From Buchnera aphidicola (Artemisaphis artemisicola) (GTDB taxonomy: Bacteria > Pseudomonadota > Gammaproteobacteria > Enterobacterales > Enterobacteriaceae): a stretch of DNA of 64,000 nt. A model generated the notes under the pieces. The model was not told the DNA's origin. It did not search any database and saw only the letters and a program-made list of their open reading frames with translations. A program made the translations under genes and the position numbers. The stretch spans positions 186,001 to 250,000 of the forward strand of contig NZ_CP034900.1 of NCBI RefSeq assembly GCF_005082365.1. The letters run 5' to 3'. This document shows positions 1 to 64,000 of the stretch, piece by piece. Numbering within the stretch: position 1 is the stretch's first letter; each line of letters opens with the position of its first letter.

Positions 1-1751
1 ATTCTAGTGCAGAAGTAATATTTATAGAAAATTTAAAATATAATTCATCTGAATATATTCAGAAAAAAGAAAATAAAATTAAATTATTTTTAGAAAATAA
101 AAAATATAAAAATATTTTAGGCATCATTTTTAATGAAATTAATTCTCCTTTTATAGATAAACAATGCAATTTTATACAAAAATTAAAAATTTTAAGAAAA
201 AAAGAAAAAAATAAAAGAGATTTAATTATTAAAAAAAAATTATTCAAGAATCAATTTTTTTCAACTATAGCTTGCATTCCATGGAACAAAAAAATTATAA
301 AAACAAATATTTTAGAAATTTATAGATTTTTAAACATAAAATGTTTAAATTTAATAGAAAAAAAATCTTGTTACGTAGAAAAGATTATGATATTTGATGA
401 GAATTATATAAATATATCAAACAAAAATTATTCTAATACTTTAGTTATTCTTTCTTTTAGTCGTATAAATATTTTTTTAAATTTTTTTAAATTAAATCTA
501 AAAATGCATAATATTCAAGGTGTTATTTTAACTGGAGTATTAAATTCAAAAAAAAATATTATATCTTTATGTCAAGTATTTATTCGCAGGTGTATTTATG
601 TTCTTTTTACAAAACTTAATACGTTAGAAATTCTATCTCAATTATGCAATTTTAATTTTAATATTTATTTGAAAGATAAAATATATATTAATAAATTACA
701 AAAATATGTTTCTAGTTTTTTTTGCTATTCTTCTATAACAAACTTTAAAAAAAAATATAGTTATAATAAAAAATATTCGCCTAAAGAATTTTGTTTATAT
801 ATAAAATTATTATCAAGAGAAAAAAATAAACGTATTCTATTACCTGAATCATATGAAATTCGAATATTAAAAGCTGCTTCTATATGTCATGATGATAAGA
901 TTGCTCAATGCGTGTTATTAGGTGAATCTAAAAAGATTTATAGAATAGCTGATAATGCAGGAATTAAATTAAGCAGAAACATTGAAATAATAAATCCTAT
1001 ATCAATAAGAAAAAATTATGTTAATCGTCTTGTAGAACTTCGAAAAACAAAAGGCATGAATGAATTGTTAGCTAAAAAACAATTAGAAGATAATATTGTT
1101 TTAGCTACATTAATATTAGAAGCTGATCAAGTAGACGGATTAGTTTCTGGATCAGTTAATACTACTTATAATACTATACGTCCAGCGCTACAAATTATTA
1201 AAACTAGTCCTAATAGTTTATTAGTTTCATCTATTTTTTTTATGTTATTACCTAATTCAGTTTTAATTTATGGTGATTGTGCTATTAATATTAATCCTAC
1301 TGCAGAAGAATTAGCAGAAATTGCTATTCAAACTGCAGATTCATCAAAAATTTTCGGAATAGAACCACGTATTGCTATGTTGTCTTATTCAACTGGCAAT
1401 TCTGGTATTGGATATGAAGTTGAAAAAGTCAGAACTGCTACTTGCATTGTAAAAAAAAGAAGACCTGATTTAATTATTGATGGTCCTATTCAATACGATA
1501 CAGCTATCTCAAAAACAGTTGCTAAATTAAAAGCACCAAATTCACCAATCTTAGGATCTGCAAATATATTTATTTTTCCAGATTTAAACTCTGGCAATAT
1601 AGCTTATAAAGCAGTACAACGTTCTTCTAAAATTTTATCCATTGGTCCAATGTTGCAAGGTTTAAAAAAACCAGTCAATGATTTATCACGAGGTGCATCA
1701 ATAGAAGATATTATTTACACAATTGCGTTGACATCTATTCAAGATATATAA
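1..1751 (+). CDS. pta: phosphate acetyltransferase, 5' end outside window
   Basis: Converts acetyl-CoA plus phosphate to acetyl phosphate and CoA in the cytoplasm, normally paired with acetate kinase. The frame is open from base 3 with no start codon, so the gene begins before the window; about 582 residues are present against roughly 714 in E. coli. The first in-frame ATG (387) is internal and should not be taken as the start. The middle is a lysine-rich, diverged regulatory region. The last 330 residues are the well-conserved catalytic PTA_PTB domain, with stretches such as KRILLPES, DGLVSGSVNTTYNTIRPALQ and GPIQYDTA. ackA would be expected just upstream. Confident on catalytic-domain similarity. 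Confidence 0.95.
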   Translation, partial: SSAEVIFIENLKYNSSEYIQKKENKIKLFLENKKYKNILGIIFNEINSPFIDKQCNFIQKLKILRKKEKNKRDLIIKKKLFKNQFFSTIACIPWNKKIIKTNILEIYRFLNIKCLNLIEKKSCYVEKIMIFDENYINISNKNYSNTLVILSFSRINIFLNFFKLNLKMHNIQGVILTGVLNSKKNIISLCQVFIRRCIYVLFTKLNTLEILSQLCNFNFNIYLKDKIYINKLQKYVSSFFCYSSITNFKKKYSYNKKYSPKEFCLYIKLLSREKNKRILLPESYEIRILKAASICHDDKIAQCVLLGESKKIYRIADNAGIKLSRNIEIINPISIRKNYVNRLVELRKTKGMNELLAKKQLEDNIVLATLILEADQVDGLVSGSVNTTYNTIRPALQIIKTSPNSLLVSSIFFMLLPNSVLIYGDCAININPTAEELAEIAIQTADSSKIFGIEPRIAMLSYSTGNSGIGYEVEKVRTATCIVKKRRPDLIIDGPIQYDTAISKTVAKLKAPNSPILGSANIFIFPDLNSGNIAYKAVQRSSKILSIGPMLQGLKKPVNDLSRGASIEDIIYTIALTSIQDI

Positions 1752-1777
1752 GATATGTATAATAAACAAAATTTATC

Positions 1778-2041
1778 TTAAATTTTAATTATGATATTTC
1801 CATCTGGTTGACAGCAACATGGAAAAATCTCTCTTTTTTTAAATAAAGCAGCCATTGGCTGTTTTATTGAATAAAATATTTTTCCTTTAATTAATTCTAT
1901 ACGACATAAACCGCAATATCCAGATCGACATTGATATTCTATATTGACGTTATTTAGCTCTAATATGAGTAATAATAGATTTGTTTTTTTATATATTATA
2001 TTTTTTTTGATATTAATTATATTGATAATAGAAAAGTTCAT
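1778..2041 (-). CDS. yfaE: 2Fe-2S ferredoxin-like protein for ribonucleotide reductase cofactor maintenance
   Basis: Small ferredoxin thought to help regenerate the diferric-tyrosyl radical of NrdB. The chosen ATG (2041) gives 87 residues, close to the 84 of E. coli YfaE, and starts right after the nrdB stop codon; a longer in-frame start at 2089 would run back into nrdB. The iron-sulfur ligands are visible as CRSGYCGLC (CX4CX2C) with a fourth cysteine in the CCCQPDG segment near the C terminus. It is the last gene of the nrdA-nrdB-yfaE operon, the same order as in E. coli, which supports the role. The N-terminal third is lysine/asparagine-rich and diverged. Confidence 0.9.
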   Translation of the reverse strand: MNFSIINIINIKKNIIYKKTNLLLLILELNNVNIEYQCRSGYCGLCRIELIKGKIFYSIKQPMAALFKKREIFPCCCQPDGNIIIKI

Positions 2042-2042
2042 T

Positions 2043-3173
2043 TTATAGTTGAAATTTTTTAAATTCGTTGTCAGATACTTCTGAATCAATTTGTCCGACT
2101 AAATAAGAACTGATTTCTGTTTCTTGAGGTGCTGTTTGTATGTAATCAGAAGTTAACCAATCATTGATCCAAGGAATGGGATTAGACTGTTTTTTAAATG
2201 GCATGTTAAAACCTATTGCATGCATGCGAATATTAGTAATGTATTCTATATATTGACAAAGAATGTCTTTATTTAATCCAAGCATAGAACCATTTTCAAA
2301 TAAATATTCAGCCCATTTTTTTTCTTGTTGTGCAGCTAATAAAAATATATTTATAGCTTCTTCTTTACATTCAAAAGCAATATCTTTCATATTTTCGTCG
2401 TTATTAATGTTACTTAAAAGATTTAAAATATGTTGTGTTCCAGTTAAATGTAAAGCTTCATCACGTGCTATTAATCTGATAATTTTTGCATTTCCTTCCA
2501 TTAATTCTCTTTCTGCAAATGCAAATGAACATGCAAAACTAACATAAAATCTAATTGCTTCTAAAACGTTAACGCTTATTAAGCATAAATACAATCTTTT
2601 TTTTAATAAATTTAAATTAATATTAATTTTTTTTTTATTGATTAAGTGATTTCCTTCACCGAATAAATGCCAATAATTAGTTATTTTTATTAATTCATCG
2701 TAGTATATAGAAATATTTTGAGCTCGATCATTAATGTTTTTGTTTGAAATAATATCATCAAATATTAATGATGGAACATTGACAATATTTCTTATTATAT
2801 GAGTATAAGAACGCGAATGAATAGTTTCTGAAAATGACCATGTTTCAATCCATGTTTCTAATTCAGGAATAGAAATAATAGGTAAAAAAGCTACATTAGG
2901 ACTTCTGCCTTGAATTGAATCAAGAAGCGTTTGATATTTTAAATTACTAATAAAAATATGTTTTTCATGATCAGGTAAATGTTGAAAATCTATTCTATCT
3001 CTAGAGAGATCAATTTCTTCTGGTCTCCAAAAAAATGATAATTGTTTTTCAATTAATTTTTCAAAAATGTTATATTTTTGTTGATCGTATCGTGCAATAT
3101 TGACGGGTTGTCCAAAAAACATCGGTTCTTTAAGTTGATTATTTTTTTTTTGAGAAAATATTGTATAAGACAT
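2043..3173 (-). CDS. nrdB: ribonucleoside-diphosphate reductase class Ia, beta subunit
   Basis: Carries the diiron centre and tyrosyl radical that start ribonucleotide reduction. At 376 residues it is full length. The radical tyrosine is at about residue 123 in HSRSYTH, carboxylate and histidine iron ligands are recognisable (for example RDEALHL), and the C-terminal tail ending NEFKKFQL is the peptide that docks into NrdA. The first codons cross an A10 tract on the coding strand (3142-3151) that is in the correct frame, unlike five other long A tracts in this window. nrdA lies 55 bases upstream and yfaE begins immediately downstream, so the three form one operon. Confidence 0.97.
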
Positions 3174-3228
3174 ACTACTTTACCTAATATTTAATTTAAT
3201 ATTTTTTTAAAAAATATATTTGATTTTT

Positions 3229-5514
3229 TTATATAACACAAGAACCACTTTCACAAATGTTGTTTTCTAAGATTTCAGATTTAATATTTTGATAATCTTT
3301 AGAACCATCTCTAGTATTTTGATAATATAATGTTTTTAATCCCAATTTATAAGACAATAAAAGATCGTATAAAAGTTGTTTCATAGGAATTTTATTATTT
3401 AAAAATCTTTTTGGATCATAATGAGTATTTACAGAAATTGATTGATCAACAAATTTTTGCATAATACCAGCTAATTCTAGATATCCTGTGTTATCAGGTA
3501 TATCCCAAAGTAATTCGTATTCTGATTTTAATTTTTTATAGTCCGGAACTACTTGACGTAATATCCCATCTTTTGAAACTTTAATGCTAATAAAACCTCT
3601 TGGTGGTTCAATTCCATTAGTTGCATTAGATATTTGTGATGATGTTTCTGAAGGCATTAAAGCAGATAATGTAGAGTTTCTTAATCCATATTTTTTAATT
3701 TTATTTCGTAATAAATTCCAATTTAAATGTAATGGTTCATTACATATTTTATCAATATCTTTTTTATATGTATCTATAGGTAGTTTCCCTAAGTAATAAT
3801 TAGTATGATTAAATAAAGAACATGCTCCTTTTTCTTTTGCTAAGTCGCAAGATGCTTCTAACAAATAATATTGAATTGCTTCAAATGTTTTATGTGTTAA
3901 ATTTTTTGCACTGCCATCTGAATAACGTAGTTTGTTTTTGGCTAAATAATATGCAAAATTAATTACACCTATTCCTAAAGAACGTCTAGAAACAGCTGAT
4001 TGTTTAGCAGCTAATATTGGATAATTTTGATATTCTAATATTTCATCAAGTGCGCGTACAGATAATATTGATAATTCTTTAAGTTCGTTAAGATTTTTAA
4101 TAGTTCCTAAATTAAAAGCTGCTAGTGTACACAGTGCAATTTCTCCTTTTTTATCATGAACGTCATTTAAAGATTTAGTGGGAAGTGTAATTTCTAAACA
4201 TAAATTAGATTGTTTTATTGGAGATAATTTAGGATTAAATGCACTATGTAAATTACAATGATCTACATTTTGTATGTAAATGCGTCCAGTAGAAGTGCGT
4301 TCTTGCATCATTAATGAGAATAGATCTAATGCTTTGATTCTTTTTTGTCTTATGTTTTTGTTTTTTTCATATTTTATGTATATTTCTTTAAATTTTTTTT
4401 GATCAGAAAAAAATGATTCATATAATTCAGGTACATCTGATGGACTAAATAATGTTATTTTTTCTCCTGATAATAATCTTTCATACATTAATTTATTAAT
4501 TTGAAGAGCATAATCGATATGACGTACTCTGTTTTCTTCAATTCCTCTATTATTTTTTAAAACTAATAAACTTTCTACTTCAAAATGCCATATTGGATAA
4601 AAAATAGTTGCAGCTCCACCTCTCACCCCTCCTTGTGAACAAGATTTTACAGCACTTTGAAAATATTTATAAAATGGTATGCACCCAGTATGAAAAGCTT
4701 CTCCATTTCTAATAGGACTGCCTACTGCACGAATTTGTCCAGCATTAATGCCAATTCCTGCACGTTGAGAAACATATTTAACAATAGAACTAGCAGTAGC
4801 GTTAATAGAATTTAAAGTATCAGCACATTCAATTAAAACACAAGAACTAAATTGACGAGTAGGAGTTCTTACACCTGACATAATTGGTGTAGGTAATGAA
4901 ATTTTAAAAGTAGAGATAGCATCATAAAAACGCTTGATATAATCCATTCGAATACATTTTGAATATTGAGAAAATAAACATGCAGATATTAAGATATATA
5001 AAAATTGTGCACTTTCGTATATTTTTCCACTAATACGATTTTGTATTAAATATTTTCCTTCTAGTTGTTTTACCGCTGCATATGAAAAATTCATATCTCT
5101 CCAATGATCAATAAAACAATTCATTTCTAAGTATTCTTCATAAGAATAGTATTCTAATAAATTTTTATCGTATTTTCCTAAAGCAACCATTTTTTTTACA
5201 TGATTATATAAAGTAGGCGGTTCAAATTCTCCATAAGCTTTTTTCCTAAGATGGAAGATAGCTAATCTTGCAGCCATATATTGATAGTCCGGTGTATCTT
5301 CTGAAATTAAATCAGCTGCGGCTTTAATAATAGTTTCATGAATATTCACAGTACTAATATTATTATAAAATTGAATACGTGAACATAATTCAACTTGAGA
5401 AACAGAGACATCATCTAATCCTTCTGCCGCCCAATTTAATACTTTATGAATTTTATCTAAATTTATTTTTTCTTTTTTTCCATTTCTTTTAATAACAAAG
5501 AGACTTTTTTTCAT
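3229..5514 (-). CDS. nrdA: ribonucleoside-diphosphate reductase class Ia, alpha subunit
   Basis: Catalytic subunit that reduces ribonucleoside diphosphates to deoxy forms, with NrdB as partner. The 761-residue length equals that of the E. coli protein. The N-terminal ATP-cone (about residues 1-95) that senses ATP/dATP is present. The substrate-site cysteines are seen in SSCVLIECADT and ALCTLAAFNLG, and the redox-shuttle pair is in the C-terminal CESGSCVI. It is the first gene of the nrdA-nrdB-yfaE operon; gyrA lies upstream on the same strand, separated by about 65 bases. Nothing suggests decay. Confidence 0.98.
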   Translation of the reverse strand: MKKSLFVIKRNGKKEKINLDKIHKVLNWAAEGLDDVSVSQVELCSRIQFYNNISTVNIHETIIKAAADLISEDTPDYQYMAARLAIFHLRKKAYGEFEPPTLYNHVKKMVALGKYDKNLLEYYSYEEYLEMNCFIDHWRDMNFSYAAVKQLEGKYLIQNRISGKIYESAQFLYILISACLFSQYSKCIRMDYIKRFYDAISTFKISLPTPIMSGVRTPTRQFSSCVLIECADTLNSINATASSIVKYVSQRAGIGINAGQIRAVGSPIRNGEAFHTGCIPFYKYFQSAVKSCSQGGVRGGAATIFYPIWHFEVESLLVLKNNRGIEENRVRHIDYALQINKLMYERLLSGEKITLFSPSDVPELYESFFSDQKKFKEIYIKYEKNKNIRQKRIKALDLFSLMMQERTSTGRIYIQNVDHCNLHSAFNPKLSPIKQSNLCLEITLPTKSLNDVHDKKGEIALCTLAAFNLGTIKNLNELKELSILSVRALDEILEYQNYPILAAKQSAVSRRSLGIGVINFAYYLAKNKLRYSDGSAKNLTHKTFEAIQYYLLEASCDLAKEKGACSLFNHTNYYLGKLPIDTYKKDIDKICNEPLHLNWNLLRNKIKKYGLRNSTLSALMPSETSSQISNATNGIEPPRGFISIKVSKDGILRQVVPDYKKLKSEYELLWDIPDNTGYLELAGIMQKFVDQSISVNTHYDPKRFLNNKIPMKQLLYDLLLSYKLGLKTLYYQNTRDGSKDYQNIKSEILENNICESGSCVI

Positions 5515-5578
5515 ATTAATTTAACTTATTTTAATAAGTGTAAAAATATATTTTATTTTTATAAAAATATATTTTTCT

Positions 5579-8095
5579 TTATATAGGTTCTACAATCTTT
5601 TGTAAAGCAACAACTTTTTCATTTTTTGAAGTTCTTATTAAGATTACACCTTGTGTGTTTCTTCCTAATATTCCTACCTCAGACACTCTAATTCTAACTA
5701 AAGTTCCTGCATTAGTGATCATCATAATTTGATCTTGCTCTACAACTTGTATAGCTCCGATTATTTTTCCATTTTTTTTTGTAATTTTTATGGATATAAC
5801 ACCTTGAGTAGCACGTGATTTTATAGGAAAATCAGTAATTTTTGTGCGTTTACCATATCCATTTTTAGTTGCAATTAAAATACTCCCTTTATTTTTAGGT
5901 ACAATTAAAGAAACAACTTTATCATTTTTTTTAATTTTAATGCCTTTGACACCAGATGCAGTTCTTCCCATAGTTCGTACGCTATTTTCTAAAAATTGAA
6001 CTACTTTGCCATTTTGTGTAAATAACATAATATTATTATTTCCATTTGTTAAAGCAACTCCAATTAATTCATCATTAGCATGTAAATTAATAGCAATAAT
6101 TCCTGTAACTCTAGGTTTTTTAAATTGATTTAAGGAGGTTTTTTTAACTATACCATGAGCTGTAGTCATAAAAATATTAAGATTATCTTTGTAATCATGT
6201 ACTGGCAATATAGCTGTAATTCTTTCTTTAGCACTTAATGGTAATAAATTTACTATAGGTCTTCCTCTTGCATGTCTACTAGATTCTGGTAATTGATAAA
6301 CTTTCATCCAATATAGAATTCCTCGACTAGAAAAACATAATATAGTATCATGTGTATTTGCTATTACTAGACTTTCTATAAAATCTTCTTCTTTCATTGT
6401 TGCAGCTGATTTTCCTTTTCCTCCTCTTCTTTGAGCATTATAATCAGATAAAGGTTGATATTTAACATATCCTGAATGAGATAATGTTACTACAACATCT
6501 TCTTGATTAATTAAATCTTCAACATTAATATTTGTTTGATTTTCAATTATTTCTGTACGTCTTTTATCACTAAAATTATTTTGTATAAATAATAATTCTT
6601 CTTTAATTACGTCAAACATGCGATTAGAATCTTTAAGTATTTCTTTTAGTTCTTTAGTTTTGTCCAGTAAAATATTTTGTTCTGTAATAATTTTATCATG
6701 TTCTAAATTAGTAAGTTTTTGTAAACGCAGATCTAAAATAGCTTGCGCTTGTTGTTCAGTAAAAAAATATTCTTGATTTTCATTAGATAATTTTTTTGAT
6801 TTTTCTATTATTTTTTGAGCTTTGATAGAATTTTGTATGTTTTTAAAAATCCATTTTTTTTCAATTATCAATTTTTTTGCATTTACTGAATTTTTTGAAT
6901 TTTTTATTAATTGAATAATTAGATTGATGTTTTTTAAAGCAACGTTTAATCCTTCAAGTATATGAATGCGTTTACTCATTTTTTTTAATTCAAAGAGACT
7001 TCGTCTTATTATTATTTCTTTTCTATGTGATATAAAATTTTTTAATATTTCTTTTAAAGATAACATTTTTGGTTGACCTTGACACAAAGCAACCATATTA
7101 ATTCCAAAAGAAATTTGTAATTGCGTTAAAGAGTACAGTTGATTTAAAATTATTTCAGGTATTGCTTCTTTTTTAATTTCAATAACAATTCTCATGCCAT
7201 CTTTATCAGATTCGTCACGTAAAGCAGTGATCCCGTCAATTCTTTTATTTTTTACTAACTCAGCTATTTGTTCAATTAAACGTGATTTATTTACTTGATA
7301 AGGTATTTCGTCAAATACAATTGATTCTTTCTTATTTTTTACATTTTTTTCAATTTTATTACGTGCTCGAATATAAATTTTTCCTTTTCCTGTACGATAA
7401 GCTTCTTCGATTCCTAATTTTCCGTTAATTATCCCCGCAGTAGGAAAATCTGGTCCTGGAATATGTGCAATCAATTCTTGTAAAGTAATATTATTATTAT
7501 CAATATAAGCTAAACAACCATTAATAACTTCATGTAAGTTATGAGGAGGAATATTTGTTGCCATCCCTACAGCTATACCTGATGAACCATTTATCAGAAG
7601 ATTAGGTATTCTTGCTGGAAGGATTTCTGGTATTTTTTCAGTTCCATCATAATTTGGTAAAAATTCAACAGTATTTTTTTCTAAATCATTTAAAAGTTCA
7701 TGAGCTATTCGAGACATTCGAACTTCTGTATATCGCATAGCTGCAGCAGAATCACCATCTACAGAACCGAAATTTCCTTGTCCGTCTATAAGCATATAGC
7801 GTAAAGAAAATTTTTGAGCCATTCTTACTATTGCGTCATATACTGCAGAGTCTCCATGTGGATGATATTTTCCAATAACATCTCCTACTATTCTTGCAGA
7901 TTTCTTGTACGTTTTATTCCAATCATTATTTAATATATGCATAGCAAATAAAATTCTTCGATGAACAGGTTTTAAACCGTCTCGAACATCAGGTAAAGCT
8001 CGACCAACTATTACAGACATGGAATAATCTAAATAGGAGCTTCTTAGCTCTTCTTCAATATTCACCTGTATAATTTCTCGTGCAGGGTCTTTCAT
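5579..8095 (-). CDS. gyrA: DNA gyrase subunit A
   Basis: Breakage-reunion subunit of the ATP-dependent type II topoisomerase that adds negative supercoils. The catalytic tyrosine is residue 122 (MRYTEV), and the positions linked to quinolone resistance are the sensitive types Ser83 and Asp87 ([10 protein letters not shown]). The GyrA box that guides DNA wrapping is present as QRRGGKGK in the six-bladed C-terminal domain. The protein is 838 residues against 875 in E. coli; it ends right after the last blade and lacks the long acidic tail. No SD-like sequence of note. It is divergent from the DUF2076 gene across a 259-base gap. Confidence 0.98.
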
Positions 8096-8354
8096 AAAAA
8101 CTATTATCTCTTTTATTAAAACAATGAAATTAAGTAGAAAAGTATAACATAGTTAAAGTGTTAGAAGCATATAAAGACAATTATTATTCATGATAATATT
8201 TTTAATAAATTTCTTTATTATAAAAAATTTTTTTATATTGTTTATTTTAGATGAAAGTATTATTATAAAAGATAATAATAGTATTTTTTAATTTAAAAAG
8301 AAATTATTTAAACTAAAATATTTTATTAACTTGACTTTAAAGTGAGATCTTAAT
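8096..8354. other. gyrA / DUF2076 divergent intergenic region
   Basis: This 259-base A+T-rich gap holds both promoters but no gene I can support. Nine-base inverted arms at 8258-8266 and 8272-8280, followed by a T-rich run, look terminator-like on the plus strand, yet nothing upstream on that strand would need ending, so it may be chance in such A+T-rich sequence. A TTGACT occurs at about 8332 only 18 bases before the ATG at 8355, too close to serve as a -35 box for it. Confidence 0.4.
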
Positions 8355-9080
8355 ATGAAAGATGAAGAAAAAAATTTAATAGAAAACTTATTTCATCGTT
8401 TGAAAAATGCTGAATTAAAATCTTCTGAAAGAGATATATCTGCAGATAATTTAATTCAAATGTTAGTAAAAAAACAACCGTCTTCTTCTTATTATATGGC
8501 ACAAACAATATTGATTCAAGAAACAGCTATAAAAAAAATGAGCAGACAGATTGAAGAATTAAAACGAAATATAAATTTTTTAAATCAAAAAGAACAAAAT
8601 AAAAAATCAAGTTTTCTATCAAATTTATTTAAAAAACATCCTAGTTCTTATACAAAACCTAATGATAGCAATGTATGGAAACAGCAAGAATATCCTTCAA
8701 AATTAAATAATTCTCATAACTTTGATACATCTTCACGTTCACAAACACTTTCAACGTCTGCAAGTAATAATAGTAGCGGTTTTCTTAAAAATGCTTTACA
8801 AACAGCTACTGGAGTCGCAGGAGGTATGATTTTAGGTAATATGCTGATGAATGTTTTTAATCATTCTAAACCAGAAGAAGAAATGTTTGACACTATTGAT
8901 CAATCTTCTATAAATCATAACATTAATTCAGAAGACAATTTTTCCGATAACACTACTGATAATCATTTAGTTAATTATGAATCTGAAGAATTAAATTCAA
9001 ATGATACAACTAATGATATTTATGATACAGATGATAATACTTATGATAATACTGATATAAATGATGAAAATTTTATTTAA
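8355..9080 (+). CDS. DUF2076 family protein, function unknown
   Basis: A 241-residue protein whose first 75 residues match the DUF2076 pattern as I remember it: an amphipathic start (EEKNLIENLFHRLKNAE), the signature SSSYYMAQTILIQETA, then a short coiled-coil-like helix (RQIEELKRNINFLNQ). A low-complexity Ser/Asn stretch follows, then a small Gly/Met-rich hydrophobic segment at about residues 153-170 (AGGMILGNMLMNVF), then a strongly acidic Asp/Asn/Thr-rich tail with repeated DxYDN-like units. There is no signal peptide. The family occurs in free-living proteobacteria without a firm role. It stands alone between gyrA and the peroxiredoxin gene. The family call is fairly firm; no function can be stated. 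Confidence 0.75.
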   Translation: MKDEEKNLIENLFHRLKNAELKSSERDISADNLIQMLVKKQPSSSYYMAQTILIQETAIKKMSRQIEELKRNINFLNQKEQNKKSSFLSNLFKKHPSSYTKPNDSNVWKQQEYPSKLNNSHNFDTSSRSQTLSTSASNNSSGFLKNALQTATGVAGGMILGNMLMNVFNHSKPEEEMFDTIDQSSINHNINSEDNFSDNTTDNHLVNYESEELNSNDTTNDIYDTDDNTYDNTDINDENFI

Positions 9081-9134
9081 AATTTTATTTTTTATAGTTA
9101 TATATAATATACATTATTAATATATTAAAAAAAT

Positions 9135-9169
9135 AAAGCCAGCATAAAATATTTTTTTTTGCTGACTTT
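9135..9169 (-). terminator. hairpin terminator after the peroxiredoxin gene
   Basis: Nine-base arms (9135-9143 and 9161-9169) flank a 17-base loop. The single imperfect pair is G.U when read as minus-strand RNA but C.A on the plus strand, and the minus copy is followed by a T-rich stretch, so it best serves the minus-strand gene. It lies between two convergent genes. Confidence 0.6.
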
Positions 9170-9176
9170 AGATATT

Positions 9177-9770
9177 TTAATAATTTTGACTTAAATATTC
9201 ACAAATTCCTTCTGAAGTGGTTTTTATGCCTTTTTGTCCTTTTTCCCAATTAGCTGGACATACTTCTCCGTGTTTATTGTAAAAGTCTATAGCATCAACT
9301 ATACGTATTATTTCTTTTATGTTTCTACCAAATGGTAAATCATTTATAACTTGATGACGTATAATCCAATTAGAATCAATTAAAAAAGAAGCTCGTAATG
9401 CAACACCAAGTTCTGGATGTTCGATTCCATATGATTTTTGAATACTATGTTTAATATCAGAAACCATAGGGAAATTTATTTTTCCAATGCCACCGTTTTT
9501 AGGTAATGTTTTTTGCCATGCTTGATGAACGAAAATACTATCAATAGATACTCCTACTATTTTGACATGTCTTTTTTTAAATTCTAAATGCAGTTTATTA
9601 AATTCTATAATTTCAGATGGACATACAAAAGTAAAATCCATAGGCCAAAAAAACAAGATAACTGATTGACCATTAGAATATTTTTTAAGATCAAAATTTT
9701 CAGTAATTTCACTGTTTTCTAAAATTGCTGGAGCGATAAAATTAGGTGCATGTTGTGTGACTAAAACCAT
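9177..9770 (-). CDS. ahpC: typical 2-Cys peroxiredoxin
   Basis: Thiol peroxidase that reduces hydrogen peroxide and organic peroxides in the cytoplasm. The peroxidatic cysteine is Cys50 in DFTFVCPSE and the resolving cysteine is Cys171 in GEVCPANW. At 197 residues, with these motif contexts, it resembles the Prx1/TSA branch rather than the canonical E. coli AhpC, so 'tsa' would be an equally fair name. The C terminus ends shortly after the resolving cysteine, in a YLSQNY tail of the kind that shields the disulfide in peroxide-sensitive peroxiredoxins. An AGGAAA ribosome site precedes the ATG. The reductant partner (AhpF or thioredoxin) is not in this window. Confidence 0.88.
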   Translation of the reverse strand: MVLVTQHAPNFIAPAILENSEITENFDLKKYSNGQSVILFFWPMDFTFVCPSEIIEFNKLHLEFKKRHVKIVGVSIDSIFVHQAWQKTLPKNGGIGKINFPMVSDIKHSIQKSYGIEHPELGVALRASFLIDSNWIIRHQVINDLPFGRNIKEIIRIVDAIDFYNKHGEVCPANWEKGQKGIKTTSEGICEYLSQNY

Positions 9771-9849
9771 TGTTTTTCCTATAATGTGTATTTATTAAAA
9801 AAATATTTTTTATTTTTACAAAATTATTAATAATAAATTGGAAATTAAA

Positions 9850-10522
9850 ATGAATATAATTTTATCCTGGAAAGATGTTTTGTCTCAAGAAAAAAAAAAG
9901 ATATTTTATTAATATAATGAAATTTATTCAAAAAGAACGTTTAAAAAAAACTATTTATCCAAATCAAAAAGATGTATTTAATGCTTTTTCATTAACTAAT
10001 TTTTGCACTATTAAAGTAGTCATTCTTGGACAAGATCCATATCATTCTCAGAATCAAGCTCACGGATTGTCATTTTCTGTTCCTAAACACACAACTATAC
10101 CACCTTCTTTAAAAAATATATATAAAGAGTTAAATTATAATTTTAAAAAGAAATATAAATTTAATCATGGATGTCTTATAAGTTGGGCTAGTCAAGGTGT
10201 ATTTTTATTAAATACTATTTTAACAGTTGAATCAGGAAGACCTAGATCACATAGCACCATAGGATGGAGTATGTTTACTGATAAAGTTATTTCTCTTATT
10301 AATTTTCATAGAAATAATGTAGTTTTTTTACTATGGGGAAATGAAGCACAAAAAAAAATTAATTTAATTAATATAAAAAAACATTACATTTTAAAAGCAG
10401 CACATCCTTCTCCATTATCAGCACATCGAGGTTTTCTTGGATGTAATCATTTTTTTTTAACGAATAAAATTTTAATTAATAATAAACAACATCCTATTAA
10501 CTGGTTTTCAATTTTAGAATAG
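9850..10522 (+). CDS. ung: uracil-DNA glycosylase, frame interrupted at an A10 tract
   Basis: Removes uracil from DNA. The ATG at 9850 has a GGA ribosome site 7 bases upstream and encodes a start homologous to E. coli Ung (NIILSWKDVLSQEKK), but that frame stops at 9910. The remainder, in another frame, is intact: YFINIMKF onward, catalytic GQDPYH, and the C-terminal HPSPLSAHRG with the catalytic histidine. The switch point is the A10 run at 9890-9899; losing one A (or gaining two) would join the parts into about 223 residues against 229 in E. coli. An alternative is initiation at the ATG at 9875, giving a 215-residue protein with a short altered N terminus. See the findings on poly(A) tracts. 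Confidence 0.88.
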
Positions 10523-10527
10523 AAAAA

Positions 10528-10553
10528 ACTTTTTTAGATACTAGTAAAAAAGT
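10528..10553. terminator. inverted repeat between convergent ung and grpE
   Basis: Perfect nine-base arms (ACTTTTTTA at 10528-10536, TAAAAAAGT at 10545-10553) enclose an eight-base loop just after the ung stop codon. The A/T stem is weak and there is no clean T tail, so it is only a candidate terminator. Confidence 0.35.
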
Positions 10554-10616
10554 GATTCTAATTTCTAATTATTAAATAATAGAGTAAAAAAATATATTTA
10601 AATATTACAACTAATA

Positions 10617-11174
10617 TTATTTTTTAGAAACTGTAACAGTAGCTTTTCTCAAAATTACTTTATTAAAAATAAATCCTTTTTTTACTACAGAAATAATATG
10701 ATTAGGTTCAGCTTTTTTAGATGATTCGATTAAAATAGGACTATGAATTTCAGAATTAAACAGATCGTTTTTTTTACCTTCGATTTGAACTCCTAATTTT
10801 AATAATAAATCTAATAAAGATTGCAATGTTAATTCAATCCCTTTTATTAAAGGTTCATCTTGTACATCTAATTCTTCAGAACTATTTAAAATATCTTCTA
10901 AAGAATCTATGATTGGAATAGTAGTTTTTAAAAAATTTTCAATTTCTATATTTTTTATCTTTTTTATTTTATTTTGAGTATGTTTTTTTATATTTTCTAT
11001 ATTAGCTAATTTTCTTAGTTCAATATCATGTATTTTTTTTTGATTATGTATTAAAGTTAATTTTAGTTCTTCTATTTTTTTATTTTGATTGATTATTACA
11101 TCATTTATATTTTCTTTTTCTATGTTATTTTGTGAAACATTTTTATCAATATTTTGTTTATCTTGATTATCCAT
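10617..11174 (-). CDS. grpE: nucleotide exchange factor GrpE for DnaK
   Basis: Co-chaperone that releases ADP from DnaK. The 185-residue protein has the GrpE layout: a charged, disordered N terminus, a long coiled-coil helix (about residues 28-80), then the helical bundle and beta-wing containing IEGIELTLQ-like (IKGIELTLQSLLDLL) and the closing FIFNKVILRKATVTVSK. Sequence is diverged but the C-terminal signature is clear. Buchnera is known to carry two grpE copies; which one this is cannot be told from the window alone, though its position between ung and nadK matches the one placed there in sequenced Buchnera. It is divergent from nadK, with a good promoter in between. Confidence 0.92.
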   Translation of the reverse strand: MDNQDKQNIDKNVSQNNIEKENINDVIINQNKKIEELKLTLIHNQKKIHDIELRKLANIENIKKHTQNKIKKIKNIEIENFLKTTIPIIDSLEDILNSSEELDVQDEPLIKGIELTLQSLLDLLLKLGVQIEGKKNDLFNSEIHSPILIESSKKAEPNHIISVVKKGFIFNKVILRKATVTVSKK

Positions 11175-11203
11175 AAATTCTACCAGTTAAAATATTAATT
11201 GTT

Positions 11204-11240
11204 ACTCTATTATAGAGTGTATTATTGATCTTTTTCAAGG
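11204..11240 (-). promoter_or_regulatory. grpE promoter with sigma70 boxes and sigma32-like -35
   Basis: Read on the minus strand, TTGAAA (11233-11238) and TATAAT (11209-11214) are 18 bases apart and about 35-60 bases upstream of the grpE ATG. The -35 lies within CCTTGAAAA, which also fits the heat-shock sigma32 -35 consensus CTTGAAA. A perfect inverted repeat, ACTCTAT-T-ATAGAGT (11204-11218), sits over the -10 box. The promoter is inferred from sequence only. Confidence 0.6.
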
Positions 11241-11292
11241 TCATTTATTTTAATATAATACATATATTATTTTTATTAGGAATTTTTATGCA

Positions 11293-12171
11293 ATGAAGCA
11301 ATATTTTACTTGTATTGGCATTATTGGACGTCCTCGTCATACGAATGCTTTAATAACACATAAGATACTTTATCAGTGGTTAATAAAAAACGGTTATAAT
11401 GTTTTTATTGAACACACTATTGCTAAAGAATTAACATTAAATAATCCTAATACTGCCACATTAATTGAAATTGGTCAATTTTGTGATTTAGCGATTGTCA
11501 TAGGAGGAGATGGAAATTTATTATGTGCAGCTCGTGTTTTATCTTTTTATAACATTAAGATTATTGGGATTAATCGAGGTAATTTAGGATTTTTAACTGA
11601 TTTAAATCCTGATTCTAGTTTTAAAAAATTATCAGAAGTTTTATCTGGAAATTATTTATTAGAAAATCGTTTTTTATTAGATGCTCAAGTTTGTCAAAAA
11701 CAATTAATTTCTAGATCGAGTGTAGCAATTAATGAAGTAGTGCTACATACGAAACATTTAGCTCATATGATAGAATTCGAAGTTTATATTGATAATAAAT
11801 TTTCTTTTGCTCAACGTGCTGATGGATTGATTATTTCTACTCCTACAGGTTCTACTGGTTATTCTCTTTCAGCTGGAGGACCAATTATAGAAACATCTTT
11901 AGATGCTATTTTATTAGTACCAATGTTCCCACAGAGTTTGTCTGCTCGTCCTTTAGTAATTCATAGTGATAGTATAATTTGTTTGAAATTTGCAAATATT
12001 CAAAATAACTTAAAAATAAGCTGTGATAGTCAAACTGTTTTAAAAATTAATAAAGGTGAATGTGTATTTATTCGACGTAGTTGTTATTATTTAAATCTTA
12101 TTCATCCTACAAGTTATAATTATTTTACAACTTTAACATCTAAGCTTAACTGGTCTAAAAACTTTTTTTGA
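11293..12171 (+). CDS. nadK: NAD kinase
   Basis: Phosphorylates NAD+ to NADP+. The 292-residue protein shows the GGDGN motif ([10 protein letters not shown]), the NE motif (VAINEVVLH) and the glycine-rich [17 protein letters not shown] segment. The ATG at 11293 ([16 protein letters not shown]) aligns with the E. coli start. Another ATG at 11288 opens a two-codon frame (ATG CAA TGA) that overlaps the nadK start by one base register shift; the AGGA site is placed better for it (6 bases) than for nadK (11 bases). E. coli has recN and bamE after nadK; here bamE follows directly, recN being absent. Confidence 0.95.
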
Positions 12172-12364
12172 AATTTTATTAAAAATAAATATTATAAAAT
12201 AATTAATATGCTTTTATAATTATAAATTTAAATATAATATTAAAAATAAAAACAAATAAATTTTTAAAATTTATAAATTTATAAAATTTTAAATAATTAG
12301 ATGTTTAAAATTGATTAAATATTTAACTATATATTAAGTGTACATGTAGGAAGTTATAATAATA

Positions 12365-12694
12365 ATGAATCATTATACTAAAATACTATTAATTGTGTTT
12401 TTTTTGTCTAGTTGTTCATTTTTAGACAAAAAAAAATATGATTCTTTTTCTTTAAATAAAAATTTTTTTTTGTTAAACGAAATAGATTTTAAGAAAAATA
12501 TTTTAAATAAAAATTTTATTGGTATGACACGCAAACAAATAGTTTATATTTTTGGTATGCCAATTATTAAAGATTCGTTTCATGATGTATATCATTATCA
12601 TTTTTATAAGAATAAGAATGCTAATTTTATTCAAAAAGAAATGTTAAATTTTTATTTTAAAAATAATAAAGTATCAAATTTTAATATAAAATAG
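12365..12694 (+). CDS. bamE: outer-membrane assembly lipoprotein BamE
   Basis: Small lipoprotein of the BAM complex that inserts beta-barrel proteins. A short positively charged start, a hydrophobic stretch and the lipobox LSSC (cysteine at about residue 17) mark a lipoprotein signal. The mature part holds the SmpA/OmlA pattern, NKNFIGMTRKQIVYIFGMPIIKDSFHDVYHYHFY. Length is 109 residues, near the 113 of E. coli. The gene lies downstream of nadK by about 190 A+T-rich bases with no other gene in them, and upstream of the tmRNA 3' end. BamE retention suggests some outer-membrane protein assembly remains. Confidence 0.88.
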   Translation: MNHYTKILLIVFFLSSCSFLDKKKYDSFSLNKNFFLLNEIDFKKNILNKNFIGMTRKQIVYIFGMPIIKDSFHDVYHYHFYKNKNANFIQKEMLNFYFKNNKVSNFNIK

Positions 12695-12727
12695 TTTATA
12701 TATACAATAATATGGAAAATTTTTTTT

Positions 12728-13086
12728 TGGAGCTGGCGGGATTTGAACCCGCGTCCAAAATTTCTATAAATAAAGTACTACATGCTTAGTTTTTTTTAAA
12801 GTTCCTTTCCTAATTTGAAAAAACAAAAATTAAGAATATAGCTTGAAAATATTTCGTGTTACATCATCAAGCTTGATGGCCACGTTTTCTCTTGTTTTGA
12901 CCTTCCTGTATTCTCTTCCTAAGAGAAAAGGCTGAGAAGGAAGGGCTTTATGTAGTTTTTTAAGCTGCTAAAGCGTATTGTTTTTGATAATTTGCAGATA
13001 TTTTTTTACGGTTTTTATCGAGGCAAACCGTCCCTCGGCATGCACTTTATTTTTTTGATAATTTTGTCAAATCCAAAAACAGCCCC
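12728..13086 (-). ncRNA. ssrA: tmRNA (transfer-messenger RNA)
   Basis: Rescues stalled ribosomes with SmpB and tags the incomplete protein for proteolysis. On the minus strand the RNA starts GGGGCTGTTTTTGGATTTGAC at 13086 and ends in the T-arm/acceptor part GGGTTCAAATCCCGCCAGCTCCA at 12728, close to the E. coli tmRNA ends. The terminal CCA is not encoded (A-run follows). The tag frame reads GCA AAT TAT CAA AAA CAA TAC GCT TTA GCA GCT TAA, giving the proteolysis tag ANYQKQYALAA, one residue longer than the ten encoded in E. coli. About 359 bases. The small open frames across it are by-products of the RNA. Confidence 0.96.
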
Positions 13087-13176
13087 TAATTTTTATAACA
13101 GAGTTTCTAGTATACAAAAAAAAAATCAATTGTCTATGAATTATTTAAATAGAAATTTTAAAAGTGGAAATTAATT

Positions 13177-13506
13177 ATGAGTGTTATTGAAAAAATAAAA
13201 AAACAAATTAAAAATAATGTTATCTTAATTTACATGAAGGGAACACCTCAATCTCCTAGTTGTGGTTTTTCTGCTCAAGCTGTTCAAGCATTATCAGTTT
13301 GTGGAGAAAAATTTGCTTATGTAGATGTTTTAGAAAATACAGATATTAGAAATGAATTACCGAAATATGCAAATTGGCCTACATTTCCTCAATTATGGAT
13401 CGACGGCGAATTAATTGGTGGTTGTAGTATTATATTAGAAATGTTAGAAAATGGAGAATTACAAAAATTAATATCTAATACAATAAAAAAATATAACAAA
13501 TCTTAG
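13177..13506 (+). CDS. grxD: monothiol glutaredoxin
   Basis: Glutaredoxin 4-type protein that binds and passes on [2Fe-2S] clusters. The monothiol active site CGFS is in SPSCGFSAQAV (about residue 30), and the glutathione-binding NWPTFPQLWIDGELIGGCSI follows. Length 109 against 115 in E. coli. It is divergent from tmRNA and convergent with rnt, with a strong hairpin after it. With erpA elsewhere in this window it forms part of the iron-sulfur delivery system. Confidence 0.96.
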   Translation: MSVIEKIKKQIKNNVILIYMKGTPQSPSCGFSAQAVQALSVCGEKFAYVDVLENTDIRNELPKYANWPTFPQLWIDGELIGGCSIILEMLENGELQKLISNTIKKYNKS

Positions 13507-13541
13507 TTTTTAATGAAATTTTAAAAATGTATAGAAAATTA

Positions 13542-13605
13542 GATATGACATTATATTTAGAAATAAAATATGTAATTTTTATTCTTAATGTCATATCTTT
13601 TTTCT
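13542..13605 (+). terminator. terminator hairpin after grxD
   Basis: Perfect 12-base arms GATATGACATTA (13542-13553) and TAATGTCATATC (13586-13597), with further partial pairing inside the loop, are followed by a T-rich tail (13598-13612). It lies between convergent grxD and rnt and is oriented for grxD. Confidence 0.75.
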
Positions 13606-13655
13606 TTTTTAGTAATATATTTAATATAAAGTATACTACCTTGAAGAATTCAATA

Positions 13656-14309
13656 TTAATTTAAATTAATGTTTTTTAGGTTTATAGGCCATCCGCCTAA
13701 ACGTTTCCAACGGTTCACTAATGCGCAAAAAAGATTAGCAGTTTGTGTGCTATCATAAAGTGCAGAATGAGCTTGATTATTATCAAACGATAGACCAATG
13801 GCTTTACATGCTTTAGATAATACTGTTTGACCAACTACTAATCCGCTTAATGCTGCTGTATCAAATGTTACAAATGGATGAAAAGGATTATTTTTTATTT
13901 TTTCTCTTTTCATTGCTGCCATTAAAAAATTATGATCAAAATTAGCATTATGTGCAACTACAATACCCCGACTGCATCCTTTTATCTTGATGCCTTGACG
14001 TACCATGTCTAATATTGATTGAATTGCTATTTTTTCACTAATAGCTCCACGTAATGGATTAAAAGGATCAATTTTATTAAAAGCTATTGCATCAGAATTT
14101 ATTGTAGAACCTTTAAATGGTTCTATATGAAAATGTAATTTATCTTCTTTATGCAACCATCCTAATTCATCCATTTTTAATGTTATTAAAGCAATTTCTA
14201 ATACTGCATCAGTATTAGGGTTAAATCCAGCTGTTTCAATATCTATAACAACAGGATAAAAAGTACGAAAGCGATCACTTAATAAATTTAATTCTTGATT
14301 TATAGACAT
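13656..14309 (-). CDS. rnt: ribonuclease T
   Basis: 3'-5' exoribonuclease of the DEDD family that trims the 3' ends of tRNAs and 5S/23S rRNA. The acidic residues are visible in [15 protein letters not shown] and AHSALYDS (DEDDh type). The ATG at 14309 gives 217 residues, close to 215 in E. coli; the codon before it (TTG) is a possible but unneeded start. It stands alone on the minus strand, convergent with grxD. Confidence 0.96.
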
Positions 14310-14648
14310 CAAAATCTCATTTTAAAACAAGTTGTGTTTAATATAGTTAGTTTTTTATTTTTTAATATTTAACAAATTATCAAAAATAAATTAATATATG
14401 AATATGTAGAGAATTTTTTTTATTTTTGGTATTTTGTATATATAAAATGTTTATAATAAAGTTTTTTATTATAAAAAAGATAATTTTTATAGTTTAATTT
14501 TTAGATATTTCTTGTATATCAATTATGATTTTCTTGATAATTTGACAAGTGTACTATAATTTATAAAAATATTTAAGATCAAATTGCTAATTTCATTTAT
14601 TACAAAATTGTATAATATTATTTTCATCATATATATTAGGAAAATAAA
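14310..14648. other. rnt / sodA divergent intergenic region
   Basis: This 339-base gap contains no gene I can see. An inverted repeat TTATAATAAA (14451-14460) / TTTATTATAA (14465-14474) has a four-base loop and no T tail. A TATAAT at 14555-14560 with TTGATA 15 bases upstream (14534-14539) is the best candidate for a sodA promoter; TTGACA at 14542 is too close to the TATAAT to be its -35. Confidence 0.4.
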
Positions 14649-15260
14649 ATGAGTTACACTCTTCCTGCTTTACCTTATTCATATAATGCTTTAGAACCAT
14701 TTTTTGATGAACAAACAATGAGAATTCATCATACTAAACATCATCAAAATTATATTAATAATACTAATTCTATTTTAAATAATACTAATTTTTCTTCATT
14801 ATCTATTGAAGAGTTAATGTCTATTTTTAATGAAATTGTTTTAGAAAACAAAAATGCATTACGTAATAATGCAGGTGGACATATAAATCATATTTTGTTT
14901 TGGAAAGGTTTAAAACCAGGCACAGTATTAACAAATGATATAAAAATAGAAATAGAAAAACAATTTGGTAGTGTAGATTCTTTCAAAGAAAATTTTGAAA
15001 AAGTTGCTCTTAATCATTTTGGATCTGGTTGGGTATGGTTAGTAAATCAAAATGGTTTATTATCTATAGTATCTACTGTTAATCAAGATAGTCCTTTAAT
15101 GGGTAAATTAATATCTAATACTCATGGAGATCCTATTATTGGGTTAGATCTTTGGGAACATGCTTATTATTTAAAATTTCAAAATAGACGATTAGAATAT
15201 ATTAAATCTTTTTGGAACATTGTTAATTGGGAAGAAGCTACTAATCGTTTACAGAAATAA
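14649..15260 (+). CDS. sodA: superoxide dismutase, Mn type
   Basis: Converts superoxide to peroxide and oxygen. The N terminus [17 protein letters not shown] is that of SodA. The four metal ligands are in [21 protein letters not shown] and [11 protein letters not shown]. Length 203 against 206 in E. coli. Mn preference is inferred from closer similarity to SodA than SodB. An AGGAAAAT ribosome site precedes the ATG. The peroxide it makes would be removed by the peroxiredoxin at 9177-9770. Confidence 0.95.
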
Positions 15261-15382
15261 TTTTTCATTACAGTTATTCTATTACTTTAAAAAAAACATT
15301 ACTAAAAACATATAATAAATATTATATGTTTTTAATATATTGTAAAAATATAAAAAATAGTTTTAAGATAAAAGGATATTTT

Positions 15383-15958
15383 TTGAATACAATTAAAATG
15401 ATTGTTGGATTATCTAATCCAAAAGAGGAATATCATAATACACGTCATAATGTAGGTTCTTGGTATATTTATGCTTTAGCAAAATATTTTTTAAAAATTT
15501 TAAAAGAAGAAAAAAAATTTTTTGGTTTTACTACTTCAGTTATTATAAATTCTTATTCTATTCGATTGCTTATACCTAATATATTTATGAATATAAATGG
15601 TAAATCAGTCTTTAAAATGGCATCTTTTTATAATATTAATTTAAATGAGATATTAATAATTCATGATGATTTAGAATTAAAACCTGGAGTTTTTAAATTA
15701 AAATATAGTTTTGGACACAATGGACATAATGGATTAAGAAATATTATAAATTCATTTAATAAAAAAGTAAATTTTTATCGATTTAGAATTGGTATTGGTC
15801 GTCCTAAAAATAAAGATCAAGTATCTTCTTTTGTTTTATCAAAGCCTACTAAATCAGAAAAAATATTAATTAAAAATTCTATCGCAGATGCTATTAAAAC
15901 AACTTTTAGATTAAATATTTTAAATAATCATCAATTAAAAAAATCTTCTATTTTTTAA
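15383..15958 (+). CDS. pth: peptidyl-tRNA hydrolase
   Basis: Cleaves peptidyl-tRNA released by drop-off. The start chosen is a TTG at 15383, preceded at 8 bases by AAGGA and giving [13 protein letters not shown], which aligns with E. coli TIKLIVGLANP; the upstream ATG at 15326 would add 19 unlike residues. Catalytic histidine is in NTRHNVG and aspartate in HDDLELKPG. Length 191 against 194 in E. coli. ychF follows 12 bases later, as in E. coli, so the two are probably one transcript. Confidence 0.94.
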
Positions 15959-15970
15959 GGTGTTAAAGAT

Positions 15971-17062
15971 ATGGGTTTTAAATGTGGAATTATAGGATTA
16001 CCTAATGTTGGTAAATCTACTTTATTTAATATTTTAACTAAAGGAAATTCAGCAGTAGCGAATTTTCCTTTTTGCACTATTAAACCAAATATAGGAATAG
16101 TTGCAGTTGATGATTTACGTATTGATAATTTAGCTAAAATTGTTTCTCCTAAAAAAATTATACATGCATTTATAGAATTTATAGATATTGCAGGTTTAGT
16201 TAAAGGAGCTTCTAAAGGAGAAGGATTAGGTAATCAATTTTTAAGCAATATAAGAGATACAGATGCTGTAGTACATGTTGTTCGTTGTTTTAAAAATAAT
16301 AATATCACTCATGTTTATAATGAAGTCAAACCTACTTCAGACATTGATATTATTAATACTGAACTTATATTATCTGATTTAGATATTTGTGAAAAAACTA
16401 TATTGCAATTACAAAAAAAAACAAAAACAAAAAATTTTGAAGAAAAAGATCAAAAAATATATATTTTAAAAAAATGTATTAATCATTTAAAACAGTGTTT
16501 AATGTTAAAAACTCTTAATTTAAATATAGAAGAAGAAAAAATAATAAGTACTTTACGTTTTTTAACCTTAAAACCTACAATGTATGTAGCTAATATAAAT
16601 GATGAGAAAGAATCTTATTTTTTTTTAGAAGAATTAAAAAAAGTTGCTGATAAAGACGGTTCTATAGTCATTCCAATTCATGCTAATCTAGAATTAGATT
16701 TAGTTAATATGAAATCTGAAGAACAAAAATCTTTTATGAAAGCTTTTAATATAAAAAAGCTAAGTTTTAATAGAATTGTTTCTGCTGGATATAAAATACT
16801 TAATTTAATAACTTTTTTTACTGTAGGAGTAAAAGAAATTCATGCTTGGGCTATTCCTAAAGGAAGCACTAGTCTTCAAGCTGCTCATAAAATACATAGT
16901 GATTTCAGTAAAGGTTTTATTAGAGCACAAATTATTAAATATTCAGATTTTATTAAATATAAAAGTGAGTCTAAAATTAAAGAAATAGGAAAATTTAGAA
17001 CAGAAGGAAAAAGTTATTTTGTTCAAGATGGCGATATTATGCATTTTTTATTTCAAGTTTAA
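15971..17062 (+). CDS. ychF: ribosome-binding ATPase YchF
   Basis: Obg-family P-loop protein (EngD/OLA1 type) that prefers ATP and binds ribosomes. P-loop GLPNVGKSTLFN, switch region DIAGLVKGASKGEGLGNQFL, a central coiled helical domain, and a C-terminal TGS domain (FFTVGVKEIHAWAIPKGSTSLQAAHKIH) occur in the expected order. The 363 residues equal the E. coli length. It lies 12 bases after pth. Confidence 0.97.
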   Translation: MGFKCGIIGLPNVGKSTLFNILTKGNSAVANFPFCTIKPNIGIVAVDDLRIDNLAKIVSPKKIIHAFIEFIDIAGLVKGASKGEGLGNQFLSNIRDTDAVVHVVRCFKNNNITHVYNEVKPTSDIDIINTELILSDLDICEKTILQLQKKTKTKNFEEKDQKIYILKKCINHLKQCLMLKTLNLNIEEEKIISTLRFLTLKPTMYVANINDEKESYFFLEELKKVADKDGSIVIPIHANLELDLVNMKSEEQKSFMKAFNIKKLSFNRIVSAGYKILNLITFFTVGVKEIHAWAIPKGSTSLQAAHKIHSDFSKGFIRAQIIKYSDFIKYKSESKIKEIGKFRTEGKSYFVQDGDIMHFLFQV

Positions 17063-17101
17063 AAAATAATTGATTTTTAATAATTTATTATATATTATTT
17101 T

Positions 17102-17133
17102 TTAGAGAGGCAAATATTAATCGTCCTCTCTAA
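17102..17133. terminator. hairpin between convergent ychF and thrC
   Basis: Perfect arms TTAGAGAGG (17102-17110) and CCTCTCTAA (17125-17133) flank a 14-base loop. It is G+C-rich for this genome and sits between two convergent genes, but neither side has a clean T tract, so termination in both directions is an inference. Confidence 0.55.
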
Positions 17134-17141
17134 CTTAAATT

Positions 17142-18431
17142 TTATCTTTCTAATAAAATTTCTTTTAATTTGCTAAAATTAGGATTAATATTATAAGATA
17201 ACAATGGTAGGTTAATTCTTGTTTTTAGCTCATTAGGTAATGCAATATCATTTTTCAGTATTTCTTCTACGGTATTTTTAAATTTAGCTGGATGTGCGGT
17301 TCCTAAAAATAAGCCAAATTCATCTTCTTTTAATTGATCTTTTAATAATCGATATGCTATCGCAGCATGTGGTTCAGAAACATATCCTAATTTAAATAAT
17401 TCTTTTAATGTATTTTGAGTAGAGTAATCTGATACACTACCAAATCTTAGTTCTTTTAAATTCCATTTTTTTCGATTAAATAATTCTTCTATTCGAGGCC
17501 AATTGTTAGGTTGACTAATATCCATAGCATTAGAAATTGTAGATACAGTTTTTTTTGGATTCCACATGCCATTTTTAAGAAATCTTGGAACTGTATCGTT
17601 AGCATTAGTACATGCTATAAATGATTTGATTGGTAAACCAAGAGACTTAGATAATAATCCAGCAGTTAAATTTCCAAAATTACCACATGGAACTGCTATT
17701 ACTAGATTTTTTCTTTGTTGCTCTGAAATTAAAGAAAAAGCTTCAAAATAATAACAGATTTGTGCTAATAATCTGCTTATATTAATAGAATTAGCTGAAT
17801 TTAATCCTATTGATTCTTTAAGAATTTTATCATTAAAAGCTTCTTTTACTAATTTTTGACAATCGTCAAAACTACCGTTAATTGATACAGTTTTAATATT
17901 TTTACCTAAAGTGCAGAATAATTTTTCTTGTAATTCACTAATTTTTCCTTTTGGATATAAAATAACTACTTTAACATTTTTCATATCATAAAATGCATGT
18001 GCTACTGCTGCACCTGTGTCACCTGATGTTGCAGTTAAGATAGTTACTGATTCATTTTTTTTATTAAACAATAATATCATTTGTGCCATAAAACGTGCAC
18101 CAAAGTCTTTAAATGCTAAAGTTGGACCATGGAATAATTCGAAAGAATGTATATTATTTGTAATTTTGATTTTTAATGGATGTTTAAATGAAAATGCTTT
18201 TTTTACATGTTGGTATAATATTTCTTTAGGTATTTCATTATAAATAAATCTAGAAAGTATTTCAGTACTACGCGTGATAAAATCCATTTTTAATATTTTT
18301 GATAATTCAATAGGTGTAATTATAGGTAATTCTACAGGGAAAAATAATCCTTGTTCTCTACCTAATCCTAATTTTACAGCTGTTTCGAAATCTACTTGTT
18401 CACGATTATCTTTTAAGTTATAAAGTTTCAT
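17142..18431 (-). CDS. thrC: threonine synthase
   Basis: PLP enzyme for the last step of threonine synthesis, from O-phosphohomoserine. The PLP lysine lies in [14 protein letters not shown], and the glycine-rich phosphate-binding part is in [10 protein letters not shown]. Length 429 equals E. coli (428). Its ATG overlaps the thrB end by 14 bases, so the two are probably translationally coupled. It is the last gene of thrABC; threonine is an essential amino acid for the aphid host. Confidence 0.98.
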
Positions 18432-19365
18432 TATTAAATCCTATTTTACGTGCACCTTTTAAATCTAAAAAACAAATATGAACAAATCCACTTTTATTTT
18501 GTAAATAATTTTCTGTTAACCATAAAGATATTTTTTCAGCTATTTTTATATCATCAGAAACAGCGAAAATAGCAGGTCCTGAACCAGATATTCCAAAACT
18601 TATAGCTCCAATTTTTTTAATTTTTTTCTTAGCTTTTAAAAAATCAGGTAATAACTGAATGCGATATGGTTCCGCTATAACATCTTTCATTAATCGAGCT
18701 GCTAAATTAGGTTGCCTACTATATAAAGCATGAATAAAACCTGCTAGATAACGACTATTCTTAATGCAAATTTCTTTTTTATATTTTTTTGGTAGTATAT
18801 TTCTTGCTTCTTCAGTAGAAACATTAATTCCTGGCCAAGCTATAATCCAAAACCAATTTTTAAAAATAGGAATTGTTTGACTTATTATTTCAGATTGTTC
18901 TAATATTAATTGCAATCCTCCAAGATAAGATGGAGCAACGTTATCATAGTGTATACTTCCTGATATTTCGCCTTCTATTTCTCCCATTAAAAATAATAAT
19001 TCTTTTTTATTTAAAGGTTTTTTAAAAAATTCATTCATTGCAACTAAAGCTGCTACTACTGAGCAAGCACTAGAACCTAGTCCTGAACCAATAGGCATAT
19101 TTTTTTCTAGAATAATAGAAACGGGAATATTTTTTTTTGTAATTTTACAAAATTTTAACCAACATTTCCAAATAATATTTTTTTCAGTATTTTTAGGTAA
19201 TTTATTAGCAAAAATACCTTGGTTAATTAATTCAAATGTTTTTGATAATTTTATTGTGACCAAATCTCCTAATAAGGCGCCGTTTATAGGTCTAATTGCT
19301 GCACCTAAAATATCAAATCCAACTCCAACATTACCAATAGAAGCTGGTGCATAAATTTTAATCAT
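18418..19365 (-). CDS. thrB: homoserine kinase
   Basis: GHMP-family kinase that phosphorylates homoserine. The ATP-binding motif is seen as [17 protein letters not shown], and the C-terminal [11 protein letters not shown] motif is present. Length 315 against 310 in E. coli. It begins 17 bases after the thrA stop and overlaps thrC by 14, as the middle gene of the thr operon. Confidence 0.98.
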
Positions 19366-19382
19366 TACTATGATCCTGACGT

Positions 19383-21833
19383 TTATGATAGTGTACGCAG
19401 TAAGTCGGAAAATACTCCAGACGCTGTAACATTATTTCCAGCACCATAACCTCTTAATACAAGAGGAATTGGTTGATAATAATTAGTATAAAACGCTAAT
19501 GCATTTTCACCGTTTTTTACTTTATATAATGGATCATTAACATTTACTTCTTCCATTTTTATAAAACATTTTCCATTTTTTTCTATTGTTGCAATAAATC
19601 TTAATACATTTCCTATACTACGTGCTTTGTTAATTCTTTTTAAAAAATCTGAATCTAGTTCTTTTAATTTTAAAAAAAACATGTCAATATTTTGATATTT
19701 TTTAAAAATTTCTGGTAATAAGGGTTCAATGGCGATATCTTTGAGTTCTATATGATATCCAGATTCACGTGCTAAAATAAGCAACTTTCTAGCTACATCT
19801 ATTCCGGATAAATCCTCAAAAGGATTTGGTTCAGTAAAACCCAGTTCTCTAGCTTCTTTAGTAGCTTCTGACAATAAAACGCCTTCTTCTAGTTTACCAA
19901 AAATAAAAGATAAAGAACCAGATAATATACCTTTAAAACGAATTAAGGTATCACCGGTTTTAAATAGATTTTGAAGGGTTTCTATAACTGGTAATCCAGC
20001 TCCAACATTAGTTTCGTAGAGAAATTTTTTATTTGTTTTAAAAACAGCATTTCTAATATTTTGATAGTAAGCCCATTCACTAGTATTAGCTTTTTTATTA
20101 GCAGCAACAACATGAAAATCATTGTGTAAAAAATTTATATATTGTTCTGCTAATACTTGATCAGATGTACAGTCAATAATTACTGCATTTGAAAAATTAT
20201 TATTTTTTATTATTTTATTTAGTATCTTTAAATTAAATTTTTCAGATGAATTTTGAAAATCATCCTTCCAATGAGATAAACTCATTTTATTTTTTATAAA
20301 AAGTATTTTTTTAGAATTGGCAATAGCAATGATTCTAATTTCTATATTTTGTTTGTTTAAAAATTGTTTTTGTTTTAATATTTGATTAATTAGCGCACTT
20401 CCGATACCGCCTGTTCCTATTAAAAAAACATGAATAATTTTTTTGTTAGAAAACAATACATTATGAACGTTTTGAACCGCTTGTAAAATATTTTCTTTTT
20501 TAATAACAAGTGAAATAGAATGTTTTGAAGAACCTTGTGCAATAGCAAGAACATTAATTTTTGATGTTCCTAAAGCATAAAAAATTTTTGATGCAATATT
20601 ATGTTTTATATAAATATCAGACCCAATCACCGATAAAATAGATAGATTATTCGTGATTTGAAAAGGATTTAATAATTTATCTTTTAACTCTAGTTGAAAC
20701 TCTTTATTTAATAGAGATACCATCATATGGTATTGATATTCTAGAATACAAAAATTAATTTTATTTTCTGCAGATGATTGAGTTATCAATAATATCTTAA
20801 TATCATGTCTTGATAGTATAGTAAATATACGTGAAATTATATTGTTTATATTTTTTATATAATATCCAGATATATTAAACATGATTATTTCATCAAGATG
20901 AGTAACACCTTTTAAAAAATTTTTTTCAGAATTATTTTTTTTGCATATTAATGTTCCAATTGATTCAATATCAGCTGCATTTTTAATAAAACATGGAATA
21001 TTAAATTGAGAAATAGGCTCTATAGTACGAGGATGTAAAACTTTAGCTCCAAAATGAGACAATTCCATTGCTTCTTCATATGTTAGTGATTTTAATAAAT
21101 AAGCATTCGGAACTTTTCTTGGATCACATGTAAAAACTCCGTCAACGTCGGTCCAAATTTCACAGCAATTTGCATTTAAACATGCTGCTAGAACTGCTGC
21201 AGAATAGTCAGATCCATTTCTCCCTAACACTACTAATTCTTTATCTTCATTTCCAGCAATAAAACCAGCCATTAAGATAATAGAATTTTTATTAAAATTT
21301 ATATTATTAATGCGTTTTTTAGATTTATATATATCAACAGTACAATCTAAATAATTATTTCCTATAGATACAAAATTTTCTACAGGATTAATAATAGTAA
21401 CATTATAATTTTTAGATTGTAAAATACTTTTCATTATGAAAACTGAAAGTATTTCTCCACGAGAAATTATGTTAGCACGAATATTATCTGGACATTGTTT
21501 TAATAATACAATTCCATGCACTATATTTTTTAAGTTATTAAATTCTTTTTTAATAATTTTTTCTATTTTTTGATAAGGAAAATTAGATTGTATATTAGAA
21601 AGATTATTTATTAATTCAATAAATATCGTTTCTGTAATATTTATGGTTTCTAAAATTTCATCATGCTTAATTTTTTTTTCTATAATTGTTACTAAATAAT
21701 TAGTAATATTTGCAGGAGCAGAAAGTACTGTTGCAACTTGATCAGTTTTCATGTTTTTTTCTATAATACTTGCTACATATAGAAACTTTTCTGCATTAGC
21801 TAATGAAGTTCCGCCAAATTTTAATAATTTCAT
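19383..21833 (-). CDS. thrA: bifunctional aspartokinase I / homoserine dehydrogenase I
   Basis: Catalyses the first and third steps from aspartate to threonine. The aspartokinase part (about residues 1-290) starts [15 protein letters not shown] and contains [17 protein letters not shown]-type regulatory segments occupy about 300-460. The NAD(P)-binding homoserine dehydrogenase part begins about residue 465 ([15 protein letters not shown]) and includes AANKKAN and [10 protein letters not shown]. Length 816 against 820 in E. coli, with no gap. Whether threonine feedback still works cannot be judged from sequence. A long leader with an attenuator-like hairpin precedes it. Confidence 0.98.
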
Positions 21834-21861
21834 ATTTTATAATTCCTTATATTTATGTCAT

Positions 21862-21902
21862 AAAAAAACCCGCTTTAAGTATTATTATGAGCGAGTTTTT
21901 TT
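21862..21902 (-). terminator. thr leader intrinsic terminator (attenuator-like)
   Basis: On the minus strand a 13-base stem (AAAAAAACTCGCT / AGCGGGTTTTTTT, one G.U pair) with a 15-base loop ends in seven T, just 29 bases before the thrA start codon. The position, the GCGGG core and the T run match the thr attenuator of E. coli. On the plus strand the same stem has a C.A mismatch, supporting minus-strand use. Confidence 0.8.
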
Positions 21903-21914
21903 GAAAAAAGAATC

Positions 21915-21965
21915 TTAGCCCACATCATGACTAGTTATAATAATTAGAATAGCTATTCTAGTGAA
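21915..21965 (-). pseudogene. thrL: eroded thr leader-peptide reading frame
   Basis: Minus-strand codons from 21965 read F T R I A I L I I I T S H D V G stop, ending GTG GGC TAA just before the attenuator hairpin. This resembles E. coli ThrL (KRIS start, Ile/Thr-rich middle, end GAG-stop at GCG GGC TGA). No ATG, GTG or TTG starts the frame at the expected place; the residue aligned to Met is a TTC codon. I infer a leader peptide gene that has lost its start, though chance similarity is possible in so short a stretch. Confidence 0.45.
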
Positions 21966-22357
21966 GAGGCTATAATAGACATTAATACTTTTTATAAATG
22001 TATAAATTACTTTAATAAATCATATTAAAAATTTAAATATAACTTTTAATGAAAAATATTTTTTATTAGAATATTTTAAAGTAATAATTTTATTGATTTT
22101 ATCATAAATTAGGTATATTTATTTTTATAAAAAATGATTATTATATTTTATAATAAAAAATTATTTTAAAATTTTTTATTGAATGAATTTTTATAACATA
22201 ATGATCATCATCAGTGCAATAGTCAAAAAAATAAATGTTTTTTTAATTATATGTTAAAAATGTATTTTTTTAACTATACTGTATATCTTTAATAAAGATT
22301 AATATATTTTAAAAAATTTTAATATCATTTTATTCACATAAAAATTTAAATCATATT
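21966..22357. other. thrA / hpt divergent intergenic region
   Basis: Besides the leader elements listed separately, this gap shows no gene. A perfect 16-base palindrome TAGAATAGCTATTCTA lies just inside the leader frame at 21945-21960. GTTAAAAA/TTTTTAAC arms occur at about 22253-22274, directly before a TATACT that could be the hpt -10. No ribosome site is evident before hpt. Confidence 0.4.
22198..22226 (-). promoter_or_regulatory. candidate thr operon promoter
   Basis: On the minus strand TTGACT (22221-22226) and CATTAT (22198-22203) are 17 bases apart. If used, the thrABC leader would be about 355 bases, much longer than in E. coli. Other boxes nearer the gene cannot be excluded in this A+T-rich gap. 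Confidence 0.4.
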
Positions 22358-22894
22358 ATGAAGCATGCTATTGAAGTTATTATTTCTGAAGAAGCACTCA
22401 ATATCCGTATTCGAGAATTAGGTCAAGAAATTACTCAAAAATATAAAAACAGTAAAAATAAAATGATATTAATTGCTCTATTACGTGGTTCTTTTATTTT
22501 TATAGCAGATTTATGTCGTAGAATTAATATTCAACATGAAGTAGATTTTATGACTACTTCTAGTTATGGACGTGGCATGATCTCTAGTGGAGATGTAAAA
22601 ATTATAAAAGATTTAGATGTAGATATTTATGATAAAAACGTTTTAATTGTAGAAGATATTATTGATTCAGGACAAACTTTAAGCAAAGTATTAGGTATAC
22701 TCAAATTAAGAAATCCAAAATCTTTGTCAATTTGTACTCTTTTAGATAAACCAGAATGTCGTGAAGTTAATATTAATGTTGATTTTATAGGATTTTCTAT
22801 TTATGAAAATTTTTTTATAGTAGGTTATGGTATCGATTATGCTCAATCTTATCGTTATTTACCATATATAGGAAAGGTAATCTTAAAAAAATAA
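22358..22894 (+). CDS. hpt: hypoxanthine phosphoribosyltransferase
   Basis: Salvages hypoxanthine (and to a lesser degree guanine) to IMP/GMP using PRPP. The PRPP-binding motif [14 protein letters not shown] and the early [12 protein letters not shown] loop are clear. Length 178 equals the E. coli protein. It converges with panC, with only six bases between the stop codons. With guaC in this window it points to a purine interconversion route that uses host-supplied bases. Confidence 0.96.
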
Positions 22895-22900
22895 TATATT

Positions 22901-23755
22901 TTAACGAAAAAAAATTTTTTTATTATCAATTAAACGGGTTTTACCTAACCATGCAGATGCTAAAAGAATTATTGTTTTACTTTTTTTTGTTGGAGTCATA
23001 AGTGTTTTATAATCATATATATTAAAAAGATCAATAGAGAATCCTTTTTTTATTAATAAATTTTTAGATAAATTAATCACTTTTTCTATTTCATGATTGT
23101 CTTTTGTAATTATTTTTTTGCAGGTTTTTTTGATGATTTTATATAAATAAGGTGCTACTTTTATTTCACGAATGCTTAAATTATTATTTCTGGAACTTAA
23201 AGCTAGTCCATTTTTTAATCGTACTGTGGGTATGCTAATTATTTTTATCATATAATTCAACTCTTTTATGAGTGTTTTTATTATTAAAAGTTGTTGATAG
23301 TCTTTTTCTCCAAAAAAAGAATAATCTGGTTGTATCAAATTAAATAGTTTAGAAACAATTGTTGTAACACCTCTAAAATGTCCAGGTCTTGATTGACCTT
23401 CTAAAATATTAGATAGTTTTGGGACTTCAACAAATGTATGATTTTTTATATCATTTGAATAAATATCATCAATGTTAGGAAAAAAAAGAATATCTACATT
23501 ATATTTTTTTAATATCATGCAATCTTCTTGAAAAGTTTTAGGATAATCTTTTAAATCAAATGAATTATTAAATTGCATGGGATTAATAAAAATACTTACA
23601 ATAATAATATCAGTATATTTTTGAGCTGATAAAATTAATTTAATATGACCATAATGTAAATTTCCCATTGTAGGTATCAATCCTATTTTTTTATTTGTTT
23701 TTTTAATATGTGTTATTTTTTTTCTTAAAATATTAACTTTTTTAATTATATACAC
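22901..23755 (-). CDS. panC: pantothenate synthetase
   Basis: Joins pantoate and beta-alanine with ATP to make pantothenate. The HIGH-type motifs are in PTMGNLHYGHIKL and the KMSKS-like ALSSRNNNLS; GEKDYQQL is the conserved central part. Length 284 equals E. coli (283). It follows panB by 21 bases on the same strand, as in E. coli; panD is not in the window, so beta-alanine may come from elsewhere. Confidence 0.97.
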   Translation of the reverse strand: MYIIKKVNILRKKITHIKKTNKKIGLIPTMGNLHYGHIKLILSAQKYTDIIIVSIFINPMQFNNSFDLKDYPKTFQEDCMILKKYNVDILFFPNIDDIYSNDIKNHTFVEVPKLSNILEGQSRPGHFRGVTTIVSKLFNLIQPDYSFFGEKDYQQLLIIKTLIKELNYMIKIISIPTVRLKNGLALSSRNNNLSIREIKVAPYLYKIIKKTCKKIITKDNHEIEKVINLSKNLLIKKGFSIDLFNIYDYKTLMTPTKKSKTIILLASAWLGKTRLIDNKKIFFR

Positions 23756-23776
23756 TATGACTCCAAAATGAGCAAT

Positions 23777-24568
23777 TTAGAAACTATGTTTTATATTAGG
23801 AAAAACATTTGTTTGCACTTCTTGTATGTATTTCTTAACTGCTTCTTGAATACTGTTACTTTCAGCAAGAAAGTTTTTTGCGAAAGTAGGAGTATTTTCT
23901 TCTGTTATTCCTAATAAATCTTGCATTACAAGAATTTGTCCATCAGTATATTTTCCTGCACCTATTCCAATAACTGGAATAGATAAATTTTCTGTTATTT
24001 TTTTTGCTATTTTTTTTGGAATACATTCTAATACAAGCATTTTAATTCCAGCTTCTTCTAAAACAAATGCTTCATCTATTAATTTATTTGCGTCATGTTT
24101 GTTTTTCCCTTGAATTTTATAACCGCTAAAATAATTAAAAGATTGTGGTGTTAACCCTATATGCCCACATACTAATATTAATCTACTAGATAATTCTTTA
24201 ATAATTTCAGTTAACCATCTTCCACCTTCTATTTTAATCATATTCGCACCACATCTCATAATTTTTGCTGTATTACTAAGAGCTTGTTTAGTTTCATAAT
24301 AGGACATAAAAGGTAAATCAGATATTAAAAAAGTATTTGGAGCTCCTTTTCTAACAGCTTTTGTATGATATTCAATATCTTTAATTTTTACTGATAATGT
24401 TGAACTATTCCCTTGTATAGTCATTCCTAGAGAATCACCTACTAGTATAACTGGAATTCCTTGATTAGAAAATAATTTAGCAAAACTAAAGTCATAAGCT
24501 GTAATAGCTGCAAATTTATATTGGTTTATTTTCCAATTATTCAACTGAGAAATAGTAATGCATTTCAT
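23777..24568 (-). CDS. panB: 3-methyl-2-oxobutanoate hydroxymethyltransferase
   Basis: First committed step of pantothenate synthesis, adding a hydroxymethyl group from methylene-THF to ketoisovalerate. Conserved [39 protein letters not shown] and the GIGAG motif are all visible. Length 263 against 264 in E. coli. First gene of panBC; ketoisovalerate would come from the branched-chain pathway that includes ilvIH in this window. Confidence 0.97.
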
Positions 24569-24613
24569 ATTTTCTCCATATAATAAAGTTATTACTTTAA
24601 TATATAAAACTTA

Positions 24614-24656
24614 AAAGGATACTCGAATCTATTTAAAATTTTATCGAATATCCTTT
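24614..24656 (-). terminator. hairpin between dksA and panB
   Basis: Thirteen-base arms (24614-24626 and 24644-24656) flank a 17-base loop. The one imperfect pair is U.G as minus-strand RNA and C.A on the plus strand, which fits transcription from dksA. The downstream tail is only moderately T-rich. Confidence 0.55.
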
Positions 24657-24678
24657 GATAATTTTTTAAGTTAAAAAA

Positions 24679-25134
24679 CTAACCAGTCATTTGTTTTTTT
24701 CTAATCTCTGCTAATGTTTTACAATCAATACAAAGATTAGCTGTAGGTCGAGCTTCTAAACGACGAATACCAATTTCAACATTGCAAGAATTACAATAAC
24801 CAAATTTTTTTTCTTTAATATTTTTTAATGTCATTTCAATTTTTTTTATTAATTTTCGGCTACGATCACGATTTCTTAATTCTAAACTAAATTCTTCTTC
24901 TTGTGCTGCCCTATCAATAGGATCTGGAAAATTAGTAGATTCTTCTTGCATATAAAGGAAGGTATAGTTAATTTCGTTTTTTAATTGATTTTTCCAAGTT
25001 TCAAGTATTTTATGAAAATGTAACATTTGATTTTGATTCATATATTTTTCATCTATTTTTTTTTGATAAGGTTTTAATCCTGCAATAGAAAGAACATTTA
25101 AAGATGAAGTTTTTTTATTTTTTTCTTTATTCAT
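24679..25134 (-). CDS. dksA: RNA polymerase-binding transcription factor DksA
   Basis: Binds the secondary channel of RNA polymerase and, with ppGpp in free-living relatives, tunes rRNA and amino-acid promoters. The ATG at 25134 has GGAG 7 bases upstream and gives 151 residues, the E. coli length. The coiled-coil tip keeps the two functional aspartates ([16 protein letters not shown]), and the zinc finger is CNSC...CIDC. It is one of few global regulators in the window and is very well conserved compared with its neighbours. Confidence 0.97.
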
Positions 25135-25404
25135 ATATTTCTCCAATAAGAATGTTTTTAAAATTAAATATAAACAAAAATAATAAATAAAGAATATATA
25201 TGTAATTTTTTATAGATAAATATTTTATTAAAAAGATTATATTAATATTTTTTATTCTATAGTTAATGAAATTATTATAATAAACAATTTTAACATAAAC
25301 TATAATTAAATATATTTTTATATAATGATAGATAAAAATATATTTATATGAAAATATAATTCAATTATTTTAAATTAAAATTTACATAGGATTGTAATTA
25401 AATA
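25135..25404. other. dksA / truA divergent intergenic region
   Basis: About 270 bases of strongly A+T-rich sequence. Apart from the dksA ribosome site (GGAG at 25141-25144) I see no gene, strong hairpin or clear promoter pair here. Confidence 0.4.
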
Positions 25405-26205
25405 ATGCAAAAAAATTTTATAAAAATAGCTTTAGGAATTGAATATGATGGAAGTTTTTATCATGGATGGCAAAGTCAAAAAATAGTACCTAGTATTCAA
25501 GAAGAAATAGAAAAAGCATTATCTGTTATTGCTAATCATAAAATTAATATAATATGTGCAGGAAGAACTGATACTGGAGTACATAGTATAGGACAAGTTG
25601 TACATTTTAAAACTAGAGCAGTGCGTAGAATATCATCTTGGATAATAGGAACAAATACTTATTTATCTGATTATATTTCTGTTATGTGGGCAAAAGAAGT
25701 ACCAGAATACTTTCATGCTCGTTATAGTGCTATCACACGTTCTTATCGTTATGTAATATATAATAATAGTATTCGTTCTTCTATATTTTATAATAAAACA
25801 AATCATATTTATAAAGAACTAGATGTTAATAAAATGCACTCTGAAGCTCAATTTTTATTAGGTGAACATAATTTCACATCATTTAGAGCTCTTAGCTGTC
25901 AGTCTTTATCACCTTGTAGGAAAATTATAAAATTAAATGTTTTTCGTTTTAAAAGTTTGGTAATAATTGATATTATGGCAAATTCTTTTTTACATCATAT
26001 GGTTCGAAATATTGTTGGATCATTAATTGAAATTGGAATTTCTAAGAAAAAAAAATTTTGGATACAAGAATTATTACAAAAAAAAAACAGACGTTATGCA
26101 GGAGCAACTGCTCCAGCAAAAGGTTTATATTTAATAAATGTAGAATATCCTTTATATTTTAATTTACCTAAATCAAGATATGATGATTTTTTGAAAAAAT
26201 TATAA
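25405..26205 (+). CDS. truA: tRNA pseudouridine(38-40) synthase
   Basis: Makes pseudouridine at positions 38-40 of the tRNA anticodon arm. The catalytic aspartate is in [10 protein letters not shown] (about residue 60), and [13 protein letters not shown] and [13 protein letters not shown] are family signatures. Length 266 against 270 in E. coli. It lies 60 bases before mrcB on the same strand. Confidence 0.97.
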
Positions 26206-26265
26206 ATATTATTTCTTTGCTACTTTTATTTTGATTATTATTAATAGAAATTACTAGGATTATTC

Positions 26266-28350
26266 ATGTATATAAATATAAAAAAAAAATTTTATTGTTG
26301 AAAATATTTTTTTTAATATTAATTTTTATTATTTTTTACGGGATATATTTGTACATCAAGATGACCCGATTAATTAATGGAAAAATATGGATTTTCCCTC
26401 TTTCAATATATGGACGCATAATAAATTTAAAACCAGGTGATTTGTATTCTCAGAAAAAAATATTAAATTTTTTAAAAAAAAGGATGTATAAAAAAGTAAA
26501 AAAAACAATGTTACCAGGAGAATTTAGTATAAAGAATAACACTATTGATTTTATTAGACGTTCTTTCGATTTTCCTGATATTAGAGAAAGTGAATTTTAT
26601 ATACGATTATATTTTAAACAGAACAAATTAATAAAAATTAAAAATATTGAAAATAATCACAATTTTAATTTTTTTCGTTTAGATCCTAAATTAATTGCAA
26701 TTTTAAAATCTCCTCAAGGAAAAAAACGTATATTTATTTCTCGTAATAAATATCCAGAAATTTTAGTAAAAACGTTATTAGCAACAGAAGATAAATATTT
26801 TTATAAACATTACGGTATCAATTTATCTTCTATGGGTAGAGCATTTTTAACAAATATTATAGCTGGTCGTATAATTCAAGGTGGTAGTACTCTTACTCAG
26901 CAATTAGTAAAAAATCTTTTTTTAACTAACACTCGCTCAATTTTGAGAAAAATAAATGAAGTATACATGGCATTGATTTTAGATTTTTTTTATACGAAAG
27001 ATAGAATTTTAGAATTATATTTAAATGAAGTTTATTTAGGACAAGATCGTAATGAACAAATTCGAGGATTTCCACTTGCAAGTATTTATTATTTTGGTCG
27101 ACCAATAGATGAATTAAATTTAGAACAATATGCTTTATTAGTTGGCATGGTAAAAGGAGCTTCTTTGTATAATCCTTGGGAAAACCCTATTATTACATTA
27201 AAAAGAAGAAATTTAGTTTTATTTTCATTATATACTCAAAAATATATTACAAAAAAAATATATAAAGATATTTCTAAACGTCCATTAAATGTTCAATCTA
27301 AAAGTCACGCTATCATTCCTGATCCTAATTTTACGCAACTTGTTTGTAAAGAATTTAAGAGAAAAATTAATAGTAGCATAGATAATTTTCAGGTTATGAA
27401 AATATTTACTACTTTTCATTCTATGTCTCAAAATTCACTAGAAAAATCTGTAAGATTAAGAATTTCTATATTAAAAAAACAAAAAAAAATAAAAAATTTA
27501 GAAGTAACTATGATAGTTATAGATAGATTTACTCGGGAAATAAAAACTCTTATTGGCAGTTCTCAAATTCAATTTAATATTTATAATTGTGCTTTAAAAA
27601 ATCGTCGTTCCATTGAATCTTTATCTAAATTAATAATATATTTAACTAGTTTGTTACAACCAAATAAATACAATCTAAATATTTATATTACTGATCTGCG
27701 TATTTCAATTAAATTAGATAATCGAAATTATTGGACCCTGCATAATAATGATTATCGTTATAAAAGAAAATTTATTAGATGCTTTAATTCCAATTAATTA
27801 ATATACCAACAGCTAATCTAAGTATAGATATAAGATTTAAAAAATTACTTGACAGTTGATTTTATTTAAGAGTTTCTGAAAGTCAACTTACTCCATTCTT
27901 ATCTAAATCTTTAAGATCTATTAATTTAACACCTATTGAAGTAGTATAAATATTTCAAATTATTGCTAATAGTAGTAATAAGTTATTATTTTCATCAAAA
28001 AAATCAGTTATATCGCACGATAGAAAGGTACACTATTAAAGTGTATCTTAATTAAAACATATAATTTTAGATAAAACTTCTTATTTAAAATTATATGTAA
28101 TATAAAAAATTGTCATCAATGAAATAGCGAAATTATTAGGAAAAATTTTTAAAAATTTTTCTTTAGTTGGAAAAATCCGAAATACAACTAATTTAGTTAA
28201 TAATTGGTTTGTAAGAATTGATAGAAAAAATTGTAATTACTTGCATAAGAAGAGATGATAATAGAACGATAAGATTATATATGGTACTTCTAATGCTGTA
28301 AAAATTTATTAAAAATATCTTGAATATCAGATTTTTATAAAATTAACATT
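26266..28350 (+). pseudogene. mrcB: penicillin-binding protein 1B, glycosyltransferase half intact, transpeptidase half decayed
   Basis: Bifunctional peptidoglycan synthase in free-living relatives. The ATG at 26266 (AGGA 6 bases upstream) is out of frame at an A10 run (26280-26289); with one extra A it joins a single N-terminal membrane helix, a UB2H-like region and a complete glycosyltransferase domain (TEDKYFYKHYG, GGSTLTQQLVKN, LYLNEVYLG). The frame ends at 27797 shortly after the SLSK (SxxK) active-site region. From 27798 to about 28350, E. coli-like fragments persist in several frames (IPTANLS, INLTPIEVV, FQIIANSSNK, WFVRID), with stops and shifts; the KTG triad has become KIR. A glycosyltransferase-only product is conceivable. 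Confidence 0.9.
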
Positions 28351-28680
28351 AAATGTTCTAAAAGATATTAATATATTTTATATAAGTTAATTAGAAAAAT
28401 TATTTTACGAAAAAAAATGATAAAAATAATAGACTTATACTATTAAGGTTTATAAAAAATAAAAGTATTTCTAATGATACTAATGCAGTATTATTCAATT
28501 TAAAGAAATTAAAAAATAAAAAATTCTTTATTATAATTAAATAATTTTCGTATTAATATTTATATATTTATATTTAATATTAATTTAATATAAATTATAT
28601 ATAACAATATTTAATCAATTACTTTAATAAAAAATTTTAAACATTATTTAATGTAAAATTTTAAATATGAGAATTATAGC
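28351..28680. other. non-coding stretch after decayed mrcB
   Basis: About 330 bases with no supportable gene. The first part probably contains further unrecognisable mrcB remains; the last 150 bases are almost pure A/T and must include the secA promoter. No secM-like leader frame is evident before secA, unlike E. coli. Confidence 0.45.
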
Positions 28681-31305
28681 ATGCTAATTAAATTTTTAAA
28701 TAAAATATTTGGTAATCGCAATGATCGTATTTTAAAAAAGTTTAACAAAATAGTATTTTCTATTAATGAATTAGAAAAAAAATTTGAAAAATTATCTGAT
28801 AAAAATTTAAAAGAACAAACAAAAATTTTTCGTCTTAGATTAAGAAATGGTGAAACTTTAGATAATTTGTTGCCCGAAGCTTTTGCTGTTGTAAGAGAAG
28901 CAAGTAAACGTGTATTCAGTATGCGTCATTTTGACGTACAAATTCTTGGAGGAATAGTTTTAAATAAACAATGTATTGCAGAAATGCGAACAGGTGAAGG
29001 GAAAACTTTAACATCTACATTGCCATCTTATTTAAACGCTCTCAGTGGAAGAGGTGTGCATATAGTAACTATGAATGAATATTTAGCTAATAGAGATGCT
29101 AAAAAAAATACATTATTATTTGAATTTCTTGGTTTAACAGTAGGCTTGAACTTATCTGAAATGTCTTATATTGATAAAAGAAATGCTTATTTGTCTGATA
29201 TTACATATGGTACAAACAATGAATTTGGTTTTGATTATTTACGTGATAACATGGTTACATCTGCTAAAGAACGTGTACAGAGAGAATTACATTATGCATT
29301 AGTAGATGAAGTAGATTCAATTCTTATTGATGAAGCTAGAACTCCTTTAATTATTTCTGGACCTTCAGACGATAGTTCTAAACTATATAAAGAAATTGAT
29401 AAAATTGTGCCTTTTTTAATTTCTCAAGATAAAGAAGATTCAGATTTTTTTAGTGGAAAAGGTCATTTTTCTATTGATGAAAAATCTAAACAAGTATATT
29501 TAACAGAACGAGGTTTGATAGAAGTTGAGAAAATATTGCTTAATAAAAAATTTATGAATGTAGGAGAATCTTTATATTCTTCTAATAATATAATATTAAT
29601 GCATCATATTTTATCCGCACTTCGTGCTCATAAATTATTTATTAAGGATGTAGATTATCTTGTAAAAGACAATGATGTTATCATCGTTGATGAACATACC
29701 GGTCGAACTATGCCAGGACGCAGATGGTCGGATGGATTGCATCAAGCAATAGAAGCTAAAGAAAACGTACCAATAAAAAATGAAAATCAAACATTAGCAT
29801 CTATTACTTTTCAAAATTATTTTCGTTTATATCAAAAGATAGCTGGTATGACAGGTACTGCAGCAACAGAATCGTTTGAATTTGATTCTATTTATAATCT
29901 TGATACTATTGTAATTCCAACTAATAAACCGATGATTCGTAAAGATATGTCTGATTTAGTCTATATTACTAAAAAAGAAAAATTTAATGCTATTATTAAA
30001 GATATACAAAATTGTATAAAATTAAATAAACCTGTTTTAGTTGGTACTGTTTCTATTGAAAAATCAGAAATTATCTCAAAAAAATTAACTATTTTAAATA
30101 TCAAACATAAAGTTTTAAATGCTAAATTTCATGCTAAAGAAGCTGAAATTATAGCTCAAGCAGGAAAACTTGGATCTGTTACAATTGCTACTAACATGGC
30201 TGGTCGGGGAACAGATATAGTACTTGGTGGTAATTTAGAAGTAGAATTAAATCGATATTCAAATTTAAGTTCAAAAGAATTAGAAAAAATTAAAAAAAAA
30301 TGGAAAGACGAACACGATTTAGTTGTTTCTTTAGGAGGTTTACATATAATTGGTACTGAACGTCATGAATCACGTCGTATCGATAATCAATTAAGAGGAC
30401 GTTCTGGTCGTCAAGGAGATAGTGGTTCATCACAATTTTATCTCTCAATGGAAGATTCTTTGATGAGAATTTTTGCATCTGATAAAATTATTCATATAAT
30501 GAAGAAACTAGGATTGTCTTCAAATAAAGCAATAGAACATCCTTGGGTCACAAAAGCCATAGAAAATGCTCAAAAAAAAGTAGAAAGTCGAAATTTTGAT
30601 ATTAGAAAACAATTATTAGAATATGATGATGTAATGAATGAACAACGTCGAGCAATTTATTTTCAACGTAATAAAATAATTGATTCAAAAGATATTAAAA
30701 TAATAATTGAAGAAATATTAAAAGATGTTTTAATAAAAGTGATTATTGTCTATATACCTAATGGTGCAGCGAAAAAAAAATGGAATATTATTAATTTAGA
30801 AAAGAAATTAAATCTTGATTTTCATTTATGCGTACCATTTTCTGACTGGTTAGATACAGAACCTGAATTAAATGATAAACAGCTTACAAAAAAAATTATT
30901 AAATTTGCAGAAATTAATTACAAAAATAAAGAATATTTAATTGGTTCAAATAATATGCGTATGATAGAAAAATCTATTATGTTAGAAACATTAGATTCTC
31001 TTTGGAAAGAACATTTATCATCTATAGATTATTTAAGACAAGGAATTCATTTAAGAGGTTATGCGCAAAAAGATCCTAAACAAGAATATAAAAGAGAGTC
31101 TTTTAATATGTTTTCTAACATGTTAGAAGAACTGAAATATGAAGTTATTTCATTTCTTAGTAAAATTAATTTATCTTATGCAAAAAAATATATATATTTT
31201 AATTCTAGTTTCAAATCTATATCTAGAAATACTAAAGTAAGTCGTAATCAACCTTGTGTTTGCGGTTCTGGGAAAAAATATAAACATTGTCATGGAAGTT
31301 TATAG
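28681..31305 (+). CDS. secA: protein translocase ATPase SecA
   Basis: Motor that drives preproteins through SecYEG. Walker A ([12 protein letters not shown]) and Walker B ([14 protein letters not shown]) of the first nucleotide-binding domain, [19 protein letters not shown] and [11 protein letters not shown] of the second, and the C-terminal zinc site [14 protein letters not shown] are all present. Length 874 against 901 in E. coli; the linker before the zinc site is shorter. mutT follows 23 bases later, as in E. coli. Confidence 0.98.
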
Positions 31306-31328
31306 AACATAACTTTGGAAAAGTTATA

Positions 31329-31721
31329 ATGAATGATAAGGTAGCGATTGGTATTCTTATAAAAAATAATCAAGTATATATTACTAAAGGAAAATATAAA
31401 CAGAATATATGGGAGTTTCCAGGTGGAAAACTGAAAAAAGATGAAAATATAATACATGCATTAAAAAGAGAAATTTTAGAAGAAGTGGGAATTATAGTTT
31501 TAGAATCTGTTTTTTATCAACGTATAAAGTATATTCGTTGCAAAAAAAAAATAACATTGTATTTTTTTTTCATAATAAAATGGAAAGGTGAACCTTATAG
31601 TAGAGAAGGATATTTTTATATTTGGAAATCCATGCGTAATTTAAAATCTTCTCATTTTCCACCTGCAAACTCAAAAATTATAGCTTTCCTTAAAAAAGCA
31701 TCTGTTTTAGAAATATTTTAA
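31329..31721 (+). CDS. mutT: 8-oxo-dGTP diphosphatase
   Basis: Nudix hydrolase that removes oxidised dGTP from the pool. The Nudix box is intact: GGKLKKDENIIHALKREILEEVGI. The ATG at 31329 gives 130 residues (129 in E. coli) and aligns at AIGIL; an earlier in-frame start would overlap secA with unlike sequence. It lies 23 bases after secA and converges on coaE. With ung it is part of the window's damage-prevention set. Confidence 0.95.
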   Translation: MNDKVAIGILIKNNQVYITKGKYKQNIWEFPGGKLKKDENIIHALKREILEEVGIIVLESVFYQRIKYIRCKKKITLYFFFIIKWKGEPYSREGYFYIWKSMRNLKSSHFPPANSKIIAFLKKASVLEIF

Positions 31722-31743
31722 AGTAAATTAAATATAAAATATA

Positions 31744-32397
31744 TTAATAAAATTTTGTTAGATAATTTTTTTTAATATTCTTGTTTTTTTCATTTTTAAA
31801 ATTTTTTGCTAAGTATGAATAAAATTTATTAAAATAACAAACATATATATTTATTTTTTTTATTTCTTTTACATTAGAAATAATGTCATCTGATAGAGAA
31901 ATTCTTTGTTTTCTAGTTGCTTGTAATGAAATAATTTTTTTAGCATCTTGAATGCTGATTGTATCTCTAGTTACTATACGTTTAATTTGATTTTTTACAC
32001 TTGTATCAATTAAAAGAATACGATTTGCTCGTTTTTCTAGTTTTTTTTCAATCAGTAATGGTGTTACCCAGATACACCAAGAAGATTTTATTAATTTGAT
32101 TTGATTTTTAGTTTCTTGATAAACTTTAGGATGTAATAAATTTTCTAACCATATACGATAGTTTTTATTGCTAAATATATATTCTCGAAGTAATAGTCTA
32201 TTGATAGATTGATCTAAATTCAATATTTTTTTTCCAAATTTTTTTGTAATAGAATAAAATATTTGAACATCATACTTAATTATTTTTTTAGTAATAACAT
32301 CAGAATCAATAATATTAATACCTATTTTTTCAAAACGATTAGAGACGGTAGTTTTTCCACTACCAATACCACCAGTAAGTGCTACAATATAAGTCAT
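31744..32397 (-). CDS. coaE: dephospho-CoA kinase
   Basis: Last step of CoA synthesis. P-loop GGIGSGKTT at the N terminus, followed by IIDSDVI; the CoA-binding LLHPKVYQ and WVTPLLIEKK regions are recognisable. Length 217 against 206 in E. coli, the extra part being a lysine/asparagine-rich C-terminal tail. Convergent with mutT. Together with panBC it gives two parts of the pantothenate-to-CoA route in one window. Confidence 0.95.
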   Translation of the reverse strand: MTYIVALTGGIGSGKTTVSNRFEKIGINIIDSDVITKKIIKYDVQIFYSITKKFGKKILNLDQSINRLLLREYIFSNKNYRIWLENLLHPKVYQETKNQIKLIKSSWCIWVTPLLIEKKLEKRANRILLIDTSVKNQIKRIVTRDTISIQDAKKIISLQATRKQRISLSDDIISNVKEIKKINIYVCYFNKFYSYLAKNFKNEKNKNIKKNYLTKFY

Positions 32398-32505
32398 ATT
32401 TTTTATTTTATAGTGCTTATTTATTAATTTTTTAATTGAATATAAAATGCTATTTTAAAAAATTTTTATCTTCGTATTTTATATTTAAAATAGGATAATA
32501 ATTTT

Positions 32506-33555
32506 ATGAGAATTGAAGAAGATATTAAATTAGGTTTTAAAGATGTATTAATTAGACCAAAACGTTCTACTTTAAAAAGTCGTTCTCAAGTTGATCTTAT
32601 TCGTCGTTTTTCTTTTAAATATTCTTCTAGTTTTTGGTCGGGTATTCCTATTATCGCTGCAAATATGGATACAATAGGAACATTTTCAATGGTACGATCT
32701 TTATCAAAATTTAACATTCTTACAGCAGTTCATAAATATTATTCCTTGCAAGAATGGGAAAAATTTATCAATTCTTCTTCTAAAGATGTATTAAATCATA
32801 TAATTGTATCAATGGGAATCTCTAATGCAGATTTTTTAAAGATTAAAAAAATTTTTTTACTATCTTCAGAAATAAAATATATTTGCATTGATGTCGCAAA
32901 TGGTTATTCTGAACATATGGTATCTTTTGTAAAATTAGTAAGAAATTTTTTTTCAGATAAAATTATTTGTGCTGGTAATGTTGTGACTGGAGAAATGGTT
33001 GAAGAATTAATACTTGCTGGAGCAGATATAGTTAAAGTTGGCATTGGACCAGGTTCAGTATGTACAACAAGAGTTAAAACTGGAGTTGGATACCCTCAAC
33101 TTTCTGCTATTATAGAGTGTTCTGATGCAGCTCATGGATTAGACGGTCAAATTATTAGTGATGGAGGATGTACTGTTTCTGGAGATATTGCTAAAGCTTT
33201 TGGGGGAGGAGCAGATTTCGTTATGTTAGGAGGGATGCTTTCAGGTCATAATGAATGTTCAGGAGATATTATAGAAGAAAAATCGAAAAAATATATGTTG
33301 TTTTATGGAATGAGTTCTATTGTTGCAATGAATCGTCACTCTGGTGAAATAGCAGGATATCGTGCATCAGAAGGAAAAGTTGCTAAAATACCTTTTCGTG
33401 GAAGTGTCGATGTTACTATACGTGATATTTTAGGAGGTTTACGTTCTTCTTGTACTTATGTAGGAGCCCAAAAATTGAAAGAATTAACTAAAAGAACTAC
33501 ATTTATACGTGTTAGTGAACAAGAAAATTCTATTTTTAACATGTTTAAAGAATAG
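32506..33555 (+). CDS. guaC: GMP reductase
   Basis: Reduces GMP to IMP with NADPH. TIM-barrel protein of the IMPDH/GMPR family; the catalytic cysteine is in [11 protein letters not shown], and [16 protein letters not shown] is the conserved C-terminal part. The absence of a CBS domain and the 349-residue length (347 in E. coli) separate it from IMP dehydrogenase. It is followed by a strong terminator. Confidence 0.97.
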
Positions 33556-33580
33556 AAAATATTTTATATTTAATTCTTAT

Positions 33581-33630
33581 AAAATCAATAAAATTAATTA
33601 TGTAAATATTTAATTTTATTGATTTTTTTT
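33581..33630 (+). terminator. intrinsic terminator after guaC
   Basis: Perfect 17-base arms (33581-33597 and 33610-33626) around a 12-base loop, with the T run extending to 33630. It lies 25 bases after the guaC stop and separates it from the PDH operon. Confidence 0.8.
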
Positions 33631-33766
33631 AAATATTTATTATATAAGTTGTATTGTACTGCAATATATAAAATTTATTGTTTAAAACTAACGTACTATA
33701 AAAATTTTTACAGATTAAATATTAATTTAACCATTAAATATCTATAATATATAAGGAATTTATACC

Positions 33767-36430
33767 ATGTCAGAACATTTATATGATGACGTGGATCCAA
33801 TTGAAACAAGTGATTGGATACAAGCTATTGAATCTGTCATTCATCAAGAAGGTATTGAAAGAGCTCGTTTTTTAATTGAAAAAGTTTTAAAAAAATCTAA
33901 ACTTAATAAAGTAGAATTTTTTAGATCTTTCTTTACTAGTGATTATATTAATACTATTTGCAGTGAAGATGAAGTTGAATATCCTGGAAATCTAATTTTA
34001 GAAAAACGTATACGTTCAGCAATTCGTTGGAATGCCATTATGATGGTATTACGTGCATCAAAAAAAAATTTAGAATTAGGAGGTCATTTATCATCTTTTC
34101 AATCATCTGCAACTATATATGAAGTATGTTTTAATCATTTTTTTCGATCTAAAAATAATAAAGATGGAGGAGATTTAGTTTATTTTCAAGGTCATATCTC
34201 TCCAGGCATTTATGCTAGATCTTTTCTAGAAGGACGATTATCAGAAAATCAAGTTAATAATTTTAGACAAGAAGTTGATGGAAAAGGTTTGTCTTCTTAT
34301 CCTCATCCTAAATTAATGCCAAATTTTTGGCAATTTCCTACTGTATCTATGGGACTTGGACCACTTTGTTCTATTTATCAAGCTAAATTTTTAAAATATT
34401 TACAACATAGAGAGTTAAAAAATACTTCAAATCAAGTTGTTTACGCTTTTTTAGGAGATGGTGAGATGGATGAGCCAGAATCTAAAGGTGCTATTTCTGT
34501 AGCTGTTCGTGAACAATTAGATAATTTAATATTTATTATCAACTGTAATTTACAAAGATTAGATGGTCCAGTAATAGGTAATGGAAAAATTATTAATGAA
34601 TTAGAAAGTTTTTTTTATGGTGCAGGATGGAAAGTTATAAAAGTTATTTGGGGAAGTCGATGGGACTGTTTATTAAAAAAAGATAAAAGCGGTAAATTAG
34701 TTCAGTTAATGAATGAAACCGTTGATGGTGATTATCAAAATTTAAAATCTAAAGATGGTGCATATGTTCGAAAATATTTTTTTGGAAAATATAAAGAAAC
34801 ACTTGAATTAGTTAAACATATGACAGACGAAGAAATATGGCAATTAAACAGAGGAGGACATGATCCTAAAAAAATGTTTAATGCTTTAAAAAAAGCAAAA
34901 GATACAAAAAATAAACCTACAGTCATTTTAGCGCATACTGTTAAAGGCTATGGAATGGGGACTTCTGCGGAAGGTAAAAATATTGCTCATCAAATAAAAA
35001 AAATAAATATTGATGGCATTAAATATATTCGAAATCGTTTCAATATTCCAATATTAGATGATGATATAAATCAATTACCATATATTACTTTTGACAAACA
35101 TTCTGAAGAATATTCCTATATACATTCTCAAAGAAAAAAATTAGGAGGATATATTCCTTTTCGTTTATCTAATTTTACTGCTCAATTAATTTTACCAGAA
35201 CTGATAGATTTTAAATCACTATTAGGAGAACAAAATAAAGATATTTCTACAACTATGGCTTTTGTGCGTGTTTTAAATATTATTTTAAAAAATAATTGCA
35301 TAAAAAATTTAATAGTCCCTATTATTGCTGATGAAGCACGAACCTTTGGTATGGAAGGATTATTTAGAAAAATTGGAATTTATAATTCTAGAGGTCAAAA
35401 GTACATTCCTCAAGATCGTGAACAATTAGCATATTATAAAGAAGCAAGAAATGGTCAAATATTACAAGAAGGCATTAATGAATTAGGTGCAGCTGCATCT
35501 TGGTTGGCTGCTGCTACTTCTTATAGTACTAATAATTTTCCAATGATTCCCTTTTATATTTATTATTCAATATTTGGTTTTCAAAGGATAGGGGATCTAT
35601 TTTGGGCGGCTGGTGATCAGCAAGCAAGAGGTTTCTTGATTGGAGGAACTTCAGGAAGAACAACATTAAATGGTGAAGGATTACAACATGAAGATGGACA
35701 TAGTCATATACAATCTTTAACAGTTCCTAACTGTATTTCTTATGATCCTTCTTTTGCTTATGAGATTGCCGTAATCATACAAAATGGATTAAAACGTATG
35801 TACGGACCTACTCAAGAAAATATATATTATTATATTACTACAATTAATGAAAACTATCATATGCCAGCTATGCCTGAAGGTGTAGAAGAAGGAATTTGTA
35901 AAGGGATATATAAATTAAAAACTTTAAACGGTAATAAATTAAAAGTTCAATTATTAGGTTCAGGTGCAATTTTACGTTCTGTTTGTGAGGCTGCAGAAAT
36001 TTTATTAAAAGATTATTTTATTACAACAGATATATATAGTGTTACTTCTTTTACAGAACTATCTAGAAATGGAGAAGATTGTGAAAGATGGAACATGTTA
36101 AATCCTAATAAAGAAAATAAAATAGCATATATAAAACAAGTAATGAATAATAGTCCTGCTGTTGCAGCTACAGATTACATGAAGTTATTTGCGGAACAAA
36201 TTCGTCGTTATATTCCATCAAAAGAATATTACGTATTAGGAACAGATGGTTTTGGACGTTCAGATAGTCGCAATAAATTACGTGATCATTTTGAAGTAAG
36301 TGCATGTTATATCGTTGTAGCTGCTTTAAGTTTATTAGCTAAACTAGATAATATTGATAAGCAAATAGTAGAAGATGCAATTATTAAATTTAATATTAAT
36401 CCTGAAAAAATTAATCCGCGCTTAGCTTGA
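33767..36430 (+). CDS. aceE: pyruvate dehydrogenase E1 component
   Basis: Homodimeric thiamine-diphosphate enzyme that decarboxylates pyruvate and acetylates the E2 lipoyl group. The 887 residues equal the E. coli length. The TPP/Mg motif GDGEMDEPESKG ... NCNLQRLDGPV and the LQHEDGHSH stretch are visible. AGGAA precedes the ATG. First gene of aceE-aceF-lpdA; no pdhR regulator gene lies before it. Confidence 0.99.
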   Translation: MSEHLYDDVDPIETSDWIQAIESVIHQEGIERARFLIEKVLKKSKLNKVEFFRSFFTSDYINTICSEDEVEYPGNLILEKRIRSAIRWNAIMMVLRASKKNLELGGHLSSFQSSATIYEVCFNHFFRSKNNKDGGDLVYFQGHISPGIYARSFLEGRLSENQVNNFRQEVDGKGLSSYPHPKLMPNFWQFPTVSMGLGPLCSIYQAKFLKYLQHRELKNTSNQVVYAFLGDGEMDEPESKGAISVAVREQLDNLIFIINCNLQRLDGPVIGNGKIINELESFFYGAGWKVIKVIWGSRWDCLLKKDKSGKLVQLMNETVDGDYQNLKSKDGAYVRKYFFGKYKETLELVKHMTDEEIWQLNRGGHDPKKMFNALKKAKDTKNKPTVILAHTVKGYGMGTSAEGKNIAHQIKKINIDGIKYIRNRFNIPILDDDINQLPYITFDKHSEEYSYIHSQRKKLGGYIPFRLSNFTAQLILPELIDFKSLLGEQNKDISTTMAFVRVLNIILKNNCIKNLIVPIIADEARTFGMEGLFRKIGIYNSRGQKYIPQDREQLAYYKEARNGQILQEGINELGAAASWLAAATSYSTNNFPMIPFYIYYSIFGFQRIGDLFWAAGDQQARGFLIGGTSGRTTLNGEGLQHEDGHSHIQSLTVPNCISYDPSFAYEIAVIIQNGLKRMYGPTQENIYYYITTINENYHMPAMPEGVEEGICKGIYKLKTLNGNKLKVQLLGSGAILRSVCEAAEILLKDYFITTDIYSVTSFTELSRNGEDCERWNMLNPNKENKIAYIKQVMNNSPAVAATDYMKLFAEQIRRYIPSKEYYVLGTDGFGRSDSRNKLRDHFEVSACYIVVAALSLLAKLDNIDKQIVEDAIIKFNINPEKINPRLA

Positions 36431-36445
36431 GGAGTAAAAATAAAA

Positions 36446-37672
36446 GTGGATATTGAAGTAAAAATGCCTGATGTTGGTTTAGATGAAGTAGAAGTAATAG
36501 AAATATTAGTAAAAGTTCATGATCAAGTGGATTTAGAACAGGGACTAATAACTATAGAAGGAGATAAAGCGTCTATGGAAATACCATCTCCTATATCAGG
36601 TATAGTAAAAAAGATTTATGTAAAAATTGGTGATAAAATTAAATTATCTACTCCTATCATGATTTTAAAAAAAAATGATCTGAATAATGATACAAAAGAG
36701 ACAAATATAAACTCTTTTAAAAAAGAAGAAAAGAATTCAAATGATATTAATGAAATTTTAAACAATAATTATAAAAAAAATATTTTTGTTCATGCTACTC
36801 CAGTAATCAGGCGTTTAGCGCGAAATTTAAATATTGATTTACAAAAAGTATTTGGTACTGGTCGTAAAAATAGAATTTTAAAAGATGATATAGAAAAATA
36901 TTATAACATTTCTAAAGCTAATATTCCGGAAGATAATAATAGAATTAATTTAAATATTTTAAAAAATAGAAAAACAGAAGAAATTGAATTAGGTTCTCTA
37001 CAAAAAAATATTGGTGATAATCTTCATAAAAATTGGATTAATATTCCTCATGTTACACAGTTTGATGAAGTAAATATTACTATTTTAGAAGAATTTCGTA
37101 AAAAATATAATTCTGAAAATAAAAATTCAAAACAAGTAAATAATAATATTACAATTTTAGTTTTCGTAATCAAAGTCGTTGCTCATGCATTAGAAAAATT
37201 TCCTATTTTTAATAGTTCTTTAAATATAGATAATAAAAAAATTATTTTTAAAAAATATATTAACATAGGAGTTGCTGTAGATGTAAATAATGGTTTATTA
37301 GTTCCTGTATTAAGAGATGTCAATAAAAAAAATATCGAACAATTATCTTATGAACTTATGTGTTTATCAGAAAAAGCAAGAAGAAAAACATTAAATACAT
37401 CTGAAATGACAGAAGGTTGTTTTACAATATCTAATTTAGGAAAAATTGGAGGTGGTTGGTTTTCTCCTATAATTAATGCACCTGAAGTAGCTATTCTTGG
37501 TATTTCTAGATCTCAAATCAAACCATTTTGGAATGGAAAAGAATTTATTCCATCTTTAATGCTCCCATTATCTTTATCTTATGATCATCGTGTAATTAAT
37601 GGAGCTGATGCAGCACGTTTTATTACATTTATTAACAAGTTATTATCTGATATTCATTTTTTAATTATGTAA
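36446..37672 (+). CDS. aceF: pyruvate dehydrogenase E2, dihydrolipoyl acetyltransferase, single lipoyl domain
   Basis: Core of the PDH complex that passes the acetyl group to CoA. The start is GTG at 36446, with GAGG upstream. One lipoyl domain (about residues 1-75) carries the lipoyl lysine at 41 in GDKASME; a linker, the peripheral subunit-binding domain (ATPVIRRLARNLNIDL), then the catalytic domain ending YDHRVINGADAARF follow. At 408 residues it is much shorter than the 630-residue E. coli protein because it has one lipoyl domain instead of three. Confidence 0.98.
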   Translation: MDIEVKMPDVGLDEVEVIEILVKVHDQVDLEQGLITIEGDKASMEIPSPISGIVKKIYVKIGDKIKLSTPIMILKKNDLNNDTKETNINSFKKEEKNSNDINEILNNNYKKNIFVHATPVIRRLARNLNIDLQKVFGTGRKNRILKDDIEKYYNISKANIPEDNNRINLNILKNRKTEEIELGSLQKNIGDNLHKNWINIPHVTQFDEVNITILEEFRKKYNSENKNSKQVNNNITILVFVIKVVAHALEKFPIFNSSLNIDNKKIIFKKYINIGVAVDVNNGLLVPVLRDVNKKNIEQLSYELMCLSEKARRKTLNTSEMTEGCFTISNLGKIGGGWFSPIINAPEVAILGISRSQIKPFWNGKEFIPSLMLPLSLSYDHRVINGADAARFITFINKLLSDIHFLIM

Positions 37673-37680
37673 TGTTTATT

Positions 37681-37709
37681 TTTTAATAAAAAATAATATT
37701 TTATTAAAA
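37681..37709. other. intercistronic hairpin between aceF and lpdA
   Basis: Perfect 11-base arms TTTTAATAAAA (37681-37691) and TTTTATTAAAA (37699-37709) with a 7-base loop, 8 bases after the aceF stop. It could limit read-through or protect the upstream message; it is all A/T, so its stability is modest. Confidence 0.4.
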
Positions 37710-37732
37710 TTTATTATATAAGAGGTTATATA

Positions 37733-39148
37733 ATGTGTCAAAAGATTTATGCACAAGTAGTAATTATTGGATCAGGTCCATCTGGTTATTCTGCAGCTTT
37801 TCGTTGTGCGGATTTAGGTTTAGATACTGTTTTAATAGAACGTTATGATAAATTAGGAGGCGTTTGCTTAAATGTTGGATGCATTCCTTCAAAATCCTTA
37901 CTTCACATAGCAAAAGTTATAAAAGAAGCAAAAGAATTAAATATAGCAGGTGTTTCATATAATAAACCAGTTATTAATATTGATAAAATTAAAGATTGGA
38001 AAAATAGTATTATCAATAAATTAACTAGTGGTTTATCTAGTATGAGAGAAAGAAGGAAGGTAAGATTTTTTCAAGGAAATGCTATTTTTAATACTGACAA
38101 AAGTCTTATAGTTGAAAATCAAAAAGATAAATTTATCATTTTTTTTGATAATGCAATCATTGCAACTGGTTCTAAACCAATTAAAATTCCTTCAATATCT
38201 TATAATGATGAAAGAATTTGGGATTCAACTGATGCTTTGTCATTAAAAATGATACCAAATCGTTTTTTAATTATAGGAAGTGGAATTATTGGTTTAGAAA
38301 TGGCAACAGTATATAGTGCTTTAGGTTCTAAAGTAGACGTAATTGACCGATTTAAACATTTTATGCCTATGTTAGACAAGGATGTTTCAGATGTATATAT
38401 AAAATCTATTAATCAAAGATTTAATTTAATGTTAAATACTTATGTAGAAAATATTGAATCAGCAAAAAATGAATTAATAGTACATATGATTAAAGATAAT
38501 CTTGATAAAAAAAACAAATATTATGATGCTGTTTTAGTAGCAATAGGAAGAAAACCTAACATTACTTCATTGGGATTAGAAAAAATAGGATTAAAAATAA
38601 ACCATTTAGGTTTTATTCAAGTAAACAATCAATTAAGAACTAATATTTCTCATATTTATGCTGTTGGTGATGTAACTGGAGCTCCTATGTTGGCTCATAA
38701 AGGAGTTCATGAAGCACATATTGCAGCAGAAGTTATATCTGGTAAAAATCATTATTTCGAGCCGCAAGTTATTCCATCAATAGCTTATACTGAACCAGAA
38801 ATTGCATGGGTAGGATTGAACGAAAAGGAATCTAAAAATAAAAAAATAGATTATGAAGTTGCTATTTTTCCTTGGAGTGCTTCTGGTAGGGCTATTGCCT
38901 CTAATTGTACAGTAGGTATAACAAAATTACTTTTTAATAAAAGTAATAATAAAATTATTGGCGGTTCTATTGTAGGATCAAATGCTGGAGAGTTAATTGG
39001 AGAAATTGGACTGGCAGTAGAAATGGGATGTGATGCTGAAGATATTGCACTGACTATTCATGCTCATCCTACTTTATATGAATCAATTGGATTATCTGCT
39101 GAAATTTTTCAAGGAACTGTAACCGATTTATTAAATGTAAAAAAATAA
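37733..39148 (+). CDS. lpdA: dihydrolipoyl dehydrogenase (E3)
   Basis: Flavoprotein that reoxidises the lipoyl groups of PDH and 2-oxoglutarate dehydrogenase. The FAD motif GSGPSGYSAA, the redox disulfide in GGVCLNVGCIPSKSL, the NAD motif GSGIIGLEMA and the C-terminal HAHPTLYES with the catalytic His are all present. Length 471 against 474 in E. coli. It ends the PDH operon and is followed by the unusual long palindrome. Confidence 0.98.
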   Translation: MCQKIYAQVVIIGSGPSGYSAAFRCADLGLDTVLIERYDKLGGVCLNVGCIPSKSLLHIAKVIKEAKELNIAGVSYNKPVINIDKIKDWKNSIINKLTSGLSSMRERRKVRFFQGNAIFNTDKSLIVENQKDKFIIFFDNAIIATGSKPIKIPSISYNDERIWDSTDALSLKMIPNRFLIIGSGIIGLEMATVYSALGSKVDVIDRFKHFMPMLDKDVSDVYIKSINQRFNLMLNTYVENIESAKNELIVHMIKDNLDKKNKYYDAVLVAIGRKPNITSLGLEKIGLKINHLGFIQVNNQLRTNISHIYAVGDVTGAPMLAHKGVHEAHIAAEVISGKNHYFEPQVIPSIAYTEPEIAWVGLNEKESKNKKIDYEVAIFPWSASGRAIASNCTVGITKLLFNKSNNKIIGGSIVGSNAGELIGEIGLAVEMGCDAEDIALTIHAHPTLYESIGLSAEIFQGTVTDLLNVKK

Positions 39149-39179
39149 TGTATTTTAATTTTTTTAAAATTTTCATTTA

Positions 39180-39276
39180 AACTCAAACAATTAATTTTCA
39201 TTCAAACAAGAAAAGATTATAGAAATTTTATTTCTATAATCTTTTCTTGTTTGAATGAAAATTAATTGTTTGAGTT
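39180..39276. repeat. perfect 47-bp inverted repeat, 3-base loop, between lpdA and speD
   Basis: The arms 39180-39226 and 39230-39276 are exact reverse complements with only TTT between them. It fills most of the 150-base gap between the convergent lpdA and speD stop codons. Complementarity stops sharply at the ends. There is no classical T tract after either arm, although the upper stem (AAAAGATTATAGAAAT side) is followed by a T-rich arm in both directions. It may act as a two-way terminator or mRNA end protector; the perfection and length exceed what either needs. Confidence 0.97.
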
Positions 39277-39298
39277 GCTTAATTGAAAAAATTTTTAA

Positions 39299-40111
39299 TT
39301 AAATATTGCATGAGTTTGAATCTATTATAGACATATTTTTTCCATAATATATTTCTCTCATTTCTTTCCATAATAAATTAATAATATGAGTATATTCTTC
39401 CTTTTTCAAATCTTTTAAATGAATATTAAATAAATAATTTTTTAAATTAAATTCCCTTAACAACATACGAGTATGAAAAATGTTTTCTTGATATACATTA
39501 ACGTCAACCATATCATACATTGATTTTATATCTTCAGACATAAAATTTTGAATAGAATTTATTTTATGATCAATAAAATGTTTAATACCATAAATATCAC
39601 GAGTAAACCCCCTTACGCGATATTCAATAGTTACAATATCTGATTCTAACTGATGTATAAGATAATTTAATGCATTTAAAGGTGATATAATTCCACATGT
39701 TGATACTTCAATATCAGCACGAAAAGTACAAATACCACTTTGAGGATGGCTTTCTGGATATGTATGTACACAAATATGACTTTTGTCTAAGTGAGCTAGA
39801 ACAGAAGAAGATATAATCTTATTATTTAAGATATTTATCTTATCTGAATTAATAGGTTCTTCACATACTAAAATAGTAACACTTGCACCTTGAGGTTCAT
39901 AATCTTGATGAAATATATTTAATACGTTGGCGCCAATAATCGAACAGGTTTTTTTTAATATTTTAGTTAAACGAATAGCATTATATTGTTCGTCAATGTA
40001 AGAAATATAACTATTTTGAGAATCATTAGTATTCGCATAACAAATATCATAGATACAAAAACTTAGGCTTTTAGTTAAATTATTAAAGCCATATAATTTT
40101 AGTTTTTGCAA
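39299..40111 (-). CDS. speD: S-adenosylmethionine decarboxylase proenzyme
   Basis: Makes decarboxylated SAM, the aminopropyl donor for spermidine. The self-cleavage site that yields the pyruvoyl group is Lys110-Ser111 in [16 protein letters not shown]. The start is TTG at 40111, with AGGAGA about 9 bases upstream, aligning with E. coli KLKLHGFNNL. Length 270 against 264. It follows speE by 26 bases on the same strand and is the end of that transcript. Confidence 0.97.
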
Positions 40112-40137
40112 TTTAATTACTCTCCTATAAAAGGATT

Positions 40138-40998
40138 TTAACTTTCATCTAATGCGTTTAGCATGTATTGAGGTAAATAAAAACTACTTGTATGAATTTT
40201 AGCATTATAGTAATTAAAAGATAATTTTGTCTTTTTTATACTTGATTCTAATTTTTTTATGTTTTTTTGAGAAAATTCTATATTGTCGCTACCCCATGCA
40301 AAAACCATCATTCCACCATAATAACTGGGAACATTTATTTGATAAAATTTTACATCATAAAAATATTTTTTTAAATTTTTATAAGTAAGAATTGCTTCAT
40401 TTTTTTGAAGAAAAAAAACTCCGTTTTGAGCTACAAAAATACCATTTTTATTAAGATGATTTTTACAGTTAGAATAAAATTCTGATTTAAATAAATTTTT
40501 TCCACAACTGATAGGATCTGTAGAATCTGATATTATCAGATCAAATTTTTCTTTTGTTGTTTGTATAAAATGCAAGCCATCATCAATAATTAATTTCAAA
40601 CGAGAATCTTCGTAAGCATTACAACTGTGATTAGGAAAATACTTTTTACATAAATTAATAATATCAATATCAATTTCAACCATGGTAATTTTTTCAACTT
40701 TTTTATGTTTGCAAACTTCTCTTAATATACCCCCATCACCTCCTCCTATGATTAATATGTTTTTTATTTGACCATGAGCAAACATTGGAACATGAGTTAA
40801 CATTTCATGATATATGAATTCATCATGTTCAGTTGTTTGAACAATATCATCTATTGCCATGATTTTTCCAAAAATAGAATTTTTAAAAATTATTACTTTA
40901 TGATATGTAGTTTTTTTTTGATATAAAAGTTTATCAATTGTAAAATATTGTCCAGTATGACAGTAAAGTTTTTCGTGCCATGTATTTTCTTTTTCCAT
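40138..40998 (-). CDS. speE: spermidine synthase
   Basis: Transfers the aminopropyl group to putrescine, releasing methylthioadenosine. The SAM-like binding loop [13 protein letters not shown] and the DSTDP motif are clear. The ATG at 40998 (MEKENTWHE) aligns with E. coli; an ATG at 41031 in the same frame would add 11 residues. Length 286 against 288. First gene of speE-speD. Confidence 0.97.
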
Positions 40999-41074
40999 GG
41001 GTTTATTTGTATATCCTATAAAGTGTAGCATTCTAGATTATTTTGGGATTAATAAAAATTATGAGTGTTGTAAA

Positions 41075-41104
41075 ATAATACATCTTATTTTTACAGTTTT
41101 TCAA
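41075..41104 (-). promoter_or_regulatory. candidate speE-speD promoter
   Basis: On the minus strand TTGAAA (41099-41104) and TATTAT (41075-41080) are 18 bases apart, about 77-106 bases upstream of the speE ATG. The rest of the 273-base gap to mtn shows no gene. Confidence 0.4.
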
Positions 41105-41271
41105 AGAAGGATAATGATTTTCATAAAAATTTATTTTTAAAAAATTAATTTAATTTCTTTTACGAATATATTCTTTAAAAACAATTTAATTTATAAATGA
41201 GTTCTCTTACTATAGAGATTATCAAAAATAATATAAAAGTGCTATTATTTATTAAAGAGATTTTATGACAT

Positions 41272-41970
41272 TTATATATTAATTATATTTTTTAAAATTA
41301 TTTTAACAAATTTAGAAGATTGATATGATGCAATTGAAATATTTTCTTTAAAATTTAATGTAGCATTATTATCTGATAAATCAGAAATAGATTTTACAAT
41401 AATCAGTGGAATATTAAATTCATAACAAACCTGAGCTATTGCTGCTGATTCCATTTCTACTGCTATTGCAGAAGGAAATTTATTTTTTAGTTTTAATATT
41501 CTTTCATCTTTTCTAATAAAAGAATCTCCAGTAATAATTAATTTTTTTTTAAATTTTAATTGATATTTTTCAAAAATTGACTCAAGAAAGTTATATATTT
41601 TTTTATTAATTATAAATTTTTCTGGATATTGGGGTATTTGACCAATAGTATATCCAAAATTTGTTAAATCTACGTCATAATAGCATACTTTTTTAGGAAC
41701 AATGACGTCTCCAATTGCAAGTGATGAATTTAGACTGCCAGCAGATCCAGTATTAATAATAATATTTGGTTTATATAAATTAATAAGAAGCACCGTTGCA
41801 ATGCTAGCACAAACTTTGCCTATTCCTGATTTTATTAAAAAAATATCATTTTTGTTAAATTTACCTATATAAATTATATAATTAGCAATTTCCTTTTTTG
41901 TATGTATTTGTATTTTTTTTTGAATTATTTTAATTTCTTGATTAATAGCACCTATAATTCCAATTTTCAT
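41272..41970 (-). CDS. mtn: 5'-methylthioadenosine/S-adenosylhomocysteine nucleosidase
   Basis: Hydrolyses MTA, SAH and 5'-deoxyadenosine, clearing the by-products of polyamine synthesis and methylation. N terminus MKIGIIGAINQEI, INTGSAGSL, and the purine-binding VEMESAAIAQV with ISDLSD are visible. Length 232 equals E. coli. It lies upstream of speE on the same strand, a location not shared with E. coli but functionally apt. Confidence 0.96.
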   Translation of the reverse strand: MKIGIIGAINQEIKIIQKKIQIHTKKEIANYIIYIGKFNKNDIFLIKSGIGKVCASIATVLLINLYKPNIIINTGSAGSLNSSLAIGDVIVPKKVCYYDVDLTNFGYTIGQIPQYPEKFIINKKIYNFLESIFEKYQLKFKKKLIITGDSFIRKDERILKLKNKFPSAIAVEMESAAIAQVCYEFNIPLIIVKSISDLSDNNATLNFKENISIASYQSSKFVKIILKNIINI

Positions 41971-42034
41971 TTTTTTAATATAACATTTTGCTTATGATAG
42001 AAGATAATTTTAATAAAATATATATTTTAAAAAT

Positions 42035-42379
42035 TTAAATACTAAATGATGAACCACATCCACATGTGTTTTTTGCGTTTGGATTAAAAACTATAAATTT
42101 AGAGCCTTCTAAATTTTCTAAATAATCTATTTTACCACCATTTAAATACTGTAAACTGATAGGATCAATAACTAATGAAATATTTGATCGAGTAATTATA
42201 ATATCATCTTTATTAATTTTTTCATCAAGAATAAATTGATATTGAAAACCACTACATCCACCACCATTTATATAAATTCTTAATTTTAAATTATAATTTT
42301 TTTTTATTGTAAGAAGATTTTGAATTTTTTTAATTGCTTTATCAGTAATATTAAGATGCTTTTTAGAAATATCATTCAT
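42035..42379 (-). CDS. erpA: iron-sulfur cluster insertion protein ErpA
   Basis: A-type carrier that hands Fe-S clusters to targets such as the isoprenoid enzymes IspG/IspH. The three cluster cysteines are in GGGCSGFQY and the terminal CGCGSSFSI. The ATG at 42379 (GGTGA upstream) gives 114 residues, as in E. coli; an earlier in-frame ATG would add 12 unlike residues. It lies between mtn and ftsZ on the minus strand. Confidence 0.96.
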
Positions 42380-42492
42380 TTTATTTTCACCAAAATTTAT
42401 AAAAATACTATACATCTTCTATTTTTGTTTTATCTTAAATTAAGAGTATCAAAATATTTGATATATTTATATAATATAGATTGAATCATCCA

Positions 42493-42526
42493 TGCGCCGA
42501 TAGATGATCTAGTCTTTATTGGCGCA
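42493..42526 (+). other. G+C-rich hairpin between ftsZ and erpA
   Basis: TGCGCCGATA (42493-42502) pairs with TATTGGCGCA (42517-42526) around a 14-base loop. The imperfect pairs are G.U only if the plus strand is RNA; on the minus strand, where both neighbours are transcribed, they become A.C mismatches. There is no T tail. It may be an ftsZ terminator element or part of an unannotated plus-strand RNA. Confidence 0.6.
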
Positions 42527-42605
42527 GGTTATTTGAGATAATATTATTAATCAATGTTTAACACAATATTCTTTTAAAATAATATATAAATTTTTCTATA
42601 AACAA

Positions 42606-43760
42606 TTAATCTGTTTTTTTACGAAGAAACGATGGAATATCAAGATATTCTGTTTCTTTATGATTTTTATCTTGTGATTTATTAATTTCTTGTTTTTTTG
42701 TTCTTTTATCAATCTTGTTAGGAGATAAGTTTAAATATTGATAACGATAGTCCATTATAACTTCTCTAGAAGATTTATTCTTTATTTGATTAATCTCTGA
42801 ATTTTTTTCGATACCAATTCCAGTTGCAACAACAGTGACTCGAAGAGTATCATTCATATCAGGATCAAGAGATGTTCCTATAACCACTGTTGCGTTATCT
42901 GAAGCAAAAGATCTAATAGTATTCCCTACTGTTTCAAATTCATCTAATTTCAAATCGAAACCAGCAGTGATATTGACTAAAACACCGCGTGCACCTGATA
43001 AATCTATGTCTTCTAATAAAGGACTAGATATAGCTATTTCCGAAGCTTCTTCTGCACGATTTTCTCCAGAAGATATACCGGTACCCATCATTGCATATCC
43101 CATCTCTATCATTACAGTCCGTACATCGGCGAAATCTACATTCATCAAACCAGGTCTTGTAATTAATTCAGCAATACCTTGTACTGCTCCTTTTAAAACG
43201 TTATTAGCTGCACTAAATGCATCAAGTAAAGAAATTCCCCTATTTAATACTTTTAATAACTTATCATTAGGAATAGTAATTAAAGAATCTACATATTTAG
43301 ATAGTTCGATTAGACCTTGTTCTGCTACAATCATTCTTTTTTTACCTTCAAAACTAAAAGGTTTTGTTACTACTGCAACAGTTAGAATTCCTAGTTCTTT
43401 TGCAATTTCAGCTACTATAGGAGCAGCTCCAGTACCAGTGCCTCCACCCATACCAGCTGCTATAAAAACCATATCAGAACCATCTAATGCAGATTTTAAT
43501 AATTCTTTATCTTCTTCTGCCGAGGTTCGTCCAATTTCTGGATTAGCTCCAGCACCTAGTCCTTTGGTAATATTATTGCCAATTTGTATAGTTTGACCCA
43601 CTTCTATTTTTCTTAACGCTTGCGCATCAGTATTAATAGCAAAAAATTCAACACCTTCAATACGTTCTCTAACCATATGTTCTACAGCGTTTCCACCACC
43701 ACCTCCAACGCCGATTACTTTAATTATGGCATTATTACTTAATTCTTCAGGTTCAAACAT
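42606..43760 (-). CDS. ftsZ: cell division protein FtsZ
   Basis: Tubulin-like GTPase that forms the division ring. The signature [10 protein letters not shown] (about residue 104), the synergy loop [11 protein letters not shown], and the C-terminal peptide DIPSFLRKK that binds FtsA are intact. Length 384 against 383 in E. coli. It follows ftsA by 55 bases at the end of the dcw cluster. A long open frame exists on the opposite strand but it is an antisense shadow. Confidence 0.99.
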
Positions 43761-43815
43761 AACTGTTTTCCATTATATATCTATATTTTATCAAGTTATA
43801 AGTATAATTTATTTT

Positions 43816-45072
43816 TTAAAATTCTTTTTTAAACCAATTGTTAATTTTTTGAAAAATTTTTTCAATAAAAGAATTATGCATTTTTTTATTTTCAATATTT
43901 ATATAAAATTCTTTGCCATAATGTAATAAACCCACTACTGTTGAGTAATCTGGTTCAGTTATATTTTCTATTAATCCGGAGATATTTATCGGTTTAGCAA
44001 TTCTTACTGGTTTATGAAATATTTTTTCTGCACATTCTTTTAAACATGAAATTTTTGAACCTCCTCCAGTAAGCACTATACCACTTAATAATTCATATTT
44101 TTCTCCTTTTTGATGAAGTTTTTTCTGTACTTTAATGATTTTATCTTTAATTAAGGATAATAACTCAATATATCTTGATTCAATCACTTCAATTAATGCA
44201 TCTTGTTGCAGAGTTTTTTGAAAATTTTCATGTATATTAGAATAATCAATATTTTTTGATGAACCTAAAATGGGTTTTGTTGTAGATCCGTATTTAATTT
44301 TTATATTTTCTGCATCATTATATGAAGTACTGAAAGCATATGAAATATCACTAGTTACAATGTTTCCTGCATATGGAATAACTTGACTGTACTGTATTGA
44401 ACCATCAATATAAATAGTAAAATCTATTGTTCCTCCTCCTATATCAATCATACATACTCCAAACTTGCATTCATCTTCTGTTAAAACTGCTTTACTTGAA
44501 GCAAGACCAGAAAAAATAACTTGATCAACTTTTAAATCACATTTTTCAACAGCTTTAATAATATTTTTAGTTATATTTTGATGACAAGTAATTAAATGAG
44601 CTTTTACTTGCATGCGTATTCCAGATAAACCTATAGGATTTTTTATTCCAGATTGTTGATCAATTAAATATTCTTGTGGTATTACATGTAGTATATGATG
44701 TTCATTAAGAATTTGAATAGATTTTGCAATATGTATTACGTTTTCCAAATCTTCTTTTGTTACTTCGTTTTCAGAAATAGGTACAATACCTATTTCATTG
44801 TAACAATTAATATGTTTATTAGATAAAGATAAATATACAGAAGAAATTCGACAATCTGACATAGTTTCAGCTTTATTAATAGATTCTTGTATAGAAGAAA
44901 CTAGCGCATCTAAATTATTAATTCTACCTTTATCTATTCCCTTAGATTTAGAAACTCCTAACCCAATTATTTTAATTGTATTATCTATTAAAACCTCTCC
45001 TACTAAAGTTACTACCTTGGTAGTTCCAATTTCCAATCCAACAACTAGTTTTCTGTCTTTTGATATGATCAT
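43816..45072 (-). CDS. ftsA: cell division protein FtsA
   Basis: Actin-like ATPase that tethers FtsZ to the membrane. Phosphate-binding segments GLEIGTTKVVTLVG and DIGGGTIDFTIY, adenosine-site VLTGGGSKI, and a C-terminal amphipathic helix (about IEKIFQKINNWFKKEF) that inserts in the membrane are visible. Length 418 against 420. Upstream, the ftsQ gene normally found between ddlB and ftsA is missing. Confidence 0.98.
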   Translation of the reverse strand: MIISKDRKLVVGLEIGTTKVVTLVGEVLIDNTIKIIGLGVSKSKGIDKGRINNLDALVSSIQESINKAETMSDCRISSVYLSLSNKHINCYNEIGIVPISENEVTKEDLENVIHIAKSIQILNEHHILHVIPQEYLIDQQSGIKNPIGLSGIRMQVKAHLITCHQNITKNIIKAVEKCDLKVDQVIFSGLASSKAVLTEDECKFGVCMIDIGGGTIDFTIYIDGSIQYSQVIPYAGNIVTSDISYAFSTSYNDAENIKIKYGSTTKPILGSSKNIDYSNIHENFQKTLQQDALIEVIESRYIELLSLIKDKIIKVQKKLHQKGEKYELLSGIVLTGGGSKISCLKECAEKIFHKPVRIAKPINISGLIENITEPDYSTVVGLLHYGKEFYINIENKKMHNSFIEKIFQKINNWFKKEF

Positions 45073-45200
45073 TTTTCTTTGACCTGTACTTATTTCTTTA
45101 AATTTTTACTTTTTTAGTAAAAATATATCTTGTTTTTTTATATTTATGATATATTAAAATTGAATATAAGACAGAATTACGTATATTTTTTAATAGATTT

Positions 45201-45242
45201 AAAGTGTATTTTTATACAATATTATACACTTTTTTAAGTTTT
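45201..45242. terminator. inverted repeat in the ddlB-ftsA gap
   Basis: Nine-base arms AAAGTGTAT (45201-45209) and ATACACTTT (45234-45242) occupy the gap where ftsQ would be, six bases after the ddlB stop on the minus strand. It may end the mur transcript so that ftsAZ run from their own promoter. There is no strong T tail on the minus strand. Confidence 0.45.
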
Positions 45243-45248
45243 TAAAAT

Positions 45249-46164
45249 TTAGATAGTCATGTTTAGTATTAATAACACTAATTCATCAAATGATAATCCT
45301 ATTTTTTTTGCTGATATAGGAACTAAACTTCGATTTGTCATTCCGGGAATAGTATTTATTTCTAATAACCAAAATTGATTATTATTATCTAATATAAAAT
45401 CAATTCTTCCACATCCACTGCATCCTATTATATTCCATGCTAATAAAGCTATTTTTTTCAGTTCTTTTTCTTGTATAACAGATAATCCACTTGGACAGAT
45501 GTATTGTGTAGAAGAAGCGATATATTTAGCATTGTAATCATAAAAACTATTTTGAGTAGAAATCATAATAGTAGGCAGTATTTTGTTACCAAGAATAGAA
45601 ACTGTGTATTCTTGTCCTTTTATAAATTTTTCAATAAGAATATTATTATCATATTTAAAAGCTATATTAATGGCATTATCAATTTGTTTCAAAGAAGAAA
45701 CTAAAGTCATTCCTATACTCGAACCTTGATTATTGGGTTTAATTAAGACAGGTAATCCTAGTTTTAATATTTTTTGAATTATGTTTTGATTTAATAATTT
45801 TGTATTTTTTTTTTATATAAATATCAGGAGCTGTTTTAAGACCAGAAGATTTCCATAATAATTTAGTTCTAAATTTATCTATAGAAATAGAAGAAGCCAT
45901 AATGCCACTTCCGGTATAAGGAATATTTAAATATTGAAGTACTCCTTGAATACTTCCATCTTCACCTCCTTTTCCATGTAATGCAATATATGCTTTATCA
46001 AAGTCTTCATTTTTTAATTTTGTTATACAAACATCACGTGTATCAATAGGATGTGCGTCTAATCCAGATTTTAATAAACTTGCAAGTACAGCATGCCCGG
46101 ATTGAATAGAAATGTTTCGTTCAAAAGATGTTCCACCTAATAAAACTGCTATTTTTTTTTTCAT
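45249..46164 (-). CDS. ddlB: D-alanine--D-alanine ligase, frame interrupted at an A10 tract
   Basis: Makes the D-Ala-D-Ala dipeptide used by MurF. The first part (46164 to about 45815) is a normal DdlB start: [36 protein letters not shown]. The frame then breaks at ten A on the coding strand (45805-45814) and closes at 45739. In another frame the rest is intact: [35 protein letters not shown]. Removing one A (or adding two) gives about 304 residues against 306 in E. coli. It overlaps murC by 4 bases. Either slippage rescues it or it is a new pseudogene. Confidence 0.9.
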
Positions 46165-47608
46165 ATTATCACTTTTTTAGTATTTTTTATTAAGAATTTA
46201 TTTATTATATCATCTATGTTTCCAGCGCCTTGTATTAAAATAATATCATTTCCATTTAACTTAGGAATAATTATATCTAATATTAAGTTATAATCAGTAA
46301 TATATTTTACATAAATCTTATTTAGATTTTTTATATCTTTATAAAGAGAAAAACTATTTCTTTTGGTAATAAACTTTTCATTTGCAGAATATACTTTTAA
46401 TATAACAAGAATATCTACTTGAGATAAAACTTTTATAAAATTATCATATAAATAATGTGTTCTTGTATATCGATGAGGTTGAAAAATCATTATTAAGTTT
46501 TTTTTTGGCCAACTAATTCGTATTGTTTCAATTGTTTCAGACAATGCGGTCGGATGATGTCCATAATCATCTATTAACATAGTATTAAAATTATTGCCTA
46601 TATTATTTTTTATTAAGAAGTATCCAAGAAATTCAAATCTTCTACAAGTACCTTGGAATTTTTTCAAAGATGCAATTATATCATGTTTTTTAATTCCTAT
46701 ATGTATTGCTAAAGAAATAGCAGCTGCTGCGTTTAATGCATTGTGTTTACCAGGAATATTTAATTTTATATTTAAATGATCTTGATTTTTTATAATTATT
46801 TTAAAATATCCAGTAAATAAATGCTGTTTATAGGAAACAATTTGAATGTCTGCATTTTCATTAAATCCATATGTAATAATTTTGCATCTAATATTAGATA
46901 GAATTTTGGAAATTGTTTTATTATCTATACAAACTATAGCTGTTCCGTATAATGGTATTTTTTTTAAAAAATTCAAAAATGTTTTTTTTAATTTTTCAAA
47001 ACTGTTATTATAATAATCCATATGATCAGATTCAATATTAGTTACAATGCTTATTGTAGGATTTAAATATAAAAAAGACGAGTCGCTTTCATCCGCTTCT
47101 ACAATAAAGTAACAAGAAGAACCAAGTTTTGCATAAGAATGAATTGATTTTATTAAACCTCCATTAATAACAGTAGGATTTAAACCATTTTGAATAAATA
47201 TATCTGAAATCATCGAAGTAGTGGTAGTTTTGCCATGCGTTCCAGAAATAGCTATTCCAAATTTATATTGCATTAATATTTCAAGCATTTCTGCTCTTAA
47301 TAATACAGGAATGCCAAGTTTTTGAGCTGCAACAAGTTCTTGATTTATTGACAGAATAGCACTAGATTTGATAATAAAATCAACATTTTGAATATTTTTT
47401 GAAGAATGTTCAAAATATATCTTTGCTCCTAAATTGATTAATTCTTTAGTTATTGAATTGTTCAATAAATCAGATCCGCTGATTTTATGACCTAATTTTA
47501 ATAAAATTAAAGCCATTCCTCCCATTCCTGAACCACCTATTCCAATTAAATGAATATTTTTTTTTTACAATAAAAAAAATTGTTTTTTTTTATATTTTCT
47601 TTGTTCAT
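46161..47608 (-). CDS. murC: UDP-N-acetylmuramate--L-alanine ligase, frame interrupted at an A10 tract
   Basis: Adds L-Ala to UDP-MurNAc. The ATG at 47608 opens a frame that ends after 20 codons; another frame, with no start of its own before the glycine loop, carries [15 protein letters not shown] and the rest: ATP loop [19 protein letters not shown], and the C-terminal domain. The frames meet at A10 (47557-47566); one extra A (or two fewer) gives about 482 residues against 491. Nearby T8 and A9 runs could also be the shift site. Starting instead at the internal ATG (47525) would cut off the nucleotide-binding loop. It overlaps ddlB by 4 bases. Confidence 0.88.
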
Positions 47609-47636
47609 AATATATTAGCTTTATTAAGTTTTTATT

Positions 47637-48719
47637 TTAACATGTTAAATTTATATTATTTTGAGTTATGCCATCAATAATATCGGCTATTTTAATAGTT
47701 GAATCACGAATACCTAAAGAATAAGCTTTTTTCGACATAATAAAAAGTTTTTTTCTATCTAATGAATTAAGTATGCTAACCATTAATGAAATATTAAAAT
47801 TAGATTGATCAATAATTTTTGCTGCACCAATTTTTTCTAATTCTTTTGCATTATGATGCTGTTGCTTATCTTTATGTGGATAAGGTACAAATATTGCAGC
47901 TAATCCTACAATAGATATTTCACTGACAGTTAAAGCACCAGATCGACAAACAACAATATCAGCCCATTCGTATGCATAAGCTATGTTTTTTATGAAACAA
48001 GTAACAATGTTGTTATTCAGTCCATTTTGTTGATATGTTTTTTTAGTTTCCTGAAATGCAGAATAACCTGTTTGATGCCAAACAATAATTTTTTCTCGTA
48101 ATAGCAATGAAACTTTTGGTATAATATAATTCAAAATTGAAGCACCTTGACTGCCTCCAATAACTAGTACTCGCAAAGGACCATTTCTATTTTTAAATCG
48201 ATTTTCAGGTAAAGGGATATCAAGAATACTTTGACATACTGGATTACCTACGACTTCAGCATCAGTTAAAGCTCCAGGAGATGCTTGTATATTTTTAGTA
48301 GATATTTTAGATAGCCAGCGATTTGTAATACCTGCAATTTTATTTTGTTCATGCAATATTAATGGAATATTAGAATTCCAAGCAGCTACACCACCTGGTC
48401 CCGATACATATCCTCCCATTCCTAATACAATATCTGGAGACCATTTTTTTATAATTTTTTTAACTTGATAATAAGCACTTAATATATATATTGGAGAAAA
48501 AATTAAATTTTTTAAACTAGCATTACGTAATCCTTTAATTTTAATAAAGTGAATTTTAATACCATATTGAGGCACAATTTCTGATTCTATTTTATTTCTT
48601 GTTCCTATCCAATTTATATGCCATCCCTTTTTGATTAGACAACGTGCTATAGTTAGTGCTGGAAAAACATGACCACCACTACCACCTGCTAAAATTATTA
48701 TTTTTTTAGGAAGAATCAT
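47637..48719 (-). CDS. murG: UDP-GlcNAc:lipid I N-acetylglucosaminyltransferase
   Basis: Converts lipid I to lipid II on the inner face of the membrane. Family motifs AGGSGGHVFPALTIA, LHEQNKIAG, VIGGSQGAS and the HNAKELE part of the donor site are clear. Length 360 against 355. It starts within ftsW (4-base ATGA overlap), and murC follows after 28 bases. Confidence 0.97.
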   Translation of the reverse strand: MILPKKIIILAGGSGGHVFPALTIARCLIKKGWHINWIGTRNKIESEIVPQYGIKIHFIKIKGLRNASLKNLIFSPIYILSAYYQVKKIIKKWSPDIVLGMGGYVSGPGGVAAWNSNIPLILHEQNKIAGITNRWLSKISTKNIQASPGALTDAEVVGNPVCQSILDIPLPENRFKNRNGPLRVLVIGGSQGASILNYIIPKVSLLLREKIIVWHQTGYSAFQETKKTYQQNGLNNNIVTCFIKNIAYAYEWADIVVCRSGALTVSEISIVGLAAIFVPYPHKDKQQHHNAKELEKIGAAKIIDQSNFNISLMVSILNSLDRKKLFIMSKKAYSLGIRDSTIKIADIIDGITQNNINLTC

Positions 48720-49900
48720 GTAAATCCTCTAGGAAATGCTTGTGATTTGCTTAATTTTATTTCAAAATCTATTCTTAATAGTAAAAAAATAGCTATTGAG
48801 TTAACAATTAAACTAGAGCCACCATAACTAATAAATGGAAATGTCAGTCCTTTAGTAGGTAAAAGACCAGTAACAGTACAAACATTGATCAATGTTTGGA
48901 AACTAAACCAAATTCCAATAGAACAGGCTAAAAATCCTGAAAAGTTTTGTTTTTTTTCTAAAGCACTTTGTCCGATGCGCATAGCTCGAAAACAAATAGT
49001 AAAAATTATAGACAATGTTATAAAACAACCAATATAACCTAGTTCTTCACCTATAATAGAAAAAATAAAATCACTATGTGCATCAGGAAGATAGTTAAGT
49101 TTTTGTATTGAATTACCTAATCCTTCACCTAAAATATTACCACGTCCTAATGCTATTAATGATTGTGTTAATTGATATCCAGTACCAAATGGATCCTGCC
49201 AAGGATTCCAAAAAGACAATATTCTTTTAATGCGATAAGGTTCTAAGAATATTAACAATATAATTATTAATATACTACTGATAATAATTATAAAAAATTG
49301 TCCTATTTTTGCACCAGAAAGAAAAAGAATAGATAAGCTAGTAAAAAGTAAGACTATTACACTTCCTAGATCTGGTTCTATTAACAATAGAGTTGATTGT
49401 ATTATTACAATAGTTATAGGTTTTAAAAATCCCCAGAAATGATTTTGGACTTCATTAGATTTTCGTGATATGTAATTGGATATATAGCAAAAAGAAGAAA
49501 TTTTACATATTTCAGAAGGTTGTATATTTAACAAACCTATATTAATCCATCGAGAAGACCCATGTATCGAATGTCCTATTAAAAGAACAAAAAATAATAA
49601 TATTATTGAAATAATTAGCATGAAACTGCTATATTTTTCCCAAAAAATCATTGGTATACGTAAAAAAATAAAAGATAATAAAAATATTAACAAAATATAA
49701 AATATTTCTCTTTTTATAAAAAAAAATGGATCTTGATATAAGCTTTCACCTATTGCAATGGATGAAGAGAAAACCATAATTAGACCAATAGATAATATAC
49801 TTAAAGTTAACCATAATAATATACGATCATATAACATGATATACAAATCTTTTGAATTATCTATATTTGTGAAATTTTCTTTTTTTGTTTTTATGACCAT
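48716..49900 (-). CDS. ftsW: septal peptidoglycan polymerase FtsW (SEDS family)
   Basis: Polytopic SEDS glycosyltransferase that works with FtsI at the division site. About ten hydrophobic segments are evident after MYDRILLWLTLS-like (LYDRILLWLTLS); conserved PSEICKI, EPDLGSV and GLLPTKGLTFPFISYGGSS are present. Length 394 against 414, with a shorter N terminus. It begins one base after murD ends. Confidence 0.97.
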   Translation of the reverse strand: MVIKTKKENFTNIDNSKDLYIMLYDRILLWLTLSILSIGLIMVFSSSIAIGESLYQDPFFFIKREIFYILLIFLLSFIFLRIPMIFWEKYSSFMLIISIILLFFVLLIGHSIHGSSRWINIGLLNIQPSEICKISSFCYISNYISRKSNEVQNHFWGFLKPITIVIIQSTLLLIEPDLGSVIVLLFTSLSILFLSGAKIGQFFIIIISSILIIILLIFLEPYRIKRILSFWNPWQDPFGTGYQLTQSLIALGRGNILGEGLGNSIQKLNYLPDAHSDFIFSIIGEELGYIGCFITLSIIFTICFRAMRIGQSALEKKQNFSGFLACSIGIWFSFQTLINVCTVTGLLPTKGLTFPFISYGGSSLIVNSIAIFLLLRIDFEIKLSKSQAFPRGFT

Positions 49901-49901
49901 A

Positions 49902-51218
49902 TTAAGAAGTAAGTTCCTTGGTTAATTTTATAAAAAGATTACCTCTCTCTTCAAAGTTAGAAAATTGATCTAAACTACTACAACCAGGCGATAAAAGTAC
50001 AACATCTCCTGATTCAACTTGCTTTGAAATTAACTTCATAGCTTGCTTTAAATTTTGAACACATATAGATTTTTTTTTACATATTTGAAAAAGTTTATCT
50101 CTATCTTTTCCAAAACAATAAATCTTTATTTTTAATTTTTTGAAATAAACTCGTAATATATCAAAGTTTGCTGATTTACTATCTCCTCCTAATAACAATC
50201 GTATTGTTCCTTTTATATTTAAAGAATCTAAAGCTGTTTTAGTACTATAAACATTAGTAGATTTAGAATCATTTATCCAATTTATTCCGCGACTATTTTT
50301 TATAACTTGGAATCTATGTGGTAAAGTTAAAAAATTTTTTATTGTATCCAAAGTTTCTTTTCTAGGAAATAGCATTGCATCAGAAATTGCTAAAGATACT
50401 AATGCATTATCATAATTATGATTACCATATAATAATATCTGTTGACTATTTAGTATTTTTTTTTGTTTACAATATAAAATAGAGTATTCTTTTTTATGAT
50501 CTGTATAATAATCACTATTTTTCATTCCAAAACTAATTTTGTTTTTATTTTTAATAAGATGATTTATATTTTCTTTAGAATTAATTATACAAATATCTGC
50601 TTGATCATAAATAGATAATTTGATTTTTTTATATTGTTCATATCCATTGATATATCGATCCATATGATCTTCTTTAATATTTAAAACAACAGCTATTTTT
50701 GATTTTAAATTAAATATATTTTCGAGTTGAAAACTAGATAATTCTATTATGTATAAATTAGCTTTTTTATCAAGCATTTGTAGTGCAGGAAAACCAATAT
50801 TTCCACCTAAACAGACTTTATAACCTGCATTTTGTGCAATTTTTTTAACCATTGTAGCTACTGTGCTTTTTCCATTTGTACCTGTTATTGAAATAATGGG
50901 AGCATTTGCTTCTCTGGAAAATAATTCAATATCGCTAATAATTTCAATTCCTAATGAACGAGCTTTAATCAAAATAGGTTTAAATGAAGAAATTCCTGGA
51001 CTTATGATAATTAAATCTGACTCTAATATCCATTTATGTTCTAAACTTCCTAAGTAATATTCAATGTTTTTAGGAAGCTTAACAAAATGAATAGAATTTT
51101 TAGATTCATCAATAATTTTTACTTTAATACCTTTTTTTAAAAAAAAATTAATACATGATATTCCTGTTAAGCCCATACCTAAAATCAATATCTTTTTACC
51201 AAAATAACTATATGACAT
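49902..51218 (-). CDS. murD: UDP-MurNAc-L-Ala--D-glutamate ligase
   Basis: Adds D-Glu to the stem peptide. The ATG at 51218 shares a TAATG with the mraY stop codon, has AAGG 7 bases upstream and aligns with E. coli at GKKILILGMGLTG; a longer in-frame start would run into mraY. ATP loop ITGTNGKSTVATM, KEDHMDRY and DSKSTN are present. Length 438 equals E. coli. Confidence 0.97.
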   Translation of the reverse strand: MSYSYFGKKILILGMGLTGISCINFFLKKGIKVKIIDESKNSIHFVKLPKNIEYYLGSLEHKWILESDLIIISPGISSFKPILIKARSLGIEIISDIELFSREANAPIISITGTNGKSTVATMVKKIAQNAGYKVCLGGNIGFPALQMLDKKANLYIIELSSFQLENIFNLKSKIAVVLNIKEDHMDRYINGYEQYKKIKLSIYDQADICIINSKENINHLIKNKNKISFGMKNSDYYTDHKKEYSILYCKQKKILNSQQILLYGNHNYDNALVSLAISDAMLFPRKETLDTIKNFLTLPHRFQVIKNSRGINWINDSKSTNVYSTKTALDSLNIKGTIRLLLGGDSKSANFDILRVYFKKLKIKIYCFGKDRDKLFQICKKKSICVQNLKQAMKLISKQVESGDVVLLSPGCSSLDQFSNFEERGNLFIKLTKELTS

Positions 51219-52291
51219 TAAAATACCTTTAAGGAAAGAAGACTTATTAAAAGTAATATAAAAGAAATAATCCAAAATCTGACAACAATTAAAGGTTCTG
51301 ATATACCTTTTATTTCATAATGATGATGGATAGGAGCCATTTTAAAAATTCTTTTTTTTCTTATTTTAAATGATATAATTTGCAAAATTACAGATATTGT
51401 TTCTAAAACAAAAATTCCTCCCATTATGATTAATAATAATTCTTGATGCAATAATATTGCTATCGTTCCTAAAGCGCCACCTAATGATAATGATCCCACA
51501 TCTCCCATAAATAATTTAGCTGGATAGCTATTAAACCATAAAAATCCTAATGCTGATCCAATAATAGCACTACATAATACAGCTAATTCTTCTGAATTTT
51601 TCACATAATTAATATTTAAATAATGACAATTGTTTATATTGTTACTAAATAAAGATATTAGTGCGAAACCACATGTTAAAAAAATAATTGGCATAGTAGC
51701 TAAACCATCTAATCCATCAGTTAAATTAACTGCATTGCTTGTTCCAACAATAATAAAATAAGATAGAAATATATATAAATAACTTATTTCCAAATTATTT
51801 TTTTCATAAAAAGGGATTATTAATCGAGTAGATATAATATTATGATTATTAATACTCATTATATAGATAAGTATAATAGCCAGAATAGATAACCAAAAAT
51901 ATTTCCATTTTAATAACAATCCTTTAGTGTTGTTATATTTTATTTTTTTGTAATCATCTATAAAACCTATTAATCCATATCCTAGCAAAATACTAATAAC
52001 ATACCAAATATAAACATTAGATAAGTCACAATAAAAAATTGTTGAAAAAAATATAGAAAATATAATAAATATTCCACCCATAGTAGGTATATTTTTTTTT
52101 AAAAAATGCGTTTTTGGTCCATTATGTCGTATAATTTGATATTTTTTAAATTTTTTAAAATAATTTATCCAATACAAACCAATAAATAAGTTCATAATAA
52201 AAGAAGTTAGCAAGCTAAATATTGCACGATATGCAATATGAGAAATAATATTTAAATGAGAGTTAAAAATTTTATTTAGTAAAATCAACAT
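51218..52291 (-). CDS. mraY: phospho-MurNAc-pentapeptide transferase
   Basis: Ten-helix membrane enzyme that makes lipid I from UDP-MurNAc-pentapeptide and undecaprenyl phosphate. The catalytic aspartates are in NLTDGLDGLATMP, and PTMGG, FMGDVGSL and the HHHYE segment are present. The ATG at 52291 follows AAGGAG by about 10 bases and overlaps the murF end by 20 bases. Length 357 against 360. Confidence 0.97.
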   Translation of the reverse strand: MLILLNKIFNSHLNIISHIAYRAIFSLLTSFIMNLFIGLYWINYFKKFKKYQIIRHNGPKTHFLKKNIPTMGGIFIIFSIFFSTIFYCDLSNVYIWYVISILLGYGLIGFIDDYKKIKYNNTKGLLLKWKYFWLSILAIILIYIMSINNHNIISTRLIIPFYEKNNLEISYLYIFLSYFIIVGTSNAVNLTDGLDGLATMPIIFLTCGFALISLFSNNINNCHYLNINYVKNSEELAVLCSAIIGSALGFLWFNSYPAKLFMGDVGSLSLGGALGTIAILLHQELLLIIMGGIFVLETISVILQIISFKIRKKRIFKMAPIHHHYEIKGISEPLIVVRFWIISFILLLISLLSLKVF

Positions 52292-53650
52292 TTTTTTTGC
52301 TCTCCTTAACAAGATATTGTACTACTTGTTCCATTTTTGTATTACGTGAACCTTTGACTAATATTGTAATTTTTTTTTTCTTTAAAAATATTTTTTTTAA
52401 ATGTTTATTTAATGTTTTTTTATCAAAAAAATGTTTACTATTATTAAAAATTTTTGTGATTTCATGACTTATAGTGCCAATGCTAAAAATTTTATTAATA
52501 TTAGATAAATTAGCAGTATTACCTATCATTTTATGATATAAAATACTATTTTTTCCCAATTCAGACATATCTCCTATAACTAGTATTTTATAACCTGGCA
52601 TTTTATCTAATACCTTAATAGCTGAAATCATAGAAGAAACATTAGAATTATAAGTATCATCAATTAAAATTTTATTAGGATTTAATATAATAGACTCTAG
52701 TCTTCCAGATATGATAGGAGTATTTAATAATCCTATTTTTATAATTTTTAAAGGTATGTTTAAAGAAAAAGAAAGTGCACTAGCTGCTAATGCATTAGAA
52801 ACATTATGATGACCGAGGAAAGGTAATAAAATATTTATTTTTCCACATGGTGTATGCATTGTAAAAGAAGTGCCATATAAATTAATTTTAATATTACTAG
52901 AAAAAAAATGGCTATATTTTTTTTTTTTATAGAAAAATATAAGATATTTCTTTGTTTTATTTCTTTCTTCCATTGTGAAAGATGATTACTATCCAAATTA
53001 ATAATCACTGTTCCATTAGATTTTAAACCGGAAAATATTTCTGATTTTGCTCTAGATACTCCTAATAATGATTTAAATCCTTGTAAATGAGCGTATTGAA
53101 TATTATTTATTAATATAATCTCTGGTTTAGTAATATTACTAGTATAAGTAATTTCTCCTGGTTTATTTGCGCCTAACTCAACTACTGCATATTTATGGTT
53201 TTTTGTTAACTGTAGCAAAGTCATAGGAACACCAATCTTATTATTTAAATTATCAATTGTAGATATTGTACTTCCAGTTTGTCTTAGTATTGAAGCAGTC
53301 ATTTCTTTAACCGAAGTTTTTCCGCAAGAGCCAGTAATAGCTAATACTTGTGCATATGTTTGTTTACGAATCCAAGAAGCTATCTGACCTAATGCAATAG
53401 ATGTATTTTCTACTAAAATATAAGAAATATGACATATTATTTTTTTTTGTATTATAATACTAGAACAACCTTTTTTAATTGCATCGTCTATAAAGATATG
53501 AGCATCAAATTTTTTGCCTATTAAAGCAATAAAAAGACAACCAGGAATAATTTTATTAGTATCAATTACAATGTTATCTATGAATAAATCCTTTCCATAT
53601 AGCTGCCCTTTAGTAATTTCAGCAATTTTTTTTAATGACAAAGTAATCAT
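52272..53650 (-). CDS. murF: UDP-MurNAc-tripeptide--D-Ala-D-Ala ligase, frame interrupted at an A12 tract
   Basis: Adds D-Ala-D-Ala to the stem peptide. The first 250 residues are normal, including the ATP loop ITGSCGKTSVKEM and NKIGVPMTLLQ. At twelve A on the coding strand (52917-52928) the frame runs on for about 30 unlike residues to 52835, while the true continuation (KKYSHFFSSNIKINLYG ... LLPFLGHHNVSNALAA ... LIDDTYNSNVSSM) is in another frame to 52272. One extra A (or two fewer) restores about 459 residues against 452 in E. coli. It overlaps murE by 4 bases and mraY by 20. Confidence 0.9.
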
Positions 53651-55140
53651 ATCTGATTTCCTAATAATTTTAAAACTATCATTTTGTCTGAATGATATGT
53701 GTGTTGATCTTGAATAATCTGTTCTTCTTCATGTCCTTTTCCAGCTATTAAAATTATATGATTATGTTTTGCTTTTGAAAAAGCATAAGATATTGCATTT
53801 TTTCTATTACTAATAACTAATATGTTTTTTTTATTTTTGCATCCTTTTAAAATATCTTGGATAATTTCTAATTCTTTTTCATGTCTTGGATTATCATTAG
53901 TTAGAATAACTTTATTTGCTATTTTTTCTGCAATAGATCCCATTATCGGACGTTTCTTTTTATCTCTTTCTCCTCCACATCCAAAAATACACCATATATA
54001 TTTTTTATAATGTAAACGAATAGCATTAAGAGTTTTTTTTAAGGCATCAGGAGTATGAGCATAATCAATAATAAAAATTGGTTTTTTATTGACTGAAAAT
54101 ATTTGCATTCGACCTTGTATAGTTTTTATTTGAGTGCATGTTCTGATTAATTCATACAAACTATGGCCTAATTCTAAAAGACAAGCTAATGATAGTAGTA
54201 TATTGTATACATTAAAATCACCAATGAGACAAGATGATATCTTGCCTTCTCCCCAACTTGATTGAAACGTGATATAAATTAAATTATTGTTATGTTCAAT
54301 ATTAGTAGCATTAATCCATTTTGTAGCATACTTTTTTTGTATACTATTTTTAATAGTAACTGCTATTGTATAGCAGTTTAATAATTTTTTTAACCATATT
54401 TTCCCATATTTATCATCAGCATTTAATATAATCTTTTTTACTTTATGTTTGCTAAATAGCAACCATTTTGCTGATTGATAGTTTTTCATGTTTTGATGAT
54501 AGTCTAAATGATCTTGTGTTAAATTGGTAAAAATAGCAATTTCAAAAGGTACTGCTCGAACGCGATTTTGAATTAAACCATGCGAAGACACTTCTATTGT
54601 GACTAATTTAGTTTTTTTTTCTAATGCTATTGATAAAAAAGAATGAATAAAAATAGCAGAAGGAGTTGTGTTTTTTGTAGAATATAGAGAACCATAAAAA
54701 CCGTTTCCTAAAGTTCCCATTGTTGCAGTTTTATTGCCTAAAATTTCACTCCATTGATTAATTAATTGAGTTACAGTAGTTTTTCCATTAGTACCAGTGA
54801 CTCCAACTATTTTTAGTTTTTTTCCTGGTTTTTTATAAAAACGACTTGCTAATATAGAAATATTTTTAGATAATTCAAAGAAATATATTATAGGAATATT
54901 ATCAATGTATTTGAGTGTACCGTGAATTTCTTTGCTTTGAGTTTCATATAAAATTGCTGATACTTTTTTATAAATAGCTTCATTAATAAAATTACGTCCA
55001 TCTTTTTTTTCTCCCGGAATAGCTATAAATAAATCTCCTGGAGTTAAAGTTCTACTATCTGCATTTAATTTTAGAATATGTATATCAGGAATTTTTTTAA
55101 TCCATGGTAATAATAAATATTTTAATTCAATTTTATTCAT
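53647..55140 (-). CDS. murE: UDP-MurNAc-tripeptide synthetase, meso-DAP adding
   Basis: Adds meso-diaminopimelate to the stem peptide. ATP loop VTGTNGKTTVTQL and the DAP-specifying DNPR motif (TNDNPRHEKE) identify the substrate. Length 497 against 495. It follows ftsI by 30 bases and overlaps murF by 4. Its DAP would come from the pathway that includes dapD at the end of this window. Confidence 0.97.
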   Translation of the reverse strand: MNKIELKYLLLPWIKKIPDIHILKLNADSRTLTPGDLFIAIPGEKKDGRNFINEAIYKKVSAILYETQSKEIHGTLKYIDNIPIIYFFELSKNISILASRFYKKPGKKLKIVGVTGTNGKTTVTQLINQWSEILGNKTATMGTLGNGFYGSLYSTKNTTPSAIFIHSFLSIALEKKTKLVTIEVSSHGLIQNRVRAVPFEIAIFTNLTQDHLDYHQNMKNYQSAKWLLFSKHKVKKIILNADDKYGKIWLKKLLNCYTIAVTIKNSIQKKYATKWINATNIEHNNNLIYITFQSSWGEGKISSCLIGDFNVYNILLSLACLLELGHSLYELIRTCTQIKTIQGRMQIFSVNKKPIFIIDYAHTPDALKKTLNAIRLHYKKYIWCIFGCGGERDKKKRPIMGSIAEKIANKVILTNDNPRHEKELEIIQDILKGCKNKKNILVISNRKNAISYAFSKAKHNHIILIAGKGHEEEQIIQDQHTYHSDKMIVLKLLGNQI

Positions 55141-55170
55141 TTATTTTTTTGTTAATAACTCATTATTTTT

Positions 55171-56865
55171 TTATAAATCATCTTCTGGGATATTCATCTG
55201 TTTTAATATTAATTTCATAATACTACTAAATATTGGAGCAGAAACTGCACCTCCATAATATTTTTTTCCTTTAGGATTATCAATAACAATTATTAATGAA
55301 AACTTTGGATTGCTAGCCGGTGCAATACCTGCTGTATAAGCTGTATATTTATTGATATAATATCCATGAATTCCTACTTTTTTTGCAGTACCGGTTTTAA
55401 TAGCAACACGATATCCTTTGACTGCTGCTTGTAAACCTCCTCCACCTGGTTTAGCAACACTTTCCATCATATTAATGACATTTTGTACGTATATTTTGGG
55501 AAAAACTCTTTTTCCTTCTTTAATATTATCAGATTTAATAATAGAAAGAGGACGATAAATCCCGTAACTCCCGATAGTAGCATATAATCGTGCTAATTGA
55601 AGAGGAGTCACCATAAGTCCATACCCAAATGAAAAAGTAGCTTTATCTAAATTAGACCATTTTTTTTTTTTAGGTACAATTCCTTTATTTTCTCCAACTA
55701 ATCCTAATTCAGTTGGTTGTCCTAATCCAAACTTGATATAACTATCAACTAATTCTAAAATTGGTATAGAGGAAGCAATTTTTGATATTCCTACATTACT
55801 TGATTTTTGCAATATTCCAGTTATATTAAGTTTATCGTGATAAGAAACATCTTTTATTTGATGTTTGTTTATTAAATAAGGTTTAGTATTTATTACTGAG
55901 TTCTTTTGAATTGTTCCAAGTTTTAATGCTTCCATAATTACTATTGGTTTTATTGTTGAACCTGGTTCAAAAATATCTGTAATTGCTTTATTTTTAATAT
56001 TTTTTTGTTCAACATATTTAATATTATTAGGATTATATGAAGGACTGTTTGCTATAGCTAAAATTTCTCCAGTCTTAATGTCAATTAAAACTGCAATTCC
56101 AGAATCAGCTTTATTTTTTTTTACTCCTTCATTTAATTTTTCATATACAATTGTTTGTAACTTTTTATCAATACTTAGTGTTATGTTATTAGATGTGCAT
56201 TGATCAATTAAAGATATATTTTCAATTACTTGTCCTTTATTATCTTTTCTTATTTTTCTTTTTCCTGGTTTTCCTGTTAGCAGTGTATTAAAACTTTTTT
56301 CTATACCTTCAATACCAACTCCATCTATATTTGTAATTCCTATTAATTGAGCTGCAATTTTTCCCGAAGGATAATATCGTTTTGACTCTTCTAATAAAAA
56401 AATTCCAGGTAATTTTAACTGTTTAATATACTCTCCGATTTCAGGAGTTATTTGACGAGCTAAATAAATAAATTTTGATTTTGGATGATACTTAATAAGT
56501 AAAATTATTTTTTTTAATGGAATAGACAGTATTTCTGATAAAGCTTGCCATTTTTTATTATTTTTAATATCTTCTTTATTAATAATTTTTGAAGGGTCTG
56601 CACAGATTGCATTAACTAGTACAGTAGCTGCTAAGGGATATCCTGATCGATCTTTAATCATTCCTCTTGTATTAAGTAAAGATTGAATTCTTAATGTTCT
56701 ACGATCTCCTTCAAGAATTAGCTGATCAGGATTTATTATTTGTAAAAAAAATATACGTAGAGTTAAAATAATTAAAGATAAAACAATAAAACTGCATAAT
56801 ATTAAAAAACGCCAGTTTATGTATGTTTTTTTTATTAAAAAATTAATTTCTTTTTTTTTGTGCAT
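55171..56865 (-). CDS. ftsI: septal transpeptidase FtsI (PBP3)
   Basis: Class B penicillin-binding protein for septal cross-linking. It has a single N-terminal membrane helix (about residues 18-42), a pedestal domain, and all three active-site motifs: SxxK in [11 protein letters not shown], SxN in KSSNVG, and KTG in [11 protein letters not shown]. Length 564 against 588. An A12 run at 55660-55671 (four Lys codons before WSNLDK) is in the correct frame. It remains an intact transpeptidase while that of mrcB is gone. Confidence 0.97.
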
Positions 56866-56955
56866 TTTAAAATAATACTTATTAATTTATATTTTTGATT
56901 AAAAAAATTTTTATAGAATACAGCTATATTATTATTTATATTGAATTAATAGAAA

Positions 56956-57207
56956 TCATTTTTTTACTGTAGAACAAATTGATAAAGAATTTTTTTCAAT
57001 TATTAAATTTCTCCATGTATTATCTTTTTCTTTTTTTTTTAAAATTAAATTTTCTTCTTGAGTAACTAATAGTCTAGTTTTATAAACTGTAACAACAATA
57101 CAAATAGCAGATAATATAATTGCTATTAACAAAATTAAATGAGTCTTTCCATATAAAAATAAATCATATTTAATTATTTTTATTAAATCATAACGTTGAT
57201 TTTTCAT
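56956..57207 (-). CDS. ftsL: cell division protein FtsL
   Basis: Small bitopic divisome protein that with FtsB and FtsQ activates FtsWI. The call rests on position (between rsmH and ftsI), length 83 (121 in E. coli) and architecture: a cytoplasmic start, one membrane helix (about residues 18-40), and a short heptad-like segment. Sequence similarity is weak. Its start overlaps rsmH by 20 bases. Confidence 0.8.
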
Positions 57208-58144
57208 ATTGTTTTATTTCTGCTATTCGAAGTATAGAACTGCGAGCTCTAGGATTGTCATTAATTTCTTTTTTTGTAGGCAGTATTCGATCAATCATTT
57301 TTAATTTACATATTTTTAATTGATTTAATTGTTTTTCTGTAATAGGCATACCATATGGTACAGTGGCTTTTACACTATTTTTAATCATAAATTTTTTTAC
57401 TATTCTATCTTCTAGAGAATGAAAACTAATAATTGATAAACGTCCTCCTGGTTTTAATATTTTCAATGCACTTTTCAATCCTTTTTTTATTTCTTCTAAT
57501 TCTTGATTAATATAAATTCTAATAGCTTGAAAAGTTCTTCTTGCTGGATGTTTAAATTTGTTTTTTATTGGTATTGTTGCTCGAACAATATTAGACAATT
57601 CGAAAGTACTTGTAATTTTTTTTATTTTATTTCTATTTTTAATAGCATAAGCAATTTTTTTCGAAAAACGTTCTTCTCCAAAATTTTTCAAAACAAAAGC
57701 GATTTCTTCGACAGTACTTTTAAAAAGCCAATCTGCAGCAGAAAGTCCATAATTAGGATTCATTCTCATATCTAAAGGACCGTCTTTTTTAAATGAAAAA
57801 CCTCTTTTGTTGTTATCTAGTTGTATTGATGAAACGCCTAAATCAAATATAATTCCATTTACTTTTCCTGTAATATTTTCATTAGATGCGTAATCTAATA
57901 ATTTTGAAAACGTTGTATTAATTATATGAAAACGTGAATCTTTAATTGTCTTTCCTATAGAAACAGCAATCGGATCTCTATCAATAGAATACAATTTTCC
58001 ATCTTTTCCTATTTTTTTTAAAATTTCATTTGAATGTCCACCAGAACCAAATGTACTATCGATATAAATGCCATTTTTTTTAATTTTCAAAGAATGAATT
58101 AATTCTTTTTTCATTACTGGAATATGTTTAGCTATATATTTCAT
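57188..58144 (-). CDS. rsmH: 16S rRNA (cytosine-1402-N4)-methyltransferase
   Basis: Methylates N4 of C1402 in the ribosomal P site. SAM-binding [35 protein letters not shown] and [15 protein letters not shown] are characteristic. Length 318 against 313. It is the first gene of the dcw cluster here; mraZ, which precedes it in E. coli, is absent. Confidence 0.98.
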
Positions 58145-58180
58145 TTTTAATATATATGTGATATTGCATGAAAGAATACT

Positions 58181-58208
58181 ACATGATCATTTAACCAAAT
58201 GATCATGT
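58181..58208. other. perfect hairpin between ilvH and rsmH
   Basis: ACATGATCATTT (58181-58192) and AAATGATCATGT (58197-58208) are exact reverse complements with a four-base loop (AACC). Each arm contains the self-complementary ATGATCAT. It lies about 37 bases upstream of the rsmH ATG and 62 after the ilvH stop. With no T tract, its job (terminator, operator or mRNA end) is open. Confidence 0.7.
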
Positions 58209-58269
58209 CTTGAAATCAACAATGATTTTTAGAAAACTATTAACTTTTATTAAAATTTTATAAATATAT

Positions 58270-58746
58270 TTATCTACGATTCATACCTACAATTCCAGAA
58301 CGACTAACTTCTATTATTTCTGAAATATTACGCATTATTTTAAGAAATGAATTTATTTTTTGTGTAGTTCCTGCTAACTGTAATATGTACGTTGTAGAAG
58401 TTATATCGACAATTTGTCCTCGAAAAACTTCAGTAATATGTTTTACTTCATCTTTTCTAGATTGATTCATTTGAACTTTTAATAGCATAATTTCACGTTC
58501 TATATGAGAATTTTGTCCAATTTCTACTACTCTTAATACATCTATTAGCTTATGTAATTGTTTTTCAATTTGTTCAATTGCTTTTTCATTGCCTATTGTT
58601 TGTATAGTCATTTTTGATAAAGAAGAATCTTCAGTTGGGGCAACTGTTATGGTTTCTATATTATATCCTCTTTGTGAAAAGAGCCCTATTACTCGTGATA
58701 GTGCACCTGATTCATTTTCTAATAGAATAGATAAAATTCTTCTCAT
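58270..58746 (-). CDS. ilvH: acetolactate synthase III small subunit
   Basis: Regulatory subunit of acetohydroxyacid synthase III. The N-terminal ACT domain is clear ([34 protein letters not shown]), which binds valine in E. coli. Length 158 against 163. It starts four bases after ilvI ends. Confidence 0.97.
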
Positions 58747-58750
58747 ATTT

Positions 58751-60466
58751 TTAGGAAACCTCTTTTTTCCTTAACCACATTTCATTCATTCCACCACCTT
58801 GAATTTGCATAGGATAAACGTGTTCAGAATTATCTATTTCAACATCTATAAAAACTAAATGACCATTAGATAATGCATTTAATCCTAAATTTAGCTTATC
58901 TTCTAATTCTGTAGATTTAGTAATTTTTATTCCTATATGACCATAAGATTCAGCTAGTTTTACAAAATCTGGAAGTGAATTCATATAAGAATGAGAATGT
59001 CGTCCAGAATAAATTATATCTTGCCATTGTTTGACCATGCCTAAAGAAGAATTATTTAGATTTAAAATCAGAACTGCTAAATTATATTGTCGTGCTGTAG
59101 ATAGCTCTTGAATGTTCATTTGAATGCTGCCATCTCCAGTTATACAAATTACAGTTTCTTTAGGTAAAGCTAATTTAACACCTAATGCTGCAGGAAGTCC
59201 AAAACCCATAGTACCTAGACCTCCTGAATTAATCCAACGTCGAGGTTGATTAAATGGATGATATAATGCAGTAAACATTTGATGTTGCCCAACATCTGAA
59301 GTGATATAAGAGGTGCCTTTAGTTAATTTAAAAAGAGTTTTGATTACTGTTTGTGGTTTAATTTTATTACTTTTAAAATTATATTCTAAACTATTATTTT
59401 TTTTCCATTGTTCAATGGATTCCCACCAATTTTTTAAACATGGAATTTGTTTTTCTTTTTTTAATAGTTCTAGCATTTTGTTTAAAATATATTTCGCATC
59501 ACCAACAATAGGTATATCAGCAGAAACAGTTTTTGAAATAGAAGTAGGATCAATATCAATATGCAAAATAGTAGCATTCGGACAATATTTATCTAAGTTA
59601 TTTGTAGTTCGATCATCAAATCGTACACCTATTCCAAAAATTAAATCAGCATGATGCATAGTCATATTAGCTTCATAAGTTCCGTGCATTCCTAACATAG
59701 AAATATTCTGAGGATGATTTCCTGGAAAAGCACCTAATCCCATTAAAGAAGTAGTAACAGGACAATTTATTTTTTCGGCAAATATACGTAATTCCTTGCT
59801 GCTTTCAGAACTAATGATTCCACCACCTGCATAAATTACAGGTTTTTGAGATTGTAGTAATGTATCAAGTGCTTTTTTAATTTGTCCTGTATGCCCTTTG
59901 GTTATAGGATTATATGAACGTATATAAATATTTTTTGGCCATTCATAAGGACATTTATGTTCTTTTTTTAAAATATCTTTTGGCAAATCAATTACAACAG
60001 GTCCTGGTCGTCCACTCGACGCTAACCAAAAAGCTTTTTTAAAAACAACTGCTATGTCTTCAGTTTTTTTGACTAAAAAACTATGTTTTACTACTGGACG
60101 AGAAATGCCTATCATATCACATTCTTGAAAAGCATCATAACCTATCAATGAAGAAGGAACTTGACCTGATATGATAACCATTGGAATTGAATCCATATAG
60201 GCAGTAGCAATACCAGTAATAGAATTAGTAGCACCTGGTCCAGAAGTTACTAATACTACTCCTATTTTTCCAGTAGCACGAGAATAACCGTCAGCCATAT
60301 GTGTCGCTGCTTGTTCATGTCGAACTAAAATATGTTTAATTCCGCCAATGGTTTTTAGAGCATCATAAATATCTAGTACAGCACCACCAGGATAACCAAA
60401 TATATGCTGTATTCCCTGATTAATTAACGATTGAACGACCATTTCGGCTCCTGATAACATTTCCAT
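58751..60466 (-). CDS. ilvI: acetolactate synthase III large subunit
   Basis: TPP/FAD enzyme for the first shared step to valine, leucine and isoleucine. TPP glutamate region [19 protein letters not shown] and the GDGSIQMN...NNSSLGMV motif are present. Length 571 against 574. GGAGG lies 6 bases before the ATG, an unusually strong ribosome site for this window. First gene of ilvIH. Confidence 0.98.
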
Positions 60467-60698
60467 TTTTTCCTCCAGGATACTAATTTAGTAGATTTTA
60501 TTTCCTATTTCGCTATCTATCAGTTCAGTTTATCCTGTAGTTTATCTAGATAAAATTAGCGCTATTTAAGTGGATAATATATTATATAAAGAAGTTTTTT
60601 AAAAAAATTGTATAATTATTATGACAATAATATTAGATATTATCAATTAATATAAAATACTAAGTATAATTAATATAATCAAATATTCCAATTTTAAT
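60467..60698. other. ilvI upstream region
   Basis: The gap to apbE holds two perfect palindromes, TTTATCTAGATAAA (60541-60554) and TAGCGCTA (60557-60564), upstream of ilvI, followed by TATAAT-like sequence at about 60583-60590 on the minus strand. They could be operator or promoter elements; Lrp controls ilvIH in E. coli, but no regulator is seen here. Confidence 0.35.
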
Positions 60699-61757
60699 TT
60701 AGTAAAAATTATTTTTTTTAATTAAAAATTTCTTAAATTTAGGTGAAATCCATGTTGAAAAAATATTTTTTTTTTGAGTAATGAGACAAACTGCTAAATT
60801 TTCTTTTAATGCAATTTCTTTAGCTTTTTTAAATCCTGCTATTAATAAACCTGTGTCCCAACTATCTGCTTCTAAAGCTGTTTTAGCAATGACACTAACT
60901 GATACTAAATTATGAGTAACCGGCTTTCCATTGCTAGGATCAATTAAATGTGAAATATGTTTTCCTTTAAGATAATAATAATTACGATAACTACCTGCTG
61001 TACTAATTGAATGATTTTTTAAACATATAAGTAAATGTATTGATATTTCTTTATCAGTTGGTTTTTGAATTGCAATTATTTTAGATTTTTTTTGATTTTT
61101 CTCTGTTTTAACAACAACAGCTCCTCCGATTGATACTGTATAATTTTTTATGCCCTTTTTTTTTAGTATATATGATATATGATCTGCAGCAAAACCTTCA
61201 CCAAGAGTAGAAAGATTTATTTCAATACCATTAATGTCTTTTTCTAAATACATTCCAGAAGAGTTTTTAATAAGTTTTAAATGTTGACTACCAGAAAGAT
61301 TGAGATACTTTTTAAGTTTTTTTTTAGATATGTAATTATTAGGCTTTTTTTCTGTTCCAAATCCCCATATATTTATTAAAGATCCAATTGTAATATCTAA
61401 TTTTCCATTAGTTTTTTTATTGATTTTTAGTGCTGTTGAAATAAGACGAAAGAATTTTTTATTAATTATTTGAGGTTGATTTTTTTTTATTCTATTAAAT
61501 TGAGAGACTATAGAATTTTTTTTCCAAGATGAGAGCATATCTTCATCTTTATTTAAATATTTTTGTATTATTTTTTTTATATATACTTGATTTTTTAATT
61601 TGGGAATTTTTACTTGCCAATATGTTCCCATAGTTTTTCCTGTTAATGTTACAATATGATTTTGCGCTTTTTTAGTTTGATTAAAAAATATAGCTATTAT
61701 AAATATAATGTGAATTATACAAAAAATAAAATTACAAATAAGATTAACAATTTTCAA
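60699..61757 (-). CDS. apbE: FAD:protein FMN transferase
   Basis: Attaches FMN covalently to threonine of flavoproteins such as RnfG/RnfD or Nqr subunits. Conserved GKTMGTYWQVK, LGEGFAADHIS, SIGGAVVV, STAGSYRNYYYLKGKHISHLIDPSNGKP and the ALEADSWDTGLL metal-site region are visible. Length 352, as in E. coli. The N terminus is a hydrophobic helix (about residues 6-26), but no lipobox cysteine follows it, unlike the lipoprotein of E. coli, so it may be anchored by the helix. Confidence 0.93.
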   Translation of the reverse strand: MKIVNLICNFIFCIIHIIFIIAIFFNQTKKAQNHIVTLTGKTMGTYWQVKIPKLKNQVYIKKIIQKYLNKDEDMLSSWKKNSIVSQFNRIKKNQPQIINKKFFRLISTALKINKKTNGKLDITIGSLINIWGFGTEKKPNNYISKKKLKKYLNLSGSQHLKLIKNSSGMYLEKDINGIEINLSTLGEGFAADHISYILKKKGIKNYTVSIGGAVVVKTEKNQKKSKIIAIQKPTDKEISIHLLICLKNHSISTAGSYRNYYYLKGKHISHLIDPSNGKPVTHNLVSVSVIAKTALEADSWDTGLLIAGFKKAKEIALKENLAVCLITQKKNIFSTWISPKFKKFLIKKNNFY

Positions 61758-62010
61758 TAATAAAATCCTCTTAGTTATATAAATTCAATAATAAAATTAT
61801 AAAATATATATTTCTAAATGATAATTGTTAATTATAAATTTTTATAATATTTTATAGTTCATTTTTATTTATAAATAAAATTTAATTATATAAATTTTAT
61901 ATATATTAACCAAGAATGGAGTTAAATGAAGATGATGTGTATAATCTAATTAAGAAAAGTATTATAATAGTTTCATTTACAGATTAGATTGTAATTACGA
62001 GAAAGACATA
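61758..62010. other. apbE / degP divergent intergenic region
   Basis: About 250 A+T-rich bases. TATAAT occurs at about 61964-61969, some 40 bases before the degP ATG. AATCTAAT and ATTAGATT form eight-base arms across that box. I see no gene. Confidence 0.35.
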
Positions 62011-63453
62011 ATGAAAAGAATAACTATAATATTGAAAGAAGCTATTTTAATTTCTACTTTATTGATGAGTTTTGGAATGTCTTGGGGTAATATTGTTCCT
62101 TCTACAAGCAATAATACTGCATCAAGAGAACTAGCTCCTAGTTTAGCTCCAATGTTAGAAAAAGTAATGCCTTCAGTAATTAGCATTAATATTGAAGGGA
62201 CTACTATTGTACGTAGTTCTCGTCTACCTCATCAATTTCAACCTTTTTTTGGAGATAATTCTCCTTTTTGTCAGGGTGATTCACCATTTAGACATTCTCC
62301 TTTTTGTAGGGTTGATCCCGAGTCTGATGATACTAATGAAAAGTTCAGCGCATTAGGTTCAGGTGTTATTATTAATGCTGACAAAGGATATGCAGTAACT
62401 AATAATCATGTTGTTGAAAATGCAAGTAAAATTCAAGTTCAATTAAGTGATGGACGTCGTTATGAAGCTCAAATAATAGGAAAAGATCCTCGTTCTGATA
62501 TAGCTTTAATACAATTAAAAAATGCAACAAATTTAAGTGAAATCAAAATTGCTGATTCTGATACCTTAAAAGTTGGAGATTATACTGTAGCTATTGGTAA
62601 TCCATATGGTCTTGGAGAAACTGTTACCTCTGGTATTATTTCTGCATTAGGAAGAAGTGGATTAAATCTTGAACAGTATGAAAATTTTATTCAAACTGAT
62701 GCAGCAATTAACAGAGGCAATTCTGGTGGAGCATTAGTAAATTTAGATGGTGAATTAATCGGAATTAATACTGCGATTTTAGCACCAGATGGTGGAAATA
62801 TTGGGATAGGTTTTGCTATTCCTGGAAATATGGTAAAAAATTTAATTGCACAAATAGTTCAGTTTGGACAAGTTAGAAGAGGAGAATTAGGAATTATAGG
62901 TATAGAATTAAATTCAGATTTAGCACAAGTCATGAAAATAAATGCACAAAAAGGAGCTTTTGTAAGTCAAGTTCTTCCTAATTCTTCAGCTTTTGAAGCA
63001 GGCATTAAAGCCGGAGATATTATTATTTCATTGAATAAAAAACCTATTTCTAGTTTTGCAGCATTACGTGCGGAAGTTGGATCGTTACCAGTTGCAACTA
63101 AAATGGAATTAGGAATATTTAGAGAAGGAATAATTAAAAATATTATTGTGGAATTAAAACATTCTTTAAAAAATAGTTTCAATTCAGAAAACAGTTATAT
63201 AGGTCTTGAAGGTGCTGATTTGAGTGATTGTGTAATAAATGAAAAAAAAGCTATAAAGGTAGAAAATGTAAAACCAAATACTGCAGCATCAAAAATGGGA
63301 TTTAAAAAAGACGACATAATTACTGGATTAAATCAGAAATTAGTTAGTACTTTAGAAGAATTAAAAATAATTTTAGATACTAAACCTGCAATATTAGTTT
63401 TTAGCATAAAAAGAGGTAATGATATTATATACTTAGTAAGTGAACAATTATAA
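62011..63453 (+). CDS. degP: periplasmic serine protease/chaperone DegP
   Basis: HtrA-family protease that degrades or refolds damaged envelope proteins. A signal peptide (charged start, hydrophobic about residues 9-24) leads into the trypsin-like domain with the triad His (TNNHVVENA), Asp (RSDIALIQL) and Ser (RGNSGGALVN), then two PDZ domains. Length 480 against 474. A strong terminator follows. With bamE and secA it belongs to the remaining envelope machinery. Confidence 0.97.
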   Translation: MKRITIILKEAILISTLLMSFGMSWGNIVPSTSNNTASRELAPSLAPMLEKVMPSVISINIEGTTIVRSSRLPHQFQPFFGDNSPFCQGDSPFRHSPFCRVDPESDDTNEKFSALGSGVIINADKGYAVTNNHVVENASKIQVQLSDGRRYEAQIIGKDPRSDIALIQLKNATNLSEIKIADSDTLKVGDYTVAIGNPYGLGETVTSGIISALGRSGLNLEQYENFIQTDAAINRGNSGGALVNLDGELIGINTAILAPDGGNIGIGFAIPGNMVKNLIAQIVQFGQVRRGELGIIGIELNSDLAQVMKINAQKGAFVSQVLPNSSAFEAGIKAGDIIISLNKKPISSFAALRAEVGSLPVATKMELGIFREGIIKNIIVELKHSLKNSFNSENSYIGLEGADLSDCVINEKKAIKVENVKPNTAASKMGFKKDDIITGLNQKLVSTLEELKIILDTKPAILVFSIKRGNDIIYLVSEQL

Positions 63454-63481
63454 ATAGTAATTCAAGAATTATAAAATAGTT

Positions 63482-63507
63482 CCGCCCGAAAAACGGGCGG
63501 TTTTTTT
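63482..63507 (+). terminator. intrinsic terminator after degP
   Basis: Perfect G+C-only seven-base stem CCGCCCG (63482-63488) / CGGGCGG (63494-63500), AAAAA loop, T7 tail (63501-63507). It is the clearest intrinsic terminator in the window. The T tail overlaps the dapD stop codon of the convergent gene. Confidence 0.93.
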
Positions 63508-64000
63508 ATTTTATATTTCTTAGTAATTTATTAATTTCTGTTTTTCTTGATGTTTTTGAGTCTACTTTTTTTACAATAATAGCTGCATAAAGATTATATT
63601 TTCTATTATCAGATGGAAGACTGCCAGAAACAATCACTGAATTAGTCGGAACTTTCCCGTAAAAAATTTTTCCAGTTTCTCGATCATAAATTTTAGTACT
63701 TTGTCCAATAAAAACACCCATAGAAATTACACATCCTTTTTCTACAATAACTCCTTCTACTATTTCTGAACGAGCACCAATAAAACAATTATCTTCAATA
63801 ATTGTAGGATTATTTTGTAATGGTTCTAGAACACCTCCTATTCCTGCTCCTCCAGATACATGAACATTTTTCCCAATCTGAGCACAAGAGCCTACAGTAG
63901 CCCAAGTGTCAATCATAGTTCCTTGATCAATATATGCTCCTATATTAATATAAGAAGGCATTATGACTGTATTGCAATTAATAAATGCACCATATCTTAC
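63506..64000 (-). CDS. dapD: tetrahydrodipicolinate N-succinyltransferase, 5' end outside window
   Basis: Succinylates tetrahydrodipicolinate on the route to DAP and lysine. The frame is open to the window edge, starting at [12 protein letters not shown], so roughly the last 164 of 274 residues are present; the ATG at 63961 is internal. The left-handed beta-helix hexapeptide repeats ([38 protein letters not shown]) and the C-terminal [10 protein letters not shown] match E. coli. It converges with degP. Confidence 0.97.

Follow-up and report, generated by a model that had tools for sequence, protein, structure and literature searches.

What form of control remains at the threonine operon of Buchnera, in which the leader peptides are described as lost (PMC3229713), is the question raised by the region upstream of thrA. 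The window, that is, the whole stretch of 64,000 nucleotides analysed, comes from a genome of 641 kb in two contigs. In it, thrB and thrC lie downstream of thrA, hpt is divergent and begins at 22358, and the thr leader occupies about 21834–21987 of the minus strand, where it reads TATTAATGTCTATTATAGCCTCTTCACTAGAATAGCTATTCTAATTATTATAACTAGTCATGATGTGGGCTAAGATTCTTTTTTCAAAAAAACTCGCTCATAATAATACTTAAAGCGGGTTTTTTTATGACATAAATATAAGGAATTATAAAATATG. We compared thrA-anchored upstream regions from 36 genomes of the genus (the window and 35 others). Clade A is that of the window and has 18 genomes, clade B includes L027, L028, L030, and L032, and clade C consists of nine genomes (L031, L035, L038–L044; support 99). 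The gene and its terminator are located as follows:

19383–21833, minus strand: thrA, aspartokinase I / homoserine dehydrogenase I, first gene of thrABC, with orthologues in 36 of the 36 genomes of the genus.
21844–21848, minus strand: Shine–Dalgarno-like AAGGA of thrA, conserved in the alignment.
21862–21902, minus strand: intrinsic terminator 3:4, with the A-run at 21902–21896, the 5' arm CTCGCT at 21895–21890, the 3' arm AGCGGG at 21874–21869, and T7 at 21868–21862.

The GC stem of the 3:4 hairpin is lengthened by A/U pairs and closes a loop of 15 nt, and for this reason the 64 kb window was scanned for terminators with a longer loop than the default 8 nt. Three intrinsic terminators of similar quality were found near the 58 ORFs; two are ordinary terminators at gene ends (9134–9170, minus strand, and 63482–63500, plus strand), and only that of thrA occupies a 5' leader. 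The calculated energy of the leader fold is −26.1 kcal/mol (z = −2). The distance from the end of the terminator arm to the ATG of thrA is 35 nt in the window versus 34 nt in two enteric relatives, which bears out the initial annotation in placing a hairpin with T7 where the E. coli attenuator lies.

The terminator is recognisable in 25 of the 36 genomes, namely the 18 of clade A together with L027–L030, L032, L033, and L036; its GC stem is lost in the nine genomes of clade C and in L034 and L037. In all 25 terminator-bearing genomes the U-tract read in the thr direction is 5–8 nt long, whereas the opposite A-run, which would be the T-tract for the other direction, varies from 1 to 7 nt and is not kept; the terminator is therefore built to act on transcription towards thrA. 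Protection of hpt by a terminator active in both directions was considered and rejected, because the plus-strand T-tract is not kept and a G-U pair of the stem becomes C-A on that strand in the window.

Whether the terminator competes with other structures depends on three segments of the leader:

21966–21972, minus strand: region 1, TAGCCTC, in which AGCCU (21971–21967) can pair with GGGCU (21921–21917) and would then sequester region 2.
21917–21932, minus strand: region 2, AGTCATGATGTGGGCT, whose alternative partners are region 1 and region 3.
21878–21895, minus strand: region 3, CTCGC-T-CAT...ACT, that is, the terminator 5' arm plus the loop, the antiterminator partner of region 2 (p = 0.02 against shuffles in the window).

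The leader RNA has the sequences for the 1:2, 2:3, and 3:4 pairings of a classical attenuator, which exclude one another. Applied to 18 leaders, RNAalifold returned the antiterminator unprompted, pairing AGU-C-AUG-AU-GUGGG (21932–21919) with CYCGC-U-CAU-ACU. Over the ungapped segments of 2:3 in clade A, 96% of cells are paired, against 28–57% in slid controls, and six cells are changed on both sides, although these double changes represent few events on the tree and the counted cells are not independent events. They include a double change at the GUGGG/CCCGC position in L013, L014, and L017 and, separately, in L023, and the replacement of AGU/ACU by AAU/AUU in L023 and L025. The covariation score of 2:3 was matched by 1 of 500 shuffles. 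The complementarity of regions 2 and 3 also exceeds that of dinucleotide shuffles in the window and in most of clade A, with p values down to 0.002 (L026); the same holds, though the sequence differs, for L101 of another genus (p = 0.005). For 3:4 in clade A, 96.9% of cells are paired with two double-change cells; for 1:2 (AGCCU/GGGCU), 92.5% of cells are paired with zero double changes.

At the level of the alignment, these data show that 2:3 and 3:4 are kept by selection. Folding predictions give 2:3 a probability of at least 0.44 before region 4 is made in 17 of the 18 clade A genomes, and in the full leader 3:4 is predicted to be dominant throughout clade A except in L023. The initial annotation had spoken of a remnant with the terminator kept; the terminator is indeed there, but the description is understated, since the antiterminator is kept with compensatory changes and 1:2 can form.

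The antiterminator is weak in clade B (p 0.1–0.3), and four genomes of this clade, L027, L028, L030, and L032, retain the terminator with U6. They are candidates for constitutive termination, as judged from predicted pairing, and would form a natural contrast to clade A.

The relationship to the enteric system was also assessed with covariance models. The Rfam model Thr_leader (RF00506, model positions 1–118) matches 21859–21976 of the minus strand, directly upstream of thrA, at 20.4 bits, which is below the gathering threshold of 55 bits; the best score in the genus is 35.8. In three relatives (L052–L054), Thr_leader matches over its full length at the same site and on the same strand with 32–36 bits, ahead of all other models among 4227 families. 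No Rfam family reached its threshold for the thr leader in the window. The element agrees with the thr attenuator in place, spacing, strand, arm sequence, and available pairings, which supports homology between the two.

In the enteric attenuator, the leader codes for the peptide ThrL. The corresponding region in the window is as follows:

21915–21982, minus strand: dead thrL region, with ATG at 21982–21980, a 1-nt deletion, and then an open frame ending in LFTRIAILIIITSHDVG and a stop, without an in-frame start.

The Ile/Thr-rich frame ending GTG GGC TAA (21923–21915), to which the initial annotation had drawn attention, is present and has no start in the window. The codon TTC (21965–21963), which had been aligned with the ThrL start, is probably not the right choice: on the basis of leader length and similarity to the peptides of relatives, the ancestral start was most likely the codon at 21982–21980, six codons upstream of TTC. 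Live ThrL peptides of relatives, such as MSILFSHIIIIFTTTDTIAGSSAS (L099) and MRHYSHNITTMTIITIISGKGAG (L104), have 23–24 codons (MSIL..., MRHYS...), and the matching Buchnera frame, MSIYSLFTRIAILIIITSHDVG, has 22. The window has ATG at this site, but with one T missing from TCTATT-ATAGCC the frame is interrupted and runs into a TAG stop. Other genomes have ATG, ATA, ATT, ACA, AAA, or CTA there, with ATA the commonest. A complete ATG-started leader ORF, with start, frame, and stop after region 2, was found in none of the 36 genomes: the six genomes with an in-frame ATG are without the stop after region 2, and the genomes with that stop are without an in-frame ATG. The original proposal of a thr attenuator whose peptide start is gone is thus supported. 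As to conservation in related strains, the hairpin is conserved in the 25 genomes given above, but the Ile/Thr frame is kept as a sequence and not as an expressible frame. The thrA leader of L033 carries a TTG-started frame, LYPITEATVFIIITSHCVS, whose stop falls exactly after region 2; it is the only near-complete leader ORF among the genomes.

Changes by codon position number 16/7/11 in the leader versus 42/24/61 in thrA, that is, the leader has no third-codon bias. The absence of this bias and the drifting start, stop, and frame therefore indicate conservation at the RNA or DNA level and not of a peptide. This bears on the idea that translation of the leader persists from a non-canonical start (AUA, AUU) and that stalling at ATT ATT ATA ACT controls termination. 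In favour of this idea, the Ile-Ile-Ile-Thr codons hardly vary across clade A, Ile codons being frequent in AT-rich DNA in general, and an in-frame ATG occurs in the six genomes mentioned. Against it, the start codon varies, no Shine–Dalgarno sequence is visible, and stops are inconsistently placed, with frameshifts in the window and L021 and further stops in clade C. On the start, stop, frameshift, and codon-position evidence leader translation was rejected, and we regard control of this kind as improbable.

What is conserved is the nucleic acid itself. In clade A, positions 21918–21987 of the leader have 0.92–0.97 identity to the majority, equal to that of the thrA coding start; in the same 18 genomes the value for the spacer 22000–22170 is 0.50–0.65. 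The conserved part includes a long AU-rich stretch, ATTATTATAACTAG, and two further features:

21945–21960, minus strand: hairpin TAGAAT-AGCT-ATTCTA, 94% paired and kept even where the terminator has decayed.
21979–21987, minus strand: TATTAATGT, the first part of the conserved block and a candidate −10 element of the thr promoter.

That the element is merely decaying and no longer functions is the least probable explanation that we weighed: the loss of the terminator in clade C, L034, and L037 and the weak antiterminator of clade B are what decay would produce, but clade A combines compensatory changes with conservation equal to that of the thrA coding start.

Conservation could also reflect a DNA-level element, in which the block would hold an operator and the promoter of thr (e.g., TTCACT-N17-TATTAT), and the hairpin would have no role of its own. 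A promoter-like match lies at 21965–21937 and scores 9 of 12, but the promoter scan found such matches no commoner than in shuffles, and L022 as well as clades B and C do not keep the spacing of TTCACT-N17-TATTAT. Because of these breaks the promoter was rejected as the main reading. In addition, changes in the stem are G-U tolerant, as in RNA, and the co-variation of AGU/ACU implies that region 2 is transcribed. A purely DNA-level role is therefore very doubtful, more so than translation from a non-canonical start.

A second conserved block lies between hpt and thrA at 22178–22247 (minus-strand reading TTGACTATTGCACTGATGATGATCATTATGTTATAAAA), and its conservation across 18 genomes is 0.91–0.99. 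The block adjoins the thr leader in L020 and L022, where it includes a palindrome, ATAATGATCATTAT; it therefore moves independently of the leader and is possibly a promoter/operator of hpt or thr. Conserved intergenic spacers, some of them between divergent genes, have been described in Buchnera (PMC3164680), and the hpt–thrA spacer may be among them.

Taken together, these data lead us to regard it as fairly probable that the element derives from the thr attenuator, has outlived its peptide, and now acts untranslated, probably as a transcriptional throttle set at a fixed level. The conserved block opens with TATTAAT, which may be the −10 element, and the RNA would then start near region 1. 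If TATTAAT is the −10, the old start codon lies inside the promoter, and this would account for a codon that varies amid conserved surroundings. With no translating ribosome, the terminator would form by default, and part of transcription would end some 30 nt short of thrA. Read-through would be fixed by the way in which 1:2, 2:3, and 3:4 intrinsically balance one another; the sensing of Thr and Ile would thereby be lost, with the operon held at a set level and thrABC most likely constantly damped.

This model is weakest at the pairing 1:2 and the −10 element, and certain observations speak against it: a fixed throttle does not need the long AU-rich stretch or the 21945–21960 hairpin, the antiterminator is weak in clade B, and 1:2 is without double changes in clade A. 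Changes in the hairpin are mostly G-U changes that keep the pair, with one G-C to U-A change, and the hairpin is kept in clade C too. The persistence, in part, of the AU-rich stretch and the hairpin in this clade, where the terminator has decayed, suggests a further function.

The same terminator and antiterminator could, for example, answer another signal independently of the ribosome (a protein, a small RNA, a metabolite, or temperature), perhaps via the 21945–21960 hairpin. Such a switch would account for the retention of both 2:3 and 3:4, for 2:3 being the predicted fold before region 4 in most of clade A, and for a hairpin and AU-rich stretch conserved beyond the needs of the three pairings, the hairpin in clade C as well. 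On the other side, no ligand or partner is known, and the search for an aptamer-like fold in the leader found none, with sub-threshold Rfam matches only. We consider this switch unlikely, although it is the most credible of the alternatives. If true, a symbiont thought to be nearly unregulated would still control its thr operon by RNA folding.

It should be noted that in clade C (L031, L035, L038–L044) the 5' half of the leader is highly conserved though the GC terminator has decayed, with a local stem ACUC...GAGU around AGGAG; this half may have a function independent of termination.

The terminated leader, about 100–120 nt long, might instead be a trans-acting small RNA with the terminator as its 3' end. 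In favour of this, the RNA is structured, conserved, and closed by a canonical terminator, and conserved UTR and intergenic sRNAs have been reported in Buchnera (PMC6867890, PMC8557413). However, conservation tracks the attenuator pairings, including that of the loop with region 2, and the place before thrA is kept; we find a trans-acting role still less probable than a DNA-level element, though more probable than a mere relic.

RNA pairings conserved with compensatory change, in the absence of the peptide, contradict the strict view that Buchnera has no attenuation. For the operons with which a long-term symbiont provisions nutrients, it becomes testable whether a fixed throttle or a working switch governs them. 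The genomes also trace a path of decay, in which the RNA switch outlasts the peptide and some lineages then lose the terminator. Upstream of thrA in the related genera represented by L098, L101, and L102, there are a terminator and a complement of region 2, in different sequences and with no evident leader peptide; the peptide-less state may thus extend beyond the genus. Automated searches would miss the element, as the Rfam cut-off is not reached and RNAz is unusable on spacers above 75% A+T (PMC3164680). The papers found describe Buchnera without leaders or attenuation and none describes this thr element; in the literature searched, only PMC4122931 names both Buchnera and thrL.

Compared with the thr attenuator of E. 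coli and other enterics (thrL; RF00506; Gardner 1979), the element has the same site before thrA (35 versus 34 nt), the GCGGG arm, the potential for the alternative pairings 1:2, 2:3, and 3:4, and, in the window, the Ile/Thr codons and a stop just past region 2. It differs in having no expressible peptide, in the additional hairpin at 21945–21960, and in its score of 20.4 versus 55 bits. Of the features that define a ribosome-mediated attenuator, it has the terminator 3:4 with a U-tract before the first gene and the competing antiterminator 2:3; a leader ORF with start, ribosome site, frame, and stop was not found, and the element is therefore not a member of that class as defined.

In Serratia symbiotica, another aphid symbiont in which thr leader control is lost, thrL is eroded or displaced (PMC4122931). 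There the leader and peptide have been eroded or moved away from thrABC, whereas in Buchnera the RNA part is kept and constrained. Riboswitches with intrinsic terminators and protein-dependent attenuators likewise choose between terminator and antiterminator without a leader peptide, but they have a ligand or binding domain, and none is known for the Buchnera element.

In start-codon mutants of enteric attenuators, termination prevails and the response is lost. One of them, the E. coli mutant trpL29, reportedly carries an AUG-to-AUA change of the leader start. The Buchnera element resembles these mutants in that the RNA elements are intact, leader translation is lost, and constitutive termination is to be expected; they are laboratory variants of a single strain, whereas the state in Buchnera is natural and widespread in the genus.
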